From NCBI RefSeq assembly GCF_000526495.1, contig NZ_JAGE01000002.1:1-64000 (forward strand): DNA of 64,000 nt, read 5' to 3'. The position numbers and the translations under genes are program-made. Origin of the DNA: Ruminiclostridium josui JCM 17888 (lineage in GTDB: Bacteria > Bacillota > Clostridia > Acetivibrionales > DSM-1351). Under the pieces are notes generated by a model. That model was not told the DNA's origin. It did not search any database and saw only the letters and a list, made by a program, of their open reading frames with translations. Below, one piece after another: positions 1 to 64,000 of this stretch (positions within the stretch are counted from its first letter, which is position 1; every line of letters starts with the position of its first letter).

Positions 1-130
1 CAGAGGCCAGGTTGAGGCTATAGATGCACTGTTTGGTTATACAGTTAACATCGGCAAAGGAAAACCTACCAATTCAGAATTTATTGCAATGATTGCCGAT
101 AAGCTGAGATTGGAATTGAAAGTAAGCTAA
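1..130 (+). CDS. spo0A: Stage 0 sporulation protein A, C-terminal tail (5' end outside window)
   Basis: Only the last 42 codons are in the window. They read through the signature end of the Spo0A effector domain (LFGYTV, then [17 protein letters not shown]) to a TAA at 128-130. Spo0A is the phosphorylation-activated master regulator of sporulation entry; its C-terminal domain binds 0A boxes. The visible part ends at the conserved family terminus, so the gene looks intact here. The same 134 bases recur at 8116-8249, so this tail was probably supplied by an integrated element that rebuilt the gene end. The receiver domain cannot be checked. Confidence 0.9.
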
Positions 131-134
131 GAGG
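1..134 (+). repeat. attL-side copy of the 134-bp spo0A direct repeat
   Basis: Identical base for base to 8116-8249; identity ends at position 134 (C at 135 versus G at 8250). Its left limit is the window edge, so the true repeat may be longer. Confidence 0.9.
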
Positions 135-168
135 CTTGATATTACTGTATTTCATAAAACAGTACAAA

Positions 169-178
169 CCAATAAATA
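169..178 (+). repeat. CCAATAAATA motif, possible recombinase arm site
   Basis: CCAATAAATA occurs just inside the left end (169-178) and twice, in opposite orientations, just inside the right end (8009-8018 and 8069-8078). Paired motifs at both termini would suit recombinase arm binding. The motif is AT-rich, so chance remains possible. Confidence 0.3.
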
Positions 179-319
179 ATTATTAGTAGGAACAAAGTAA
201 TGTGGATTTTGCTTAAAATTATAAGATAAACCTACAAATAAATTTTAAAAATCCAATGAACTTCTTCGCTTTATAGGGTAAACAGAATGTTTATAAATCT
301 ATATTGCGAAGGAGTTTTT

Positions 320-1312
320 ATGTTTCAATTTGATTATGACATTGACGATTTTATGGACTATTGTATAGCACAACAATTAAGACCTAAGACTATGTTCAGT
401 TACGAGCAGGCATTAAAAATTTTTCAAAGGTATATGTTAGATATTCATAATATTACATCAGCAGCAGAGACAAAAGAGATACACATAAGGGAGTATATTA
501 AGTATATTGAATCAAGGGGTAAGTATACAGTTTTGGTTGATGAAAAAACCAGATACATTAATAATCCCCAAAATAGAACTGATGTTGGGAAATCTATTAC
601 TAAGACTACTATTAACAATTATATTCGAAATATTAAGGTGTTTTATAATTACCTATATGATAATCATCTTATAAAGTCAAACCCTGTAACGAGAATTAAA
701 CAATTAAAAAACAGCAGAAAGCCATTGGAATTTATCTCAGATGAAGATTTTTTGAGACTTATAAAAAGTTTTGATAACTCAAAGTTTCATCAATTTTGAG
801 ATTGCATAATATGCCAACTGCTTTTTGACACTAGAATGAGAATATCTGAAACACTTCTCATAAAAATCGAGGATGTCGATTTCGCCAGAAATACAATATT
901 TTTACCTGCTAATAATACTAAAGGTGTAAAGGATAGAGCAGTTTTCTTCAGTACTGAGATGTCAAAAATTTTAAAACGTTGGATTGCATTTAAAGACCGC
1001 TATAGAGACAGCGATTATTTATTTTGTACAAACAAAGGTAATCCTTTAAAAGTAAATAATTTTGAAAAGAATTTCAGGGACTATACTGCAAGGGTAGGTC
1101 TAAAAAACGTACACCCTCACGTTTTGCGTAATAACTTTGCAAAGAGATTTTTAATGCAGGGAGGGTCAATATATGCCCTTAGTAGAATTTTAGGTCACAG
1201 TAGCATTACAGTGACTGAGAAGGCATATTTAGATTTGGATGATGAAGATTTAAGGCAAAATTATATTCCGTATTCGCCGCTGGAACATATTAAAAAGAGT
1301 AGAAGGAAATAG
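320..1312 (+). pseudogene. Tyrosine recombinase/integrase broken by an in-frame TGA
   Basis: The reading frame from ATG 320 (AAGGAG ten bases upstream) to TAA 1312 encodes a XerC/D-type recombinase of about 330 residues, interrupted by one TGA at 797-799. The frame continues without a shift on the far side (DCIICQLLFDT), so a single substitution, most simply CGA to TGA, explains the break. The N-terminal half is the SAM-like core-binding domain. The C-terminal half keeps the family residues: Arg in TRMRISE, the HVLR box, the GHSS box and a terminal Tyr in TEKAYLDL. It presumably catalysed insertion at spo0A. It is inactive unless the TGA is suppressed. Confidence 0.85.
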
Positions 1313-1323
1313 GTTTAATAACG

Positions 1324-1356
1324 AAAGAGCCTTACCAATGTACAGGGCTCTTTTTA
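1324..1356 (+). terminator. Rho-independent terminator after the recombinase
   Basis: Stem AAAGAGCC (1324-1331) pairs with GGCTCTTT (1346-1353) and is followed by a T-rich run. It lies a few bases after the recombinase stop. Confidence 0.75.
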
Positions 1357-1522
1357 TTTACATCGGAACATTTGGAATATTTACGTAAACATAACTCTAT
1401 ATTTTATTCGAAAAAAGTTTGCGGGTTTTAATTGAAAAGAGATTAACCAAAGCTTTTAACACTCTTTTAAAAGACGTTTTTGTGTAGATGTAAAACTAAT
1501 TGAAAATAGTGATAATTAGGTT

Positions 1523-1644
1523 AAATGAAAAAGTAAATTCCAGTATGTCTCAAACCAAGGAATGTGCACGACTAAATTCCACTTCGAATTTAAACTTACT
1601 AACTGTACGTTACTCTTTCACAAGTGAAATTTACTTTTTCATTT
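1523..1644. repeat. 17-bp inverted repeat flanking 88 bp
   Basis: AAATGAAAAAGTAAATT at 1523-1539 is the exact reverse complement of 1628-1644. The stretch 1357-1857 otherwise holds no convincing gene: a frame at 1500-1736 lacks a ribosome binding site and spans this repeat. The structure could be a long hairpin or the remnant of a small non-autonomous insertion. Confidence 0.55.
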
Positions 1645-1857
1645 TTCGTGTTTTTATTTGTGGTGGTATTGGTTTACAAATAATGGTTCATATAACAAAT
1701 TATGACAATAAATACAAAAAGAATATGATACTATAATTTTTGAGATAGCAAAAGTCTAGAACAAATTTTACATTTTTAGTTATTAAAAATTACTAGGAGG
1801 TCTTTTAATATTATAAAAAATAGATAAAAATTAGCAATTATATGTGCATTAACTTTA

Positions 1858-2670
1858 ATGATTTCTTGTCTTTCTGTAACATCTTCTTTTGCAAAAAATG
1901 CCAATACTACTCTAGAGCTTGATTCGTCAAATACTCTTGACCAAATAGTTTTAGAATCACAATCTTATAAAGATATGATTAAAAATAATCATGATGCAAA
2001 ATTATTAACTAGGAATGAAATGTATTATAAAGTTGAAATAGATGATAAAAATCAAGTTAAAAAGACAGCTTATAGTCCTGAAGAATATAAAGCTGAGCTG
2101 TTAAAGGAACAAAGTAATGAGTATACTACCTATAGTCAGAGTCTTTCAAAATCCTATGGATGGATTGATGTAGCTATTTATGGTTGGTATTATAGTAGCG
2201 AAAAGTGGTTTATTGAATTTACATATAATTGGACTAAAGTACCTTCGACTCAACTTACAGATGCAATTGTTTTAGGAGCTGATTCTAATTTACCAATATA
2301 TACGGAAACAATACAAGCATCCCATACAGTAAAAACAGACGTTAGGACTTTAAGCTATAATTATGATTGGTCAACTCCAGACATGAAAAGTAGGGGGGCT
2401 AATGCATATGGTATTAATGTACCTTTAGGTATTGAAACCCAATTTGAAACAACACAAAATGCTCATGGATATATAAGCGCCATTTGTACTAGATCCACTA
2501 CAAATACACAAAGTGGGAAAATATACGGGTCATATGGACATAGACAGATTGGTATTAATCCAAGTACATCATTCTCATTTAGTCCTACTTCTTTAAGCTT
2601 TAGTTTTGCACTAGGTATAACATCTGATGAAGCACCAATATCTAAAGTATTTAATTTGTTTGAATCTTAA
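1858..2670 (+). CDS. Secreted protein of unknown function, probably with a damaged start
   Basis: About 270 residues of no family I recognise. The N-terminus from ATG 1858 is the hydrophobic core of a signal peptide ending near SSFAKN. The charged region that should precede it lies upstream in the same frame (KLAIICALTL) but is closed off by a TAA, and a strong AGGAGGT at 1796-1802 has no usable start codon after it. The original start was therefore probably lost by a small mutation, and ATG 1858 is a poor substitute without its own ribosome binding site. The mature part is rich in Ser, Thr, Tyr and aromatic residues, as in extracellular beta-rich proteins. It may be a pseudogene. Confidence 0.55.
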   Translation: MISCLSVTSSFAKNANTTLELDSSNTLDQIVLESQSYKDMIKNNHDAKLLTRNEMYYKVEIDDKNQVKKTAYSPEEYKAELLKEQSNEYTTYSQSLSKSYGWIDVAIYGWYYSSEKWFIEFTYNWTKVPSTQLTDAIVLGADSNLPIYTETIQASHTVKTDVRTLSYNYDWSTPDMKSRGANAYGINVPLGIETQFETTQNAHGYISAICTRSTTNTQSGKIYGSYGHRQIGINPSTSFSFSPTSLSFSFALGITSDEAPISKVFNLFES

Positions 2671-2767
2671 ATGAAATGATTTAATAAAGTATTTAATTAG
2701 CTAGACTTTGCTATCTTTAATATGGTTAATTCGATTTTATAAAAGTTTTTAATGGGACGGGAATATA

Positions 2768-3346
2768 ATGAAGAAAATTATTATTTTATTTTTTTGCTTG
2801 GTGTTCATATTTTTAGTAGCATTTATTATTAATTATCAATTATCATATTCCGTGACTGATTCTGGGGCTAATATTGACAACAAAATTATATATTTTTTGA
2901 GAAATAGTAAATATGCTAATAGTACAAAAGAGATTAGAATTAAATATCAGTGTAATATAGACGATAGAAAATATGTTTTGTTTTATATAAATAAAAATTT
3001 AGCGTATGCAGAACTTAGAAGGGGACTTAATTCAAAATACAAAATCATTTCTGTAACTGCGGATATTAATATGCTAAGATATGAAATTATTAAAACTAAT
3101 AAAAGTAAATATTTATTTGTGGCTGGTAAAAATGCTGATTTACAGATTGATTATATTAAAGCAAAAATCGGCGTTGATGAGTATACAGTAACTATCCCCA
3201 AAGAACTTTACTTTATCTCTTATTGTCCAGTATCTTCATGGGCATCCCTTGCTGAAGACCCTAGTACAGATACATTTAAAGTCTTTGATAATAAAAACAA
3301 TGATATTACATCAAAAATAAGGACTAATTCACCCAAACCCATATGA
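2768..3346 (+). CDS. Membrane-anchored hypothetical protein
   Basis: 192 codons with a good upstream site (GGGACGGG before ATG 2768). Residues 1-24 form one strongly hydrophobic segment after MKK, which is either a signal peptide or an anchor. The rest is basic and hydrophilic and should sit outside the membrane. I recognise no domain. It lies about 100 bp after the preceding secreted protein on the same strand, so the two may be co-expressed cargo of the integrated element. Confidence 0.6.
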   Translation: MKKIIILFFCLVFIFLVAFIINYQLSYSVTDSGANIDNKIIYFLRNSKYANSTKEIRIKYQCNIDDRKYVLFYINKNLAYAELRRGLNSKYKIISVTADINMLRYEIIKTNKSKYLFVAGKNADLQIDYIKAKIGVDEYTVTIPKELYFISYCPVSSWASLAEDPSTDTFKVFDNKNNDITSKIRTNSPKPI

Positions 3347-3394
3347 AAATTTCAAATCATACAAAAGTGAATCGCAATCTGTGATTTATTAATA

Positions 3395-3871
3395 GATTAA
3401 AAACTTACTTCAAAAACACCCTGACTCAGAAGAAGCTAAAAAAGCTAAAGGGTTGCTATCAACCATAAATATAAAAATAAAAAACGATGCAGAAAAGGCA
3501 CAGCTTATTGAAAAGCAAAAAAAGATGCAGATAAAAAACGATTGGCTGAAGCAACTAAAAAAATGCGTAAGCAGTATGATGAAGTTCAGGAAGTTACATG
3601 GTATTTTGATAAGAGTTCTCCTCAATATGCAAATGTTAATTGCTTTTATATTTACATAGGAACAAAAAAGGAATCGCTTCCGGGGTTAAGACTGAAAATA
3701 CAATATGCCGCCGATGATTGGATTTTTATTAATAATTATATTTTTAAGGTTGATAATAAAACATTTGAAATTGATGCCGGAGACTTTGGAGTTACCAGAG
3801 ATAATAATGGAGATGGAATATGGGAATTGTATGATGTTGAATTAAGTAAAGAAAATTATGGTAAGCGGTAA
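3395..3871 (+). pseudogene. Frameshifted, 5'-truncated cargo gene cut by IS66
   Basis: Two overlapping frames form one protein. The first (about 3395-3520) encodes a charged helix ending LIEKQKK; the second continues with DADKKRLAEATKKM and runs to 3871 through a globular end (GLRLKIQYAADDW, DAGDFGVTRDNNGDG). The junction lies at a run of seven A's near 3520, a typical slippage site. No start codon or signal sequence is visible upstream. The last codons and the stop lie inside the left terminal repeat of the IS66 element (from 3861), so the native C-terminus is probably missing as well. Confidence 0.55.
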
Positions 3872-4007
3872 ACCATGAGTACCTCGATAGACTCTCTTTA
3901 ATATGAGATAATTCTTCCATGTTTTCACAAGCTACTTTAAAAAATTGTACAACTTTTTAAAGTTAGCTTGAAAAACTTTAATAAAGTTTTTCAAGGAGGT
4001 TTTATCA

Positions 4008-4373
4008 ATGGAGACTAAAAAAGTACAACAACAGTACCTTCTTTCAAAATGGGCTGCTACTATTCAGGAATGCCGTGCTACCGGAATGTCTGTGAAGGAT
4101 TGGTGCTTGGAAAACAATGTGAATATGGCTCAATTTTTTTATTGGCAGCGTAAAATACGTAAGCAACTCTGTTCATCGGTAGATAATTCAGCAAAGGATT
4201 CGTCAATCACTTTCGCACCCGTTCAACTCACGAATTCCCGTAATAAGTCCTTGCAAGAAGTATCTTTTAGCACAGAGATGATTGTTAACGTTGGAGGCTG
4301 CCAATTACAAATTAATAATGATACTAGCCCTAAGCTGCTAGAGACAGTACTGAAGGTACTCCAAAATGTTTAA
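4008..4373 (+). CDS. tnpA: IS66 accessory protein TnpA
   Basis: A 121-residue first gene of the element, with a strong AAGGAGG ahead of ATG 4008. It contains the family helix-turn-helix pattern (WAATIQECRATGMSVKDWCLENNV, then QFFYWQRKIR, split here). TnpA is a small DNA-binding protein needed for transposition in studied IS66 members. It overlaps tnpB by 8 bases, which suggests translational coupling. Confidence 0.9.
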   Translation: METKKVQQQYLLSKWAATIQECRATGMSVKDWCLENNVNMAQFFYWQRKIRKQLCSSVDNSAKDSSITFAPVQLTNSRNKSLQEVSFSTEMIVNVGGCQLQINNDTSPKLLETVLKVLQNV

Positions 4374-4722
4374 TAATGCTACTGGTTTTGACCAGATTTA
4401 CATTGCATGTGGTTATACCGATTTGCGCCAAGGAATTGATGGCCTTGCTGGGATGGTTCAAAATCAATTTCATTTAAATCCTTTTCAAAATATCCTGTTT
4501 CTTTTCTGCGGAAGAAAAACAACAAGGATAAAAGGTCTTCTTTGGGAAGGTGATGGTTTTGTATTACTATACAAGCGTTTAGAAGGCGGAAGATTTCAAT
4601 GGCCTCGCAGTGAAGCAGAAATGAAAGAAATCACACCTAAACAATTCCGATGGCTAACAGAAGGTCTTGCCATTGAGCAAGCAAAAGCTGTTAAGAAAGT
4701 GTCTCCCAGCCGTATTATCTAG
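4366..4722 (+). CDS. tnpB: IS66 Orf2 / TnpB accessory protein
   Basis: 118 residues of the IS66 Orf2 family, recognised by GYTDLRQGIDGLAG near the N-terminus, LFLFCGRKTTRIKGL in the middle and GRFQWPR toward the end. The length is normal for the family. The biochemical role is not well defined, but it is required with TnpA and TnpC. It starts inside the end of tnpA. Confidence 0.92.
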   Translation: MFNNATGFDQIYIACGYTDLRQGIDGLAGMVQNQFHLNPFQNILFLFCGRKTTRIKGLLWEGDGFVLLYKRLEGGRFQWPRSEAEMKEITPKQFRWLTEGLAIEQAKAVKKVSPSRII

Positions 4723-4838
4723 TGGATAACTCTTTTGAAATTGTGCAAAACCTCACATATTTTCCGTAATTATCCACGACTTTTAAAACTTGAGACTTTT
4801 CTATTCCATTGTGTCTTTTTTCATGATATTGTAGATTC

Positions 4839-6455
4839 ATGGATAAAACATTTACAGAACTGGAATTAACTAAATATAGTAAAAAAGATATTGTTCAGCT
4901 TTTTCTGAAGCAGCAGGCCATACTTGAAAAACAAAGCACTCAATTAGAAGAAATGAATAAAAACATCACTCTTCTGATAGAAGCAAATAAAATTGGAAAG
5001 CAGAAAAGATTTGGACGTTCATCTGAAAAGATGGTATATGATGAGCAGATGGAACTGTGCTTTAACGAAGCAGAAGTAACTGCTGCCGGAAAGCTTATTG
5101 AAGAACCTGAATTTGATGAAGTATGTCCTAAGCCATATAAGCGAAAAAAAGCAAAAGGAAAACGTAATGAGGACTTAAAGGATTTGCCTGTCAGTATCAT
5201 TGAACATACTCTTAATGACGATGAGCTAAGATCTATTTTCGGAGACACATGGAAACGACTGCCTGATGAAGTGTACAAGCGCCTTCAATTTCACCCTGCT
5301 ACATTTGAGGTGGAAGAGCATCATGTTGCAGTATATGCAGGAAAGGACAATCAAACCATTGTAAAGGCAAACCGCCCTGTTGATCTATTGCGCAACAGTA
5401 TTGTAACGCCAACTCTGGCAGCTGGTATACTAAATGGAAAATATATAAATGCTCTTCCTCTATACAGGTTGGAACAGGAGTTTAAGAGAAATGACATACA
5501 TATATCCAGACAGGTAATGGCAAACTGGACAATACAATGTGCCGAGAGGTACCTGTCACTATTGTATGATAGAATGCATCAGGAACTCTATCAGTGCAGC
5601 GTATCACAGGCTGATGAGACACCAGTGCTTGTTTCAAAGGATGGTAGATCTGCCGGTTCTAAAAGCTACATGTGGGTATATCGTACGGGCAAAATGTACG
5701 AGGCTCCGCCCATTATCCTGTATGATTACCAGAAAACGCGTAAAGCTGATCATCCAAGAGAATTTCTCAAGGGGTATAAAGGGATTATTGTAACCGATGG
5801 ATATGAAGTTTACCACAAGCTTGAGAAAGAAGAACCAGACATAAAGATAGCAGGATGTTGGAGTCATGCCCGTCGTAGGTTTGCGGATGTTGTCAAGACA
5901 ATGGACAAAGAAACCGCTAAAGATACATTAGCATATGCAGCATTAAAACAAATAGCTTTGATATATAAAATAGATAATGATCTTGTGGAGCTATCTCCAC
6001 AAGAAAGAGTCGCTAGACGTAAGCTTCTTGTAAAGCCACAAGTAGAAGCTTTCTTTGCATGGGTTAAAGAGCATAGAAGTGATGTTCCATCACAATCAGA
6101 AACAGGCAAAGGCTTTACCTATTGCCTAAATCAAGAAAAATATCTGAGAACATTTCTTGAAAATGGTTACGTACCTCTGGATAACAATGCTACAGAGGGA
6201 GCTATCAGAGGCTTCTGCATAGGAAAAAACAATTGGCATTTGATAGACACAGTTCAAGGAGCCCAGGCAAGCGCAATAATTTACAGTATTGCAGAAACAG
6301 CTAAGGCTAATAACTTAAAACCATACCATTACTTTAAATATTTACTGCAGCAGCTTCCCCAACATATGGATGATAAGGATACATCCTTTATAGACAAGCT
6401 GCTTCCTTGGTCAGAAGATTTGCCTGAAGAATGCAGAAAAGCAACTCAAAATTAG
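4839..6455 (+). CDS. tnpC: IS66 transposase TnpC (DDE)
   Basis: 538 residues, full length for IS66 transposases. An N-terminal coiled coil (about residues 18-55) is followed by a basic linker, a zinc-binding/HTH region and the DDE catalytic core. The acidic residues are visible in SQADETPVLV, IVTDGYEVYH and NNATEGAIRG. It catalyses cut and strand transfer at the terminal repeats. The frame is intact, so the element could still be active. Confidence 0.95.
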   Translation: MDKTFTELELTKYSKKDIVQLFLKQQAILEKQSTQLEEMNKNITLLIEANKIGKQKRFGRSSEKMVYDEQMELCFNEAEVTAAGKLIEEPEFDEVCPKPYKRKKAKGKRNEDLKDLPVSIIEHTLNDDELRSIFGDTWKRLPDEVYKRLQFHPATFEVEEHHVAVYAGKDNQTIVKANRPVDLLRNSIVTPTLAAGILNGKYINALPLYRLEQEFKRNDIHISRQVMANWTIQCAERYLSLLYDRMHQELYQCSVSQADETPVLVSKDGRSAGSKSYMWVYRTGKMYEAPPIILYDYQKTRKADHPREFLKGYKGIIVTDGYEVYHKLEKEEPDIKIAGCWSHARRRFADVVKTMDKETAKDTLAYAALKQIALIYKIDNDLVELSPQERVARRKLLVKPQVEAFFAWVKEHRSDVPSQSETGKGFTYCLNQEKYLRTFLENGYVPLDNNATEGAIRGFCIGKNNWHLIDTVQGAQASAIIYSIAETAKANNLKPYHYFKYLLQQLPQHMDDKDTSFIDKLLPWSEDLPEECRKATQN

Positions 6456-6560
6456 CAAAATTATATCCGCCGAAAGGCGGTATTTTTGTATAGGTACTCA
6501 TGGTTTACCGCTTACGTTCAGAATGCCCATAACTAGGCTTATATTCAGTTTGAAAGAGTA

Positions 6561-6592
6561 TAAAAACAGGATGTACTAATAAGTACACCCTG
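6561..6592 (-). terminator. Terminator for the VanZ-like gene
   Basis: CAGGATGTACT and AAGTACACCCTG form a stem at 6567-6592. Read on the minus strand it is followed by TTTTTA, placing a terminator just after the VanZ-like stop at 6610. Confidence 0.6.
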
Positions 6593-6609
6593 CTATTTAT
6601 TGGATTATC

Positions 6610-7137
6610 TCAAACTGAATGTCTTTCTTTATGTTTCTGAACTAAAAATAGAAATTTCCTAGTAAAATAATATACGTAAAATCCCAAAATGCCACCAATT
6701 ATATTTGCAATGATATCGTCAACGTCAAAGACTCTACTAGGAGAAATCAAGATTATCATAATAATCAGTTGAAGTATCTCAATAGATAATGAGAAAACAA
6801 AACTTACAGTAATAATTTTTAAAAATGAAAAATAATTATGGTTAAGTATCGGTAATAAAAATCCAAAAGGTAAAAATAGTATTATGTTAAATCCAAAGCT
6901 TTGAATGATAATCTTCATATTTGCGATTATGTCTATCCTATACCCGGCATCTTTCATTTGCTGTATTACCTCATATCTCTTGAATATAATATGAAATGGC
7001 ACAAGATTGTAATTTATATTTTGAAAGTTTAAATTAAAGTTGAGATGTAAAGGAAATTGAGTTATATATATGATTAATGCCACATAAAGGATAAAAATAA
7101 CTTTAATTATTTGAGTTTTTTCTTTTGATAATATCAT
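6610..7137 (-). CDS. VanZ-family membrane protein
   Basis: 175 residues with four or five hydrophobic segments and the VanZ pattern: LVPFHIIF after the first segment, NIILFLPFGFLLP in the middle, SIEILQL, then DVDDIIANIIGGILGF near the end. VanZ in Tn1546 gives low-level teicoplanin resistance by an unknown mechanism; most family members are uncharacterised. It is a cargo gene of the spo0A element, running opposite to the recombinase, with the truncated secreted-protein gene just upstream on the same strand. Confidence 0.85.
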   Translation of the reverse strand: MILSKEKTQIIKVIFILYVALIIYITQFPLHLNFNLNFQNINYNLVPFHIIFKRYEVIQQMKDAGYRIDIIANMKIIIQSFGFNIILFLPFGFLLPILNHNYFSFLKIITVSFVFSLSIEILQLIIMIILISPSRVFDVDDIIANIIGGILGFYVYYFTRKFLFLVQKHKERHSV

Positions 7138-7162
7138 AAATAATACCTACTTTATGTTTTAG

Positions 7163-7624
7163 TTAATAAACTGAAAATGCTCCTGAGTGATAGTACCCGG
7201 TATCAAAATTAAATCTTACATAGTAATCAGCATTTGAAGTAACATTAAAGGTTACTGATTCTACTGGGCCATTGCAATGTAAATATTTTACTTCTGACTT
7301 TTTGCCACTTTTATCAACTAATTGAACCCATATGCCTGCATGGAGTTGACTTAGTGGATTTACTCTATTGATAGCATCTTCCTTAGTGCCATATTGACCG
7401 AAACCTGCCGCCACAGTAATAGTAGTTCCGGTTGTTTTTACCCACTTGTCAGAGTATAAAACAGCACCAGCCCATGTAATGTCACCTACATATATTCCAA
7501 GGCTTACGGTTTGATTTGAGGTGTCAGGCGGGTTTGCTCCATATGTTATGATTTGTGAGGAAATTGGTGCCTTTTCACTAACTCCAGTACCTTCACTTTT
7601 TTCATACTTTGTACCTCTACTTCT
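7163..7624 (-). pseudogene. 5'-truncated gene for an extracellular protein
   Basis: On the minus strand an open frame runs from an in-frame TAA near 7626 to the stop at 7163 without a suitable start or signal peptide; the only internal candidate is a GTG at 7414 with no ribosome binding site. The sequence resembles the C-terminal half of a secreted protein: YGANPPDTSNQ, ITWAGAVLYSDKW, then a beta-rich end with RFNFDTGYYHSGAFSVY. No family is recognised. The N-terminal half appears to have been lost when the element was rearranged. Confidence 0.5.
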
Positions 7625-7783
7625 TTAAATTTTTTGTTGTTTTAATATTCAAGTAAGCGTATTATTTTTTATAGTTTGATGAACTTATAGCTTCATCCCC
7701 CTTCAGATAAAGCAATTGGAATAATACATGTAAAATCGTAACATTATTTACACAATATGTAAATAGAATAAGTTAAATCTAAT

Positions 7784-7812
7784 TTTACATTTTCTTAAAA
7801 TTACCATATAAT
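7784..7812 (+). promoter_or_regulatory. Promoter TTTACA-N17-TATAAT for two micro-ORFs
   Basis: -35 TTTACA (7784-7789) and a perfect -10 TATAAT (7807-7812) are separated by exactly 17 bases. The first micro-ORF starts about 45 bases downstream behind TTGGAGGGG. Confidence 0.65.
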
Positions 7813-7857
7813 GGAGACAGAATAAAGATAAATAATGTAAATTGGAGGGGTTACTAT

Positions 7858-7923
7858 ATGAGTGACATAAAAGTTGATGTTTCAAAAAGGTATAACCGTG
7901 AGATTTTAGATATAAAACTATGA
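7858..7923 (+). CDS. 21-residue micro-ORF
   Basis: ATG 7858 follows a strong site (GGAGGGG, 8-base spacing) and a consensus promoter. The product begins MSDIKVDVSKRYNR and is charged, with no membrane segment. Its stop overlaps the start of the next small frame in an ATGA junction, a hallmark of translational coupling. It could be a regulatory peptide, a leader peptide, or a fragment of a once longer gene. Function unknown. Confidence 0.4.
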   Translation: MSDIKVDVSKRYNREILDIKL

Positions 7924-8000
7924 GTTATCAAAATAGATATGAGGTCTATTATAGAATATATGATGAACATTTTCAAAATAATAGTGGTAAAATTCTATAG
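7920..8000 (+). CDS. 26-residue micro-ORF coupled to the previous one
   Basis: Starts inside the stop of the preceding micro-ORF (ATGA at 7920-7923) and encodes an aromatic, charged peptide (MSYQNRYEVYYRIYDEHF and so on). It ends just before the inverted repeat at 8005-8082. Function unknown. Position near the right end suggests an element-maintenance role such as an excisionase remnant, but nothing in the sequence proves this. Confidence 0.35.
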   Translation: MSYQNRYEVYYRIYDEHFQNNSGKIL

Positions 8001-8004
8001 AATT

Positions 8005-8082
8005 TAAGCCAATAAATATTTTCGTTTTACTCCTATAAACGGATTTTTTATTGGATAAAAGAATATTTTATTTATTGGCTTA
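8005..8082. repeat. 14-bp inverted repeat near the right end of the element
   Basis: TAAGCCAATAAATA at 8005-8018 is the reverse complement of 8069-8082, around a 50-base AT-rich loop. It lies between the micro-ORFs and the attR repeat. It could be a transcription end for the micro-ORFs or a recombinase-binding structure. Confidence 0.55.
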
Positions 8083-8115
8083 GAGTGATTTGCTTAAATG
8101 ACTTCAAACACTTAC

Positions 8116-8249
8116 CAGAGGCCAGGTTGAGGCTATAGATGCACTGTTTGGTTATACAGTTAACATCGGCAAAGGAAAACCTACCAATTCAGAATTTATT
8201 GCAATGATTGCCGATAAGCTGAGATTGGAATTGAAAGTAAGCTAAGAGG
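8116..8249 (+). repeat. attR-side copy of the 134-bp spo0A direct repeat
   Basis: Second copy of the spo0A tail, including its TAA. In the spo0A frame there is a TGA seven codons upstream and no initiation site, so it is not a gene. The terminator immediately downstream suggests that this is the original host 3' end, displaced when the element entered. Confidence 0.85.
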
Positions 8250-8282
8250 GGACTTACAAATACATAAGAATCAAATTGACTT

Positions 8283-8310
8283 CTCGATATTTTAATCGAG
8301 GAGTTTTTTT
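8283..8310 (+). terminator. Probable native spo0A terminator
   Basis: CTCGAT-ATTTTA-ATCGAG (8283-8300) is followed closely by a run of seven T's. It lies 35 bases after the displaced spo0A tail, as expected for the original gene terminator now separated from spo0A. Confidence 0.75.
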
Positions 8311-8327
8311 GTTTGCACTTCGTTTAG

Positions 8328-8462
8328 CGTGATAATTATTTTGGCCGGTTTGAACATTTTAGCGAGAATGAAAAAGAATTGTTAATAATGCAATGGGAGA
8401 AAGTAACATTTAGAATATTTGGTCTTTATCAAAAAGATTCAAGAACCAAAGTAGGCGAATAA
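8328..8462 (+). pseudogene. Short remnant of an unidentified gene
   Basis: Open for 44 codons after a TAG, without a start codon, reading NYFGRFEHFSENEKELLIMQ and on to a TAA at 8462. Amino-acid composition looks protein-like, but no family is recognised. It is probably a decayed 3' fragment; 8311-8529 otherwise contains only the promoter region of the SH3 gene. Confidence 0.25.
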
Positions 8463-8529
8463 AAATAAATATACAAATAATGTAAATAATGTGATAAAAT
8501 ACCTATAATAAATATAGGAGGTTGATTAA

Positions 8530-8865
8530 ATGTTACACAAAAAGATTTATTTTGGTTTAGTTGCTGGGGTTTTAAGTTTATCCCTGATATTAGGACAAGG
8601 ATTAGTATGTGCAGCAGATATAAGTAATTCTAGTAATATGCAATACGGAATATCCAGAACTTTATCTGCCTATAGAATTACCGGTGATGGGGTTAGACTA
8701 AGAGCACAACCAAATACTTCAAGTACTATACTTGGATTGCTCTATTTCCCTGAAATAATTCAAGTAGAACGTTGGAGTTCAGATGGAGCATGGGTATATG
8801 CTCGTACTGCTAACGGAGTATGGGGATGGGTTTCCACTGCATACATAGAGATGGCTGTGTACTAG
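8530..8865 (+). CDS. Secreted SH3-domain protein
   Basis: 111 residues starting at ATG 8530 behind ATAGGAGGTTG. Residues 1-29 form a signal peptide (MLHKK, a long hydrophobic core, then VCAADI). Residues about 47-108 form one bacterial SH3 (SH3_3/SH3b) domain: GDGVRLRAQPNTSSTILG, then VYARTANGVWGWVSTAYI. Such domains bind cell-wall peptides, so the mature protein probably sits in the wall without an enzymatic domain. It is the first intact chromosomal gene after the element and stands alone between its own promoter and a terminator. Confidence 0.8.
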   Translation: MLHKKIYFGLVAGVLSLSLILGQGLVCAADISNSSNMQYGISRTLSAYRITGDGVRLRAQPNTSSTILGLLYFPEIIQVERWSSDGAWVYARTANGVWGWVSTAYIEMAVY

Positions 8866-8910
8866 AATATTAAAAATTATTTAAAAAACCTTTTTATTTA
8901 TTGGTATGAG

Positions 8911-8940
8911 AAAACCTCTAAATAAAGAGGTTTTTATTTT
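8911..8940 (+). terminator. Terminator after the SH3 gene
   Basis: AAAACCTCT (8911-8919) pairs with AGAGGTTTT (8926-8934), followed by T-rich sequence. Confidence 0.75.
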
Positions 8941-9060
8941 TATCACCAATACTGTTTAATTTTTTGTTAACAATTTAAAATTGTTAACTTTTTTCATATG
9001 GAATTGATATAATTAAATTAATTTTATTGGAAAAAATAATTTACAAAACAAGGAGTACTT

Positions 9061-9747
9061 ATGAGTAGTAAAAGCAAAGTATTAATAGTTGACGATGATA
9101 GAAATATATGTGAGTTAATAGGGTTGTACCTTGAAAAAGAAGGATATGAAGTCCTATATGCTTATAACGGGCTTAACGCTGTTGATACATTTAAAACACA
9201 GACTCCCAGCCTGGTAGTTCTGGATATTATGCTTCCGGGAATTGACGGTTGGCAGGTATGCCGGGAAATAAGGAAGGTAAGCTCTATACCTATTATTATG
9301 CTGACTGCAAAAGGTGAAACCTTTGACAAGGTTCTTGGACTGGAGTTGGGAGCAGATGATTACATGGTTAAACCCTTTGAGCCAAAAGAACTTGTTGCAA
9401 GGGTAAAGGCAGTATTAAGAAGATATGAGCATAAAGAAGTTGATACATTGGAAGTTGCATTTCCAAATCTCATTATAAATAAAAGCAATTATACAATCCG
9501 CCTCAAGGGCAACCTGATAGAACTTCCACCAAAGGAATTAGAACTCTTGTTTTTCCTAGCCTCAAATCCAAACAAAGTTTTTACAAGGGAGCAGCTGCTG
9601 GAACACGTATGGGGCTTTGATTTTTATGGAGATTCCAGAACTGTTGATGTGCACGTAAAGAGGGTTCGCGAAAAAATAGATTTGGAAGGTCAGCCTTGGC
9701 AGCTAAAAACCGTGTGGGGTGTTGGCTATAAGTTTGAGGTGAAATAA
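9061..9747 (+). CDS. OmpR/PhoB-type response regulator
   Basis: 228 residues. Receiver domain (about 6-120) with the acidic pocket DDD at 11-13, phosphoacceptor Asp55 in VVLDIMLPG, Thr in MLTAKG and Lys in VKPFEP. A winged-helix domain (about 130-226) follows, with the usual SRTVDVHVKRVREKI recognition helix. It should bind DNA as a phosphorylated dimer. The stop overlaps the start of the downstream sensor kinase by one base, so the two form one operon. An AAGGAG lies just before ATG 9061. The stimulus is unknown, but the HtrA gene downstream suggests an envelope-stress role. Confidence 0.93.
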   Translation: MSSKSKVLIVDDDRNICELIGLYLEKEGYEVLYAYNGLNAVDTFKTQTPSLVVLDIMLPGIDGWQVCREIRKVSSIPIIMLTAKGETFDKVLGLELGADDYMVKPFEPKELVARVKAVLRRYEHKEVDTLEVAFPNLIINKSNYTIRLKGNLIELPPKELELLFFLASNPNKVFTREQLLEHVWGFDFYGDSRTVDVHVKRVREKIDLEGQPWQLKTVWGVGYKFEVK

Positions 9748-11273
9748 TGATCAAATTTAAAAAGACAATATTTCAAAAGCTTGTAGTGGTTTTTATAGGG
9801 CTGCTTGTTTTAAGCTATGTAGTTACAGGGGGCTTTTTGTACTATTTTTTGAATGGCTTTGTTACAAAACAGCAGACAGAAACACTTGGTGAAAGTGCAG
9901 AAAATATAAAGGATTTCTTTGACAACTATTATCTGCCCAATAGAAATAATCAGCTGGTCCAGGGGATTTTTCGTCAAACTCTTGAAATGTATAGTGTTTC
10001 AAGTAATTCTATTATTTGGATTGTAGATAATACTGGGCATATACTTATATCCGTATCCAGTGATGAGCAAATAACTGATGTTCTGAAGCAGTACATAGAT
10101 GATACGGGATATCCAAAGCTGCCTGATATAAGGCAGTATATAAAAGTAATGAATAGCAGTGGTAAAACCCAAACAGAGACAGGAAACTTCTTTGGCTTTT
10201 TTAATGATGAAGCTTTCCAGAAATACGGTAGTTCGTGGCTTACTGTCCAAAAGCCTTTTCAAGTAACTCCTATTAACGGTAGGCAGCAGACTATAGCGGC
10301 GGTTTACCTCCATACACCGGTACCTGCTATTCAAAAAGTAAGAACCTCAGTATTTAGTCTATTTCTATTTTCAGGTGGAGTAGCCATAATTCTGGCCATT
10401 ATTCTTGTTTATATATTTTCAATTAGGTTTACACGTCCTTTAAAACAGATTAACAATGCCGCAAAAATAATTGCAGGGGGAGACTTTCAAAAAAGGCTTG
10501 TGGTCAGTTCACAGGATGAAATCGGTCAGCTTGCGGATAGTTTCAATCATATGGTTGAGGATTTGCAAAGACTGGAAGATCTTAGACGAGGCTTTATTGC
10601 AAATGTTTCACATGAATTGCGTACGCCTATGACTTCCATAAGAGGTTTTATTGAAGGTATACTTGACGGTACCATACCCCCTGAAAAGCAAAAAGACTAC
10701 CTAATGATTGTAAGGGATGAAACTAACAGGCTTAACAGATTGGTGAATGACCTCCTTGATTTGGCGAAAATGGAATCAGGAGAATTAACATTATCTATGA
10801 AGCCTTTTGACATAAACGAATTAATAAGAATATGTGTGATAAAGTTAGAAACCCTAATTACTTCTAAAAATTTGGAAATAGAAGCCAACTTTGAAATCGA
10901 CAGTATGATGGTATTAGCTGACAAAGACTCTATTGAACGTGTTATTATTAATCTCTTACACAACGCAGTAAAATTTTCAAATGAAAATGGTAAGATAATA
11001 GTTGAAACTGCAAAGAATAAGGATAAGGTTTATATAACTGTTAAAGATAACGGTATCGGAATAGACAGCGATGATAAAAAAAGAATCTGGGACAGATTTT
11101 ATAAATCTGATAAATCAAGAGGAAAGGATAAAACAGGTACCGGCCTTGGTTTAGCAATTGTAAAAAATATTATATCTGAACACAATCAGGATATATGGGT
11201 AGAAAGTGATGTGGGAAAAGGAACAAAGTTTACGTTTACGCTTGATTACAACAAAAGTCATATTGAAGATTAA
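9747..11273 (+). CDS. Sensor histidine kinase
   Basis: 508 residues. TM1 about 8-32, an extracellular sensing domain about 33-197, TM2 about 198-222, then HAMP, a HisKA domain with phosphoacceptor His289 in NVSHELRTP, and a HATPase_c domain with N box NLLHNAVKFS, G1 DNGIGI and G2 GTGLGLAIV. It autophosphorylates and passes phosphate to the adjacent regulator. The extracellular domain has no recognised fold. The layout matches classical PhoR/ResE-type kinases. Confidence 0.93.
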   Translation: MIKFKKTIFQKLVVVFIGLLVLSYVVTGGFLYYFLNGFVTKQQTETLGESAENIKDFFDNYYLPNRNNQLVQGIFRQTLEMYSVSSNSIIWIVDNTGHILISVSSDEQITDVLKQYIDDTGYPKLPDIRQYIKVMNSSGKTQTETGNFFGFFNDEAFQKYGSSWLTVQKPFQVTPINGRQQTIAAVYLHTPVPAIQKVRTSVFSLFLFSGGVAIILAIILVYIFSIRFTRPLKQINNAAKIIAGGDFQKRLVVSSQDEIGQLADSFNHMVEDLQRLEDLRRGFIANVSHELRTPMTSIRGFIEGILDGTIPPEKQKDYLMIVRDETNRLNRLVNDLLDLAKMESGELTLSMKPFDINELIRICVIKLETLITSKNLEIEANFEIDSMMVLADKDSIERVIINLLHNAVKFSNENGKIIVETAKNKDKVYITVKDNGIGIDSDDKKRIWDRFYKSDKSRGKDKTGTGLGLAIVKNIISEHNQDIWVESDVGKGTKFTFTLDYNKSHIED

Positions 11274-11344
11274 CACTTTGTTCATACTTTTTTAAAAATA
11301 CATCTTTAAAATAATACTATAGAAAAAAGAAGGGAGACTTCATA

Positions 11345-12913
11345 ATGATCGACGATAGAGACGATAAGATAAATGAAAATGGTTCAATTAGTGACCAGCC
11401 ACAGAATGATAATAGCACTTATGAAGTAAACAGCAATTCAGAATCTCAAGGATTTATAAATGAAACTCAGGAGGATAACGCAAATAGCAGCAGCCAAGAT
11501 GAAATAGTGAATCCTGTAATTGAGAATAATGAGTCAGCTGATAATGTAGCCGGAGAAAATACAAATGAAAATACAGTTATTGCTAATTACGATTTAAACA
11601 CACAACAATCAGAAACCGGAGTTCAAGAAGCCGGTACGTCTGACTTTATTGTAAAAGATAACAATTGGGAAACCCAAAGTGTAACGAATCCGGCTTATAA
11701 CAATTATTACAAAGAAAGTTGTAAAAAAACGAATACTAAAAAATCAAATGCATGGAAATATGTAGTTGTATCAGCTGTAAGCTCACTTTTTGGAGCAGCC
11801 CTTCTTGCCTTGTTAATGCTTTTTGTTGCACCTATTGTACAGCCTCATATAAAAGATTACTTGGGGACTAATTTCCCGGGGCTAAAAACAGAAAGTGCAC
11901 AACCCAATAATACTGGAGAATTAAAACGCGTTGAGATTGTTCAAAATGGAGAGTCAGCTGTTACAAGTGTAGCAGAAAAGGTTGGGCCTTCAGTAGTTGG
12001 TATAAAAACATCATATCAGAATTCCAATGAATTATTTGGTGTTCAGTCTGGAGGCGGCGAAGGTTCAGGAATAATAATAAGTGCAGATGGCTATATTCTT
12101 ACAAACCATCACGTTATTGAAGGGGCTTTAAATGACAAAACCAGGGGTATCAGAAGTGATGCAAAGATTGAAGTATTCCTTCCTAACAAAATAGATAAGC
12201 CATATACTGCAACAGTTAAAGGTTACGATTCTAAAACAGACCTTGCTGTTTTGAAAATAAATGAGACAAATTTGCCTGTTATAGAGTTCGGTAATTCAGA
12301 TGACATCAAAATAGGTGAACCGGCCATAGCAATTGGAAATCCGGGAGGCCTTGAATACATGGGTTCTTTGACATATGGTGTTATTAGTGGATTAAACAGA
12401 ACTGTTCAGTTGGATGGTGGAAAGAGAATTAGACTTATTCAGACAGATGCAGCCATAAACCCTGGAAACAGCGGCGGTGCATTGGTAAATATTAAGGGAC
12501 AACTCATTGGAGTAAATACAGTAAAAATGGTTGCAACAGGTTTTGAAGGACTTGGCTTTGCAATCCCTGTAAATGAAGCAAAAACAATAGCAGACGAACT
12601 TATGACAAAAACCTATGTTGCAAAACCTTATCTGGGAATTTCAGTTAATCTGCAATATACGGAAGATATAGCAAGAGAAAATAATATGCCTGCCGGAGTA
12701 TATGTTGCAGATGTTGAACTGTTTGGAGCAGCTGCTAAAGCTGGTATAATGCCTGGTGATGTAATAACCAAATTCGACAATAAAGCAGTCAAGTCCTATG
12801 ATGAACTTGAGGATTTGAAGAATAAGAAGAAACCAGGAGATGTTGTTAAGATTGAAATTTACAGAGATGGAAATACAAAAACCGTTCAGGCGAAATTAGG
12901 CGAAACAAAGTAA
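11345..12913 (+). CDS. HtrA/DegP-family membrane serine protease
   Basis: 522 residues. An acidic, Asn/Glu-rich cytoplasmic region (1-135) precedes one TM segment (about 139-166). A trypsin-like domain follows, with catalytic His256 (TNHHVIEG), Asp299 (KTDLAVL) and Ser376 (NPGNSGGAL), and a single C-terminal PDZ domain (about 425-515). It faces the cell surface and degrades misfolded exported proteins. It lies 72 bases after the sensor kinase with its own AGGGAG site, an arrangement like CssRS- or VicRK-linked HtrA genes, so it may be a target of that system (inference). Confidence 0.93.
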   Translation: MIDDRDDKINENGSISDQPQNDNSTYEVNSNSESQGFINETQEDNANSSSQDEIVNPVIENNESADNVAGENTNENTVIANYDLNTQQSETGVQEAGTSDFIVKDNNWETQSVTNPAYNNYYKESCKKTNTKKSNAWKYVVVSAVSSLFGAALLALLMLFVAPIVQPHIKDYLGTNFPGLKTESAQPNNTGELKRVEIVQNGESAVTSVAEKVGPSVVGIKTSYQNSNELFGVQSGGGEGSGIIISADGYILTNHHVIEGALNDKTRGIRSDAKIEVFLPNKIDKPYTATVKGYDSKTDLAVLKINETNLPVIEFGNSDDIKIGEPAIAIGNPGGLEYMGSLTYGVISGLNRTVQLDGGKRIRLIQTDAAINPGNSGGALVNIKGQLIGVNTVKMVATGFEGLGFAIPVNEAKTIADELMTKTYVAKPYLGISVNLQYTEDIARENNMPAGVYVADVELFGAAAKAGIMPGDVITKFDNKAVKSYDELEDLKNKKKPGDVVKIEIYRDGNTKTVQAKLGETK

Positions 12914-12923
12914 ATAACTATTA

Positions 12924-12974
12924 AATGAAAGCTGTCTTATGAGCAAATTATTGTTTCATTGGGCAGCTTTTTTA
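12924..12974 (+). terminator. Terminator after htrA
   Basis: Stem built from AAAGCTGTC and GGCAGCTTT around an AT-rich loop, followed by a T run at 12968-12974. Confidence 0.6.
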
Positions 12975-13092
12975 TTGTAAATAAAAAAAAATCAGGGAAT
13001 AAATAAATTGTATTGATAATAAGTAAAAAAAAAATTACAATTAGAATATACTCAAAGGATTTTTCTGGAATTACAAAATGCTGGAGGCATAT

Positions 13093-14559
13093 ATGAACTT
13101 AAGTAAGCATCATTTACATCTAGTTAAAATAATTATATGCGTTATAGCTTTACCAAGTTTTATATACGGAATATATATGGATGATGAGAAACTGTTGGCT
13201 GTAACTTGTGGTTTGTGTATTATATTTTTAGCATATGATATTTGTGAATATATATTTATAGATAGAAAAAATCGAAAAAACATAAAAAAATATGGAATTC
13301 TCCAGCAAAATGATTATCTTACTAATACAATAGCGGGGAAGAGCTATTTTAAAACTTTAAAGCTTCTTGTTGAAAAACAGAAACAGTTGGAAGCTTTAAG
13401 TATTACTTCGGAAAAATTTAACTCTACAATAGAAATTGAGAATATAATTAAATATGTATACGATGTGTTTAGAAAGTTTACAGGCTGTGACAGGTGTCTT
13501 ATTTGCTTCAAGGATAAAAACTCTCAAGATATATACTGTAAATATGAATTGGGAGAAATAATGTTTGGAGAAGTAGGAAAGTATTTTGATGAGGATTCTG
13601 TTGTTACACAATGCTTTAATACAAATTCCGTTGTAGTGAAATGCGGAATTGAGATTAAAAAAAGAGGCATATTCGGGGACAAACTTGTTATACCTCTTAA
13701 CATATCAGATGAACAGTTGGGTGTTATTTTTCTTGAAACAAAAAATAAAAATTCTTTTAAAAAAGTAAACCTTACATTTCTCCAGAGTCTTGCAAATTAT
13801 GCAGCTGTTGCCATTTACAAGTCTCAGTTGATTAATGATGTATATATACAGAAGCAGGAAATAGAAGCTCTTTATGAGGAAACGGCTGCGGTAAACGACG
13901 ATTTGAATCATAACATTGAAAGTCTCAATAAAGCCAAGGATGAACTTCGCAAAAAAAATGAAGAACTTCTAAAATACTCAGAAACCCTAAATACAGGATA
14001 TATCCAAACGGTTATGTCTTTGGTAAATGCTATTGAGGCAAAGGATGCTTATACCAGCGGACATTGCCAACGGGTAATGGAAATTTCATGTGAGATTGCT
14101 GCACGTATGAATCTGGATGAAGATACCATACAGGATTTAAGATACGCTGCTATTTTACACGATATAGGAAAGATAGGAGTATCGGCTTCAATTCTTAATA
14201 AAGCAGACAAATTAACTGATGATGAATATGAAGAAATAAAAAAGCATCCTCTTATTTCATATAATATACTTAAAAATGTAGAGTTTTTAAGAAACGGCTT
14301 AAAAGCAATTTTGGAACATCACGAAAAATATAACGGTGGAGGTTATCCCAATGGGCTGAAGGGTGAGGAAATCAGTCTTTTAGGAAGAATATTATGTATA
14401 GCGGATGCTTTTGATGCAATGACAAGTGACAGAACATACAGAAGAGGAATGACAATGGAATTGGCAATTAACGAAATTGAAAGATGTAAAGGAATTCAGT
14501 TTGACCCAAGAATATCGGATCTTTTTATAAACATGATTAAAGAGTTGATTAACAACTAG
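13093..14559 (+). CDS. GAF and HD-GYP domain protein, probable c-di-GMP phosphodiesterase
   Basis: 488 residues from ATG 13093, chosen because CTGGAGG stands correctly before it, while the in-frame ATG at 13078 overlaps that site. Two TM segments (about 8-28 and 34-58) anchor it, followed by a GAF domain (about 95-255), a coiled coil and an HD-GYP domain (about 300-485). The catalytic set is visible: HDIGKIG, a later HPL, EHHEKYNGGGYPNGLKG and DAFDAMTSDRTYR. HD-GYP enzymes hydrolyse c-di-GMP. A GGDEF protein lies 4 kb downstream, so both halves of the signalling cycle are nearby. Confidence 0.88.
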   Translation: MNLSKHHLHLVKIIICVIALPSFIYGIYMDDEKLLAVTCGLCIIFLAYDICEYIFIDRKNRKNIKKYGILQQNDYLTNTIAGKSYFKTLKLLVEKQKQLEALSITSEKFNSTIEIENIIKYVYDVFRKFTGCDRCLICFKDKNSQDIYCKYELGEIMFGEVGKYFDEDSVVTQCFNTNSVVVKCGIEIKKRGIFGDKLVIPLNISDEQLGVIFLETKNKNSFKKVNLTFLQSLANYAAVAIYKSQLINDVYIQKQEIEALYEETAAVNDDLNHNIESLNKAKDELRKKNEELLKYSETLNTGYIQTVMSLVNAIEAKDAYTSGHCQRVMEISCEIAARMNLDEDTIQDLRYAAILHDIGKIGVSASILNKADKLTDDEYEEIKKHPLISYNILKNVEFLRNGLKAILEHHEKYNGGGYPNGLKGEEISLLGRILCIADAFDAMTSDRTYRRGMTMELAINEIERCKGIQFDPRISDLFINMIKELINN

Positions 14560-14574
14560 TATTTTGGAGGTAAT

Positions 14575-16044
14575 GTGGTGAATTTATCGAATAAACAGTT
14601 AAAGGTGCTATTTGTATCCGCAGAAGTTGACCCTTTTGCAAAGACAGGGGGGTTAGCTGATGTTGCAGGTTCTCTTCCAAAAGAGTTAACTTTGCTGGGG
14701 CAGGATGTAAGAGTGTTTATGCCTCGATACAAAAGTATAGATACAGAACTAGCTTATGTTACCGATTTTCCTGTTGATATGGGGGATAGAAAAGAAACAT
14801 GTGTAATCAAGGAAGGTAGTATACATGTTCCGGAATCAAAAGAAGTTAAGGTCTATTTTTTAGAAAACTATCATTATTATTATAGAGACGGTATATATTG
14901 CTATCAGGATGATGCACAAAGATTTATAATGCTGTGCAAGGCCGCCCTTGAAATGCTGCCTTATATTGATTTTAAGCCTGACATTATTCATTGTAATGAC
15001 TGGCATACAGGCCCGTTATGCCTTCTGCTGAAAGAGAAATATGCAAAACAGGATTTTTATAAAGATATTGCTACAGTTTATACTATTCACAATCTTGAGT
15101 ATCAAGGAAATTTCAGTGCTGATACATGCGCATTTATGAACGTAGAGGAAAACTTCTTTACATATGAGAAGGCTGAATTTTATGGAATGTTCAGTTTTAT
15201 GAAATGTGGACTTGTGTACTCAGATAAAATAAATACCGTAAGCAAGCAGTATGCAAAAGAGATTCTTACAACTGCATACGGCGAAAAAATGGAAGGTATA
15301 CTGATAAATAGGAAAAAAGACCTTTATGGTATTGTAAATGGAATATCTTATGAGGAGTTTGACCCTGGTAAGAATGAAGATGTATATACTGCTTTTGATT
15401 CTAAATGTCCATGGAATAAGAAGGAAAATAAAAGAAAATTCCAGAAAGAGTTCGGTTTAGCTAAAAGTGATGCTCCGCTGTTAGCAATTGTTACGAGATT
15501 GACACACCAGAAGGGGCTGGAACTTATTTTGGGGTGTATTGATAAATTTATAAATGAAAATGATATACAGTTGGCTGTTCTTGGAATCGGGGATGAATAT
15601 TATCATAACTCATTTAAAGAACTTGAGAAAAAGTATCCCGATAATGTAGCAGTTTTTTTAGAATTTAATCATAAACTTGCTAAAAAGATATATGCCTCAG
15701 CAGATATGTTTTTAATGCCTTCCCGCTTTGAACCCTGTGGCTTAGGACAGATTATTAGTTTCAGATACGGTACAATTCCAGTAGTAAGGGCTACAGGAGG
15801 CCTTGCTGAAACTGTAATAGATTATGATGTGGATAGAAAAAACGGAAATGGGTTCTCTTTCACTGAATTTAATGAAAAGGAATTTGAGAATACATTGGAT
15901 AGGGCAATACAGATTTATTGCAAAAATAGTAAAGAATGGGAAAATTTAGTTATTAGAGCACTGAAAAGTGATTTTTCTTGGAAGAAACCTTGTACAAAGT
16001 ACTTAGATTTATATAAAATAGCTATAGAAGACAAAAACAGATAA
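14575..16044 (+). CDS. glgA: Glycogen synthase (ADP-glucose, GT5)
   Basis: About 489 residues. The ADP-glucose binding motif KTGGLADV is near the N-terminus (usual KxGGL); HCNDWHTG and FEPCGLGQ near the end are the other GT5 landmarks. The enzyme extends alpha-1,4-glucan chains from ADP-glucose. Two consecutive GTG codons (14575, 14578) follow GGAGG; the second has better spacing. It sits in a run of same-strand genes without other glycogen genes in view. Confidence 0.93.
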   Translation: MVNLSNKQLKVLFVSAEVDPFAKTGGLADVAGSLPKELTLLGQDVRVFMPRYKSIDTELAYVTDFPVDMGDRKETCVIKEGSIHVPESKEVKVYFLENYHYYYRDGIYCYQDDAQRFIMLCKAALEMLPYIDFKPDIIHCNDWHTGPLCLLLKEKYAKQDFYKDIATVYTIHNLEYQGNFSADTCAFMNVEENFFTYEKAEFYGMFSFMKCGLVYSDKINTVSKQYAKEILTTAYGEKMEGILINRKKDLYGIVNGISYEEFDPGKNEDVYTAFDSKCPWNKKENKRKFQKEFGLAKSDAPLLAIVTRLTHQKGLELILGCIDKFINENDIQLAVLGIGDEYYHNSFKELEKKYPDNVAVFLEFNHKLAKKIYASADMFLMPSRFEPCGLGQIISFRYGTIPVVRATGGLAETVIDYDVDRKNGNGFSFTEFNEKEFENTLDRAIQIYCKNSKEWENLVIRALKSDFSWKKPCTKYLDLYKIAIEDKNR

Positions 16045-16072
16045 CATAATACAAAAGAAGGTATTAAAATTT

Positions 16073-16705
16073 ATGACTAAAAAGGAAAAGGTCCTGCAGA
16101 TGATAGAAGTTTTTGATAAGCTTTATCCAGATGCGGAGTGTTCCCTGAATTATGAGAATCCGCTTCAGCTTTTGATTTCTACTCAGCTTGCAGCTCAGTG
16201 TACTGATGCCAGAGTAAATATAGTTGCTAAAGACTTATATAAAAAATATCCTTCAGCAGAAGCATTTGCAAATGCAGAGCAAAGAGAACTTGAGGAAGAT
16301 ATTAAATCAACAGGGTTTTATAGAAATAAAGCAAAAAACATAATAGCTTGCTGTAAAATTATTACTGAAAAATACAACGGGCAGATTCCTGATAATATGG
16401 AGGAACTGCTTGAATTGCCCGGAGTGGGACGTAAGACAGCAAACCTTTACTTATATGAAATACACGGAAAGCAGGGAGTAGTTGTAGACACTCATGCTAA
16501 GAGGCTTTCAAACAGAACGGGCCTAACGAAAAACGAAGACCCAGAAAAGATTGAATACGATTTGCAAAAAATAATTCCCAAAGATAAATGGGCAGACTTT
16601 TGCCATAAGTTAGTTTTTCATGGCAGAGCTGTGTGTAACGCAAGAAAACCTAAATGTGAAAAGTGTGAGATAAATCATTTATGCAGTTATTATACTAAGA
16701 AATAG
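16073..16705 (+). CDS. nth: Endonuclease III
   Basis: 210 residues, typical length. The helix-hairpin-helix ELPGVGRKTA carries the catalytic Lys, VVDTHAKRLSNR supplies the catalytic Asp, and a C-terminal C-x6-C-x2-C-x5-C motif binds a 4Fe-4S cluster. It removes oxidised pyrimidines from DNA and nicks the abasic site. It begins 28 bases after glgA. Confidence 0.95.
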   Translation: MTKKEKVLQMIEVFDKLYPDAECSLNYENPLQLLISTQLAAQCTDARVNIVAKDLYKKYPSAEAFANAEQRELEEDIKSTGFYRNKAKNIIACCKIITEKYNGQIPDNMEELLELPGVGRKTANLYLYEIHGKQGVVVDTHAKRLSNRTGLTKNEDPEKIEYDLQKIIPKDKWADFCHKLVFHGRAVCNARKPKCEKCEINHLCSYYTKK

Positions 16706-16738
16706 GGTCGTGACTGTTTTTATACATGGGGGTAAGGT

Positions 16739-18871
16739 ATGCCTGGTAAACAGAAGATAACAAAAAGTAAAGTAGAAACATTTAATGAAGAAGACTTGAT
16801 ATTTGCTCTTGATATTGGAACAAGAACAGTTATAGGTATAGTAGGGGTATATGAAAAGGAATGTTTCAGGGTTGTTGCGGCTGAGATATGTGAACATAAG
16901 AGCCGTGCAATGCTGGATGGTCAAATACATGATATTGAAAAAGTTGCCGAAGTAATAACTCAAGTAAAAGAACGACTGGAGAAGGTACTTGGGCTTACTT
17001 TGACAAAAGTAGCCATAGCAGCTGCAGGAAGGGTTCTAAAAACAAGCCAGACAAAACTGGAATATGACATTGAACAGGGACGTGAAATAACGCCGGAAAT
17101 TGTGGGTAGCTTGGAAGTTGATGCTATCCAGAATGCACAATTTAAACTAGATAATGAAATATCTAATGAAGAAAAAATGACCTTTTATTGTGTAGGGTAT
17201 AGTGTTGTAAACTACTTTCTCAATGGGTATGTTATTTCGTCACTAGTAGGGCATAAAGGTAAAAAAATCGGTGTGGAAGTACTGGCTACATTCCTGCCGC
17301 ATGTTGTAGTAGACAGCTTATATACGGTTATGTCAAAGGTTGGACTGGAGGTAATAAGTCTGACACTTGAGCCTATAGCTGCAATAAATGTAACTATTCC
17401 AAAAGATTTAAGACTTTTAAATCTTGTACTGGTTGATATTGGTGCCGGAACATCGGATATTGCGCTAACCAGAGATGGCTCTGTTGTGGCATATGGCATG
17501 GTTCCAATAGCAGGAGATGAGATAACTGAAAAAATTGCTCAGGAGTTTTTGGTTGATTTTAATACTGCTGAAAAAATAAAAATCTCAATTTCATCTGGCA
17601 CAGAAAAAATCAAGTATACAGATATATTAGGGAATAAGTATGAAATTACACAGCAAAAGGCTATTGAAATAATAAAACCTGCTGTAGAGTTTTTAGCAAG
17701 AAGTATATGCGATAAAATTTTGGAATTTAATCAAAAGGCTCCAAATGCGGTGTTTTTGATAGGAGGAGGCAGTCAGATACCAGGGCTTACCGAAAGGATA
17801 GCTGAAGGATTGGGGCTTCCTGATAACCGAGTTGCAGTAAGAGGGAGGGATGTAATTCAAAACATAAAAACCAAGATTAAAAGGCTAACAGGGCCGGAAT
17901 CCATTACGCCTTTTGGTATAGCTATGATGGCACATATGCAAAAAGGCCAGGACTTTATGACTGTCACTGTAAATGAAAATAAAATAAAGCTGTTCAATTC
18001 CAAAAAGCTGAGTGTAGCAGATGCTTTAATATTGGTAGGTTATGATCCTGATAAGCTTATTGGTAGATCAGGTAAACCATTGAAGTTCACACTTAATGGT
18101 ATAGATATGACTATAAAGGGCGAACTTGGAATGGCAGCTGAAATTTTTGTTAACAATGAGCCGGCAAGTTTGGATACTAAAATAAATAATAATGATTCCA
18201 TATACATAAAACCTTCATATAATGGTATGGATGCAAAAAAGATAATATCTGATTTTATAAAACATCCAAGGGGACTAACTGTCTATTTAAATGAAGACAG
18301 GATAGAACTAACACCGTATTGCTCAATTAATGGGCAGATATGCGGCATGGATGTAGATATAAAAAACGGTGATAATGTTCAAATAGAGGAAATAGTTACA
18401 CTGAAGGACTTTATAACAAAATTTGAACTTGGTTTTGAAAGCGGTTTGTTGAAGGTAAATGGAGAAACTGTCAGTCCTGAGTATATATTAAAGGGCAACG
18501 ACAGGATAACTGATTCAGAACTTGAGGAATCAAATACAGTAATTGCTCCTGAACAGATTTTTGAAGAACAAGAGCATTTTGAGAATGATGATGTTGATGT
18601 ACCAGTAAATCAGTTTAAACAAGATTATACGGAAGATAATATTATTCCTGATACTAATAAAGGTTTTGTTGTTTATGTAAATGGCGAAAGAATTGAATTA
18701 AATGAAAACAAGCAGTATATTTTTGTGGATATTTTCAACTATATTGATTTTGACTTGTCAGTACCTAAAGGAAACATTATATTAAAATTAAACGGAAGTC
18801 AGGCAAATTTTACCGATACAATTTCTCCGGGGGACAATATAGAAATTTATTGGGAGAATATGCAATTGTAG
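16739..18871 (+). CDS. FtsA-like actin-fold ATPase with long C-terminal extension
   Basis: 710 residues. The first 390 have the FtsA fold: phosphate-binding FALDIGTRTV near residue 21, an SHS2-type insert, phosphate-2 VDIGAGTSDIAL and adenosine-binding LIGGGSQIPG. True FtsA has about 420 residues and ends in an amphipathic membrane helix. Here 300 further residues follow, with repeated ubiquitin-like segments (for example VYLNEDRIELTP and VYVNGERIELNE). This enlarged form is known as a second FtsA-like protein in clostridia and its function is uncertain. No ftsZ is adjacent. Confidence 0.8.
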   Translation: MPGKQKITKSKVETFNEEDLIFALDIGTRTVIGIVGVYEKECFRVVAAEICEHKSRAMLDGQIHDIEKVAEVITQVKERLEKVLGLTLTKVAIAAAGRVLKTSQTKLEYDIEQGREITPEIVGSLEVDAIQNAQFKLDNEISNEEKMTFYCVGYSVVNYFLNGYVISSLVGHKGKKIGVEVLATFLPHVVVDSLYTVMSKVGLEVISLTLEPIAAINVTIPKDLRLLNLVLVDIGAGTSDIALTRDGSVVAYGMVPIAGDEITEKIAQEFLVDFNTAEKIKISISSGTEKIKYTDILGNKYEITQQKAIEIIKPAVEFLARSICDKILEFNQKAPNAVFLIGGGSQIPGLTERIAEGLGLPDNRVAVRGRDVIQNIKTKIKRLTGPESITPFGIAMMAHMQKGQDFMTVTVNENKIKLFNSKKLSVADALILVGYDPDKLIGRSGKPLKFTLNGIDMTIKGELGMAAEIFVNNEPASLDTKINNNDSIYIKPSYNGMDAKKIISDFIKHPRGLTVYLNEDRIELTPYCSINGQICGMDVDIKNGDNVQIEEIVTLKDFITKFELGFESGLLKVNGETVSPEYILKGNDRITDSELEESNTVIAPEQIFEEQEHFENDDVDVPVNQFKQDYTEDNIIPDTNKGFVVYVNGERIELNENKQYIFVDIFNYIDFDLSVPKGNIILKLNGSQANFTDTISPGDNIEIYWENMQL

Positions 18872-18886
18872 TTAGAAAGGGAATAT

Positions 18887-20563
18887 ATGGACAAAATACA
18901 AAAATATGAAAAGGTTATGGTTAACCTTTATTGGGTATTTATTGTATTACTGTTTTCTGCATTGATTTTCAAGCAGGAACTTTATACTGATGCTAATGTT
19001 TATTTTAGTAAGGAAATTTATCTCACAGTATTAATAGTGTCAATTCTGGCTTTGAATATTGCTAAATTTATATTTGTAAAAAATATAAACTTATATTCAG
19101 ATAAAGTATTTGACATTTTTAGGTCAATTGAAGTTTTTTTGGCATCTGTATTCTTATTGCCGTTTTCGGATGGCATAGAGTACCTTTCTCTTGTCTTGCC
19201 TTTATTCTTTATAAGCATTCATAAAGGTAAAAAGTTAACCTATATATTATTGAGCTTCAGTGCAATAATCAAGGTAGCTTATGTATTTATATTATATGGT
19301 GTACAAGAGTCCTTTGATGCTACAAATTTACTATACTGTCTTTTCAAGATAGTGTGCATATACATACTACTACTTTGTATCTTTAGTATAAGTGCTGAAA
19401 TTTACTGCGAAAATTTAATAAATGAATATGAAAATCATCGACTGATTGATGAACTGGGTGAAAAGTATGAGCAGCTTGCTTCAGCCAAAGATGAAATAAA
19501 AAACCAGTATGAAAAGCTAAAGGAGACAAATTTTAAGCTTGAAGATACAAATAAAAGGCTCACATCTAGTATTGCAGAGTTTTATACCCTTCAACAAGTG
19601 AGTGAGGCCATAGGCTCTATTCTAGACATAAATGAGTTACTTAATTTTGTTAATGATGTAATAATAGGTGTAATGGGTGTAAATTATTCTACCATATTAT
19701 TATTTGATCAAAAGAAAAACAGGCTTAAGGTGCAATTTACAAACATTACCAACAAAGAGGAACTTGCGATTTTAGCCGATAATGTTAATTGTAAGCTTCT
19801 CCTTGATATACTGCAAAATGAAAAACCTTTGATAGAAAATATGGTTGACCCTAATAAATACGACTTTATTCAGACAAGACAAATAGGCTCATTTATGTGT
19901 GTGCCTTTGAGCTTGAAATCCAGAAAGTTCGGTCTTACTCTCATTGAACACCGAAATAACAACACATTTAATACCGAAAACTTAAGGCTGCTTACTACCA
20001 TGGGAAAACAGGTAAGTATGGCTATTGAAAATGCCGAGCTTTATGCAAACCTACAAGAAATGGCCACAGTTGACGGACTGACAGGGGTTTACAACCGTGT
20101 CTACTTCCATGAAAAATTTGAAACTGAATTTAAGATGGCAGAGGAAAAGGGGTACAGTTTATCTCTAGTAATTCTGGACATTGACTTTTTCAAGATATTT
20201 AATGATACATACGGACATCTTTTTGGTGATGTAGTACTAAAAGAAGTAGCACAAACAGTAAAAAATAACCTGCGGGGAACCGATACCATTGCAAGGTTCG
20301 GAGGCGAAGAGTTTGTACTTATCTTACCACGGACATCAATACAGAAGGCCTATGAAAAAGTTGAGTTTTTACGGACAAAGATTGCAAGTAATGTAATTAA
20401 AGATAATCTTATATCAGCTTCTGTTACCGCAAGTTTTGGAATAGCGTGCTATCCTGAAACATCTCCCAATCAGGTAGGATTAATAAGAGATGCAGATAAT
20501 GCACTATATAAGGCAAAGGAAAATGGCCGTAACTGTATTATGGTTGCTCAAAAAAATGGCTAA
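18887..20563 (+). CDS. GAF-GGDEF diguanylate cyclase
   Basis: 558 residues. Five or six TM segments occupy about 10-175, then a coiled coil (190-230), a GAF domain (about 240-385) and a C-terminal GGDEF domain with an intact active site, RFGGEEF. The inhibitory site RGTD lies five residues before it, so product feedback is expected. It should make c-di-GMP from two GTP. It lies 15 bases after the FtsA-like gene, and its 3' end overlaps the convergent gene by 4 bases. Confidence 0.9.
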   Translation: MDKIQKYEKVMVNLYWVFIVLLFSALIFKQELYTDANVYFSKEIYLTVLIVSILALNIAKFIFVKNINLYSDKVFDIFRSIEVFLASVFLLPFSDGIEYLSLVLPLFFISIHKGKKLTYILLSFSAIIKVAYVFILYGVQESFDATNLLYCLFKIVCIYILLLCIFSISAEIYCENLINEYENHRLIDELGEKYEQLASAKDEIKNQYEKLKETNFKLEDTNKRLTSSIAEFYTLQQVSEAIGSILDINELLNFVNDVIIGVMGVNYSTILLFDQKKNRLKVQFTNITNKEELAILADNVNCKLLLDILQNEKPLIENMVDPNKYDFIQTRQIGSFMCVPLSLKSRKFGLTLIEHRNNNTFNTENLRLLTTMGKQVSMAIENAELYANLQEMATVDGLTGVYNRVYFHEKFETEFKMAEEKGYSLSLVILDIDFFKIFNDTYGHLFGDVVLKEVAQTVKNNLRGTDTIARFGGEEFVLILPRTSIQKAYEKVEFLRTKIASNVIKDNLISASVTASFGIACYPETSPNQVGLIRDADNALYKAKENGRNCIMVAQKNG

Positions 20564-21240
20564 TTTACTTTTATGGAGTTTACCATTTTCCAAAACATAT
20601 CATAGTCTTCATCTGTGTAATTTTTTTCAGGTAAATAAAAACTAATTCTATACATTCTGGAATCTTTTGAGAGAAATACTTCAAGTGTTTTATAATTTTC
20701 ATTTGAACTTTTTACGGTGTACTCCCAAAAGTACCCTTTCATTTTATTGACTTCAATTTCTTTAGAATTGAAATTGATAAAATCGGAAAGGGAGTTTTCT
20801 TTTGATTCTTCAAGAAACTTACTGAGCTCATAAGGAAGATTCCAAACCTGAACAAATCCTGTAAAGAAATTATCGTTTTTGTTTTGAAAATCTACATGAT
20901 ATAATATTTCACTTCCCGGAAAAGCCTGTTGATACAGCTTGAAATTCGAAGGATAGCTAAAATGGAATTTGTCTTCTGGAGACTTATAATCAATAAAACT
21001 CTTATATTTACTGTTGTTGGCCTGAATATAAGGAGCAGAAGCAGGGTCACTGGCATATACATTTTTAATTGAGAAATCCAGTGGATAAGAAAATGAGATT
21101 TGGCTGTTAACAGCTATTGTATAATAAGAGTTTCCATAAAATGAAATACAGACACAGTAAATAATACCAATAGAGAATAAAATAAATGCTATCATCAATA
21201 TAAGTTTTTTCCTTTGACTGGTATGAAAAAGAGATAACAT
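20560..21240 (-). CDS. Membrane-anchored protein with a PsbP-like domain
   Basis: 226 residues from ATG 21240, preferred over the upstream in-frame ATG 21276 because AAAGGAAGTGG precedes it at the right distance. One TM segment follows a basic start (about residues 10-31). The exported part contains the FHFSYPSNFKLY and FWKMVNSIKV patterns seen in small PsbP/DUF-type lipoprotein-like domains; the fold assignment is tentative. It has no partner gene. Confidence 0.6.
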   Translation of the reverse strand: MLSLFHTSQRKKLILMIAFILFSIGIIYCVCISFYGNSYYTIAVNSQISFSYPLDFSIKNVYASDPASAPYIQANNSKYKSFIDYKSPEDKFHFSYPSNFKLYQQAFPGSEILYHVDFQNKNDNFFTGFVQVWNLPYELSKFLEESKENSLSDFINFNSKEIEVNKMKGYFWEYTVKSSNENYKTLEVFLSKDSRMYRISFYLPEKNYTDEDYDMFWKMVNSIKVN

Positions 21241-21401
21241 TCGAACCACTTCCTTTGAAAAAAATAGCTTATCCATATATATCTATTCACTATAATAGAG
21301 ATTTAGACAACTTTTTTAAGTTAAGAATTTGTAATTTTATCACGAAAGTACTTTTTGTGGAATATGATAGATAGTAAGAGCTATTCAGGGGGAGTGTAAC
21401 T

Positions 21402-21473
21402 ATGAAGATAGTAGTCTTAAAAATGCCTAAGTTCTTTGGAAACATATTAAAGAAGGTATTTAAGATAGGCTGA
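21402..21473 (+). CDS. spoVM: Stage V sporulation protein M (23 residues)
   Basis: ATG 21402 after CAGGGGGAG encodes MKIVVLKMPKFFGNILKKVF plus three residues. Bacillus subtilis SpoVM is a 26-residue amphipathic peptide with the same MK-x3-(I/L)K-(L/M)PKF-(L/F)(G/x) pattern. It marks the convex forespore membrane and recruits SpoIVA for spore coat assembly. The location supports the call: in B. subtilis spoVM precedes rpmB with recG a few genes further on, and rpmB and recG follow here. A terminator lies 40 bases downstream. Confidence 0.85.
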   Translation: MKIVVLKMPKFFGNILKKVFKIG

Positions 21474-21511
21474 TACCTACTGATGAGAAATTATTAAAAA
21501 TATAAAAAAAT

Positions 21512-21541
21512 AAAAAAGCGTCTTATAACGCTTTTTTATTT
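21512..21541. terminator. Bidirectional terminator between spoVM and rpmB
   Basis: AAAAAAGCG (21512-21520) and CGCTTTTTT (21529-21537) form a stem with A and T runs on either side, so it can serve the two convergent genes. Confidence 0.8.
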
Positions 21542-21563
21542 TTAGAAATTTAACGTAATCAAA

Positions 21564-21752
21564 TTATATAGCTCTGGTAACTTTGTTTGAACGAAGACAC
21601 CTTGTGCATATGTTAATTGACTTTGGTGTGCCATTATCAATTATCTTTATTTTTCTTACATTAGGTTTCCATGTACGGCTAGTAGCATTTAATGCATGGC
21701 TTCTGTTGTTACCAAAAGTAGTTGCTTTACTGCATACTTCACACTTTGCCAT
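21564..21752 (-). CDS. rpmB: 50S ribosomal protein L28
   Basis: 62 residues with the L28 signature: MAKCEVCSK, NRSHALNATSR, KPNVRK and ICTRCLRSNKV. Two CxxC pairs make it the zinc-binding (C+) form. A very strong AAAGGAGGTG precedes ATG 21752. It is oriented against spoVM and recG. Confidence 0.96.
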   Translation of the reverse strand: MAKCEVCSKATTFGNNRSHALNATSRTWKPNVRKIKIIDNGTPKSINICTRCLRSNKVTRAI

Positions 21753-21997
21753 ATATTACACCTCCTTTAATTGTTGGAGAATTTTATTTTCTCAATATTT
21801 CGGCATCAAGCAATAACTATTTTAACACACAAAAGCCATATACTGCAAGTCTTTTTAGTTTAAAAGTCATAGCATTTATAGCTCAGTAAGACAGGACCAT
21901 GAGCTCTTTTTATATGTCGAATAATATGGTACAATTTAATTTACATAGCTTGAGACTTAATGGGGATATTGTTAGTGCATTTACCAAAGAGGTTGTA

Positions 21998-24070
21998 ATG
22001 AAGAAAATAACAATTAACGATTTGAAGCAAAAGTCAATCAGATATATAAAGGGTGTTGGTGAATCAAGGGAATCACTATTTAAAAAGTTGGATATTCACA
22101 ATTTTTTTGATCTCTTAACCTATTACCCGAGAGATTATGAAGACAGGAGTAGTATAAAGAATATAGCTGATCTTCAGAATAGCGTTCCGTGTTCCTTTGA
22201 GGGAACCATAGTATCAAATGTAAGCTCAACAAGACCCAGAAGAGGTATGACTATATCAAGAGTATCAATAGAGGACAGTACCGGAAAGATTACAGCAATT
22301 TGGTTTAATCAGCCATATGTAAAAAAATCATTGATACTTGGAGAAAACTATATATTTTTTGGAAAAGCAGAAAGAAAATTTAATAAACTTCAAATAGTAA
22401 ATCCGGTTTTTGAAAAAACTGGCTCCAGGGACATGAAGAAAAGCCTGAAAATACTACCTGTTTATTCATCTACAAAGGATTTAAGACAGAATATTATCAG
22501 GTCAGTAATATATGAGGCATTAAAAGTAATAGATGACATTGAGCTAGAAGACATGATACCTTTACCTGTCAGAGAAAAGTACAATCTCGCCGACAAAACC
22601 TATTCAATAAAGCAAATACACTTTCCGGCTTCTCAGCAGGATATAGAACGGGCAAGGTTCAGACTGGCTTTTGAAGAATTGTTTATGCTGCAGTTGGGGC
22701 TTTTATCCTACAAGAGCCTTGCAACTGATACAAGAGCGGGTATAAAATATACTCACGTAGACGAAATGGAAAGATTTATTGAATCCCTTCCATTTGAACT
22801 TACAAATGCACAGAAAAAGGTTTTTGCAGAAGTCGAAAAGGATATGGAAAGCTCTCATGTAATGAATAGACTTGTACAGGGGGATGTAGGATCCGGAAAG
22901 ACAATGATTGCAGTATTAGCGTTGTTCAAAGCAGTTAAGTGTGGCTATCAGGGTGCTTTAATGGTACCAACTGAAATATTGGCAGAACAGCATTTTAAAT
23001 CTATGAAGAGTTTGTTTGACAGATTTGGTATAACAGTTGAATTACTGTCCAGCAGTTTGACAAAAAAGCAGAAGCAGTTGATAGTAGAAGATTTAAAGGA
23101 AGGAAAAACAGACGTTGTCATTGGCACTCATGCACTTATAGAGGATTATGTAGAATTTAAACGTCTGGGACTTGTCATTACTGACGAACAGCATAGATTC
23201 GGAGTTCGCCAAAGAACAATACTAACAGAGAAAGGCCAGAATCCTGATGTTTTGGTTATGACTGCAACTCCAATTCCTAGAACTTTGGCATTGATTTTAT
23301 ATGGGGATTTGGATATATCAATAATTGATGAACTTCCTCCAGGAAGAAAACCAATTAAAACATACTCAGTAAATGAAGCTATGAGGGAGAGGATTAATAA
23401 GTTTGTAAGGGAAAAAGTAAAAGAAGGCAGGCAGGTATATATAGTTTGCCCCCTTGTAGAAGAATCTGAGGAGATTGAGGCAAAATCAGCAGTAGTTACT
23501 GCTGAGGATATAAGTAAAAGTGTATTTTCTGACTTAAATGTAGGGATTATTCATGGGAAAATGAAATCTTCTGAAAAAGAAGATATAATGAAGAGATTTG
23601 TTTCAGGTGAAATTAGTATTCTTGTGTCCACTACTATAATAGAGGTTGGTGTAAATGTACCTAATGCTACAATCATGATAATTGAAAATGCTGAAAGGTT
23701 TGGTTTGGCACAATTGCATCAGCTGAGGGGGAGAGTCGGCAGAGGAGATGAGCAATCTTTCTGTATTTTGTTTAACCAGTCAAAATCAAAGGTTTCAAAA
23801 GAAAGAATGAATATAATGACGCGCTCAAATGACGGCTTTGTAATCTCAGAAAAAGATTTAGAAATAAGAGGTCCAGGTGAGTTTTTCGGTACCAGACAGC
23901 ACGGACTTCCAGAATTAAAAATAGCCAATCTATATAAGGACATGGGGATTTTAAAGCTGGCTCAGGACAGTGCAATGGAGATTATTCAGGCTGACCCAGG
24001 ACTTATGAAACAGAAGGATTTGAAAAAATACCTTGCTGAGTATTTTGGGGACAAGGTTACATTATCATAA
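21998..24070 (+). CDS. recG: ATP-dependent DNA helicase RecG
   Basis: 690 residues from ATG 21998, which follows AGAGGTTG; the longer in-frame start at 21899 would read through a likely promoter region and exceed family length. An N-terminal wedge domain with OB fold (about 60-170) precedes the SF2 motor: Walker A GDVGSGKTM, DEQH box TDEQHRFG, MTATPIPRT and the TRG-like end LRGRVGRGDEQS. RecG remodels stalled forks and branched DNA. Confidence 0.96.
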   Translation: MKKITINDLKQKSIRYIKGVGESRESLFKKLDIHNFFDLLTYYPRDYEDRSSIKNIADLQNSVPCSFEGTIVSNVSSTRPRRGMTISRVSIEDSTGKITAIWFNQPYVKKSLILGENYIFFGKAERKFNKLQIVNPVFEKTGSRDMKKSLKILPVYSSTKDLRQNIIRSVIYEALKVIDDIELEDMIPLPVREKYNLADKTYSIKQIHFPASQQDIERARFRLAFEELFMLQLGLLSYKSLATDTRAGIKYTHVDEMERFIESLPFELTNAQKKVFAEVEKDMESSHVMNRLVQGDVGSGKTMIAVLALFKAVKCGYQGALMVPTEILAEQHFKSMKSLFDRFGITVELLSSSLTKKQKQLIVEDLKEGKTDVVIGTHALIEDYVEFKRLGLVITDEQHRFGVRQRTILTEKGQNPDVLVMTATPIPRTLALILYGDLDISIIDELPPGRKPIKTYSVNEAMRERINKFVREKVKEGRQVYIVCPLVEESEEIEAKSAVVTAEDISKSVFSDLNVGIIHGKMKSSEKEDIMKRFVSGEISILVSTTIIEVGVNVPNATIMIIENAERFGLAQLHQLRGRVGRGDEQSFCILFNQSKSKVSKERMNIMTRSNDGFVISEKDLEIRGPGEFFGTRQHGLPELKIANLYKDMGILKLAQDSAMEIIQADPGLMKQKDLKKYLAEYFGDKVTLS

Positions 24071-24090
24071 TAGAGGTTAGGTGTATTAAC

Positions 24091-24645
24091 GTGTTAAGAG
24101 TAATTTCAGGAAGTGCAAAAGGGCTAAAGTTACTTACTTTGGAAGGTATGAATACAAGGCCCACTACAGACAGGGTAAAAGAAAATTTATTTAATATAAT
24201 AGCACCGTATATATATGGTTCAAATGTACTTGATTTGTTTGCTGGAACCGGAAGTCTAGGAATTGAAGCATTGAGCAGAGGTGCAAACAGTGCGGTGTTT
24301 TGTGACCAAAACAAACAAAGCATAGATATTATAAATAGAAATCTACAGCATACAAAATTAATGGATAAATCGGAGGTTTTTTTAGGAGAAGCACAATTAA
24401 TACTGAAAAAACTCTCCCAACTAAGTAAAAAGTTTGATATAATTTTTTTAGATCCTCCATATAAAAAGGAAATTGTACCTGGAATATTGCAAGATCTTGA
24501 AAAATATGGAGTGTTGGATGAAAAGGTTTTAATATCTGTAGAAACAGATATAGAAGATCAGCTGCCTCAGGAAATAGGCACACTTTTGGTATCAAGACAA
24601 CAGATTTACGGAAAAGCAAAATTAACTTTTTACAAAAGAAAATAA
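24091..24645 (+). CDS. rsmD: 16S rRNA (guanine966-N2)-methyltransferase
   Basis: 184 residues beginning at GTG 24091. SAM-binding motif [16 protein letters not shown] and catalytic LDPPY are present. It methylates G966 of 16S rRNA. The recG-rsmD-coaD order is a common Firmicutes arrangement; it starts 20 bases after recG and is probably co-transcribed. Confidence 0.95.
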
Positions 24646-24665
24646 ATTTCAAGGAAGATAAGATA

Positions 24666-25148
24666 ATGAACACATTTATATATCCCGGAAGTTTTGATCC
24701 TGTTACAAACGGTCATTTAGATATAATTGAGAGAGCAGCAAAAATTTGTGATAAACTTATTGTTGCAGTATTAATAAACCATAGTAAAAATCCTCTCTTT
24801 TCTATCGAAGAACGGGTTAACTTATTAAAAAAGGTAGTTAAGGATAGTGCTAATATTGAAATTGAATGTTTTTCAGGATTACTGGTTGACTTTGTAAAGG
24901 AAAAGAACGCTAATGTTATAATTAAAGGTCTGCGGGCTGTATCAGATTTTGAGTATGAGCTGCAGATGGCATTGTTGAACAAAAATCAGGCGCCTGACAT
25001 TGAAACACTCTTTATGATGTCAAGTATAAACTATTCTTTTCTAAGTTCAAGTATGGTAAAAGAGCTTGCCAGACATGGAGGAGATATAAGTGGACTGGTT
25101 CCTGAATGTATAGAAAAAGACATTATTGATAAATTTAAACTCAAATAA
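24666..25148 (+). CDS. coaD: Phosphopantetheine adenylyltransferase
   Basis: 160 residues, the family length. [14 protein letters not shown] near the N-terminus contains the TNGH nucleotidyltransferase motif; [12 protein letters not shown] and [12 protein letters not shown] are the later conserved blocks. It makes dephospho-CoA from 4'-phosphopantetheine and ATP. It starts 20 bases after rsmD. Confidence 0.97.
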
Positions 25149-25165
25149 CCCGGGGAGGTTTCGAT

Positions 25166-25603
25166 ATGGAAATATTAACTATACTGGAAACATTGGAGGA
25201 ACTTGTTGAGAAAAGTCCAAGTGTACCTTTTTCAGGAAAATGTCTTCTGGATAGGGAAGAAATACTCGAAATAATTAAAGAGATGAGGCTCAAGCTGCCA
25301 GACGATATAAAGCAGGCGAAATGGGTTAAGGAAGAACGCCAGAGGATTTTGCTGGAAGCACAGAGGGAAGCAAACAATATAATGAAGGATGCTGAAAATA
25401 AAATTGCATCTCTTGTTGACGAGCATGAAATAACCAAAAAAGCATATGAACAGTCCAATGAAATTATTGCTGCTGCACAGAAAAATGCAAGAGAAGTGCG
25501 GTTAGGTGCCAGAGAGTATGCCGACAGTGTTTTGAATAAAGTCGAAGATATACTGTCAGAAGCTGCTGAGGTTATCAGAAACAACAGGGAAGAATTAAAA
25601 TAA
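25166..25603 (+). CDS. Coiled-coil protein of unknown function (conserved after coaD)
   Basis: 145 residues from ATG 25166 with GGGGAGG upstream. Residues about 30-145 are a nearly continuous charged helix (EEILEIIKEMRLKLP, then ERQRILLEAQREANNIM), resembling ATP synthase b-subunit or DivIVA-like coiled coils. Proteins of this kind often follow coaD in clostridia. It is probably a structural or scaffold protein; no enzyme motif is seen. Its 3' end overlaps the convergent ylbJ by 9 bases. Confidence 0.65.
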   Translation: MEILTILETLEELVEKSPSVPFSGKCLLDREEILEIIKEMRLKLPDDIKQAKWVKEERQRILLEAQREANNIMKDAENKIASLVDEHEITKKAYEQSNEIIAAAQKNAREVRLGAREYADSVLNKVEDILSEAAEVIRNNREELK

Positions 25604-26869
25604 GTTTTTCCTTGACACCAAAGTAGTTGTACATATATAAATAACAGAAATCAACAGCATTATTACTGATATTGTCAAGACAGAATGAAGAGATGACTGT
25701 AATATGCTTTTCCAGTTGTCGGTAAATACATTTTCTGAATTAGCAAATACAGAAGATGATTTATGAATAAAGCTGCTGAATAAATTATAGCCTATAAAGG
25801 TATATATACATGAAATTATTCCTTGAAGGGCTTTGCCTAGTATATACGGCTTTGGGCTTATATCGGAGCCGTTTATTACACTTAAAACCTGAGCATGTAC
25901 CGAAAGACCTGCCCAACCTATAATCAGGCTTACGGTACATAGTTTAACAATCAAGTCTGCATTTGCTAAGTTAATAAGGTTTGAACCGGTGGTTATTTCA
26001 AAGAAACCACAAAAAATCCCTTCTATTATTTGCTTCCCCAGACCCAATTTATCAAGTAAAGCCGAAGCATTACTGCATATACATCCGCTAATTCCGCTTG
26101 AAATCAGTACATTTATAAAAACTGAAAAAAATATAATGAATCCACCTATAGCTAATATAGTTGATATAGAGTTTTTTACACATTCACCAAATAGAGTGTA
26201 TGGATTTATATCGGAGTTCTTCAGCTTTTTAAACTCAATTCTAATTTTTTGAGACATCTTTAAATAAGGTTTTTTAGGACTTTTTTCATAATTTTTATAG
26301 TATCTGAAAATAAACCCTACTGTAAGGCAAGCAGCAACATGACTAATATATAGAAGATAACCTACTGCTGGCATATTGAACATTCCTACAGCTACAGCTC
26401 CCATAATAAATAGGGGACCCGAATTATTTGTAAAGGTAAGAAGCCTCTCGGCCTCAGTTTTAGATATAAGGTTCTGACGTTTTAAATCACTTGTAATAGA
26501 AGCGCCTATTGGATACCCGCTTACAATACCCATAGCAAGTGCGAAAGAACCGCACCCGGGTATATTGAAAAGCGGCCTCATTATAGGCTCCATTATTATA
26601 CCTGCAAATCCGATAAATCCTGAGCGGTTTAGTAATTGGGAAGCAACGAAAAATGGGAAAAGAGATGGAAAAACAACCTCCAACCATAGATGGATACCTT
26701 TTGAAGCAGAAGAAACAGAAGTCTTTGGAAAAACTATCAAAGCTACAATAAATAATACAGCACAAATAGGCAAAAAACTCTTTTTGATATATTGGAATAT
26801 TTTACTTTTATTACAAAAATAAAAAGTAAGTGCAAAAGCAATAAATGATGAAAATAAAAAATAATTCAT
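25595..26869 (-). CDS. ylbJ: Sporulation integral membrane protein YlbJ
   Basis: 424 residues with about nine to ten hydrophobic segments and the nucleoside-recognition (Gate) domain pattern: FPSLFPFFVASQLL, IVSGYPIGA, FTNNSGPLFIMGAVAVGM. In B. subtilis ylbJ is a SigE-dependent gene required for heat-resistant spores and lies near coaD (ylbI), as here. The substrate is not established. Confidence 0.88.
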   Translation of the reverse strand: MNYFLFSSFIAFALTFYFCNKSKIFQYIKKSFLPICAVLFIVALIVFPKTSVSSASKGIHLWLEVVFPSLFPFFVASQLLNRSGFIGFAGIIMEPIMRPLFNIPGCGSFALAMGIVSGYPIGASITSDLKRQNLISKTEAERLLTFTNNSGPLFIMGAVAVGMFNMPAVGYLLYISHVAACLTVGFIFRYYKNYEKSPKKPYLKMSQKIRIEFKKLKNSDINPYTLFGECVKNSISTILAIGGFIIFFSVFINVLISSGISGCICSNASALLDKLGLGKQIIEGIFCGFFEITTGSNLINLANADLIVKLCTVSLIIGWAGLSVHAQVLSVINGSDISPKPYILGKALQGIISCIYTFIGYNLFSSFIHKSSSVFANSENVFTDNWKSILQSSLHSVLTISVIMLLISVIYICTTTLVSRKNLF

Positions 26870-26940
26870 TTCTGACTGATACCGTACTTTTTAGAATGTC
26901 CTTTTCTAATATATACCTGTACCATTTATATTATAACTTC

Positions 26941-26990
26941 AAAATAAAAAGCCGCTGTTTTCATGAATGGAAAACAACAGCTTTTTTATC
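26941..26990 (-). terminator. Terminator of ilvE
   Basis: Long stem of AAAAGCTGTTGTTTTC-type sequence and its partner GAAAACAGCGGCTTTTT at 26945-26987, read on the minus strand just after the ilvE stop. Confidence 0.7.
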
Positions 26991-26998
26991 AAAATTAA

Positions 26999-28063
26999 TT
27001 ATTTTACTATCTGTGTCCAGCCAAAAGTATCTTCAAGTTCACCACTTTGAATTCCAGTGATTGTATCATATACCTGTTGAGCTACAGGTCCTATTTTTCC
27101 ATCATTTACAGTTATAACATTTCCGTTCCAGTTAAATTCACCTATAGGTGAAATAACAGCCGCAGTACCGGTACCAAATGCCTCATCTAATTTTCCTGCT
27201 GCGTGTGCATCATATAGTTCCTGAATTGATATTCTGCTTTCAGTAACTTTTATACCGGATTTTTTCAGCAATTCAATAGTTGACATTCTAGTAATACCTG
27301 GAAGAATTGAGCCTTCAAGGGATGGAGTGATAACTTCTCCGTCTATTTTGAAGAATACATTCATTGTTCCTACTTCTTCTATATACTTCTTCTCAATACC
27401 ATCCAGCCAAAGAACCTGAGTATATCCGGAATGTTTAGCTTCAACCTGTGCTTTGAGACTTGATGCATAGTTGGCAACTGTTTTTGCAAAACCCAGTCCA
27501 CCTTTTACGGCACGTACATAATTGCTTTCAACATATATTTTTACAGGATTCATTCCTTCCTTATAATAAGCTCCAACAGGTGAAAGAATGATTATGAATT
27601 TGTACGTATCAGAAGGTCTTACACCTAAGAATGGATCTGTTGCAATTATAAACGGACGTATGTACAAAGATGTACCTGGTGCATCCGGAATCCAGTCTGA
27701 ATCAACATTAACCAGTTCTTTAATAGCTTGTACACCAAAGTCCTCATCGATTCTAGGTATTACCAGACGTTCGTTTGAAATGTTAACTCTTGCCATATTT
27801 TTATCGGGTCTGAAAAGAAGTATATGGCCGTTTTTGGCTTTGTATGCTTTTAAACCTTCAAATATAGCTTGACCATAATGAAGAACCATTGACGCAGGAT
27901 CCATTTCCAAAGGAGCATATGGAACTATTCTTGGGTCATGCCAACCTTTTCCTTCAGTATAATCCATAATGAACATATGATCTGTAAAATATGTTCCAAA
28001 TCCCAAATTGTTCTGATCAGGTTTCTTTTTGGGATTTGTAGTTTTGGTAATAGAAATATTCAT
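26999..28063 (-). CDS. ilvE: Branched-chain amino acid aminotransferase
   Basis: 354 residues, matching the larger (type II) BCAT family. Landmarks are LHYGQAIFEGLKAY, LYIRPF, the PLP-lysine segment GFAKTVANYASS, EEVGTMN and GTGTAAVISPIG. It transaminates leucine, isoleucine and valine with 2-oxoglutarate. It is monocistronic. The 247-base upstream region has no visible T-box or riboswitch. Confidence 0.93.
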   Translation of the reverse strand: MNISITKTTNPKKKPDQNNLGFGTYFTDHMFIMDYTEGKGWHDPRIVPYAPLEMDPASMVLHYGQAIFEGLKAYKAKNGHILLFRPDKNMARVNISNERLVIPRIDEDFGVQAIKELVNVDSDWIPDAPGTSLYIRPFIIATDPFLGVRPSDTYKFIIILSPVGAYYKEGMNPVKIYVESNYVRAVKGGLGFAKTVANYASSLKAQVEAKHSGYTQVLWLDGIEKKYIEEVGTMNVFFKIDGEVITPSLEGSILPGITRMSTIELLKKSGIKVTESRISIQELYDAHAAGKLDEAFGTGTAAVISPIGEFNWNGNVITVNDGKIGPVAQQVYDTITGIQSGELEDTFGWTQIVK

Positions 28064-28310
28064 TTTCGTATTACTCCCTTCTCTATGATTTAAAATTTGA
28101 TAATTTGTAAGAAAATATCAATCAAATTATGCGGAAATTCTAGATTTATTATGCTACTTTTAAATTGAAAAGTCCATAGAAAATGGGAATTTAGTTAATC
28201 ACATTGCTAAAATACTGTTAATTAGCAGAATTTTATGGTATATTTATACAATAATTCAATATATTATTCATTCCTTTATATCTTTATATAATTATAAAAG
28301 GGGGACATAT

Positions 28311-28829
28311 ATGAAAAATGATAAGATTGGAATGATTACAAGAACTGCGGTTCTTCTTGCTGTTGTAGTAGCGGTGCAGATGGCCGGGAGAAGCCTTCCT
28401 TACAGCAATTTTATAGTCGGCCCGCTAGTAAACATGAGTATTCTGGTAGCTGCAATGACAGCGGGAATTGGAGGTGGGGTAGCAATTGCTATATTATCTC
28501 CGTTTACATCACTTGTTAATAACCACGCTCCACTAGCAACAGCATTACTTTTGTATGCTCCGGCAATATCAGTAGCAAACCTTATACTGGTAATTGTATT
28601 TTACTTTTTGTATAGCAAAAACAAATATGCAGGTATAGTTTTAGGCTCTATTTTAAAGTTTGGATTTTTGTATGGTTCAATTAACTTGTTCCTGAATATA
28701 TTCCAATTTCCAAAGTTTGCTCAAAAACTTTTAGCTATGTTCAGTTGGCCACAACTTGTGACTGCATTGATAGGAGGAATCATTGCAATACCTGTAATTA
28801 CCAGAATAAGTAAGACTATAGGTAAATAG
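28311..28829 (+). CDS. ECF transporter S component-like membrane protein
   Basis: 172 residues with five to six TM helices. GRSLPYSNFIVGPLVN followed by a Gly/Ala-rich helix (MTAGIGGGVAIAILSPF) is typical of small substrate-binding S components of energy-coupling-factor transporters. The substrate cannot be named: no riboswitch or biosynthetic gene is adjacent. A clear AAAGGGGG precedes ATG 28311. Confidence 0.65.
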   Translation: MKNDKIGMITRTAVLLAVVVAVQMAGRSLPYSNFIVGPLVNMSILVAAMTAGIGGGVAIAILSPFTSLVNNHAPLATALLLYAPAISVANLILVIVFYFLYSKNKYAGIVLGSILKFGFLYGSINLFLNIFQFPKFAQKLLAMFSWPQLVTALIGGIIAIPVITRISKTIGK

Positions 28830-28844
28830 AAATCAAATAATTGG

Positions 28845-28888
28845 GCTGTATCTTGAAGAAAAACCACTTCAAGGATACAGCTTTTTTA
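28845..28888 (+). terminator. Terminator after the ECF-S gene
   Basis: GCTGTATCTTGAAG pairs with CTTCAAGGATACAGC around an 8-base loop and is followed by seven T's. Confidence 0.8.
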
Positions 28889-28899
28889 TTTATTACTTT

Positions 28900-28973
28900 A
28901 AATTGGATGGTGGAAAAATATTCAAATTGGATGTTTTTCTCCCATTAATTATGACTTATAATGAAATTGGATG
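28900..28973 (+). promoter_or_regulatory. Three AAATTGGATG boxes upstream of the MocR gene
   Basis: Identical 10-mers at 28900-28909, 28924-28933 and 28964-28973, all in the same orientation, in the intergenic region before the MocR-type regulator. MocR proteins such as GabR and PdxR bind direct repeats upstream of their own or neighbouring genes, so these are candidate operators. Confidence 0.5.
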
Positions 28974-29074
28974 ATACCAATTTACCAACTTACTAATGAT
29001 AACTACAATTCTTGAATTGATTATTTCCAGTTATTTACATAAAATACGTTAATAGTTTTAGGAGGAAGTATAAA

Positions 29075-30595
29075 ATGGATATTCAAATAAACAGAGAATC
29101 AAAGACTCCTATATACTTGCAGATAAAAAAACAGATTGAGCATCAGATTGCTGTTGGTAAGCTGCCTGCAAATTTTATTTTACCAGCTGAAAGGACACTA
29201 AGCATGAAACTTGGTGTAAACAGAAGTACAGTAGTTAAAGCGTATATGGAGCTTAAAGCTGACGGGTTGGTCGAGTCAAAAATAGGCAGTGGAACTGTGG
29301 TTCTTGCTCCACTGACAAAAGATATTGTTCAGGAGAAAATGTACATACCCCCATTGAGGTGGGGACAGTTTGAAAGCAAGAGAGCTGCAAGAGCAGGAGA
29401 GCAGACAATCAATAATATATTGTCAGTATTTGAGAAAGAAAGAATTATCTCCTTTGCATCGGGTATTTCTTCAGAAGACGCCTATGATATTAATCATATG
29501 AAAAAACTGAACATTCAGTTAATAGAAAAATACAGAGAAAAGCTTTTTATGCCTACTCCAGTTGATGGAAGCAATGATTTGAAAACGACAATCAAGGCAT
29601 ACATAAAGGAAAAAGGTATTAATGCCGGGACAAAGCAAATAATGGTTACATCAGGCTCGCAGCAGTCAATTGAGTTTTTTGCGCGGACAATTATAGATTC
29701 AGGTGACGTAATTCTTGTGGAGGAACCTACGTATATAGGTGCCTTACAAGCATTTGAAAGTTATGATGCAAAAATTATAGGAATACCAATGGATGATGAG
29801 GGAATAAGACTGGATATTCTGGAATCCTGTCTTATAAAGTACAGACCTAAATTTATTTACACACAGCCTAATTTTCATAATCCAACGGGAATATCCATGA
29901 GTCTTGAAAGGAGAAAAGGACTTCTGAAGCTAGCATATTATTATAATTTACCCATTCTTGAGGATGATCCTTATGGTGAATTATACTACAGTGACAATCC
30001 ATTACCTTCTTTGAAAAGCATGGACAATAACGGTTATGTAATTTACCTCAGCTCATTTTCAAAAAACATTTCATTTAGTTTAAGAGTAGGTTTTGTTGTG
30101 GCAAGCGAGAATATTATTGCTAAATTTATACAATTTAAACAAATTACAGATATTCAAACAAGTACGCATTCCCAATTTTTTATTAATGAATTTTTAAATG
30201 GTGGATATATGGGGCCTCATTTAGATTATTTGAGAAAAATATATAAGAAGAAAAGAGATTTGATGTTAAATGAACTAAACAAAGGTAATTTGGAAGGTAT
30301 TACAATAACAGTCCCGGATGGAGGATATTTTATATGGCTTAGGCTTCCTGATTATATACGCATGAATGAACTTGTCAAAGCATTGGCTGATAAAGGGGTT
30401 GTGGTGATGCTGGGGGATATATTCTATCCGGGTTATAGTATTGATGGTAACTATATAAGACTTAACTTTTCCTATCCTAGCGAAAAGGACATTAAAGAGG
30501 GCATTTCTATTTTAAATAATTGTATTAAGCAGTATTCGGCAGGTAGTTTTAAAAAGAAATATGAATTTGAAGCGGAAGTTAATCCGTTTTTATAA
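29075..30595 (+). CDS. MocR-type GntR regulator fused to an aminotransferase domain
   Basis: 506 residues. Residues about 1-75 are a GntR winged helix (TPIYLQIKKQIEHQIAVGKLP, LPAERTLSMKLGVNRSTVVKAY). Residues about 120-490 form a fold-type I aminotransferase domain with the PLP-lysine in YLSSFSKNISFSLRVGF and the NFHNPTG and DDPYGELYY motifs. Such proteins usually sense a PLP adduct of their ligand. The next gene, 28 bases on, is a free-standing aminotransferase of the same subfamily and a likely target. The ligand is unknown. Confidence 0.88.
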   Translation: MDIQINRESKTPIYLQIKKQIEHQIAVGKLPANFILPAERTLSMKLGVNRSTVVKAYMELKADGLVESKIGSGTVVLAPLTKDIVQEKMYIPPLRWGQFESKRAARAGEQTINNILSVFEKERIISFASGISSEDAYDINHMKKLNIQLIEKYREKLFMPTPVDGSNDLKTTIKAYIKEKGINAGTKQIMVTSGSQQSIEFFARTIIDSGDVILVEEPTYIGALQAFESYDAKIIGIPMDDEGIRLDILESCLIKYRPKFIYTQPNFHNPTGISMSLERRKGLLKLAYYYNLPILEDDPYGELYYSDNPLPSLKSMDNNGYVIYLSSFSKNISFSLRVGFVVASENIIAKFIQFKQITDIQTSTHSQFFINEFLNGGYMGPHLDYLRKIYKKKRDLMLNELNKGNLEGITITVPDGGYFIWLRLPDYIRMNELVKALADKGVVVMLGDIFYPGYSIDGNYIRLNFSYPSEKDIKEGISILNNCIKQYSAGSFKKKYEFEAEVNPFL

Positions 30596-30622
30596 AATTT
30601 TTGCTATAGAGGAGGGGATACA

Positions 30623-31813
30623 ATGCTAAATGATACATTTGCAAGAAGAGTTCGTACTCTTAAGTCATCCGAAGTAAGAGAGCTTCTAAAATTGACAGAT
30701 TCCCAGGATATAATATCCTTTGGGGGCGGTCTTCCTGCTGAGGAAACCTTTCCTGTTGAAGAAATGAAAATACTTTGCCATGAGGTATTATCAGAAAATG
30801 GAGCTAAAACAATGCAATATGGGGTATCCGAAGGATATAATGAACTACATAAAATTATTGCAGAGCTTATGGGCGAAAAAGGGATTAGTGTCGAAGTTGA
30901 TGATATTCTGATAACATCAGGCTCACAGCAGGGGTTAGACCTTACAGCTAAGGTTTTTCTGGATGAGGGAGATATTGTTCTATGCGAGAGTCCTACTTAT
31001 CTTTCTGCTATTAATGCTTTTAACCCCTTTTATCCTAGATATGTGGAAATTGAAATGGATGAAGAAGGTTTAATCATTGAGGACTTAAAGAAGAAGTTAG
31101 ATGAAAATAAAAATATAAAATTCTTGTATACTGTACCTGACTACCAAAATCCTACAGGAAGAAGAATGAGTATGGAGCGTCGCAGAGCTCTTATTGATGT
31201 TGCCAATATGTATGACTTAATTATAATTGAGGACAATCCATATAGTGAACTTTGCTTTGATGGAAATAACTATCCTCCTCTGAAAAGCTTTGATACTGAA
31301 GGAAGAGTAGTATACCTGAGCACTTTTTCTAAAACAGTTTGTCCCGGTTTCAGAGTTGGTTGGGTAAGTGCATCCAAAGAAATATTAAAAAAATATATTC
31401 TTCTAAAGCAGGGGACGGACCTGCATACCAATTTTTTTACTCAAATGCTTATTGCTCGTTATATAGAAAAATATGATATTAAAGCTCATATTAAAGATAA
31501 TATTCTAATTTATAAAAAGCGAAAAGATACAATGCTAGATTCAATAAAGAAATATTTTCCAGATGAAATATCCTATACTAACCCTCAGGGTGGGATGTTT
31601 TTGTGGGTTACTTTACCACAAAGAATGTCAAGTAGAGAGCTTTTAATTAAATCAATGAAAAGGGGAGTGGCATTCGTACAAGGGAGTGCTTTTTATCCGG
31701 GAGGAGGACACGAAAATACAATGAGACTTAACTTTTCTGGACTTTCAGAGGACAAAATAATTAAGGGCGTTAAAATATTGGGAGAACTTCTTACAGAGGA
31801 ACTAAAAAAATAA
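30623..31813 (+). CDS. PLP-dependent class I/II aminotransferase
   Basis: 396 residues, complete. PLP-binding motifs: TSGSQQGLDL, PDYQNPTGRRMS, EDNPYSEL and the Schiff-base lysine in YLSTFSKTVCPGFRVGW. It belongs to the subfamily that includes 2-aminoadipate and valine-pyruvate aminotransferases; the substrate cannot be decided here. GAGGAGGGG precedes ATG 30623. It is closely similar in layout to the catalytic half of the upstream MocR protein, suggesting common origin. Confidence 0.85.
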   Translation: MLNDTFARRVRTLKSSEVRELLKLTDSQDIISFGGGLPAEETFPVEEMKILCHEVLSENGAKTMQYGVSEGYNELHKIIAELMGEKGISVEVDDILITSGSQQGLDLTAKVFLDEGDIVLCESPTYLSAINAFNPFYPRYVEIEMDEEGLIIEDLKKKLDENKNIKFLYTVPDYQNPTGRRMSMERRRALIDVANMYDLIIIEDNPYSELCFDGNNYPPLKSFDTEGRVVYLSTFSKTVCPGFRVGWVSASKEILKKYILLKQGTDLHTNFFTQMLIARYIEKYDIKAHIKDNILIYKKRKDTMLDSIKKYFPDEISYTNPQGGMFLWVTLPQRMSSRELLIKSMKRGVAFVQGSAFYPGGGHENTMRLNFSGLSEDKIIKGVKILGELLTEELKK

Positions 31814-31859
31814 TAGTTTCATACCATATAGTAAACCACCAAAATTGTTGAGGTATATT

Positions 31860-33011
31860 ATGATTTATCTAGATAACGCTGCTACTTCCTATCCAAAACC
31901 TGAATCTGTATATATTGAAATGGATAAATGTCTGAGAACCTACTGCGCAAATCCAGGTAGAGGTAGTCATGCAATGTCTGTTGCCAGTGCTGTAGCTGTG
32001 ACTACAACACGTGAACGTATTGCAAAGTTGCTAAAAATAGAGGATAGCCTGAATATAAGTTTTACAAAAAATGCAACAGAGGCTTTGAATATAGCAATCT
32101 GTGGAAGCCTTTCACCTGGAGATCATGTTATTACCACCTGTATGGAGCATAATTCAGTAGTAAGGCCACTAAAGACACTTGAAAAATACAATGGAGTAAA
32201 ACTTTCCATTGTGAGCGCTGACAGTTTTGGACGTGTTGATCCTCAAGATATAAGAAAAAGTATAAATAAAAGAACGAAATTAATTGTATGTACACTTTCC
32301 TCAAATGTTAATGGTATTATTATGCCTGTAGAAGAGATTGGGAAAATAGCACAGAATAACGGAATAATGTATCTGATAGATGCATCGCAGGGATTGGGTA
32401 GTGTAGAACTTGATGTAAACCGGGTTCATGCTGATATGGTTGCATTTCCTGGACATAAAGGACTTCTTGGCCCTCAGGGTACAGGCGGATTATATGTATC
32501 ACCTCAAATAAAGCTTAGGCCACTAATGAGAGGTGGTACCGGAAGTAGGTCTGAATTGCTGTACCAACCTGAAATAATGCCAGACAAACTTGAGAGCGGA
32601 ACTCTTAATACACCTGGTATAGCAGGACTTGGGGCAGGATTAGAGTTTATTCTAAAAAATGGTATTGATAAAATTCGTAAAAAAAAGGATGAACTGACTG
32701 TCAGACTTTTTGATGGAATAAGCCGTATTAATAATATAAAGATGTTTAGCCCTGAAAATATGGAAGAAAACAGTGGAATAGTGGCTTTTAACATTAATGG
32801 AGTGGATTCTACAGAAGTATGCTATCAGCTTGACAAGCAGTACAAAATAGAATGCAGGGCGGGACTACATTGTGCTCCGTTGGCACATTCACATTTTAAA
32901 ACAATAAAATCCGGAATTGTGAGATTAAGTGTAGGTTGTTTTAATACAAATGATGAAGTTGACTTTGCAATACAATCAATTAATTTGATAGCTAAAGGGT
33001 ACAAAAATTAA
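31860..33011 (+). CDS. Cysteine desulfurase-family protein
   Basis: 383 residues from ATG 31860 (GAGGT five bases ahead); in-frame upstream TTG codons are less likely. Fold-type I PLP enzyme: MIYLDNAATSYPKP, CMEHNSVVRPL, DASQGLGS, PLP-lysine in FPGHKGLLGPQGTGG and the catalytic cysteine region CRAGLHCAPLAH. This group (CsdA/SufS-like) lacks an adjacent scaffold gene, so the sulfur acceptor is unknown. It follows the aminotransferase by 46 bases and may share its transcript. Confidence 0.85.
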   Translation: MIYLDNAATSYPKPESVYIEMDKCLRTYCANPGRGSHAMSVASAVAVTTTRERIAKLLKIEDSLNISFTKNATEALNIAICGSLSPGDHVITTCMEHNSVVRPLKTLEKYNGVKLSIVSADSFGRVDPQDIRKSINKRTKLIVCTLSSNVNGIIMPVEEIGKIAQNNGIMYLIDASQGLGSVELDVNRVHADMVAFPGHKGLLGPQGTGGLYVSPQIKLRPLMRGGTGSRSELLYQPEIMPDKLESGTLNTPGIAGLGAGLEFILKNGIDKIRKKKDELTVRLFDGISRINNIKMFSPENMEENSGIVAFNINGVDSTEVCYQLDKQYKIECRAGLHCAPLAHSHFKTIKSGIVRLSVGCFNTNDEVDFAIQSINLIAKGYKN

Positions 33012-33133
33012 TGTAATTGATTCAAATATTAAAAAAATTAATAATTGAATCAAAATAATTAATTTTTTTTATAGACAAGAGAATACATATAGTGTATAAT
33101 TTACCTATAATAAAAACGGAGGGATAGAAGTAT

Positions 33134-33304
33134 ATGGACGACAAAACTAAAAGAATAATAACTATAATAGTAGCCATATTTTTACTGATAACGGTAATTA
33201 GCATAGTAGGGTTTATCCTTAAAAAATTAATACCATTAGCAATCCTTGTTATTGCTGGATATATAGTTTACAGATTATTTACTAAAAAGGGTAAACTTTA
33301 TTAA
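33134..33304 (+). CDS. 56-residue membrane protein
   Basis: ATG 33134 follows ACGGAGGGATAG. The peptide has a short charged start (MDDKTKRI), two adjacent hydrophobic segments (about 8-28 and 33-48) and a basic end (RLFTKKGKLY), so it is probably a small two-pass or hairpin membrane protein. A TATAAT-like -10 lies upstream. Function unknown. Confidence 0.55.
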   Translation: MDDKTKRIITIIVAIFLLITVISIVGFILKKLIPLAILVIAGYIVYRLFTKKGKLY

Positions 33305-33420
33305 CCTTGTGTATTTTAAACAGAATACTCCCAAACTGTAGCCTTGTTTTATAAGAGGCTATTTTTTTGCTTTAAAATGCCGATATATTATATGGGATAT
33401 TATGGATAGGTAGGTTTAAA

Positions 33421-33558
33421 ATGATACATAAGGTTTTGAGAGTTTATCCCGTTACTAATGTACGCAGAAATAAATACAGGACATTTTATAATGCTAAAAC
33501 AAAGCGTAAGAGAACAGCTAATTTTAAAGTCACGTTAAAATTAGTTATGAAGAAGTAA
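33421..33558 (+). CDS. 45-residue highly basic peptide
   Basis: ATG 33421 follows GGATAGGTAGG. The product contains about fifteen Lys and Arg residues (RRNKYRTFYNAKTKRKRTANF region) and no hydrophobic segment; a nucleic-acid-binding role is plausible but unproven. It stands alone between two other small genes. Confidence 0.4.
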   Translation: MIHKVLRVYPVTNVRRNKYRTFYNAKTKRKRTANFKVTLKLVMKK

Positions 33559-33639
33559 GGTTTTATCAATTACATTTATTTCCATTACAATTATTACCCT
33601 TTTTGTGATATACTAATATTTTGTAGGAAACGAGAAGGG

Positions 33640-33885
33640 ATGAATAATATGGTAGAATTTTGTAAGTGTGGGTCAATGATTATTAATGGAAGTTGTAGTA
33701 ACAAACATTGTAGTACAAATTTAGGCAAGCTTTTACAAGCAAAGGCCAAAAGAACAGGTAGTGCTAAAGCTGTAAAAGCTGCTGCTATGATAAATAAAAA
33801 TACAGCACCAAAGATTACTAGAACACCAAAGGCCTCGAAATGTATAACGTATCATATAAGTGAATTACAGACAAAAGAAGACTAG
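33640..33885 (+). CDS. Small Cys-rich zinc-ribbon-like protein
   Basis: 81 residues (perhaps 78, from ATG 33649). The N-terminus carries CKCGSMIINGSCSNKHC, five cysteines with zinc-knuckle spacing, followed by an Ala/Lys-rich basic tail. Upstream is GAGAAGGG. The stop codon lies inside the strong terminator at 33882-33926. Function unknown. Confidence 0.55.
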   Translation: MNNMVEFCKCGSMIINGSCSNKHCSTNLGKLLQAKAKRTGSAKAVKAAAMINKNTAPKITRTPKASKCITYHISELQTKED

Positions 33886-33926
33886 AAAAACACCGGATTG
33901 CTATATGCATTCCGGTGTTTTTCTAG
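33882..33926. terminator. 16-bp perfect inverted repeat terminator
   Basis: CTAGAAAAACACCGGA (33882-33897) and its exact complement 33911-33926 around a 13-base loop; T-rich on the plus strand. It marks the end of the small-gene cluster. Confidence 0.8.
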
Positions 33927-34056
33927 TATGGAAATAATAATTTTTTTAAAATGAATATTTAAATATTTAGAAGTAAGTAAAAATAAGCGGCTGTTGCACA
34001 ATGAATAAATTTATTCACTGGGTAGCAGTCCCCTTTTTGTCCCTAAAATAGTAAAA

Positions 34057-34078
34057 TGCGGGTCCCGTAGGGCCCGCA
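34057..34078 (+). promoter_or_regulatory. GC-rich hairpin before the IS1182 transposase
   Basis: GCGGGTCCCGTAGGGCCCGC folds on itself. In insertion sequences such hairpins commonly block incoming transcription or translation and so limit transposase synthesis. Confidence 0.4.
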
Positions 34079-34098
34079 AGTGTTGTATAATTTAATTT

Positions 34099-35700
34099 GT
34101 GAAAAAACTTATGCAACATAAAAATTATACCGAATTTAACGGATACTATCAATTAGTTTTACCTTTAAATTTGGAGATGTTAATACCTGAAGATGATTCT
34201 GTCAGACTGCTAAGCCAAATATTGGAGGGATTGAATTACACAAAGTTGTATAAGGCTTACTCTTCTACTGGAAGAAAACCGGCAGTTGACCCAAAGACCA
34301 TGTTTAAGGTAATAACATATGCAAACTCAAATAACATATACTCAAGTAGAAAAATTGAAACTGCATGTAAAAGAGATATTAATTTCATGTGGTTGCTCCA
34401 AGGGGAATCAAAGCCAGATCACTCAACTATAGCCAGATTCCGTAAGGATTATCTTCCAGAGGCAATAGAAGACCTATTCTATCAAATGGTACAGCACCTG
34501 CATTCTATCGGGGAAGTTAAATTTGAAAACCTTTTTGTGGATGGTACTAAAATTGAGGTAAATGCAAACCGCTATACCTTTGTATGGAAGAAAGTAGTCA
34601 ATAAAAACGAAGCAAAGATGTTTGAGAAAATAAAAGCTTGCTTAGAGGATATAAACCAGTCATATTTGACTAACTTTTCAGTATCAAAAGATAGCATATT
34701 GGCGGATTTAGAGCAAGTTCTTGAATATTTAAAGGACAAGCAAAAAGAAGATAACATAGAATTTGTTCATGGAATCGGAAAACGTAAAACTCAATTACAA
34801 AGATTCACAGAGCAGTTCAAGGAATTTAAAGAACGTCAGGAAAAATACAATGCCCATAACCAGCTGTTCGAGGGGAGAAACAGTTATTCCAAAACGGATA
34901 CTGATGCAACATTCATGCATATGAAAGATGACCACATGCGTAATGCTCAGCTAAAACCTGCCTACAATGTTCAGATTGGAGTTGAAAGCGAGTATGTTAC
35001 TGGCATTGGAATTTTTCAGGATAGGAATGACATTGCTACACTAATCCCATTTCTAAAAAGTATGGAATCAAACTTAGGCAGATGTTATGAAAACGTAATT
35101 GCAGACTCTGGCTATGAGAGAGAAGAAAACTATCTGTATTTGGAAGAAAAGCATCAGAAAAGCTATATAAAACCTCAAACATACGAGATATGGAAGAAGA
35201 AAAGCTTCAAGAAAGATATCAGCAAGCGTGAAAATATGCATTATGATGAAGAGAAAGATGAGTATACGTGCCATAATGGAAAACAATTAAAAATGTCAGG
35301 AACAACTCATAGAAAATCAGCAACAGGATATCGTTCCGAGATTAGCATATATGAATGTGAAGATTGCAGTAATTGCCCCTATAAGTCTAAGTGTACAAAA
35401 GCCCAAGGAAATCGCAAAATGCAGGTATCTAAGACATTTGTAAAAAAGAGACAAAAATCTTATGAAAACATCTTGACGGAGAAAGGCATTCTTCTAAGGG
35501 TAAATCGTTCCATCCAAGTTGAAGGAGCCTTTGGAGTTCTAAAAAGTGATTACAATTTCAGCCGTTTTTTAACACGAGGGAAAAACAGTGTTAAAACCGA
35601 ATTTATCCTGCTGTGTTTTGGCTATAACATAAACAAATTACACTCCAAAATTCAAAATGACCGATGTGGAAAAGAACTTCATGAAGTAAAAGCCTGCTAA
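34099..35700 (+). CDS. IS1182-family DDE transposase
   Basis: 533 residues from GTG 34099 (an in-frame ATG follows at 34111). The N-terminus has the DUF772 block (LEMLIPEDDSVRLL, GRKPAVDPKTMFKVI), then LFVDGTKIEVNANR with the first catalytic Asp and VIADSGYEREEN with the second; VEGAFGVLKSDYNF supplies the Glu. A Cys cluster (CEDCSNCPYKSKC) lies near residue 420. The frame is intact, so the element may be active. Confidence 0.93.
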   Translation: MKKLMQHKNYTEFNGYYQLVLPLNLEMLIPEDDSVRLLSQILEGLNYTKLYKAYSSTGRKPAVDPKTMFKVITYANSNNIYSSRKIETACKRDINFMWLLQGESKPDHSTIARFRKDYLPEAIEDLFYQMVQHLHSIGEVKFENLFVDGTKIEVNANRYTFVWKKVVNKNEAKMFEKIKACLEDINQSYLTNFSVSKDSILADLEQVLEYLKDKQKEDNIEFVHGIGKRKTQLQRFTEQFKEFKERQEKYNAHNQLFEGRNSYSKTDTDATFMHMKDDHMRNAQLKPAYNVQIGVESEYVTGIGIFQDRNDIATLIPFLKSMESNLGRCYENVIADSGYEREENYLYLEEKHQKSYIKPQTYEIWKKKSFKKDISKRENMHYDEEKDEYTCHNGKQLKMSGTTHRKSATGYRSEISIYECEDCSNCPYKSKCTKAQGNRKMQVSKTFVKKRQKSYENILTEKGILLRVNRSIQVEGAFGVLKSDYNFSRFLTRGKNSVKTEFILLCFGYNINKLHSKIQNDRCGKELHEVKAC

Positions 35701-35866
35701 AATTCCAACGAAATCTAATAGGCCTATTAAAGTGCGCTCAAATTCCACAAAATAGGGAATTAACTACAGAGTAATCAACAATTTAACAACAAAAAATATT
35801 GGAGCAAAAGAAGGGAGCATCGCTGACTACTTTTTAAGTAGTTTTGCGACACTCCCTTATTTACTA

Positions 35867-35913
35867 TGGTCGGAATGACGTGACTTGAACACGCGACCTC
35901 TTGCACCCCAAGC
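35867..35913 (-). tRNA. 3' half of a tRNA-Pro(GGG)-like gene: prophage attachment site
   Basis: Read on the minus strand, this is the 3' part of a tRNA: the loop TTGGGGT with the anticodon stem strand GCAAG, variable loop AGGTC, a T arm GCGTG-TTCAAGT-CACGT, acceptor strand CATTCCG, then ACCA. The 5' half is absent; sequence upstream (35914 on) does not fold into D or acceptor arms. The integrase gene begins 175 bases away. This is the displaced end of a tRNA target, so an intact tRNA is expected at the far prophage junction, outside the window. Confidence 0.8.
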
Positions 35914-35982
35914 ATTAAACCTTCTTTTATCCAAGTTTAATAAATTTTAATAAACCTTTAAAAATCAATATATACATAGGCG

Positions 35983-35998
35983 TGTAACAATAGTTACC
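35983..35998. promoter_or_regulatory. Operator-like palindrome near the attachment site
   Basis: TGTAACAATAGTTACC matches the operator at 37653-37668 in 15 of 16 bases. Its place between the integrase 3' end and the att site is unusual for a repressor site and may link repression to excision. Confidence 0.55.
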
Positions 35999-36030
35999 TC
36001 CCAATAAATGGAAAATACATCGGTGAAATT

Positions 36031-36070
36031 TGTAAGTAATTTATAAGTTTATAAGTTATTTATAAGTAAA
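36031..36070. repeat. TATAAGT repeats, candidate integrase arm sites
   Basis: Three copies of TATAAGT at 36042-36048, 36050-36056 and 36061-36067 plus a related GTAAGT, about 120 bases from the tRNA core. Tyrosine integrases bind such short direct repeats flanking the core. AT richness lowers confidence. Confidence 0.35.
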
Positions 36071-36087
36071 AAAATAAGCCTTTCGGC

Positions 36088-37272
36088 TTACTTTGCTTTC
36101 CTTCGTTTATTGAAATCAATTACCTTTGCTATCTCTATTTCTTTTGATTTTTCTTCTATTTTTTCCATTTCATCATCAAGACCTTTAAATACGTCGTCGA
36201 TCTTGCTCGCAGTCGTTTTGGTATCGCTTAACATTGTCCCGTATATATCTAATGTGGTAGTTGATTCGTCATGACCAAGAGCCTCCTGAAGTTCTTTTAG
36301 ATTCATCCGGCCTTTACTCATATAGACAAATGTGTGGCGAAACATATGCGGAGTTACGTGTAGACCTGTTTTTTTATTAATTCTATCTAAAACACTATTC
36401 AAACTATCAGGCTTCATTAAATGCCCATTTTCTGAAGGGAATATTAAATCTAATTTTTTTAAATCTGTATTAAACAATGCAGGATTAACCCTTTCCAACA
36501 GCATTTCTTTTTGCTTAGAAAGAAAGTATATTGCTTCTTCAGATAAAGGAACATAATGCACTTTGGCACTTTTAGTATCACCAATTCCATTTAAGCTATT
36601 TGATTCATCCACAATAATTCTTCGATTTCTGTAATCTATATCTGAATACTTTAGAGCTAAAATTTCACCACGCCTTAGCCCAGTAACTAGCATAAACCTA
36701 AAACACCAATACCATCTTGTTTCTTTCAATGCATCAAATATTATTTTAAGTTCTTGGATAGTTAAAGTTTTTCGTGGTTTAGCTTGTTTGTTTGGAATTT
36801 CTATATCTTTCACTGGATTCTCGGCAATTATTTTCTCTTTAAAAGCCTGACTAAATGCAATATGCAATACTTTTCTTGTGTGTTTCATAGTCCATGTGGA
36901 TAAGCCTTTTTTATTCATACTAGAAATGATTTCCTGTATGTCAACAGAAGTTATTTTTTTAATTAAATTAGATCCGATTTGTGGTTTAATATGCTTTTCC
37001 CATAAAGTTTTATATTGTTCATACGTTGCAGTTTTCTTTAAAGGCTCAACATATACATTCAACCATCTGTCAAACCAATCATTTACTTTGTATTTGGATT
37101 TTACTATTGGTAAGTTTGCCACTTCTTTAATTTTTTCTTGGAGTTCTGGCAAGGTCTTTGCAGTTCTAGTTCGTAAATCGCCATCTTTCATTTGTCGCCA
37201 TTCATAACCACCATTTGGCAATTTCCTTATAGTTCCCATACCATTAGGATTTCTCGTTCTGTTTTTAGCCAT
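36088..37272 (-). CDS. int: Prophage tyrosine integrase (Tn916/phage Int type)
   Basis: 394 residues, complete. An N-terminal AP2-like arm-binding domain (NGMGTIRKLPNGGYEWRQM), a SAM-like core-binding domain (about 60-160) and the catalytic domain follow. Active-site residues: Arg in TGLRRGEIL, Lys in the beta-hairpin DTKSAKVHYVPL, HMFRH, and Tyr in TLDIYGTML. It should catalyse integration at the adjacent tRNA-Pro site. It starts four bases after the XRE repressor gene, so both are on one leftward transcript. Confidence 0.95.
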   Translation of the reverse strand: MAKNRTRNPNGMGTIRKLPNGGYEWRQMKDGDLRTRTAKTLPELQEKIKEVANLPIVKSKYKVNDWFDRWLNVYVEPLKKTATYEQYKTLWEKHIKPQIGSNLIKKITSVDIQEIISSMNKKGLSTWTMKHTRKVLHIAFSQAFKEKIIAENPVKDIEIPNKQAKPRKTLTIQELKIIFDALKETRWYWCFRFMLVTGLRRGEILALKYSDIDYRNRRIIVDESNSLNGIGDTKSAKVHYVPLSEEAIYFLSKQKEMLLERVNPALFNTDLKKLDLIFPSENGHLMKPDSLNSVLDRINKKTGLHVTPHMFRHTFVYMSKGRMNLKELQEALGHDESTTTLDIYGTMLSDTKTTASKIDDVFKGLDDEMEKIEEKSKEIEIAKVIDFNKRRKAK

Positions 37273-37276
37273 AAAA

Positions 37277-37495
37277 TTACCTCCTAGAATCAGATAACCC
37301 TACTAAATAATCTAAAGTAACATCAAAATATAAAGCGTAAGCTTTCATTATAGATAATGTTGGTTCCCGTTTACCGTTTTCGTAATATCCAACAGCTACA
37401 TGTGAAACGCCCAATATTTCTGCCATTTCTCTTTGTGATAAACCTTTTTCGCCTCTTAAACTCAAAACTCTACTTCCAAACACTTCTAAAGTCAT
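37277..37495 (-). CDS. Short XRE-family repressor
   Basis: 72 residues, essentially one helix-turn-helix: LRGEKGLSQREMAEILGVSHVAVGYYENGKREP, then FDVTLDYLVGLSD. It lacks the C-terminal dimerisation or RecA-cleavage domain of CI-type repressors, so induction probably works by another route, such as an antirepressor. Divergent from the Cro-like gene across a 200-base operator region, it is the best candidate for the lysogeny repressor. Confidence 0.85.
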   Translation of the reverse strand: MTLEVFGSRVLSLRGEKGLSQREMAEILGVSHVAVGYYENGKREPTLSIMKAYALYFDVTLDYLVGLSDSRR

Positions 37496-37537
37496 TGCTT
37501 TATGTCCTCGATTCTAATAAACATTTATTTAAAATAT

Positions 37538-37553
37538 GTTAACTTTTGTTACC
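37538..37553. promoter_or_regulatory. Operator O1 (GTTAAC-TTTT-GTTACC)
   Basis: One mismatch from the consensus GGTAAC-N4-GTTACC, 43 bases before the repressor start codon on the minus strand, where it could autoregulate the repressor-integrase operon. Confidence 0.5.
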
Positions 37554-37615
37554 AATATTGTAGCAATGTTTATTTAAAAAAGCAATTATTTTTTTAAAAA
37601 AATTAAAAAAATATA

Positions 37616-37644
37616 TTGACAATATTTATACAAGGGTGTAATAT
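37616..37644 (+). promoter_or_regulatory. Early rightward promoter TTGACA-N17-TAATAT
   Basis: Consensus -35 TTGACA (37616-37621) and -10 TAATAT (37639-37644) with exactly 17 bases between. Operator O2 begins 9 bases after the -10, across the likely transcription start. Confidence 0.75.
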
Positions 37645-37652
37645 CAAAACGT

Positions 37653-37668
37653 GGTAACAATAGTTACC
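37653..37668. promoter_or_regulatory. Operator O2 (perfect GGTAAC-AATA-GTTACC)
   Basis: A perfect 16-bp palindrome-type site at the predicted start of the early rightward transcript, 31 bases before the Cro-like start codon. Binding there would block the early promoter. Confidence 0.7.
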
Positions 37669-37698
37669 TGTCAACTTAATTGAAAGCGAGGTGATTCA

Positions 37699-37917
37699 AT
37701 GGTTAAATTTAAAGAGCTTTCAAGGCTAATGGCAACATATGAAATAAACAAGTCTGAGCTTGCACAAATCATTGGCAAGGCTCCTGCATCAGTGACAGGT
37801 AAAATGTCCGGTAAAATCGAATGGAAGCGTCCCGATATGGTAAACATCACAACATATTTTAAGAAATTTGACCCTAATATAACAATGGAAAAAATTTTTT
37901 GCACAGATGGTAACTAA
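37699..37917 (+). CDS. Cro-like HTH protein (DUF739 type)
   Basis: 72 residues. [39 protein letters not shown] has the layout of small phage HTH regulators of the DUF739 group. AAGCGAGGTG precedes ATG 37699. First gene on the rightward early transcript, it is the expected antagonist of the repressor. Its stop codon lies inside operator O3. Confidence 0.8.
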
Positions 37918-37924
37918 AGTTACC
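37909..37924. promoter_or_regulatory. Operator O3 (perfect GGTAAC-TAAA-GTTACC)
   Basis: Second perfect match to the operator consensus, overlapping the stop codon of the Cro-like gene and 45 bases before the MazF start. It could act as a roadblock controlling the toxin-antirepressor gene. Confidence 0.65.
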
Positions 37925-37969
37925 GAAAAGCAGACTAAACAAATTATGCTCATGAAAGGAAGTGGGGTC

Positions 37970-39121
37970 ATGCATAACAAAATAAAGCGCGGAGACATAT
38001 TTTACGCTGACCTCAATCCATATATTGGGTCAGAACAAGGTGGCGTCCGGCCGATTCTAATAGTTCAAAACGATATAGGTAATAAGTACAGTTCGACTAT
38101 TATAGCAGCAGTTATAACTTCACAGACAAAAACAAAGCTACCGACTCACGTCAAAATTAAAGGTTACGGGTTAAACAAAGATTCTACTATATGCCTAGAA
38201 CAGATAAGGACAATTGATAAATGTAGACTTCGTGAATATGTAGGGCGTCTGGATGATGAACTGATGAAAAAGGTTGAAGGTGCAATTGATATTAGCTTCG
38301 GGCTTCAATACAAAAGGGAGGGACAAGCAGTGTCAGATATTATACCGGTTGAATTTAAAAATCAAAGAGTTCTAACTACACAGCAACTAGCTGATGGTTA
38401 TGGAGTAGCAATCAAGCGAATCAGTGAAAATTTTCAAAGAAACAGAGAACGCTATCAGGAAGGAACCCATTTCTTTAAGTTGGAAGGAGAAGAATTAAGG
38501 AGTTTTAAGGAATCCGCAAATTGCGGAATCGCTCCAACGGTTAATTATTATTACCTCTGGACAGAAAAAGGTGCATTGCTTCACGCTAAGTCACTCAACA
38601 CAGATAAAGCATGGGAAGTATATCAGGAACTTGTTGATACATATTTCAGGACAAAGGACGCTGTCCCTCAAACACAAATTCAGATCTTACAGCAGGCTAT
38701 TGCAGTATTAGCCGAACAGGAAAAGGAACTTGCAGTTACAAAGCAAATTGCCATTTCTGCTCAGTCGGAGGCTACTGCTGCAAAAGAAACCATCAAAGAA
38801 ATTAAAGAGTCTCTCGCTGAACTACCGAAAGACCAGTGGCGCAAATATGTAAATGCCAGTATATCCGATATCGTTAAATCAGGAAAAAGTAAACATAATT
38901 ATGAAGGCGTTTGGAATGAAAGTTATAAACTTCTTGAGGAAAAAACAAGAGCTGATTTAGGAACCAGAGTACGTAACAAAAGACGCCGTTTATCCGATGC
39001 GGGGGCCACTAAATCTGTTATTGATAGTTTCTGCAAACTTGATGCAATAGAAGAGGACAAGTACCTAAAAGAGATTTTTACCAATATTATTCAGAAAATG
39101 AGAATTAAATATTTAGTTTAA
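37970..39121 (+). CDS. MazF-type endoribonuclease fused to an ORF6N-ORF6C antirepressor
   Basis: 383 residues from ATG 37970 (GGAAGTGGGG ahead). Residues 1-118 form a full MazF/EndoA domain: [26 protein letters not shown] with the catalytic Arg, AAVITSQTK with the catalytic Thr, LEQIRTIDK, and a last helix ending in FGLQY. After a short linker, residues about 125-215 are an ORF6N domain ([37 protein letters not shown], split here) and residues about 230-380 a coiled, ORF6C-like end. MazF cleaves mRNA; ORF6N proteins act as phage antirepressors. An internal GTG at 38330 behind AAGGGAGG would also give the antirepressor alone. No MazE partner is visible. Confidence 0.85.
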
Positions 39122-39136
39122 AGGTGGTGATATCCT

Positions 39137-39649
39137 TTGAATGAAGCTCTTGAACTCTACCAAAACAACATCAAACTTACTACATACGTCGCAAAGAAAT
39201 GGCTCTCAAACACTCCACAAATGTACTATGAAGAAATATTGGCAGAAGCTCGTATAGGTCTTTGGAAGGCCTGTAAGACGTTTGATAAGTCACGAGGATT
39301 TGCCTTTGCAACATACGCAACTAGGGTAATTTCAAACGAAATCGGATGTTTTATGAGAAAGCAAAAGAAACATCTAAATATAGTCTCGTTGGATTCATCT
39401 ATTGAAGGTGTAGACGAGACAGTCACCCTAATGGATTCTCTGGGTTGTGAACATGATTTCGATGGCGAATTAAACACAAAATCTATAATAACAAAACTCA
39501 ATAATTATCCGATTCTTAAAAGACTTGTCACTGGTGAAAAACAAAAAGATGTTGCTGAATCTGTCGGATTATCACAAGCCCAAATAAGCAGGATTTACAG
39601 TAAAGAGCGGAAGTTATTGGCAGCAGAGCTAAAGGTTCTTGCGGGTTAA
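39137..39649 (+). CDS. Sporulation-type sigma-70 family factor
   Basis: 170 residues from TTG 39137 behind AAGGTGGTG. Region 2 reads IGLWKACKTFDKSRGFAFATYATRVISNEIGCFMRKQ in the genome, with the same AxTF-D-x-S-(K/R)G-x3-ATYA-x-R-x-I-x-NEI-x3-(L/M)RK pattern as SigE/SigK. A short linker and a region 4 helix (QKDVAESVGLSQAQISRIYSKE) follow. Compact phage sigma factors of this kind are known in sporulating Firmicutes. It should redirect host RNA polymerase; target promoters are unknown. The next genes are a structured non-coding region and a Spo0A-domain protein. Confidence 0.82.
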   Translation: MNEALELYQNNIKLTTYVAKKWLSNTPQMYYEEILAEARIGLWKACKTFDKSRGFAFATYATRVISNEIGCFMRKQKKHLNIVSLDSSIEGVDETVTLMDSLGCEHDFDGELNTKSIITKLNNYPILKRLVTGEKQKDVAESVGLSQAQISRIYSKERKLLAAELKVLAG

Positions 39650-39654
39650 TCCTA

Positions 39655-40215
39655 AAGCCCGATACCACCCCCCAAGGAGGTGATGGTAAATGTGCCGGGA
39701 ATATAAAGCCGGCTGTCAAAAATATTTAATTTTTAGCACTCAAAAAATTATTACATTTATTCATTGGGACTAAAGGCGGTTGGATGTGCCGCCTTCATGG
39801 AGAAGTAGCATAAATAATGCTGGTGAAAAGCATAAAACCTTGATAAAGCAAAGGTGATAGTGGTAGCCAATCCATTCTTCTCCACAAAAAACAACAATGC
39901 CCGCCCCGACATATCGGGGCCCAAGGAAGAAAGATTGAAGTTCAGGTGTAAAGCGACCTGGAAAGGTGCTGGAGTGAACGGTCTACAGACGTGTGGATGG
40001 CCTGTGAAGGCGTAAAACAATAGGCTAACCGGCTCCCATGGGAAACTTAAGAATTCGAATGCCGTCAGCATGAGCTTCAATCGACCTTCCTGCCAAAACC
40101 CAAAAGCAAAGTAAACTACACGGGTATTCTAATTATTTATTTAGCTGTGGGTGGCTCAGGCTGCAGCTGTTGCCACCCGAAACCAAATCTAAATTCAATT
40201 CAAAATTAAATCTGG
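39655..40215 (+). ncRNA. Candidate large structured non-coding RNA
   Basis: No gene fits the 577 bases between the sigma factor and the Spo0A-like start, and base composition is much richer in G and C than nearby genes. Many stems can be seen: AAGGCGG/CCGCCTT (near 39774-39800), TGGAGAAG/CTTCTCCA about 80 bases apart, CCCCGA-CATA-TCGGGG, CAGGT/ACCTG, and GGGTGGC (40149-40155) with GCCACCC (40172-40178). Long-range pairs such as GGTAGCC with GGCTAACC also occur. Size, prophage setting and fold density recall the ROOL and GOLLD RNAs, but the class is not shown. A shorter RNA starting near 39760 is equally possible. Confidence 0.5.
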
Positions 40216-40226
40216 AGGTAATTTAT

Positions 40227-40730
40227 ATGCAAGTATCTATTAATGAGAGTGACAAGACCGTCACTATGGCTCTTGAAGATTTCTACAGGCATTTCACTTC
40301 TACAACTGCAAATGAGCCAATCAAAATCAATCAGAAGCATCAAGTTTGCAGTGGGGATATTGAAGTTGAAGTAACCGAATTTTTAGGTCAAATCGGTATG
40401 CCACGTAATATAAAAGGTTTTAACTTTATTAGGCAAGCAATTATTTCAACAATACAGAATCCACGCATCATTGATGGTATTACTAAAGAATTATATCCAC
40501 TTATAGCTAAAAATAATGGTACTACTCCCAGTAGGGCTGAGAGAGCTATCCGACATGCCATAGAAGTTACATGGGACAGGGGAAATCATGATGTAATTAA
40601 TTCGCTTTTTGGCTATACAGTTAGTACTAAAAAATACAAAGCAACCAACTCTGAATTTATTGCACTTATAGCAGATCATTTAAGGTTACAGTTTAAACAA
40701 GGGGGAGATGCAGTTGCCAGCGACATGTAG
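40227..40730 (+). CDS. Prophage Spo0A DNA-binding-domain protein without a receiver
   Basis: 167 residues from ATG 40227 behind TCTGGAGG. Residues about 46-160 match the Spo0A effector domain throughout: VTEFLGQIGMPRNIKG, ITKELYPLIAKNNGTTPSRAERAIRHAIEV with the recognition helix, LFGYTV, TNSEFIALIADHLRL. In the last 40 residues 25 are identical to the host spo0A tail at the start of this window. The N-terminal 45 residues are unrelated to a response-regulator receiver, so phosphorylation control is absent. Isolated Spo0A C-terminal domain is constitutively active on 0A boxes, so this protein may mimic or compete with Spo0A~P. Its stop is followed closely by the next gene. Confidence 0.9.
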   Translation: MQVSINESDKTVTMALEDFYRHFTSTTANEPIKINQKHQVCSGDIEVEVTEFLGQIGMPRNIKGFNFIRQAIISTIQNPRIIDGITKELYPLIAKNNGTTPSRAERAIRHAIEVTWDRGNHDVINSLFGYTVSTKKYKATNSEFIALIADHLRLQFKQGGDAVASDM

Positions 40731-40977
40731 AGGATGCGGTGGCATCAAGAAAATTCAATTGCACAAAAGAGGGTTTTCATATTCCTGTCCCACGTGTAGC
40801 AAAAAAAGAAGAATTGTTGCATATGTACTTGCTTTAATTGGCGGTTGTGGTCTGATACCTTGGGCTTCAAGTTACGCAGATAAAGTAAGGGGTTATGATG
40901 GGGCAGGCGGAGAGTTCTTAATAGCATTAGTTCCACTTTTGATAGTAGCTTTTATTGATACATTTAAAGACTTATAA
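40714..40977 (+). CDS. Small zinc-ribbon membrane protein
   Basis: About 87 residues from TTG 40714, which has the right distance from AAGGGGGAG; the ATG at 40708 abuts that site. Two CxxC pairs (CRGCGG and CPTCSKK) form a zinc ribbon at residues 5-27, then two hydrophobic segments (about 31-48 and 64-80). It overlaps the end of the Spo0A-like gene by 17 bases. Function unknown. Confidence 0.55.
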   Translation: MPATCRGCGGIKKIQLHKRGFSYSCPTCSKKRRIVAYVLALIGGCGLIPWASSYADKVRGYDGAGGEFLIALVPLLIVAFIDTFKDL

Positions 40978-41080
40978 AGAAAAAGCACCTCTAAGGCGCT
41001 AAACAAAATTGACAATTGAATTATACAGCGAAATGAGTTCGATGTAAATATGCCAATGCTGGAAAAGAGGGATTTAAGTT

Positions 41081-41245
41081 ATGTTTGAAAAAGACCGTTG
41101 CTACTGTGTCAACAGTGTAAACCTTGGAGAATTATACTTATCTGATTTTAAAGACTTTATAACTGAATGCGACCAAACTCCTTGCAAAGTAAGAGCTATA
41201 CAGCTTGATGGGGAAGTTTATATTCAGCTTCCCATCGGAAAATGA
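41081..41245 (+). CDS. 54-residue phage protein
   Basis: ATG 41081 behind AAAAGAGGG. The acidic small protein carries four Cys residues (DRCYCVN and ECDQTPCKV), which could be a metal site. Its stop overlaps the start of the next gene (ATGA), indicating coupling. Not recognised. Confidence 0.5.
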   Translation: MFEKDRCYCVNSVNLGELYLSDFKDFITECDQTPCKVRAIQLDGEVYIQLPIGK

Positions 41246-41499
41246 TACAAATTTCAAATGCCTTAATCGGACACGGTGTAAGTGATGAAACAAAAAGAAA
41301 AATCTCACAAACCAAGCATGGGGTTAAATTAAGTGATGATGTAAAAGAGCGCAGAGGGAAATTGACTTGGAAACAGATAGAGAGTATCAGAAAGGATCAA
41401 AGAAGTCAAAGGATTATATCAAAAGAATATGATATAGACCAAGCACAAATAAGTATGATTAAAAATATGAAAGTGTGGATTAGGAGGGGATTGTCATAA
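41242..41499 (+). CDS. NUMOD3-like DNA-binding protein fragment
   Basis: 85 residues. GHGVSDETKRKISQTKHG resembles the NUMOD3 DNA-binding repeat of homing endonucleases, and TWKQIESIRKDQ followed by EYDIDQAQISMIKN looks like a helix-turn-helix. There is no nuclease domain, so it is probably a regulator or a remnant of an HNH enzyme. Starts in an ATGA overlap with the previous gene. Confidence 0.45.
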   Translation: MIQISNALIGHGVSDETKRKISQTKHGVKLSDDVKERRGKLTWKQIESIRKDQRSQRIISKEYDIDQAQISMIKNMKVWIRRGLS

Positions 41500-41828
41500 G
41501 AGAAACGTGTTTATTCTGTGTTTCAAAACACATAGCACAAGCTATTGTGCTTACAACAGAATGCTGTCAGGGTTATCCAATGCACATCTGGCTTGCAATT
41601 GGTCATTTAGCAGAAGCCGAAACAGAAAGCTGCTCTGAATTTCCTGAATTGGCCTGCGAGATTAGAAAAGTCAGACTGGCACTAATGGGGCAAGAAGGTG
41701 AATTTAAACATACTGATTTGATGGAACTTTTAAAGAAAGTCAGGAATATGGCAGAGAACATCAACGGAATAAGTGAAATTGATAGGATAAACATGGTTCT
41801 TTATCCTTCTAAGGAGGTGGTGCTTTGA
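41496..41828 (+). CDS. Phage protein with a probable AUA start
   Basis: The frame is open from 41484. The protein-like sequence RETCLFCVSKHIAQAIVLTT begins right after an ATA at 41496, which lies six bases from AGGAGGGG. A GTG at 41547 is the first ordinary start, but it has no ribosome binding site and would remove the CLFC pair. Later sequence (CCQGYPMHIWLAIGHLAEAE) looks like a small phage protein family whose members begin near this Cys pair. Either AUA is the real start or the ATG has mutated. Function unknown. Confidence 0.5.
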   Translation: MRETCLFCVSKHIAQAIVLTTECCQGYPMHIWLAIGHLAEAETESCSEFPELACEIRKVRLALMGQEGEFKHTDLMELLKKVRNMAENINGISEIDRINMVLYPSKEVVL

Positions 41829-42205
41829 AGATAGAAGCAAAGCCATATATAAGAACCACGGAGGAACTTGAATCCATAGTAGGAACTGACTGCAAGATGA
41901 TATTTGATAATAAAGGTTTCGGTCTGGAGATCAAGACCGAGGAAGGCAACTTCAAAACTGTTGGCGAGTTGTATGCTAACAAAGCGGATGCAGAGCAAAT
42001 CATAAAGCAAATAAATCTATATGATGAGCTGGCCAGAACCATAGCAAGAAATCTTGTTGCTTGGGACACTTCCAAGGATAAGGAATTAAGCTTACTCCCC
42101 GAAGTATATCTCACAAACAGATGGATTTATAAGAGGATAACTGGCGAAGAATATCGATTTGATAAAGCCTGTAAGAAGTTCCATATCGGGCCTGAGTGGT
42201 CGTAA
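41825..42205 (+). CDS. Phage hypothetical protein
   Basis: 126 residues from TTG 41825, which follows AAGGAGGTGG and overlaps the previous stop. Soluble, mixed alpha/beta composition, no recognised motif. Its 3' end is close to the next small gene, so it is part of the early operon. Confidence 0.55.
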   Translation: MKIEAKPYIRTTEELESIVGTDCKMIFDNKGFGLEIKTEEGNFKTVGELYANKADAEQIIKQINLYDELARTIARNLVAWDTSKDKELSLLPEVYLTNRWIYKRITGEEYRFDKACKKFHIGPEWS

Positions 42206-42219
42206 AAGGGGGCGAGGAT

Positions 42220-42825
42220 GTGAAATATTGTTCGAAATGCAAAAAGGTATATCCGGATGGTGTTGATTGCAAGTGTCTTGAGAATAATTATTCAGATAGT
42301 TACTTAAGTAAATATAACGCCGTGATGAAAGAAGTTGATTGTGAATTAGTTTGCAAAACATGCGGAGGAACAGAAAAACTATCTACATATCACGATCCAT
42401 ATAAATGGATGTCTCAAAATAAAACAGACCCAGCATACTGCACCTGTGCTGAATGCGATAGAAAGTTGGAAGCTCGAATTGCCCGTGAAGAATCTATGAA
42501 ATATCTCATATTTGATAATTATCAGGATGAAAACAAGCTTTGCGACAATACGGACGAGGTTGAAGAATTCCTAAACTACTATACAGAAGATTCTGAATTC
42601 GAGTCAGGGTCATTAAATGATGTACTGATTTTGAAGCTAGAGCCGTTTGATGGAATTTTAAAGGAATCAGATTTCAAGCCACAGAGAGAGTATACGGAAA
42701 ATGGCTATGAGAACCGTCAGGAACCAAATACACACATTGTTGTTTGGGATGGAGAAGTGTTCAGAGTTGAAGAAGTTATAGTTCTAGAGATTGAATATGA
42801 TGGAGGGAGGTCGATCAACTGGTGA
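42220..42825 (+). CDS. Zinc-finger-like phage protein
   Basis: About 201 residues from GTG 42220, preceded by GGGGCGAGG. Two Cys clusters, CSKCKKVYPDGVDCKC at the N-terminus and CKTCGG plus CTCAEC later, suggest two zinc sites. The C-terminal half is strongly acidic. No known family. The next gene starts at a GTGA overlap. Confidence 0.5.
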   Translation: MKYCSKCKKVYPDGVDCKCLENNYSDSYLSKYNAVMKEVDCELVCKTCGGTEKLSTYHDPYKWMSQNKTDPAYCTCAECDRKLEARIAREESMKYLIFDNYQDENKLCDNTDEVEEFLNYYTEDSEFESGSLNDVLILKLEPFDGILKESDFKPQREYTENGYENRQEPNTHIVVWDGEVFRVEEVIVLEIEYDGGRSINW

Positions 42826-43337
42826 GTGAAGTAAAAATAATCCGTAATGACAGAGGTTTGGATTTTAGAAGGATTGAGCAATTTTTGAAGATGTTTCAAG
42901 ATAAATGTCAAAGCAAGTCTAGGCAGCTAAACAATAGGCAGAAAGAACTTGAAGAAAAACGCAAAATAGAAGCATTTGAACATTTCGGCTTAACCGCTGC
43001 TATGAAATCAATTAAAGAAATTGATGAGCAAATCGAAAAACTCAAAAAGCAAAAAAGAGAATTTGAAGAAACAATTCGTGACTATACTCAGGGTAAGAAC
43101 AAGGAGAATCGCTATAACAGTTATGATTCTATCAGAGAAGGTAGTCCAATTCAGGAATTTATAAATGCTGGAATTGCTGACATCAGCAAAAAGAAAGACG
43201 AGGTCTGGGCCTTGAAACAGCAGCTATCAAATGAACTCTGGTATGCCAGGGATCTGGAACAGGCAATTGACATTATGCAGGCTTTTCAGAGTAAGCTTGA
43301 CAGTATCAGTTTGGACGGTGATTCGCATGAAAACTAA
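42822..43337 (+). CDS. Coiled-coil phage protein
   Basis: 171 residues from GTG 42822. A long charged coiled coil spans about residues 25-90 (QLNNRQKELEEKRKIEA, IKEIDEQIEKLKKQKREFE) with a second helix toward the end. It could be an accessory to the SMC-like ATPase encoded 400 bases downstream, but this is only positional inference. Confidence 0.5.
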   Translation: MSEVKIIRNDRGLDFRRIEQFLKMFQDKCQSKSRQLNNRQKELEEKRKIEAFEHFGLTAAMKSIKEIDEQIEKLKKQKREFEETIRDYTQGKNKENRYNSYDSIREGSPIQEFINAGIADISKKKDEVWALKQQLSNELWYARDLEQAIDIMQAFQSKLDSISLDGDSHEN

Positions 43338-43428
43338 AGTGTGGCCATGGAAATCAGGTGACTCAGGGGTTCTTTGTATGCCTAAGTACAAGAATATAAA
43401 TGAACCACCGCAGATTGGAAACTGGTGA
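43327..43428 (+). CDS. 33-residue phage micro-ORF
   Basis: ATG 43327 overlaps the previous stop region, and its own stop overlaps the next GTG start (GTGA at 43425-43428). The chain of overlaps, plus the Trp- and Pro-containing sequence KVWPWKSGD, supports translation. Function unknown. Confidence 0.35.
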   Translation: MKTKVWPWKSGDSGVLCMPKYKNINEPPQIGNW

Positions 43429-43565
43429 AATGTCCAATCTGCGGTGAGAGCTGCTGGGAATCCGATAAGCACCGAGAGTTACTTAAAAATAATTTTGATG
43501 TCAAGGCTGCTTGCACAGAATGTGCTTTACGGGCTGGGCTAAATGGAGGGGTTACAGTTGGGTAA
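43425..43565 (+). CDS. 46-residue Cys4 zinc-finger protein
   Basis: GTG 43425 begins MKCPICGESCWES; a second pair CTEC follows about 23 residues later. The C-P-I-C / C-x2-C arrangement is a typical small zinc finger. It is linked to both neighbours by overlapping start and stop codons. Confidence 0.5.
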   Translation: MKCPICGESCWESDKHRELLKNNFDVKAACTECALRAGLNGGVTVG

Positions 43566-43743
43566 ATTCCAGAAATACATAGACGAGGCAATAGCGGACC
43601 TAAAAGAAAGATATGGTAAAGATGTTGAATACCTGGTCAATGAAACCGAAACCAGCTTTGTTGTAATTACTGTGGAGGGTTTCAATAAGCTTAAGGCCAG
43701 ACAGAAGAGCATGCTTCTGGGTACTAGAAAAGTTAGGAGGTAA
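43558..43743 (+). CDS. Small phage protein
   Basis: 61 residues from TTG 43558, correctly spaced from GGAGGGG (the in-frame ATG at 43543 lies on that site). Lys-rich, one alpha-helix then beta-rich. It ends three bases before the start of the SMC-like ATPase, so co-translation is likely. Unknown function. Confidence 0.5.
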   Translation: MGKFQKYIDEAIADLKERYGKDVEYLVNETETSFVVITVEGFNKLKARQKSMLLGTRKVRR

Positions 43744-43745
43744 AT

Positions 43746-45395
43746 ATGAGTAAGATAAAAAGACTTGTGACTCGGCAGGCTCTGGGAATTGAAGAGTCAA
43801 CATATAATTTTGGAAATGTAAATGTTATCTCGGGAGGAAATGCAAGAGGAAAGACCAGCATCCTGGAGATTATTGAAAAGGCTTTGTACAATACTGACCG
43901 TCGAGATAAATTCGTAAGGACCGGAGCAGAAAAGGCATACATAGAAATTGAAACCGACGATGGAATGAAGGTTGAAAGAACTGTAAATGAGGACGGGACA
44001 AGCGGAGTAAAGGTTACAAGAGACGGAATTCCTGTAAGAGCACCCCAGACATTCCTTGACCAGTTATTCGGTGTAACCAAGGAGCGCAAAGATGTTTTTG
44101 CCTTCAATCCGGTTGACTTTATGACCAAATCTCCAAAAGAGCAGAGTAAAATTCTTCTTTCAATGATGCCAATATCGGTTTCTCAGTCTGACATGAAAGA
44201 ATGGTTTGAAGGTAAGGTACCGCCAGTAAACCCAAACATGCATGGGCTGCTTGTATTAAAGGAACTAGAAAAATACTGGTATGATGCACGGCATGAAGCA
44301 AATGGAGCAGTAAGGGCAACAGCAGCAGAAGTTGAAGCCTTAAAGAAGCAGCTACCAGATAACTATGATGTAGCTGAATGGGAGAATTACTCACTTATGG
44401 AAATGTCGGATGAAATCCGAAAAGGCGAACAGGTCAATAATTATCGAAAACAAGCTCAGGAATTGATTGATGGGCTGGAATCCAAGAAACAGGCTATCAA
44501 CAATAAATACGATTTACAGGTTAAGGAGCAAGAAGATCTGAGGGACTTCAAAGTTGAAAGGGCAAAGAAATCTGTTGAAGAGCAGAAACAGGTCATTCGG
44601 GATGAAATTGAGGTTGTAAAAGTCAGTATTGAGAACCATAAAGCAGAGATTGAAAAGCTGAAAGCACTAATTCGAGATGAAGAAGCCGCAATTCAGGATT
44701 GTGAAACAAAGATTCAGCTCAATCAAAAAGACCTGGACAACTTTGATAACTCAATCCTTACTACGAAGATTGAATCTTTCACCAACGAAATGAACATTGC
44801 TATTAAGGCCATTGAAGAGAACCGGCAGAAAGAAATTGAAGTAGCAGAAAAAAAGGTGTCAGATGCTAAGACTTACCTTTTGGAGAATCTGGAAGTTGAT
44901 ATTGAGCCTCTGGAAGCACAATACAAAGAAGCGGAGATAATGAAAGGTTTTGTTGAGATGGCACACAACCTCCAGAATGTTCAGGCTCGGCTTGAAAAAG
45001 AAACGGCTATTGCTGAAAAGTATGACCGGTTTGTTGATTTGTGCCGCAAGAAGCCTGCTGAACTGCTGAAATCTATTAAGTTGCCAGTTGATGGGTTATC
45101 AATCGGAACCATTAAGAATGGTGATAAAGAAGAAAACATTGTTCTTTTCGAAGGACTGACGCTTAAGCAACACAATACAGCAAAACAGATCACTATCTGT
45201 ATTGATATTGCTAAGGCCTATGCCAAAGATACGCCACTCAAACTTATATGTGTAGACCGAATAGAATCACTGGACGAAGATGCCAGAGATGAATTCTTCC
45301 GACAGATTGAAGCTGATGACGAATATCAGTATTTCGTGACCCTGGTAACTAGAGGTGAAATGAAGGTTGAAACGAAAGGTCAGGTGGGAGCATGA
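43746..45395 (+). CDS. SMC/Rad50-like phage ATPase
   Basis: 549 residues. Walker A GGNARGKTS near residue 30 and a degenerate Walker B (KLICVDRIESLDEDA) near residue 500 frame a long charged coiled coil (about 200-440). This is the short SMC/RecN-like ATPase common in phage recombination cassettes. Its neighbours are a YqaJ-type exonuclease and RecT, so it probably assists end processing or strand annealing. Its stop overlaps the exonuclease start (ATGA). Confidence 0.82.
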   Translation: MSKIKRLVTRQALGIEESTYNFGNVNVISGGNARGKTSILEIIEKALYNTDRRDKFVRTGAEKAYIEIETDDGMKVERTVNEDGTSGVKVTRDGIPVRAPQTFLDQLFGVTKERKDVFAFNPVDFMTKSPKEQSKILLSMMPISVSQSDMKEWFEGKVPPVNPNMHGLLVLKELEKYWYDARHEANGAVRATAAEVEALKKQLPDNYDVAEWENYSLMEMSDEIRKGEQVNNYRKQAQELIDGLESKKQAINNKYDLQVKEQEDLRDFKVERAKKSVEEQKQVIRDEIEVVKVSIENHKAEIEKLKALIRDEEAAIQDCETKIQLNQKDLDNFDNSILTTKIESFTNEMNIAIKAIEENRQKEIEVAEKKVSDAKTYLLENLEVDIEPLEAQYKEAEIMKGFVEMAHNLQNVQARLEKETAIAEKYDRFVDLCRKKPAELLKSIKLPVDGLSIGTIKNGDKEENIVLFEGLTLKQHNTAKQITICIDIAKAYAKDTPLKLICVDRIESLDEDARDEFFRQIEADDEYQYFVTLVTRGEMKVETKGQVGA

Positions 45396-46381
45396 ACACT
45401 GAAACAATAATGAAAAATGTCAACATTCTTGCTGATGTCAACACTCTCACAAATGAAGATTGGCTTAAAATCCGTAAAACAGGTGTTGGTGGCAGTGAGA
45501 TAGCTGCGCTGTTTGGAAAAAGCAATTACGCAAGTCCGCTTTCTGTTTACATGGACAAGATGTCAAATCAAATTAACGAAATTGAGAACGAGTTTATTGA
45601 ATGGGGGAAGACACTGGAACCAATCATTCGTGAGAAGTTCCCTAAAAAATTCTGGAGCACAACCGGTTATCAAATTGATGTTGAAGAGTTTTCATACATG
45701 ATGCAATCAAAAGAAAACCCTTACATGCTTGCAAATATCGACGGACTCTTAGCACCAATAAATGATTATAAATTTAATGTTCAGGTGGCAGAAGGCGAAT
45801 GGGAAGAATGCTTCATACCAGCTGGACAATTAGGTGGACTTGAAATTAAAACAGGTTCCGGCTTTACTGCTAAAAACTGGAGGGAGAACACGTTGCCTGA
45901 TAACTATTTCCTTCAAACTCAACACTACATGGCTGTTACTGGATTACCGTACTTCTTTGTTGTAGCTTTGATAGACAAGCATCTTTTATGGAGATACATT
46001 CCTCGAAATGAAGAAATAATTGCAATAATTAAGAACCGAGTACATGAGTTCTGGACAGAGAACATTCTAAAAAAGAATCCCCCCGCTCCAATAGGAAGTG
46101 AAGTGGATACTGGTATATTGAAATCCATGTATCCTCAGGAACTTAAAGATAAAGCTTTGAATCTTGACCATATGGCTGACAAAAGAATCCGTTACAAAGA
46201 ACTTTCGGAGGAAATCAAGGGGTTGCAGAAAGAACAAGAGGCCATAAAACAGGAATTTATGTCTGCAATGGGTGATGCAGAATTGGCTTTCGTTGGAGAC
46301 AAAAAGATATCTTGGAAAATGCAGGCTGGAAGTACATACACGGTTACCAGAAAGCCGCAAAGAGTGCTGAGGATAGGATAG
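45392..46381 (+). CDS. YqaJ-family phage exonuclease
   Basis: 329 residues. N-terminal GVGGSEIAALFGKSNYASP and later GQLGGLEIKTGSG carry the PD-(D/E)XK nuclease pattern (Glu-x-Lys in LEIKT); QTQHYMAVTGLP is the third conserved block. It is the RecE/lambda-Exo counterpart that makes 3' overhangs for RecT. An extra C-terminal coiled coil (about 265-300) is normal for the family. Confidence 0.9.
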   Translation: MNTETIMKNVNILADVNTLTNEDWLKIRKTGVGGSEIAALFGKSNYASPLSVYMDKMSNQINEIENEFIEWGKTLEPIIREKFPKKFWSTTGYQIDVEEFSYMMQSKENPYMLANIDGLLAPINDYKFNVQVAEGEWEECFIPAGQLGGLEIKTGSGFTAKNWRENTLPDNYFLQTQHYMAVTGLPYFFVVALIDKHLLWRYIPRNEEIIAIIKNRVHEFWTENILKKNPPAPIGSEVDTGILKSMYPQELKDKALNLDHMADKRIRYKELSEEIKGLQKEQEAIKQEFMSAMGDAELAFVGDKKISWKMQAGSTYTVTRKPQRVLRIG

Positions 46382-46394
46382 GAGGAAAATAAAC

Positions 46395-46547
46395 TTGTTA
46401 AACTTGGGAACAGAATGTGAAAAATGTTTTTGTTCAACTTGTGCTTATTTATCAGTATGCACAGTAATGTGCGGTAACACAGAGTCTTATTGCAGAAATG
46501 ACTGCAAGGGTGAAGATGGAGCAATGTTTTTTTTGCTCGCAATATAA
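46395..46547 (+). CDS. 50-residue protein with eight cysteines
   Basis: TTG 46395 follows GGAGGAAAATAAAC. Cys spacing is C-x2-C-x-C-x2-C-x5-C-x3-C-x6-C-x3-C, so 16 percent of residues are Cys and most could bind zinc or an iron-sulfur cluster. It sits between the exonuclease and RecT, within the recombination module. Not recognised. Confidence 0.5.
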   Translation: MLNLGTECEKCFCSTCAYLSVCTVMCGNTESYCRNDCKGEDGAMFFLLAI

Positions 46548-46566
46548 AAAGGAGGTCGAATAAATA

Positions 46567-47412
46567 ATGGCATTAGCAGGTAAAGGAAATGAAGAATTGA
46601 AAAATCAACTAATGCATAATCAAAATGCAATTCAAAAGGCACCAACAGTAAAATCACTGTTGGCATTGCCTGAATATAAGAACAGGTTTACAGATATCTT
46701 AAAGGATAAGGCACCTCAATTTATATCAAGCATTATAAATGTCTCAAGGGGGATGGATGCAGAACCTAAATCTATTATTATGGCCGCCGCTGTGGCTGCA
46801 ACATTAGATTTGCCCATTGATAAAAACCTTGGTTATGCATGGATTGTTCCGTTTAAAGAAAAGGGTGTGTCAGTAGCTCAGTTCCAAATGGGTTACAAGG
46901 GATATGTACAATTGGCATTAAGGACCGGACAGTATAAAGGGATTGGAGCGGTACCGGTATACGCTGGTGAAGTGAAATACTATGATGAACTGCTCGGCAT
47001 ATTTGAATACGAACCTAGAGACGATGTCAAACCAGACGAAAAGCCTATAGGGTATGTCGCAAAATTTGCTCTTTTAAATGGATTTGAAAAGGCATTGTAC
47101 TGGACAAAGGAAAGAGTAGAAAAACATGCAAAGAAATATAGTCAGACTTATAAAAGAGGCTATGGCAGGTGGGTTGAAGATTTCGATTCAATGGCTTTAA
47201 AAACTGTAATAAAGACACTTCTTTCTAAGTGGGGAATTCTCTCAGTTGAGATGCAAAAGGCTCAAGTTGCTGATGGTGGAGTTATCAAGAATGAGGACGT
47301 TACAAATCCAGATTCAGTTGAGTATCCTGATAACTCTGATGCAATTGAAGTGGAATACACAACAGAAGTTGAGTCTTCTGGTGACAAGCCTGAATTCCTT
47401 CAAGGTGAATAA
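46567..47412 (+). CDS. recT: RecT single-strand annealing protein
   Basis: 281 residues. SLLALPEYKNRFTDILKDKAPQFISSI, then PKSIIMAAAVAATLDLPID, and GYKGYVQLALRTGQYKGI are the RecT family blocks. It binds single-stranded DNA and anneals complementary strands after resection by the YqaJ exonuclease upstream. AAGGAGG precedes ATG 46567. The C-terminus is acidic and probably flexible. Confidence 0.95.
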   Translation: MALAGKGNEELKNQLMHNQNAIQKAPTVKSLLALPEYKNRFTDILKDKAPQFISSIINVSRGMDAEPKSIIMAAAVAATLDLPIDKNLGYAWIVPFKEKGVSVAQFQMGYKGYVQLALRTGQYKGIGAVPVYAGEVKYYDELLGIFEYEPRDDVKPDEKPIGYVAKFALLNGFEKALYWTKERVEKHAKKYSQTYKRGYGRWVEDFDSMALKTVIKTLLSKWGILSVEMQKAQVADGGVIKNEDVTNPDSVEYPDNSDAIEVEYTTEVESSGDKPEFLQGE

Positions 47413-47438
47413 GTAAACCCTAACAGTTCACATAGACA

Positions 47439-47471
47439 GACGGTGGGGCCAGGTCGAGGCCCCTGACCGTC
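47439..47471 (+). promoter_or_regulatory. Strong GC-rich hairpin between recT and the initiator
   Basis: GACGGTGGGGCC (47439-47450) pairs with GGCCCC (458-463) and ACCGTC (466-471), with only a two-base bulge and a 7-base loop. No T run follows, so it is not a standard terminator. It may protect the recT mRNA end, attenuate expression, or mark a replication site. Confidence 0.55.
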
Positions 47472-47491
47472 AATATAAAGGCGGTATGTAA

Positions 47492-48313
47492 ATGGCAAGA
47501 CGCAGATACATCTCAACAGAAATTTCAATTGATAAAGCCGTCAATAAATTGGCGATAGAATATGGAGATTTTGCAGCACTGCTATACACTTGGATGATTC
47601 CACATGCTGAGGATACATGCTTTATAACTGCAGATCCATATGAGATTTTTAACAAGGTAATTCCGGCAAGAAGAGACAAAACGGAAGAAGATATTCAGCA
47701 TGCTGTTGATGGGATGATAAAACTTGGCCTTGTCCAATTATCAGATAACGGTAAGATGCTAAGCTTTCCACCAGAATCCTTCTATAAGTACCAGACATAC
47801 ATCCCGGAAAAGAAACGCCGTACATCAGCGAAAAACACCGACCATCACCGACAATCACAGAAAAGTACCGAAGAACACCGTAATCCTTCACCTTCTCCTA
47901 TACCTACATATACACCTAACCCAATAGAAGAAGAGGAGGAAGGACGGTCAAAAGTGGGTGAAGTCTTTAAGTTCTTCAATCAAAACATTAACCCTATAAC
48001 ACCGTTTCAGGTTGAGATATTATCTCAAGCTATAGATATTGATGGCCTAGAACCAGAATTAATTCTTGAAGTTCTCAAAGACAGCATGGGCAAGCGGGAA
48101 AAGTGGAGTTGGATTAATCGTGTTTTGGGTAACTGTTCTCGTGACGGAGTTAAGACACTTACACAGTACAATTATCAGAAAACAATTAAGGATGAAGCTA
48201 AGAAAAGCAGAGATGCGCCAAAACAAACTAAGACAGTCAGTTTTGCAGATTTAGCAAAGGAGATGCAAGAGAATGACAATGCAGGAAACAGCAGCTATTA
48301 TGACGATTCTTGA
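47492..48313 (+). CDS. DnaD-like phage replication initiator
   Basis: 273 residues. A winged-helix N-terminal domain (MARRRYISTEISIDKAVNKLA, LLYTWMIPHAEDTCF), a polar linker encoded by short DNA repeats, and a C-terminal DnaB_2/DnaD-type domain (about 150-220, ending WSWINRVLGNCSRDGVK). Such proteins bind the phage origin and recruit the helicase through a loader. The linker DNA contains five 10-bp repeats, the likely origin. It overlaps the next gene by 41 bases. Confidence 0.8.
   Translation: MARRRYISTEISIDKAVNKLAIEYGDFAALLYTWMIPHAEDTCFITADPYEIFNKVIPARRDKTEEDIQHAVDGMIKLGLVQLSDNGKMLSFPPESFYKYQTYIPEKKRRTSAKNTDHHRQSQKSTEEHRNPSPSPIPTYTPNPIEEEEEGRSKVGEVFKFFNQNINPITPFQVEILSQAIDIDGLEPELILEVLKDSMGKREKWSWINRVLGNCSRDGVKTLTQYNYQKTIKDEAKKSRDAPKQTKTVSFADLAKEMQENDNAGNSSYYDDS
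47834..47883 (+). repeat. Five 10-bp iterons inside the initiator gene: candidate phage origin
   Basis: AACACCGACC, ATCACCGACA, ATCACAGAAA, AGTACCGAAG and AACACCGTAA follow without gaps, sharing the core A-x-CACCGA-x. One repeat per helical turn inside a replication gene is the layout of lambda-type origins, where the initiator binds its own coding sequence. Confidence 0.6.
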
Positions 48314-48851
48314 GACCGCATACCCCAGATTTTATGCAAATAAGACCGCAAAAGAAAAACAGGAAGCACTGAATCTCTGGGCGACATTATTTGCTGATGA
48401 TAATGCAAAAATCGTAACAGAAGCTGTAAAATCAGTTATTTGCACTCTTGAATTTCCTCCAACATTAGCTGATATCAAGAAGAAAATTGCTCAGTTAACT
48501 CAACCACAGACTCTTTCTGAAATGGAAGCGTGGGAATTGGTATTAAAATCAATTAAGTGTGCAAATTATCGTACTGGTCCAAATGAAAAGTCAAAAGCGC
48601 AAGAGATGTTTGAAAACCTCCCTGAAATATGTCAACAACTCGTTGGCAGTCCTAATCAGCTCCGAGAGTGGGCAAATATAGACATTGATGTCCTTAGTAC
48701 TGTTGTACAGTCGAATTTTATAAAGAGTTACAGAATAAAAGCGCAGCAAATAAAAGAATACTCAATGTTGCCGGAATCTACAAAAAAACTGATTTCTGAC
48801 CTTAGTAAAAAAATGCTAGCAGAAGGTGGCGAGTCAAATGCCAATGATTGA
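48273..48851 (+). CDS. G39P-like replicative helicase loader/inhibitor
   Basis: 192 residues. The N-terminal 70 (MTILETAYPRFYANKTAKEKQEALNLW, then PPTLADIKKKI) fit the phage SPP1 G39P/helicase inhibitor fold that binds DnaB-type helicase. There is no AAA+ ATPase motif, so it cannot act alone like DnaC. Together with the DnaD-like initiator it should load the host helicase at the phage origin. Confidence 0.7.
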   Translation: MTMQETAAIMTILETAYPRFYANKTAKEKQEALNLWATLFADDNAKIVTEAVKSVICTLEFPPTLADIKKKIAQLTQPQTLSEMEAWELVLKSIKCANYRTGPNEKSKAQEMFENLPEICQQLVGSPNQLREWANIDIDVLSTVVQSNFIKSYRIKAQQIKEYSMLPESTKKLISDLSKKMLAEGGESNAND

Positions 48852-49020
48852 GCAAGATTATTATGAAAGATACAAAGAAATCCTAGACAGATGTATTCCC
48901 AAAGATGTTTTATACAGACTTTTAGGTAAAACTGAAACAGGCGCACAGATGGGCGATGCTTGGGAACCTAGAACGTCTGAGAAATACTACGATGAAAATG
49001 GTCGAGAACTTCCTTTCTAG
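48838..49020 (+). CDS. 60-residue phage protein
   Basis: ATG 48838 behind GAAGGTGG, overlapping the helicase-loader gene. The acidic, Tyr-rich sequence ends KYYDENGRELPF, resembling the acidic tip of SSB (ending in PF), so a partner-binding tail is possible (weak inference). Not otherwise recognised. Confidence 0.5.
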   Translation: MPMIEQDYYERYKEILDRCIPKDVLYRLLGKTETGAQMGDAWEPRTSEKYYDENGRELPF

Positions 49021-49032
49021 TAGGGGTGCATC

Positions 49033-49386
49033 ATGGACACGAAATTAATTATGGAATTTGAAAAACTTAAAGGGCGGCTCCGCAACGCTAAAGAGTACGA
49101 GCGTACCCAATATATGACAGACACGCCAGAAAATAAGGCGAGGGCCGAAAGGACACTTCAACAGGTGCTTCACAGAATGGCTGAGATATGGGAGCAATTG
49201 AGTCTGAATATCGAACTTGACATGGCTAAATCTACAGATGATTTGGTAGCTGAAATTCAAAAATATTCTAAACAATTCTTATATCCCGTCAAAATGAAAT
49301 ATTTCAAAAAAAGTCAAAGAGTATTTGTTCGACTTGAACCCCCAGCATATTGGCTAGATTTGACTACAACAATTTTAAATGAGTGA
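49033..49386 (+). CDS. Phage hypothetical protein
   Basis: 117 residues starting 12 bases after the previous gene. Mostly alpha-helical N-terminus with many Arg, Glu and Gln (LKGRLRNAKEYERTQYM), then a beta-rich end. No recognised motif. Same-strand, tightly packed context supports it as a real gene. Confidence 0.55.
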   Translation: MDTKLIMEFEKLKGRLRNAKEYERTQYMTDTPENKARAERTLQQVLHRMAEIWEQLSLNIELDMAKSTDDLVAEIQKYSKQFLYPVKMKYFKKSQRVFVRLEPPAYWLDLTTTILNE

Positions 49387-49395
49387 GGTTATAAC

Positions 49396-50694
49396 ATGAT
49401 GTATATAAGTTATAAAGACCTTGAAAAAGAGCAAAAACGGGATTTAGATTACAAGATTAATGAAGCTAAAAAAGCTATACAAAAAGCATATTCTGTATGC
49501 AAACACAGGGCAGCAATAGCATTTAGCGGTGGGAAAGATTCTCTTGTTTTATGGCACATCATAAGAACATATTTCCCTGAATATGCAGAAAAGACAGTTA
49601 TTATCTACGGTAATACTGGAGTTGAATATCCTGAATGTTTAAAATTTGCAAGACAATTAGGAAAAGAATGGGGCAAAGGTTGTTTTTATGAAGCTTGTCC
49701 ATTGAAAACTGATTGTCCGAGTTATAAATACAAGGCACAGCAGCAAATTCTCCAGTATCTTATAGACAACCAACTTGTCGAACAGGTTCTGAAAGAAGAT
49801 GGTAAGTTAAAAAGCACAGCGGCATTAGAAACTGCCTGCCCAGAACATCTAAGAGTAAAATTTGAGCAAGAAAATCTTATCTGGCCTGAAGGAACAAGAA
49901 AATCATATTGGTGGTGCGTTGACCAATACGGTTGGCCATTGTTAGGAAAATCGTTTTCTAAACTCAAAGCTCACCGAATCAATATTGATTGCTTCCTAAG
50001 ATTTTCTAAAAGTGAATCTGAAGATCCAAAACTACTTGCTTACTATGAAATCCTTCGACAGGTTAAAATATCACAAGCCTGTTGTGACACATTGAAGAAG
50101 GAACCAAGCGAAAGACTTCAGGCTGAACTTGATGTTGATGTAATTTTCAAAGGACTTATGGCGTCGGAATCTCGGTCTCGGCAAACAAACTTTATATCCC
50201 GAGGATACTTATTTGAATCTCATAGGCCACACACAGATAAATATGGCCATCCATTCTGGCACTGTAACCCCATCAGTATTTGGACTGATGATGATATATG
50301 GGTATATATTCGCCGTTACAATCTCCCATATTCAAGTTTATATGATATGGGGTGGACGGATTCGGAGGGTAAGTTTCATAAAATTAAACGTAATGGCTGC
50401 ATGGGTTGCGGTACAGACCTGCTCTATCCAAACAATCACATGGCAATGCTCCGAAGAACACATAACAAGCAATGGCAGGTTTTCATGAGAAAAGGTATGG
50501 CCGATGAAATCCGAAAGCTTCAGGTCGCAAAAAGAAATGGGTTGTTGAGCCTATTTGACGTGTTTGAGACAACAGAAGAGCTACTGGATACCAGACCGTG
50601 CATCTTTGACAGGATAGACAAGCTAGTTCTTAAGGATACAACATGGGTTGAGGAAGAAACAGACTTTGACCCTGATATAGACGAGGAGGGGTAA
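49396..50694 (+). CDS. PAPS reductase-like PP-loop enzyme
   Basis: 432 residues. The ATP-pyrophosphatase P-loop AFSGGKDSLVLWHI lies near residue 45, followed by YGNTGVEYPECLKFA and a Cys-rich C-terminal region (GCMGCGTDLLYP). This is the phosphoadenosine-phosphosulfate reductase superfamily, which also holds DndC-like DNA phosphorothioation enzymes. In phages the role is unclear: sulfur supply or nucleic acid modification are both possible. No Dnd partners are present. It lies beside DNA methyltransferase genes. Confidence 0.82.
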   Translation: MMYISYKDLEKEQKRDLDYKINEAKKAIQKAYSVCKHRAAIAFSGGKDSLVLWHIIRTYFPEYAEKTVIIYGNTGVEYPECLKFARQLGKEWGKGCFYEACPLKTDCPSYKYKAQQQILQYLIDNQLVEQVLKEDGKLKSTAALETACPEHLRVKFEQENLIWPEGTRKSYWWCVDQYGWPLLGKSFSKLKAHRINIDCFLRFSKSESEDPKLLAYYEILRQVKISQACCDTLKKEPSERLQAELDVDVIFKGLMASESRSRQTNFISRGYLFESHRPHTDKYGHPFWHCNPISIWTDDDIWVYIRRYNLPYSSLYDMGWTDSEGKFHKIKRNGCMGCGTDLLYPNNHMAMLRRTHNKQWQVFMRKGMADEIRKLQVAKRNGLLSLFDVFETTEELLDTRPCIFDRIDKLVLKDTTWVEEETDFDPDIDEEG

Positions 50695-50695
50695 T

Positions 50696-51229
50696 GTGAG
50701 ATGTAAATCTGGTAAGATTCCTGAATATTGGGTAATGGTTCCGGGGTCAGTCAAATATCAAGTTAGTAACTATGGTAATTTTCGTAGAATTCTTAAAAGT
50801 GGTAAAACGAAACATATTAAAACATACCGGAAGCATGATAAATGGAATGCTGTCAAAGTAGATTTTCAAGGTAAATACGGCGAGTATGTTGTGCATGCAA
50901 TCGTCGCAGTTGCTTTCTTGGAAAAGCCTGAACCAGAACTGGTTTTGTGGCATAAAAACGGGCTTAGATTTGATGATTACGCTGGAAATCTTGAATGGAT
51001 TACAAGACAAGAGCTCGGGAGAAGAACCGGCGGTAAAAATAATAACTGCATTCCTGTTTTAAAAATTGACCGAAAATCCGGTGAGATTATAGATTTTTAT
51101 AAAAGCATTCGTGAAGCTGCCAGAAACAACTATATTTCAGCAGAGTCTATATGTGAAGTAATCAGAGGAAATCAAAAGACAGCTGCAGGTTTTAGATGGA
51201 AAAGAGAATTGTTGGATGATGCTATATAA
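50696..51229 (+). CDS. NUMOD4/HNH homing-endonuclease-like protein
   Basis: 177 residues from GTG 50696 behind GAGGAGGGG. An N-terminal NUMOD4 motif (WVMVPGSVKYQVSNYGNFRR), an HNH_3-type core (VHAIVAVAFLEKP, WHKNGLRFDDYAGNLEW) and a NUMOD1 tail (EAARNNYISAESICEVIRGNQ). In usual members the core reads NH-x-(D/N)G; here it is WHKNG, so one catalytic Asn is replaced and activity may be reduced. Probably a free-standing homing endonuclease. Confidence 0.75.
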   Translation: MRCKSGKIPEYWVMVPGSVKYQVSNYGNFRRILKSGKTKHIKTYRKHDKWNAVKVDFQGKYGEYVVHAIVAVAFLEKPEPELVLWHKNGLRFDDYAGNLEWITRQELGRRTGGKNNNCIPVLKIDRKSGEIIDFYKSIREAARNNYISAESICEVIRGNQKTAAGFRWKRELLDDAI

Positions 51230-51243
51230 ATACGAGGTGTGAA

Positions 51244-52659
51244 ATGAATTTAACAAATAATCAAATGGAATTATATGCAGTTGCGTTTTGTTGCGGGGTG
51301 GGAGGTCAGACACTTGGACTTCAACAATCAGAAAATGAATACAAAGGAATTAAGGGCAATTTTAAAATGCTAGCCGGATATGACAACGATGCCGTGGCTT
51401 GTAAAAACTATGAACGGGTTACTGGAAGTAAGGCGGTATGTGAAGACCTATTCACTCGGGAGCAATTCATATTATTTCACGGTAAGGAGCCACCACCTGG
51501 ATGGGAGGAATTAAAAGCTTCAAAGGTACGGGAACAATGCGGAAAAACTCCGGATGTTGTGGTGATGAGCCCACCGTGCAAAGGATTCAGCAGGCTACTC
51601 CCAAAAAAGACAGCCCAGCTACCAAAATATCAGGCATTAAATCAGTTGCCAGAAAGAGTCTTTGACTTGGTGCTAGAAGCATGGTTCGATGATTTGCCAG
51701 CTATACTCCTTATGGAGAATGTTCCGGGAATCAGAGATAAAGACCGAGGACGAGATGTTCTTAAGAAGATAAAAACTAAGCTGGCACTACGGGGTTATGT
51801 ATTCCATGAAGACTTATACGATTGTGGCGAATGGGGTGGCCTGGGGCAACACAGAGTAAGATATCTTTTAATTGCACGTCTGCCAAGTAAGGTTCCTGAT
51901 TTTGTATTCCAGCCTCCGAAGCTTTTAATGAAATCAATAGGAGATATTCTTGGACCATTACCAATGCCGGGGGATATTGAAAAAGGTGGCAAGATGCATA
52001 GAATCCCCAATCTAGCATGGAGAACATGGGAACGGTTGTCACTCATTCCGGCCGGGAAGGATTGGAGAGCTCTTGAGAATTTTGGTAGAGAGCAATGGAA
52101 AGGTGCATGGCGTATAGTTCCTTGGGACGAAGCAGCAAACGCTGTGACATCATCTACTAAAGGTGTAGGACAGAGCACAGGAGTTTCAGCTGTAGCAGAC
52201 CCTCGTAAATGGTCAGGAGCAGGTAACTACGGCGTAATGGATTGGAATGAACCAGCAAAAACTATCACAGCCAGCGGGGATATACACGCAGGAGCAGCTG
52301 CGGTGGCAGACCCGAGAATCCCAGGACCAGATGACAGAGGTATCTACATAATTATTGCAGCAGATGGCACATGGCATAGACCTATCACTACTTATGAAAT
52401 GGCCATGCTGCAAGGAGCTCCACGAACAATGAGGGATGGCACACCGTTCGAACTAATTGACTGTAGTGATGGAAAGGCAAGGGAATATATCGGTAACATG
52501 GTACCAGTTCAGACGGCTACAGCCATAGGAAATGTGCTTCTGGAAACTTTGATGCCTAACCTTATTGGTGATGTGCACTATGGATTTTCAAACTTTAAGA
52601 TTTGGGTAAAAGGTAAATTTGATGAGGTCAGGAGGTACTTAAATGAAGATTGCAATTGA
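51244..52659 (+). CDS. DNA (cytosine-5) methyltransferase
   Basis: 471 residues. Motif I is seen as FCCGVGGQTLGL, catalytic motif IV as SPPCKGFS with the nucleophilic Cys, motif VI as LMENVPG, motif VIII as QHRVRYLL and motif X as GNMVPVQ. The target-recognition region contains repeated AVADPR segments typical of phage-borne Dcm enzymes. No cognate restriction gene is present, so the role is probably protection from host restriction. Ends 17 bases inside the clamp gene. Confidence 0.92.
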   Translation: MNLTNNQMELYAVAFCCGVGGQTLGLQQSENEYKGIKGNFKMLAGYDNDAVACKNYERVTGSKAVCEDLFTREQFILFHGKEPPPGWEELKASKVREQCGKTPDVVVMSPPCKGFSRLLPKKTAQLPKYQALNQLPERVFDLVLEAWFDDLPAILLMENVPGIRDKDRGRDVLKKIKTKLALRGYVFHEDLYDCGEWGGLGQHRVRYLLIARLPSKVPDFVFQPPKLLMKSIGDILGPLPMPGDIEKGGKMHRIPNLAWRTWERLSLIPAGKDWRALENFGREQWKGAWRIVPWDEAANAVTSSTKGVGQSTGVSAVADPRKWSGAGNYGVMDWNEPAKTITASGDIHAGAAAVADPRIPGPDDRGIYIIIAADGTWHRPITTYEMAMLQGAPRTMRDGTPFELIDCSDGKAREYIGNMVPVQTATAIGNVLLETLMPNLIGDVHYGFSNFKIWVKGKFDEVRRYLNEDCN

Positions 52660-53746
52660 TAAAAGCACACTTGTTCAAGCTTTAGATACAGTAACAAAAG
52701 CAGTTCCGACAGCCGGAAAGGTTATTCAACCAATGTTGGAATGCATACTGTTTGAAGCTAAAGATGGAACGCTAAAACTTGTTAAAAATAATTTAGAATC
52801 GACAATCGAATATCCAATAGAATGTGAGGTAATAAGTCCAGGCAGTGCGATAGTGAATGCGAAAATGGTATGTGATATCGCACGAAAGATGCCTGACGAA
52901 GAGTTGGACATAATTGTTGAAGACAAGAAAATGAACTTAGAAGCTGGCAAAGCTGTTATGAAGATGGCAGTTATAGATTCTGATTATCCGGGAATACCTG
53001 ACATTACAAGTAAAATCAGTTTTGAAGTTGCTAAAAAACTATTTGTTGATGCGATTAATGGTGTAGCTTTTGCTGTGTATGAGGGAGAAGAAAAACCTAC
53101 TCTTACCGGCATAAAAATCAATATTGAAGATGGAAAAGCTGAATTTGTTGCCATTGATGGATATATGGTTGCATGGCAATCATTTAAGATTGATGCACCA
53201 GAGGCAGATACTCTTCTATGCGGCAAATCCCTTGAGAATGTTTCAAAATCTATAACTGGTGAGGGTATGGTAAATATTGATTTATCAGATAACTTTGCAC
53301 TGATAACCACAGACAACATCAAAGTATCTGTACGAGTAGTTGAAGGTACATATATGAATTATAAGAGATATGCACCTTCTAAGTTCAAAACAGAGGTTCG
53401 AATTAATACAAAGGAGCTAACACAATCTCTAGAAAGAGCAATGTTGGTTTTTGAATCTGGAGCAAAGGGTGTAATAAGTGAACCACTCAAGATAACTTCC
53501 AAAGCTGATTCGATAAGATTAGAAATGAAAAGCGAAAAAGGTTCATTTGATGAAGAGATTTTCTGTAATGTATTCGGAGAAGATGTAAAGATTGGTCTTG
53601 ACCCGAGAAAGCTTATAACTTGCCTGAAACATGTCACTGATAAAGAAATTATCCTAGGTTTTTCCGGTGAAATCGCTCCTGCGTTCATAATGCCGGTTGA
53701 AGGTGAAAACTACAGATATATGATTCTGCCAGTCAGAACAAAATAG
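52643..53746 (+). CDS. dnaN: Phage-encoded DNA polymerase III beta sliding clamp
   Basis: 367 residues, normal for a bacterial beta clamp, with three repeats of the clamp fold (first begins MKIAIDKSTLVQALDTVTKAV, last ends ENYRYMILPV). AGGAGG precedes ATG 52643. The host must have its own copy, so this one presumably recruits host polymerase or phage enzymes. It is transcribed with the methyltransferase genes. Confidence 0.88.
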   Translation: MKIAIDKSTLVQALDTVTKAVPTAGKVIQPMLECILFEAKDGTLKLVKNNLESTIEYPIECEVISPGSAIVNAKMVCDIARKMPDEELDIIVEDKKMNLEAGKAVMKMAVIDSDYPGIPDITSKISFEVAKKLFVDAINGVAFAVYEGEEKPTLTGIKINIEDGKAEFVAIDGYMVAWQSFKIDAPEADTLLCGKSLENVSKSITGEGMVNIDLSDNFALITTDNIKVSVRVVEGTYMNYKRYAPSKFKTEVRINTKELTQSLERAMLVFESGAKGVISEPLKITSKADSIRLEMKSEKGSFDEEIFCNVFGEDVKIGLDPRKLITCLKHVTDKEIILGFSGEIAPAFIMPVEGENYRYMILPVRTK

Positions 53747-53756
53747 GAGAGTTATC

Positions 53757-56276
53757 ATGTCATATATGGAATTTCTTAAGAGAAAAATGGACATTGCTCC
53801 TGAGACTGGGTTTGATATTGATATTTCTGAGATAAATCCAGCGTTAAAGCCACATCAAAAAACTGCAGTTATTTGGGCCATTAAAGGCGGTAGACGAGCA
53901 GTATTCAAAGCCTTTGGACTTGGTAAGACAATAGTCAATCTGGAAATATGCAGGATTATTCTTAAACACAAGGGCGGCAAGGCACTCATTGTTTTGCCGC
54001 TGGGAGTAAAGCAAGAATTCATTAGAGATGCAGTTCATATTCTTGGTATGGCACCTCCGCAATATGTAAGAAACATGGAGGAAATACATACAGCAACCGC
54101 AGATATTCTCCTTACCAATTATGAACGTGTCAGGGATGGTGATATAGACCCGACATACTTCACTGTTTGCACTCTTGATGAAGCAGCAGTGCTTCGAAGC
54201 TATGGAAGTGACACTTATCAAACCTTCATGGTCAAGTTCAAAGGCGTAAAGTACAAGTTCGTTTTTACTGCCACCCCATCACCTAATAAATTTAAAGAGT
54301 TGATTCATTATGCTGCTTTCCTTGAAATTATGGATTCTGGACAGGCCCTTACAAGATTCTTTCAAAGAGACTCAACCAAGGCAAACAACCTTACACTATA
54401 TCCTCATCGTGAAGACGAATTTTGGTTTTGGTGTTCAAGTTGGGCTTTATGGATAACAACACCGAGCGACCTTGGCCCCGAATATTCTGACGAAGGATAC
54501 GATTTGCCACCGTTGGAAGTCAGATATCACGAGATACCGGTTGAGAGAGAATTGTTCGTAACAGACCGAGACGGCCAGATAAGAATGCAAGATGACGAGG
54601 TTGTTTCACTGCTAGATGCGATGAAGGAAAAACGCCGTAGTATCAATGAAAGAGTTACTAAGATGGTTGAAATAATCAATGAAAGTCCAGATGACCATTT
54701 TGTTTTATGGCATGACTTGGAAGATGAAAGAAAAGCCATTAAAAAGGCACTACCAGAAGTTGTTGATATATACGGCAACCAAGACCTTGAACTCCGGGAA
54801 CAACGGGTAATTGACTTTTCTGAAGGTAGAATAAAATATTTTGCAACAAAAAAGGAACTGTCAGGTTCAGGTTGTAACTTCCAGCGCCATTGTCACAGAG
54901 CCATATTCTTAGGAATCGATTATGAATTTAACGACTTCATTCAAGCTGTTCACAGAATTTATCGCTTCTTACAAACCGAGAAGGTCATTATCGACATAAT
55001 CTATACCAGCCGAGAGAAACGGATCTTGCAGGTACTTCTTAAAAAGTGGGAGCAGCACAAGTATTTAACCAAGAAAATGACAGATATAATCAAAAAATAT
55101 GGGTTATCAAGCACATCAATGATGGATAAAATGACCCGTACAATGGGGGTTAAGAGAGTGGAAGTTAAAGGCAAGAATTTCACAGCAGTAAATAATGATT
55201 GTGTGTTAGAGTTTCAAAACCTTCCTGATAATTATTTCGATTTATTGCATACATCAATACCTTTCGGCAATCACTATGAATATTCAGCAAGTTACAATGA
55301 TTTCGGGTTCAATCCAGATACTGAAGTTTTCATGGAACAGATGGACTTCCTGACACCGAATCTTCTTAGAACTTTAAAACCCGGCCGTGTATTTGCCTGC
55401 CATGTTAAAGACAGAGTGTTATTTGGAAATACAACCGGCACAGGAATGCCGACAATGGAGCCGTTCCACGCCTTATGCATACAGCACTACATGAAACATG
55501 GCTTTCAGTACTTCGGAATGATAACGGTCGTAACTGATGTTGTCAGAGAAAACAACCAGACTTACCGGCTTGGATGGTCTGAGCAGTGTAAAGATGGAAC
55601 TAAAATGGGTGTTGGGTGTCCTGAATACATTCTCTTATTCCGTAAGTTACCCAGCGACACAAGTAATGCATATGCAGATGTTCCAGTTTCCAAGTCAAAA
55701 GAAGAATATACCCGGGCACAGTGGCAGATTGATGCTCATGGCTTTTGGAGAAGTTCAGGCGATAGATTGTTAGCCAAAAAGGAACTTGAAAATATTCCCG
55801 TTAACAAACTTCAAGCAGCGTACCTGAAATTCTCAAGAAACACAGTTTACAACTATCAGGAACATGTTGAACTGGCAAAGAAGCTAGACGAGAATGGAAA
55901 GCTTCCAGCGTCATTCATGGTTGTTGCCCCGGGTTCATGGTCTGACCAAGTCTGGGACGATATTCTCAGAATGAAAACTCTAAATGCTAAGCAGACACAG
56001 AAACGGTTGCAAAACCATGTTTGCCCTTTGCAACTAGATATAGTAGAAAGAATCATTAATCGTTACAGTAACCCAGGTGAATTGGTTGGAGATCCATTCG
56101 GAGGACTTGGCACAGTAGGCTATCAGGCATTAAAAATGGGACGAAAAGGTTGGATATGTGAGCTAAACCCTGATTACTTCCGGGATAGTCTTGGGTACCT
56201 AAAATCCGTTGATGAAGATATAAAAGTTCCGACATTGTTTGATTTCTTTGGAGAAGAAACGGAGGGGTTAGAGTGA
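53757..56276 (+). CDS. SNF2-type helicase fused to a DNA N4/N6 methyltransferase
   Basis: 839 residues with two parts. Residues about 25-440 are an SF2/SNF2-like motor: FGLGKT (54-58 core), TLDEAAVL as motif II, TATPSPN as motif III, and HRIYRFLQ as motif VI. Residues about 470-835 are a beta-class methyltransferase with TSIPFGNHYEY (a variant of TSPPY) and DPFGGLGTVG as the SAM motif. The combination recalls type III or ISP restriction enzymes but without a nuclease domain. It probably modifies phage DNA as it moves. Confidence 0.85.
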   Translation: MSYMEFLKRKMDIAPETGFDIDISEINPALKPHQKTAVIWAIKGGRRAVFKAFGLGKTIVNLEICRIILKHKGGKALIVLPLGVKQEFIRDAVHILGMAPPQYVRNMEEIHTATADILLTNYERVRDGDIDPTYFTVCTLDEAAVLRSYGSDTYQTFMVKFKGVKYKFVFTATPSPNKFKELIHYAAFLEIMDSGQALTRFFQRDSTKANNLTLYPHREDEFWFWCSSWALWITTPSDLGPEYSDEGYDLPPLEVRYHEIPVERELFVTDRDGQIRMQDDEVVSLLDAMKEKRRSINERVTKMVEIINESPDDHFVLWHDLEDERKAIKKALPEVVDIYGNQDLELREQRVIDFSEGRIKYFATKKELSGSGCNFQRHCHRAIFLGIDYEFNDFIQAVHRIYRFLQTEKVIIDIIYTSREKRILQVLLKKWEQHKYLTKKMTDIIKKYGLSSTSMMDKMTRTMGVKRVEVKGKNFTAVNNDCVLEFQNLPDNYFDLLHTSIPFGNHYEYSASYNDFGFNPDTEVFMEQMDFLTPNLLRTLKPGRVFACHVKDRVLFGNTTGTGMPTMEPFHALCIQHYMKHGFQYFGMITVVTDVVRENNQTYRLGWSEQCKDGTKMGVGCPEYILLFRKLPSDTSNAYADVPVSKSKEEYTRAQWQIDAHGFWRSSGDRLLAKKELENIPVNKLQAAYLKFSRNTVYNYQEHVELAKKLDENGKLPASFMVVAPGSWSDQVWDDILRMKTLNAKQTQKRLQNHVCPLQLDIVERIINRYSNPGELVGDPFGGLGTVGYQALKMGRKGWICELNPDYFRDSLGYLKSVDEDIKVPTLFDFFGEETEGLE

Positions 56277-56374
56277 GTGAGATTACACCAGCAAGAGCGA
56301 TAGAAATTCTCAAAAACTTAAATTTTAGAGCACAAGGTGAAACAAAGCAGGCTAATAATTTAGCGAATGATTGA
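56273..56374 (+). CDS. Short phage ORF, probably truncated
   Basis: GTG 56273 overlaps the previous stop and encodes MSEITPARAIEILKNLNF and a short helical tail, 33 residues. A second small frame from ATG 56367 (NEQTTTKVKYPKSYK) continues with similar amino-acid composition, so the pair may be one gene split by a frameshift. Function unknown. Confidence 0.4.
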   Translation: MSEITPARAIEILKNLNFRAQGETKQANNLAND

Positions 56375-56413
56375 AATTAATGAACAAACCACTACGAAAG
56401 TGAAATACCCGAA

Positions 56414-56574
56414 AAGCTATAAATAATTGCGAAGAGAGAAAATGCCACTTCTGGAATAGAGATAAAGGGTATTGTACTGTTAGTAATTATTGCATTGATA
56501 CAAACAAACCAGACGATTCTTCTTGCAGGTATTACCCTGATGTAACTTTACTTGAAGAGTGCAAGGATGAATAA
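56414..56574 (+). pseudogene. Cys-rich frame without a usable start
   Basis: Open to a TAA at 56572-56574 and coding for ERKCHFWNRDKGYCTVSNYC, then DDSSCRYYPD and LEECKDE, five or six cysteines in a zinc-like pattern. No ATG, GTG or TTG with a ribosome binding site stands before it, and an in-frame TGA lies just upstream near 56400. It is either decayed or begins at a rare codon. Confidence 0.35.
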
Positions 56575-56616
56575 TAAAAATCCTTACTAATAGTCTTAGA
56601 AGGGAGTTGGGCCTGA

Positions 56617-56772
56617 TTGTTAAATAGACAAGAGTTCATTGAATGGTATAAAGAACGCTACGGACATATGCCGCCACAAAAATTATTAGATAAATACTAT
56701 CCCGTTGAGCAGAAGGAAGAAGTTACAGAGTTGACACCAAAAGAATTTAATAGTGGGGTGAAAGAAATTTGA
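56617..56772 (+). CDS. 51-residue phage protein
   Basis: TTG 56617 follows GAAGGGAG at somewhat long spacing. The sequence (FIEWYKERYGHMPPQKLLDKYY) is a compact, charged helix. Its stop overlaps the TTG start of the 3D-domain gene (TTGA at 56769-56772). Unknown function. Confidence 0.5.
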   Translation: MLNRQEFIEWYKERYGHMPPQKLLDKYYPVEQKEEVTELTPKEFNSGVKEI

Positions 56773-57362
56773 AGTTAAAGGATATATTAATAGTAGTAGT
56801 TCTTGTGTTAATGCTCGTTTTGATAGGAAAGTATAACAACTTAGCAATTGAGAACCAAGACAGCATAATATCAATGAATCAGAGAATAGATGCATTACAG
56901 CAGAAAATTGAAGTATTACCGTCCATACACACCGACATTTCGACTATTCAGGAAGAAATACACTCTTTATCCAATCAAATTGAATCCAATCGTAGAGAAC
57001 TTGATAACAAAATATCCCGTGGCAGCGTAGATGTGAGGAGAATGAGGGTAACGGCATACGATTTATCCGTGGAATCCTGTGGTAAGCTTCCGAGTCATCC
57101 AGAATACGGAATTACAACATCAGGCGAACCAGTGAAGGAGTGGTACACAGTAGCAGCTGGACCAGAGTTGCCATTCGGAACCAAAGTGTACATACCTCAT
57201 TTTAAGGACAAGCCTAATGGCGGTATGTTTGTAGTCGAGGACAGGGGTGGAGCAATCAAACGGAACTGCATTGATGTTTATATGGCAGACGGAAAAGCTT
57301 GCGAAGCATTTGGGGTAAAAATGCTGGATGTATATGTTTTAGGGGTGGAAGTTAATGAATGA
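56769..57362 (+). CDS. Membrane-anchored 3D-domain protein
   Basis: 197 residues from TTG 56769. One hydrophobic segment (about 4-22) is followed by a coiled coil (about 27-75) and a 3D domain with the three conserved aspartates: TAYDLSVESCG, ITTSG, FGTKVYI, FVVEDRGGAIKRNCIDVYM. 3D domains are the catalytic fold of small lytic transglycosylases (YuiC, RpfB-type). Placement in an early replication module rather than the lysis cassette is unusual. Confidence 0.8.
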   Translation: MKLKDILIVVVLVLMLVLIGKYNNLAIENQDSIISMNQRIDALQQKIEVLPSIHTDISTIQEEIHSLSNQIESNRRELDNKISRGSVDVRRMRVTAYDLSVESCGKLPSHPEYGITTSGEPVKEWYTVAAGPELPFGTKVYIPHFKDKPNGGMFVVEDRGGAIKRNCIDVYMADGKACEAFGVKMLDVYVLGVEVNE

Positions 57363-57717
57363 AATTATAGATGCTCTTAAAACTCTCCGGATTAATCCCA
57401 TAAATGAGGAATACGATCTTCAAGCTGAAATTGAAAAACTACTTATATCTGCAGGAATAGCACATGAAAGAGAATGTTGGCTGGGACCTAGAAATCGAGT
57501 AGACTTTTTGACTCTCAAAAGAGGAATAGCAATTGAGGTCAAGAAGGGAAAGCCCAATAAAGCACAGGTTATAAGTCAACTGCAACGATATGCAAAGTTT
57601 GACCGGGTAAAAGGGATTATCCTTGTTGTTGAGAAAAATCTGGACGTACCAAAAGAGATAAATGGGAAGCCTTGTGTTTCTCTTGGACTAAATAAACTTT
57701 GGGGGATAGCATTATGA
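57355..57717 (+). CDS. PD-(D/E)XK-like nuclease
   Basis: 120 residues starting in an 8-base overlap with the previous gene. RNRVDFLTLKRGIAIEVKKGK gives the Asp ... Glu-x-Lys pattern of the PD-(D/E)XK fold; an earlier Glu lies in the first helix. It could be a small Holliday-junction or VRR-NUC-type nuclease. It ends in an ATGA overlap with the SNF2 helicase, suggesting they act together. Confidence 0.65.
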   Translation: MNEIIDALKTLRINPINEEYDLQAEIEKLLISAGIAHERECWLGPRNRVDFLTLKRGIAIEVKKGKPNKAQVISQLQRYAKFDRVKGIILVVEKNLDVPKEINGKPCVSLGLNKLWGIAL

Positions 57718-59465
57718 TACCAGCATACTTGAATAGAATCGAAGCTGCTGCCGACTATTATTACGGTACTCTCGAGTATTCAGCGAATTCTGATATGTGG
57801 ATCATTGAAGGTGAACCAGCTGTTATAGATATGGCAAAACGACTTTTCCCGGGTAGCGAAGGCCGAGGATCTGGAGTTGCTAAGTTCAAAAATACAAAAC
57901 GAATAAACGGTGACCTGAACTGGCTAATGCAGCGGTACCCATTACAGATAAAACAGCCAGATTTATGGGAGAAATCATATCAGCAGGCAGTTGAACATGT
58001 TATCAAACGGCAGCAGCTTAATGAACTTCCACAGAGACTTAGACCATCATTGGACTTTAAGGGTGAGCTCAAGGCATTTCAGGAGGAAGGACATGCATTC
58101 ATGCTTCATAACCGGCGTACTCTTTTGGCGGACGAAATGGGGCTTGGAAAAACAGTTCAGGCAATAGCATTTATTGCATCAACTCAAAGTTATCCTGCAT
58201 TATTGATTGTACCTCCTCACCTAATTCGTAATTGGCAAAAAGAGATAAACAAATTCTTGAAGCTTCCTCAGAAGGTAGTTTCATTATTTGAAGAGAATGA
58301 AGAGAATTCTGTTCATGTGATAAAAGGATTGAAACCATATTCGCTACCTGAAGCCAGTATATATATAATTCATTATTTGTTACTTAGGGGTTGGAAGAAT
58401 GCTCTTCCTAAAATGGGATTCAAAGCAATTATATTGGATGAGATTCAGGAATTAAGACACGGCCGAACAGAGAAATACAGTGCAGCATCACTCTTAACCT
58501 CAAGATGTGAAAATGTAATTGGCCTATCGGGTACACCAATTTACAATCGTGGCGGTGAAATCTGGAACGTAATGAATATAATAGAGTATCACTGTTTGGG
58601 AGATTGGGATAGTTTCACCAGAGAATGGTGTTATGGTTACGGTTCTGATGTAGTTAAGAAGCCGGATTTGTTGGGTGATTATCTAAAGCGTGAAGGCCTT
58701 ATGTTGAGACGACGTAAGGCAGATGTACTCAAAGAACTGCCACCTAAGCGACGTGTCGTACAAACGATAGATTTTGATGCAGGCACATACAGTAATTTAA
58801 TTCAATCGGCGGTCAGTAAGGCGAAGATAATCGATAGTATAAGAGACCACTTTGAAAAAGGTAGAATGTCCAGGGATATTGTTAATGAGACCCGGCAGGC
58901 TATCGGGATTGCAAAAGCCCCATACGTTGCAGCATTTGTAAAGATGCTTCTTGAAGCAGGGGAAAGGGTATTATTGTTTGCTTACCATCATGCGGTCTGG
59001 GATATCTACAAAGAAGAACTGAAGGAATTCCATCCTGTATTTATTACAGGCAAGGAAACTTCAAGCCAAAAAGACGAATCAGTATCAACCTTCAAGTGTG
59101 GACATGCTAACCTATGCTGTGTTTCTCTCAGAGCTGCTGCCGGTATTGATGGATTGCAAAGTGCGACATGTTCTGTTTTTGGTGAACTTGATTGGTCGCC
59201 AGCAATACACAGCCAGGCTGAGGACCGCATACACAGAATTGGTGCAGATGAAAGCCAAGATTCTATCTTAAGCTATTATCTGGTTGCAGAAGAAGGTACA
59301 GACGAAACAATTCAGGAATTCCTTGGCCTAAAGGTTTCCCAGTTCGTTGGAATAATGGGGGACAAGGCCGAAACTGAAGAAGATAAAATGCTTGCTCAAC
59401 AAAAGGCAACTGAACACATGAACCAGATTGTTGAAAAGTTGAAAGCGTTTAGATGTGCGAAATGA
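57714..59465 (+). CDS. SNF2-family helicase
   Basis: 583 residues from ATG 57714 (overlapping the nuclease stop). SF2 motifs: LLADEMGLGKTVQAIAF (I), ILDEIQEL (II, with Gln where His is common), LSGTPIYNRG (III) and a C-terminal RIHRIGADE (VI). An N-terminal 110 residues may bind DNA. The phage carries two distinct helicases of this class, the other fused to a methyltransferase. With the adjoining nuclease it may form a helicase-nuclease pair. Confidence 0.85.
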   Translation: MIPAYLNRIEAAADYYYGTLEYSANSDMWIIEGEPAVIDMAKRLFPGSEGRGSGVAKFKNTKRINGDLNWLMQRYPLQIKQPDLWEKSYQQAVEHVIKRQQLNELPQRLRPSLDFKGELKAFQEEGHAFMLHNRRTLLADEMGLGKTVQAIAFIASTQSYPALLIVPPHLIRNWQKEINKFLKLPQKVVSLFEENEENSVHVIKGLKPYSLPEASIYIIHYLLLRGWKNALPKMGFKAIILDEIQELRHGRTEKYSAASLLTSRCENVIGLSGTPIYNRGGEIWNVMNIIEYHCLGDWDSFTREWCYGYGSDVVKKPDLLGDYLKREGLMLRRRKADVLKELPPKRRVVQTIDFDAGTYSNLIQSAVSKAKIIDSIRDHFEKGRMSRDIVNETRQAIGIAKAPYVAAFVKMLLEAGERVLLFAYHHAVWDIYKEELKEFHPVFITGKETSSQKDESVSTFKCGHANLCCVSLRAAAGIDGLQSATCSVFGELDWSPAIHSQAEDRIHRIGADESQDSILSYYLVAEEGTDETIQEFLGLKVSQFVGIMGDKAETEEDKMLAQQKATEHMNQIVEKLKAFRCAK

Positions 59466-59514
59466 TAATAGTTTTTCAGTATAAACATTGGGATTAAGAG
59501 AGGGGAAGTAAGCC

Positions 59515-59988
59515 ATGAGTGAACTGTTGCTTGAAGATTTACAAAATGAATTCTCAAACTACATAGAAGAAGCTGAAATGTACAGAGATTTGATGCTTAA
59601 ACATAATCTCACGCAAGAAGAACTGGCCGTCAAAATCGGCAAGAATCAATCAACCATTGCGAACAAAGTTAGGTTATTAAAACTAACTCCAACAATAAAG
59701 AAATTTCTTATTAATAACAATCTCACAGAGAGACATGCAAGAACCTTACTTAAGCTTCATGATGAACAGCTACAGCTAAAGGTATTAAGTGTGGTTTGTG
59801 AAAGAGAACTAAATATCAAAAAGACTGAGGAACTTGTTGAGAAAGCAAAGAAACAGGAGGACAGGAAAGATTTTATTAAAGCCATAAAGGAAGCTATAGA
59901 CACAGCAAAAGAACTTGGAATGAGTGTTAAAGCTCGGCAAACAGATATGGACGAACACATTCAGATTGTTATACATGTTTCTAAATGA
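59515..59988 (+). CDS. ParB/Noc-like HTH protein without the CTPase domain
   Basis: 157 residues. About 30-115 match the central DNA-binding domain of ParB/Noc/Spo0J: LTQEELAVKIGKNQSTIANKVRLLKL, NLTERHARTLLKL, LNIKKTEELVEKAK. The N-terminal CTP-binding domain of ParB (with its GERR motif) is absent, so it cannot form a sliding clamp. It may bind parS-like sites passively, or regulate phage genes. AGGGGAAG precedes ATG 59515. Confidence 0.7.
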   Translation: MSELLLEDLQNEFSNYIEEAEMYRDLMLKHNLTQEELAVKIGKNQSTIANKVRLLKLTPTIKKFLINNNLTERHARTLLKLHDEQLQLKVLSVVCERELNIKKTEELVEKAKKQEDRKDFIKAIKEAIDTAKELGMSVKARQTDMDEHIQIVIHVSK

Positions 59989-60003
59989 GGGGAGGAATGA
60001 CTT

Positions 60004-60435
60004 ATCAATAAAGTAGTTTTAATGGGGCGACTGACTAAGGACCCAGAACTCAGATATACCAGCGGAAACAATACAGCAGTCGCAAGTTTCACCTTGGCTG
60101 TAAACAGACGTGCTACCGCAAAGGAAGGTCAGCCTCAGGCTGATTTCATAAACATAGTAGCATGGAATAAAACAGCTGAGTTTTGTCAGAAGTATTTCAC
60201 AAAAGGGCAGCAGGTCGCTTTAGTTGGTAGGATTCAGACAAGAACCTGGGACGATAATGAAGGTAAGCGTCACTATGTTACTGAAGTGGTAGCTGATGAG
60301 ACTTATTTTGCCGACAGCAAGAGAGGTTCGGAAGGCGGAGGCGGCTCAGCACCAAGAACCTATTCAGAAAGCTCTGCATCATCTAGTGATGGCTTCTATC
60401 CAATGGATGAGGATTCAGATGAACTTCCATTTTAG
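60004..60435 (+). CDS. ssb: Single-stranded DNA-binding protein, probable AUC start
   Basis: Family members begin MNKVVLMGRLTKDPELRYT. Here the codon for that Met is ATC at 60004, about seven bases after GGGGAGGAA, and NKVVL follows directly. The first ordinary ATG (60022) would delete the first OB strand and has no ribosome binding site. The rest is a complete SSB: OB fold about 1-105, a Gly/Ser linker and an acidic tip ending DSDELPF. It covers single-stranded phage DNA and recruits partners through the tip. Confidence 0.88.
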   Translation: MNKVVLMGRLTKDPELRYTSGNNTAVASFTLAVNRRATAKEGQPQADFINIVAWNKTAEFCQKYFTKGQQVALVGRIQTRTWDDNEGKRHYVTEVVADETYFADSKRGSEGGGGSAPRTYSESSASSSDGFYPMDEDSDELPF

Positions 60436-60446
60436 GAGGACAAAAA

Positions 60447-61087
60447 ATGGGATATACTCACGGAATTAAATGGACAGATCAAGAGATTGAAAATGAAATT
60501 AAAAATGTTATTAATGCTTTATGCATTGAAAGGATGCCAACAAGAAAAGAAACAGAGATTGTAACAAAATCCAATTCTTTAAACTGTGCCATATGTCGAA
60601 CATATAAATATTCAGGTTGGGCAAAAAGGTTGGGATTGTCAATTGGTAACGATTCAGATACTTGGTTTGGGAAAATGTATGAGGAAAAAGCTACTAATTC
60701 ATTAATGTTATTGGGATATAAAGTTGAAAGAATGCCCACCAAACATCCATACGACCTACTTTTAAATGATGCCATAAAAATAGATGTAAAGGCAGCTAAA
60801 CCATATGTACAGAAAATACCGGGAACAAATACCATACTTATAATCTTGAAAAGCGAAATCCTACATGCGACATTTATTTACTGTTTGCACTGGATGATAC
60901 TGAAAGAATATTTATAGTCCCAAGTCTCTTTGTCAACCAGACACAAATAGGCATTGGAAAGGACAGTAAATATAATAAATTTATGGATCGCTGGGATTAC
61001 ATTAAGAAGTTTGACCATTTTTACTTGGGCTTAACAGGATTAAGGGTTAAGCTTCCCGTAAATAAAAAGCTAGTGGTTGAGATGTAA
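60447..61087 (+). pseudogene. Nuclease-like phage gene split by a frameshift
   Basis: The first frame (ATG 60447) reads through WFGKMYEEKATNSLM, YDLLLNDAIKIDVKAAK, which resembles a restriction-type PD-(D/E)XK fold. About 60825 the matching frame changes: the next frame continues KYHTYNLEKRNPTCDIYLLF and goes on to TAA at 61087. A one-base indel within 60820-60835 explains both. The first frame instead ends at 60917 with an unrelated tail. Programmed frameshifting cannot be excluded, but no slippery heptamer is evident. Confidence 0.65.
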
Positions 61088-61114
61088 GTCTATAACGAAC
61101 CAAGGAGAACATTT

Positions 61115-61288
61115 ATGAAGCCAAAATGGAGTTGTTATGATTGCATGTGGGCATCTGATAAATGCAAGAACAAGGATAGTGACCAATATGAAAAGTTTTT
61201 AAAAGATATTGATAAATGCAGTCTTACTGGTGATTGTGATAATACATTAGGTTGCTCATGGAGAAATTTAAGTGAAAGTATTGATTAA
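61115..61288 (+). CDS. 57-residue Cys-rich phage protein
   Basis: ATG 61115 behind CAAGGAG. Six Cys residues in CYDCMWASDKC, CSLTGDC and GCSW, the first being a typical metal-binding triad. Similar small Cys-rich proteins recur through this operon. Unknown function. Confidence 0.5.
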   Translation: MKPKWSCYDCMWASDKCKNKDSDQYEKFLKDIDKCSLTGDCDNTLGCSWRNLSESID

Positions 61289-61316
61289 ATATCTAGCGAA
61301 GGAAAGAAGGGGTTTA

Positions 61317-61457
61317 ATGAGCTACTGGAAACACTTGAAAGCTAACTGGATAGTCGCAGCACATGCATTAAGAGATTGTTTTGCACATGCTGTTCATGGA
61401 TTAATACCCTGTGTAAAAATAAAACATCATCAGCCAGTTAAAGGAGATATTTTATGA
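61317..61457 (+). CDS. 46-residue phage protein
   Basis: ATG 61317 behind GAAGGGG. Amphipathic helix with His residues (HLKANWIVAAHALRDCFAHAVHG). Its stop overlaps the next gene start (ATGA at 61454-61457). Not recognised. Confidence 0.4.
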   Translation: MSYWKHLKANWIVAAHALRDCFAHAVHGLIPCVKIKHHQPVKGDIL

Positions 61458-61636
61458 AAGCGTACCAATGTAGCAAATGTATGCATTTGACTGACCTTGA
61501 TGAAACATGTAATTGCCAAATGGGAATTGACCCAAGACCAAATCACAGGGAAAAGGGTGATTCCGAACTTTGTAAAAAGAGTTTCCAACTGTTAGAACCT
61601 GAAAAGCATTGGCATGAAAAATTTAGTTGGGAATAG
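61454..61636 (+). CDS. 60-residue Cys-rich phage protein
   Basis: Begins MKAYQCSKCMHLTDLDETCNC, four Cys in C-x2-C ... C-x-C spacing, with another Cys later. A zinc-binding role is likely from composition alone. It is translationally coupled to the preceding gene. Confidence 0.45.
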   Translation: MKAYQCSKCMHLTDLDETCNCQMGIDPRPNHREKGDSELCKKSFQLLEPEKHWHEKFSWE

Positions 61637-61715
61637 TTCAGAATATGAATACAGGACGTTATAAGAATATTGCATTGTTTCATGGAATATCTATCATCAT
61701 TCCAATAAACGGCTT

Positions 61716-61729
61716 CGAACATTTGTTCT
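61716..61729. promoter_or_regulatory. LexA/SOS box CGAACATTTGTTCT
   Basis: Matches the Gram-positive LexA consensus CGAAC-N4-GTTCG except for the last base. It is followed by TAATAT near 61738 as a possible -10 and precedes the gene starting about 61769. The 80-base gap before it is the only sizeable gap in this operon, consistent with an internal, damage-inducible promoter. Confidence 0.6.
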
Positions 61730-61768
61730 TTTTGTGTTAATATATATCAATAAGGAGTGATGATTGAT

Positions 61769-62002
61769 ATGAGAAAAGTTGATGATATAGAAAAATGGAA
61801 TTTTCTTAAAGAAATTCTTATCGAAAAAGGATATATACCTTGGCAATATCAATATGGGACAGATTGCCCCGAGGGATTTCATGTTTGGTTTTGGAAGACC
61901 AATAGACCAATTTATGAAGTCGTAACCCATAATAAATTAATTGAAAAAGATATTATAAATACTTCTTGGAAAAAGAATTCGGAAGGGGATGAAAGTAATT
62001 GA
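61769..62002 (+). CDS. Phage protein under a probable SOS promoter
   Basis: 77 residues from ATG 61769, or slightly longer from ATG 61760; AAGGAG ends at 61757. Aromatic-rich (WNFLKEILIEKGYIPWQYQY, FHVWFWKTNRPIYEV). No family recognised. Its stop overlaps the ASCH gene start. If the LexA box upstream works, this and the following three genes would rise after DNA damage. Confidence 0.55.
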   Translation: MRKVDDIEKWNFLKEILIEKGYIPWQYQYGTDCPEGFHVWFWKTNRPIYEVVTHNKLIEKDIINTSWKKNSEGDESN

Positions 62003-62484
62003 AAGCAATAACTATTTGGCAGCCTTGGGCTTCATTAATTGCGCATGGTAAAAAGAAAATTGAAACGAGGTCATGGAAGGCTCCTGATAATATAATAGGA
62101 CATAGAATTGCGATTCATGCGGCTGTATCAATGCCGAAATGGGTAAAAAAACTCTGTCCAGGATTCGCAAAGTTGATAGGAATTAAAGATTATACTGGCT
62201 CATGGCTTTATTACATTGAGCAAGGAGTAGGTCCGTTTGGAAAAATTGTGGCTACTGCAAAACTTGCCAATTGCATCCCAATGATAGAAGAAAATAAAAT
62301 TGAGAATTATGCGGTTTTAAGCACAGGCGATAGACAACAAGTAGTTGATGGTCCTGAATATCATTTTGGAGATTATGCTCCTGGGCGCTATGCATGGATC
62401 CTCGAAGATATAAAAATGCTTGATAACCCTATATTAGCAAAAGGCATGCAGCGGTTATGGAATTGGGACGGTGATGCGAAATGA
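61999..62484 (+). CDS. ASCH-domain protein
   Basis: 161 residues from TTG 61999. The family opening is clear: ITIWQPWASLIAHGKKKIETRSW, followed by IAIHAA and a late YAPGRYAWILEDI. ASCH is a PUA-like fold that binds RNA or modified nucleosides; some members act as nucleoside deaminases or RNases. Phages often carry one of unknown role. Confidence 0.82.
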   Translation: MKAITIWQPWASLIAHGKKKIETRSWKAPDNIIGHRIAIHAAVSMPKWVKKLCPGFAKLIGIKDYTGSWLYYIEQGVGPFGKIVATAKLANCIPMIEENKIENYAVLSTGDRQQVVDGPEYHFGDYAPGRYAWILEDIKMLDNPILAKGMQRLWNWDGDAK

Positions 62485-63014
62485 ATCCATTTGGAATCGG
62501 TGGACATTGGAAGATTGACCCTGACGGGCGACAGGATAGAGGAAGTGGAGTATGTACAAAAAGGCAAATGACACCTGAAGAAATTGAGAAATATGGAAGT
62601 GTAGTTAAATTCGAAAATAAACCGTCAAAATTAGCGTCCGTCCCTGGGATGGTCAGAAAGGATATGTCTATGAAAGATAAAATCAATAAAGATAGGTTAC
62701 TTGAAATATGTGGTGAGCATGGTTTTACAAGAACGGCTTATAATATGGCAGCGACTGAATTTGGAGTCTCAGCAAATAGTATTCAGACTTATGTATCAAA
62801 AAACAAACTACATAAGGAACTTAATACAAATGAACCATTACAAACGGTTCAATCATCAGACCAAAATCGCAAAGAAGAATCGGGAACGACATCTGATATT
62901 GAACTCGAAATAATAAATAAAATAAAATCCATTGTAGATGAGAACAGAAATTACAGGGACAAGCTTTCACAAATAAAGGCTGCTCTTGAAGATATAATCA
63001 AAACAATCGCCTGA
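62481..63014 (+). CDS. HTH phage protein
   Basis: 177 residues starting in an ATGA overlap. The middle (LLEICGEHGFTRTAYNMAATEFGVSANSIQTYV) looks like a helix-turn-helix similar to those in phage antitermination or packaging-associated regulators; a coiled coil ends the protein. The first 40 residues contain Cys and Gly but no clear fold. Likely a DNA-binding regulator. Confidence 0.5.
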   Translation: MNPFGIGGHWKIDPDGRQDRGSGVCTKRQMTPEEIEKYGSVVKFENKPSKLASVPGMVRKDMSMKDKINKDRLLEICGEHGFTRTAYNMAATEFGVSANSIQTYVSKNKLHKELNTNEPLQTVQSSDQNRKEESGTTSDIELEIINKIKSIVDENRNYRDKLSQIKAALEDIIKTIA

Positions 63015-63033
63015 AAAAGGAAGGAGTTAAAGG

Positions 63034-63552
63034 ATGCTTATACGACCGGAAGAAATGAAATATCTTTTGAAAAATTTGCAATTATTAAATGCAGCACATG
63101 ACAGTATGAAACGTGGACTTGAAACTCTTGTAGCAGACGTGGATAGCGAGATATATTCAGCATGTATGAATGGTCCTGTAACTGGCGGTGGATTGCCCGG
63201 TCCTGGAGCAATATCAGATAAAACTGGCAGGATAGCAATAAATTTAGAATATTCTTCTCGGGATAATGTAAAGCAATTTCAGAGAGATATAAACCTACTG
63301 GCAAATGTCATTGAAAGCGTATATGCTGGAATGAAAGTGCTTACAAACATACAAAAATCAATTCTAAGATTAAGATATCCTGAAGATGGTTCTAAAGTAG
63401 CATGGAAGGACATAACGTCTGAATTAAACATTAGCGTAAGCCATATTCGTAAAATATTTGACTACAGTATAGCTAGGATGATAGCAGCTTCTCAAATTTC
63501 TATAGACACATTTCAAGAGGTAATGCAAATAATGGATGGAAGGGGCGTATAG
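63034..63552 (+). CDS. Sigma-4-like late gene activator
   Basis: 172 residues. The C-terminal part (ILRLRYPEDGSKVAWKDITSELNISVSHIRKIFDYSIARM) is a sigma region 4-like HTH, as in the ArpU/RinA and DUF1492 families that switch on phage late genes. It is the last gene of the early operon, immediately before a terminator, the usual position for such activators. Confidence 0.65.
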   Translation: MLIRPEEMKYLLKNLQLLNAAHDSMKRGLETLVADVDSEIYSACMNGPVTGGGLPGPGAISDKTGRIAINLEYSSRDNVKQFQRDINLLANVIESVYAGMKVLTNIQKSILRLRYPEDGSKVAWKDITSELNISVSHIRKIFDYSIARMIAASQISIDTFQEVMQIMDGRGV

Positions 63553-63567
63553 CCCCTTTAATTTTAG
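63541..63567 (+). terminator. Terminator at the end of the early operon
   Basis: AGGGGC and GCCCCT (63541-63558) form a compact stem overlapping the activator stop, followed by TTTAATTTT. Confidence 0.7.
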
Positions 63568-63671
63568 ATGGAATTGATCCTGTGTATGGGCATATTAAAA
63601 AGAGGGATCATATATTCCAAAATTAGGCATTTTGTGATAATATAGAATAAAAACTTTAGGAGGAATCGTTT

Positions 63672-63791
63672 ATGCCAGGCAACGAAATACGTTCAGGAAG
63701 TCCTAAGAATCCACCTACACCACCAAGGCCCAATATACCAAACTCAGGATCTCCATCGGGTCCAAAGTTACCGCCAAGGCCTAAGAAATAG
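63672..63791 (+). CDS. 39-residue proline-rich peptide
   Basis: ATG 63672 follows TTTAGGAGGAA and a possible -10 GATAATATA near 63635. One third of the residues are Pro (13 of 39) with Gly, Ser, Lys and Arg; motifs PPTPPRP and LPPRPKK resemble SH3-ligand sequences. No signal peptide or membrane segment. Its last 11 bases overlap the 3' end of the convergent gene. Function unknown. Confidence 0.6.
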   Translation: MPGNEIRSGSPKNPPTPPRPNIPNSGSPSGPKLPPRPKK

Positions 63792-64000
63792 ATTTATGCT
63801 TCTTAGCTTTACTTTGGCACCATGCTACATAATCACTCGTATCGTAATCTTTGATTACGATATTCTTTTCTATATCAACATATGTATTAATAACTTTTGT
63901 AAACAATCTCTCTGGATCATAGTCATCATAATAATACAAAACATCTGGAGTCTCCAAGACGATGCTTTTTTCTTCATCGGGAAGCAAATAATGTTTTGCA
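63781..64000 (-). CDS. Partial hypothetical protein running off the window
   Basis: On the minus strand the frame is open from the window end to a stop at 63781. A TTG at 63987 is possible, but reading upstream still gives protein-like sequence (KHYLLPDEEKS), so the gene probably continues past 64000. It is acidic with many Tyr and Asp (YYYDDYDPERLF). Convergent with the proline-rich gene. Not recognised. Confidence 0.5.
   Translation of the reverse strand, partial: AKHYLLPDEEKSIVLETPDVLYYYDDYDPERLFTKVINTYVDIEKNIVIKDYDTSDYVAWCQSKAKKHKSIS

Follow-up and report, generated by a model that had tools for sequence, protein, structure and literature searches.

What does it mean that a prophage carries a MazF-type RNase and a phage antirepressor in one uninterrupted reading frame? 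The question is raised by a gene in the window, by which we mean the whole stretch of 64,000 nucleotides that was analysed, namely positions 1 to 64,000 of contig 2 (880,602 bases) in the 4.47-Mb genome of Ruminiclostridium josui JCM 17888. The reading that we favour, with a probability of roughly 0.45, is that the gene encodes a phage lysis-lysogeny regulator for which two in-frame products would be made from one repressor-controlled cistron. Several other readings have to be weighed against it, and they are taken up below together with the evidence that bears on them.

The fusion gene and its protein

The gene is a single open frame from ATG to TAA (Table 1). Its first part matches the Pfam PemK_toxin profile with 112.7 bits against a cut-off of 23.1, over profile positions 1-109 of 109, that is, as a full-length domain. 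MazF of B. subtilis (4MDX/4ME7) aligns to fusion residues 5-112 with an E-value of about 3e-37, and Arg25 and Thr48 of that enzyme are described as catalytic in the accessible part of PMC7354611. As both residues are kept in the fusion, its MazF domain looks catalytically competent. The ORF6N domain in the second part reaches 75.3 bits against a Pfam cut-off of 27.8. Among PHROG families, phrog_1936 ('MazF-like growth inhibitor') spans fusion residues 1-152, and phrog_373 ('anti-repressor') spans residues 123-383 with an E-value of 2e-42.

An initial annotation of this DNA had described a MazF domain with its catalytic Arg and Thr that continues without a stop into ORF6N and ORF6C-like domains. 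All of this stands except for the ORF6C part: Pfam ORF6C gave no match to the fusion protein at E-values up to 1, and the C-terminus is 'PHROG antirepressor-like' at most. The protein nevertheless has the marks of a phage antirepressor, since an N-domain of that kind is present (ORF6N here, P22_AR_N in two other loci) and the gene adjoins a repressor candidate. An AlphaFold2 model of the fusion from an 18-row alignment reached a mean pLDDT of 53 and a pTM of 0.26, too low for the model to be of use.

Table 1. Features of the MazF-antirepressor locus and its surroundings (window positions).
Feature	Position	Strand	Evidence or remark
attL, 59-bp repeat	35856..35914		identical to contig 104978-105036 (attR)
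Tyrosine integrase of prophage	36088..37272	-	Pfam Phage_integrase, E 4.4e-25
72-aa XRE/CI-like repressor candidate, single HTH	37277..37495	-	Pfam HTH_3, E 2.7e-16
Operator-like palindrome O1	37538..37553		1 mismatch to GGTAACnnnnGTTACC
Operator-like palindrome O2	37653..37668		exact GGTAACnnnnGTTACC; just after TTGACA-17-TAATAT, 37616-37644
72-aa Cro-like ORF, precedes fusion on same strand	37699..37917	+	weak HTH_26, E 0.0017, below cut-off
Operator-like palindrome O3	37909..37924		exact GGTAACnnnnGTTACC; 45 bp before fusion ATG
MazF-antirepressor fusion gene	37970..39121	+	383 aa; ATG start, AAGGA upstream; stop TAA
PemK/MazF domain (residues 6-110)	37985..38299	+	Pfam PF02452, E 1.3e-32; 4MDX, E 3.2e-37
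Catalytic Arg codon (R27 = Arg25 of B. subtilis MazF)	38048..38050	+	alignment; invariant in three fusions
Catalytic Thr codon (T50 = Thr48 of B. subtilis MazF)	38117..38119	+	alignment; invariant in three fusions
Internal Shine-Dalgarno (SD) GGAGG in linker	38317..38321	+	8 nt before GTG 38330
Predicted second product: antirepressor started at internal GTG, 263 aa	38330..39121	+	L192 start alignment; conserved SD-GTG
ORF6N domain (residues 127-208)	38348..38593	+	Pfam PF10543, E 4.7e-21
Sigma-factor-like gene directly downstream of fusion	39137..39649	+	Pfam Sigma70_r2, E 5.3e-12

The prophage and the surroundings of the fusion gene

The fusion gene lies in a prophage of about 69.1 kb, which is bounded by 59-bp repeats; of these, the attR copy shares sequence with a complete tRNA-Pro(GGG) gene. 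The only domain of the repressor candidate is an HTH, and its 72 aa leave no space for a protease or cleavage domain. Palindromes of the type GGTAACnnnnGTTACC with up to three mismatches were found 23 times, against 14.4 expected. Apart from the three listed in Table 1, a fourth operator-like palindrome with 1 mismatch is present at 35983-35998, between attL and the stop of the integrase gene.

The best consensus promoter (37616-37644) stands before the Cro-like ORF and next to 37653, in a scan that was overall at chance (10 found, 9.8 expected). In the initial annotation the fusion gene was guarded by O3, and a palindrome does stand upstream of its ATG; it overlaps, however, the end of the Cro-like ORF, and no strong promoter accompanies it. 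The simplest arrangement is therefore a rightward operon in which the fusion gene comes second. Control by LexA was also considered and rejected, as LexA-box-like sites in the window were at chance (9 found, 8.2 expected). The best of these sites, at 61716 in the prophage, has a single mismatch.

The sigma-factor-like gene has an 82% identical counterpart in the phage of contig L004, which is introduced below. Another phage gene, at 40170-40730 on the plus strand, contains the C-terminal DNA-binding domain of Spo0A (Pfam), with no receiver domain found; relatives of this gene are present in the prophage of genome G004 and in L003. At the other end of the window, identical 134-bp repeats, 8.1 kb apart, occupy positions 1-134, at the contig edge, and 8116-8249. 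They match the end of the Spo0A C-terminal domain and perhaps mark an element inserted at the 3' end of spo0A.

Relatives, distribution and origin of the MazF part

The same MazF part and linker (EGQ-type) stand in frame with an antirepressor in three distinct loci, the window included. The second locus (L020) is in G004, a genome of the same genus, and encodes the same protein as L003, the IMG/VR contig 2711768659_000002; the two are therefore counted as one. The third is on the metagenomic phage contig L004 (3300050334_000106). In G004/L003 and L004 the antirepressor is of the P22_AR_N plus ANT/KilAC type, whereas in the window it is of the ORF6N type; by these domain assignments, a single MazF module precedes antirepressors of two kinds. 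The join between MazF and antirepressor is, on this comparison, real, because the relatives carry the same MazF part on an unrelated antirepressor. A sequencing error or a chance frame was ruled out, the junction being open in the two other distinct loci at about 73% MazF DNA identity.

All three fusions lie to the right of an opposite-strand repressor-like gene and of small HTH-like ORFs, which were recognized by Pfam or by eye. The initial annotation had advised looking for the domain order elsewhere, and the two further loci, with their different antirepressor type (P22_AR_N plus KilAC), bear it out; neither of the signs that it named as telling against the fusion, a stop codon between the domains and a MazF domain inactive in all homologues, was seen in the relatives found. 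On L004, a 107-aa ORF (4663-4986, plus strand), with no Pfam match above the cut-off, is situated between the small ORFs and the fusion and overlaps by 4 bp with the fusion's upstream in-frame ATG; no counterpart was seen just before the window fusion.

The fusion is rare. It occurs in 2 of 58 genomes of the order (G000 and G004), and other MazF frames of more than 200 aa in that set (in G025, G046 and G051) proved not to be antirepressor fusions on reading, with Pfam applied for two of them. Only G000 and G004 were among the matches listed in a class draw of 391 genomes. A phylum draw of 398 genomes returned one, the window's own, at E <= 1e-60, a cut that could miss a fusion to another antirepressor; the standalone MazFs listed in the class draw score weaker. 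In INPHARED (50,697 records) P0001 matches 359 and P0002 151, and in PLSDB (72,556 records) 618 match, in both cases with none at 80% cover in one place, a test that would not catch a MazF fused to some third type of antirepressor. From 187 loci came 177 MazF-like frames, among which were three distinct MazF-antirepressor proteins; the pattern matches L151 and L153 were discarded for want of a MazF-like frame. Across 291 genomes, the matches listed in a survey of PF02452 fusions contained no frame longer than 172 aa. In the part of the open-licence literature that was covered, including the accessible parts of PMC2701414, PMC6929052, PMC10440598, PMC3995785 and PMC11323111, no description of a MazF-antirepressor fusion was found.

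MazF is joined to other domains as well. Fusions with a TOPRIM-like C-terminus are encoded at L142:2359-3351 (plus strand) and L143:1908-2597 (minus strand), in two genomes of the order, with Pfam Toprim E-values of 0.078 and 0.0011, respectively, both below the cut-off. On an IMG/VR contig, L169:3941-4924 (plus strand) combines MazF with a Schlafen/AlbA_2 domain (E 1.2e-13).

The MazF parts of the three fusions share 75-77% protein identity, with dN of about 0.14. NG86 dS is 3.7 for one fusion pair and not computable for two; a dN this low against a high dS means that the MazF part has evolved under purifying selection. In a MazF tree of 122 rows and few columns, in which the bootstrap had not settled, the three fusions form one clade (support 100/98), the sister of which is the MazF of another Clostridia genome (L096; support 98/87); no MazE-like ORF was seen by eye beside L096. 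The host's chromosomal MazF groups with those of further members of the genus, Ruminiclostridium cellobioparum among them. Capture of the present host's MazF is not supported, as the fusion clade is apart from this Ruminiclostridium chromosomal clade.

The internal start and the linker

The initial annotation had pointed out a well-placed internal GTG from which the antirepressor alone could be made. Such a start is indeed present, and its SD and GTG are kept in all three fusion loci. The ATG of L192, a standalone antirepressor on another phage contig and the sole relative returned by the scan for a standalone antirepressor start, aligns with GTG 38330, and thus the conserved SD and start codon lie at the point where the short product has its native start. 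In a census of called ORFs of at least 100 aa over a 144-kb stretch, GGAGG was correctly placed at 8 of 1245 internal in-frame start codons, GTG 38330 among the 8. The RNA fold at the internal start has a z of -1.9. Because of the L192 start alignment and the conserved SD-GTG, the linker holds the ribosome-binding site (RBS) of the antirepressor itself, which translation coming from MazF would pass in frame. Two products, MazF-antirepressor and the antirepressor alone, are the natural prediction.

The linker bases are AAGGGAGGGACAAGCAGTGTCAG in the window, AAAGGAGGGACAAGCAGTGTCAG in L003 and AAAGGAGGGACAAGTAGTGGCAG in L004. Bar one base, they constitute the 24-nt window with the highest conservation in the alignment of MazF plus linker. 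All three loci agree in 21 of its 24 columns, compared with 205 of 333 columns in the MazF body. The margin is narrow, as 20/24 windows are also present in the MazF body (starts at alignment columns 241-243). At residues conserved in all three loci, Met and Trp excluded, the same codon is used in 5 of 6 cases at the junction and in 18 of 72 in the MazF body. The bases at the fusion ATG (ATGAAAGGA..tGrGGTCATGCA) are also conserved in L003 and L004. The likeness of the linkers may stem from selection or from recombination at a shared stretch, and the conserved SD alone could account for most of the linker conservation. In such data, selection for the fused product as such is not separable from SD constraint or from recombination at the linker.

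It is here that the main rival of our reading has its ground. Two ordinary neighbouring genes may have lost the stop between them, the antirepressor being translated from its own RBS and the fusion being incidental, without joint function. This would explain why the linker contains the antirepressor RBS, with a GTG where the standalone L192 starts, and it agrees with the standalone MazFs of many phage contigs, with the standalone ORF6N-type antirepressors of the genus and of phages, and with a single origin of the MazF part, which allows one historical accident. What such an accident does not lead one to expect is that no stop or frameshift has appeared at the junction in any of the three distinct loci, even though their synonymous sites are close to saturation or past it, and that the only length change of the linker among them is a whole codon. 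The junction is a weak test, since few linker codons are free of SD constraint. We regard the loss of a stop as a somewhat unlikely account, and it stays the main rival because the RBS alone constrains most of the linker.

The antitoxin question

The initial annotation reported no MazE, and the search agrees: with the host MazE as the query, neither the prophage nor L003/L004 yielded a credible MazE-like frame of at least 30 aa. The best prophage frame reached E 0.81 in phmmer and 0.042 in blastp, as against 3e-56 for the host MazE, which was recovered as the positive control; this search covered the MazE family only. An antitoxin paired with the toxin in an operon, as in type II toxin-antitoxin systems, was thus not found with the MazE query.

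The host chromosome encodes a 94-aa RHH protein (MazE by position) followed by a MazF that is 73% identical to the phage MazF domain. A MazF of the UACAU type can be neutralised by a non-cognate MazE, according to the accessible part of PMC10893535, which also recalls one pair without cross-neutralisation. Since the host has MazEF and non-cognate neutralisation is in print, the host MazE may, by analogy, buffer the phage protein. The initial annotation had named the short XRE or Cro-like proteins as possible antitoxins; the host MazE is the likelier putative antitoxin, because the host RHH protein adjoins a MazF so similar to the phage domain.

If the host MazE binds the phage protein, the MazF part might be chiefly a handle: an antirepressor bound by MazE would be inactive and would be freed when MazE falls under stress, and not via RecA. 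A repressor candidate that consists of a single HTH without a protease or cleavage domain suits such a route, as do the host RHH protein beside its MazF, the chance frequency of LexA-box-like sites, and the phi3T proteins, which act on MazE-MazF contacts as described in the part of PMC10769878 at hand. Even so, we think it unlikely. A mere handle has no need of the catalytic pair that is kept, an internally started antirepressor would escape MazE, the fusion MazF, for which MazE binding is hypothetical, falls outside the host MazF clade, and the prophage does contain a LexA-box-like site that has only one mismatch. Quite unlikely, in our estimate, is also a switch wired to MazE as a whole, in which the host MazE would restrain the fusion, loss of MazE would free RNase and antirepressor together, and the internally started antirepressor would set the threshold. 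Were it true, induction would follow the turnover of the antitoxin without any need for RecA, and exchangeable antirepressor modules would be placed behind a constant MazF sensor.

The initial annotation had further suggested an RNase that 'punishes loss of repression', in other words addiction, where loss of the repressor frees the RNase, the cell is killed or stalled and the prophage is kept; operator-like sites upstream of the gene and a competent-looking MazF would allow this, but it gains no support and is very improbable, given that the search of the prophage yielded no MazE-like antitoxin, that no labile antitoxin was found encoded with the fusion, that clean excision would presumably take the toxin gene along with the repressor, and that the host MazE would be likely to blunt the toxin.

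Predicted cleavage specificity

If the RNase acted without restraint during the lytic cycle and shared the UACAU specificity of its relatives, phage genes would be expected to avoid this motif. Against an expectation from synonymous-codon shuffles, over ORFs that were picked mechanically and of which some may be on the wrong strand, UACAU occurs 70 times in the prophage (70.9 expected; 68 ORFs of at least 100 aa), 83 times in the host flank (81.7 expected; 61 ORFs) and 27 times in part of the G004 prophage (27.0 expected; 33 ORFs). The repressor and integrase ORFs contain no UACAU sites, but both are short, and for the repressor ORF in particular such an absence says little. UACAU is not avoided, and this counts against wholesale mRNA destruction; the RNase should therefore be restrained or brief in its action, or recognize another motif, or be no RNase in practice. 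The 'RNase that opens the lytic switch' of the initial annotation is a putative one.

Other motifs were considered. A few pentamers, TCCTA and TACTA among them, are underrepresented in the two prophages but not in the genes of the host, with z from -2.2 to -3.6; among about 1000 pentamers such values have no weight as avoidance of an alternative cleavage motif. Pentamers that contain GATC are strongly depleted relative to synonymous shuffles in prophage and host genes of the 144-kb stretch, a pattern such as the action of a GATC restriction enzyme might leave.

It is highly doubtful that the fusion serves host shut-off by degrading host mRNA early and so favouring phage messages: the PHROG class of phage MazFs is 'moron, auxiliary metabolic gene and host takeover' and the position of the gene suggests early expression, but UACAU is as frequent in prophage genes as in codon-shuffled controls, just as it is in host genes.

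The proposed regulator

The favoured reading, a lysis-lysogeny regulator with two in-frame products, can be set out as follows. The long product, from ATG 37970, would be a MazF-type mRNA interferase joined to a phage antirepressor, and the short product, from GTG 38330, the antirepressor alone. In the lysogen the XRE repressor would act at the putative operators and hold the presumed operon off, and we propose that a dedicated antitoxin is therefore not needed. Any fusion protein that leaked would be mopped up by the host MazE, provided that it is neutralised in this way. When repression fails, or upon infection, the Cro-like protein and both products would appear early, in a ratio and with a timing that are conjectural. 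The antirepressor would then bind and disable the repressor, and the lytic state would be locked in. The tethered MazF, assuming that it is active and of the presumed specificity, would cut a limited set of RNAs at UACAU-type sites, with no wholesale destruction of messages; its physiological target is likewise a matter of conjecture.

Comparison with known systems

The MazF part is closest to the MazF/PemK interferases, exemplified by B. subtilis EndoA/MazF (4MDX, 4ME7), with which it shares the whole domain and the catalytic Arg and Thr. It differs from B. subtilis EndoA/MazF in that a 270-residue antirepressor tail is added, no MazE-like partner was detected in the prophage, and the gene is a phage gene beside a phage repressor. 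The remainder, which begins near the internal GTG and runs to the C-terminus, matches antirepressors of the ORF6N (PHROG 373) or P22_AR_N plus KilAC (PHROG 524/63) types. These are likewise found beside a repressor, and what sets the fusion apart from them is the extra MazF at its N-terminus. Repressor-antirepressor pairs have been noted to resemble toxin-antitoxin pairs (Makarova et al. 2009, PMC2701414, in the part accessible).

Among prophages, the Gifsy elements offer a parallel, in that their repressors are non-cleaved and are disabled by antirepressors (PMC3121763, accessible part), just as a candidate antirepressor faces a repressor without a cleavage domain here. The Gifsy antirepressors are, in contrast, small, LexA-controlled and located outside the immunity region, and the accessible part of PMC3121763 mentions no enzyme domain in them. 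In the C. difficile phage phiCDKH01, also a clostridial prophage, an XRE repressor controls downstream KilAC antirepressor genes; no MazF part is mentioned for that immunity region in the accessible text of PMC11172241. Campylobacter CJIE4 likewise has a prophage MazF without MazE, which was detected there as a protein, but it is encoded by its own gene next to the terminase and is unfused (PMC3995785, accessible part).

The closest functional likeness is with the arbitrium phage phi3T, in which MazF activity sways the choice between lysis and lysogeny (accessible parts of PMC10769878 and of the review PMC11323111). Its AimX, YosL and phi3T_93 proteins, together with the host MazEF, also tie a MazF ribonuclease to the lysis-lysogeny decision (PMC10769878, accessible part). 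According to the same source, phi3T tunes the MazF of its host by small binding proteins, whereas the prophage studied here has a MazF of its own, joined to the antirepressor. In the Bacillus phage the host MazF thus acts from outside the phage's own switch, while here the RNase domain is within the switch protein. The fusion gene, moreover, has an internal start from which the switch could be made free of the RNase, and its MazF module is found joined to either of two unrelated antirepressors. It thereby permits a clean test of what an RNase domain does to an antirepressor and of what a host antitoxin does to prophage induction.
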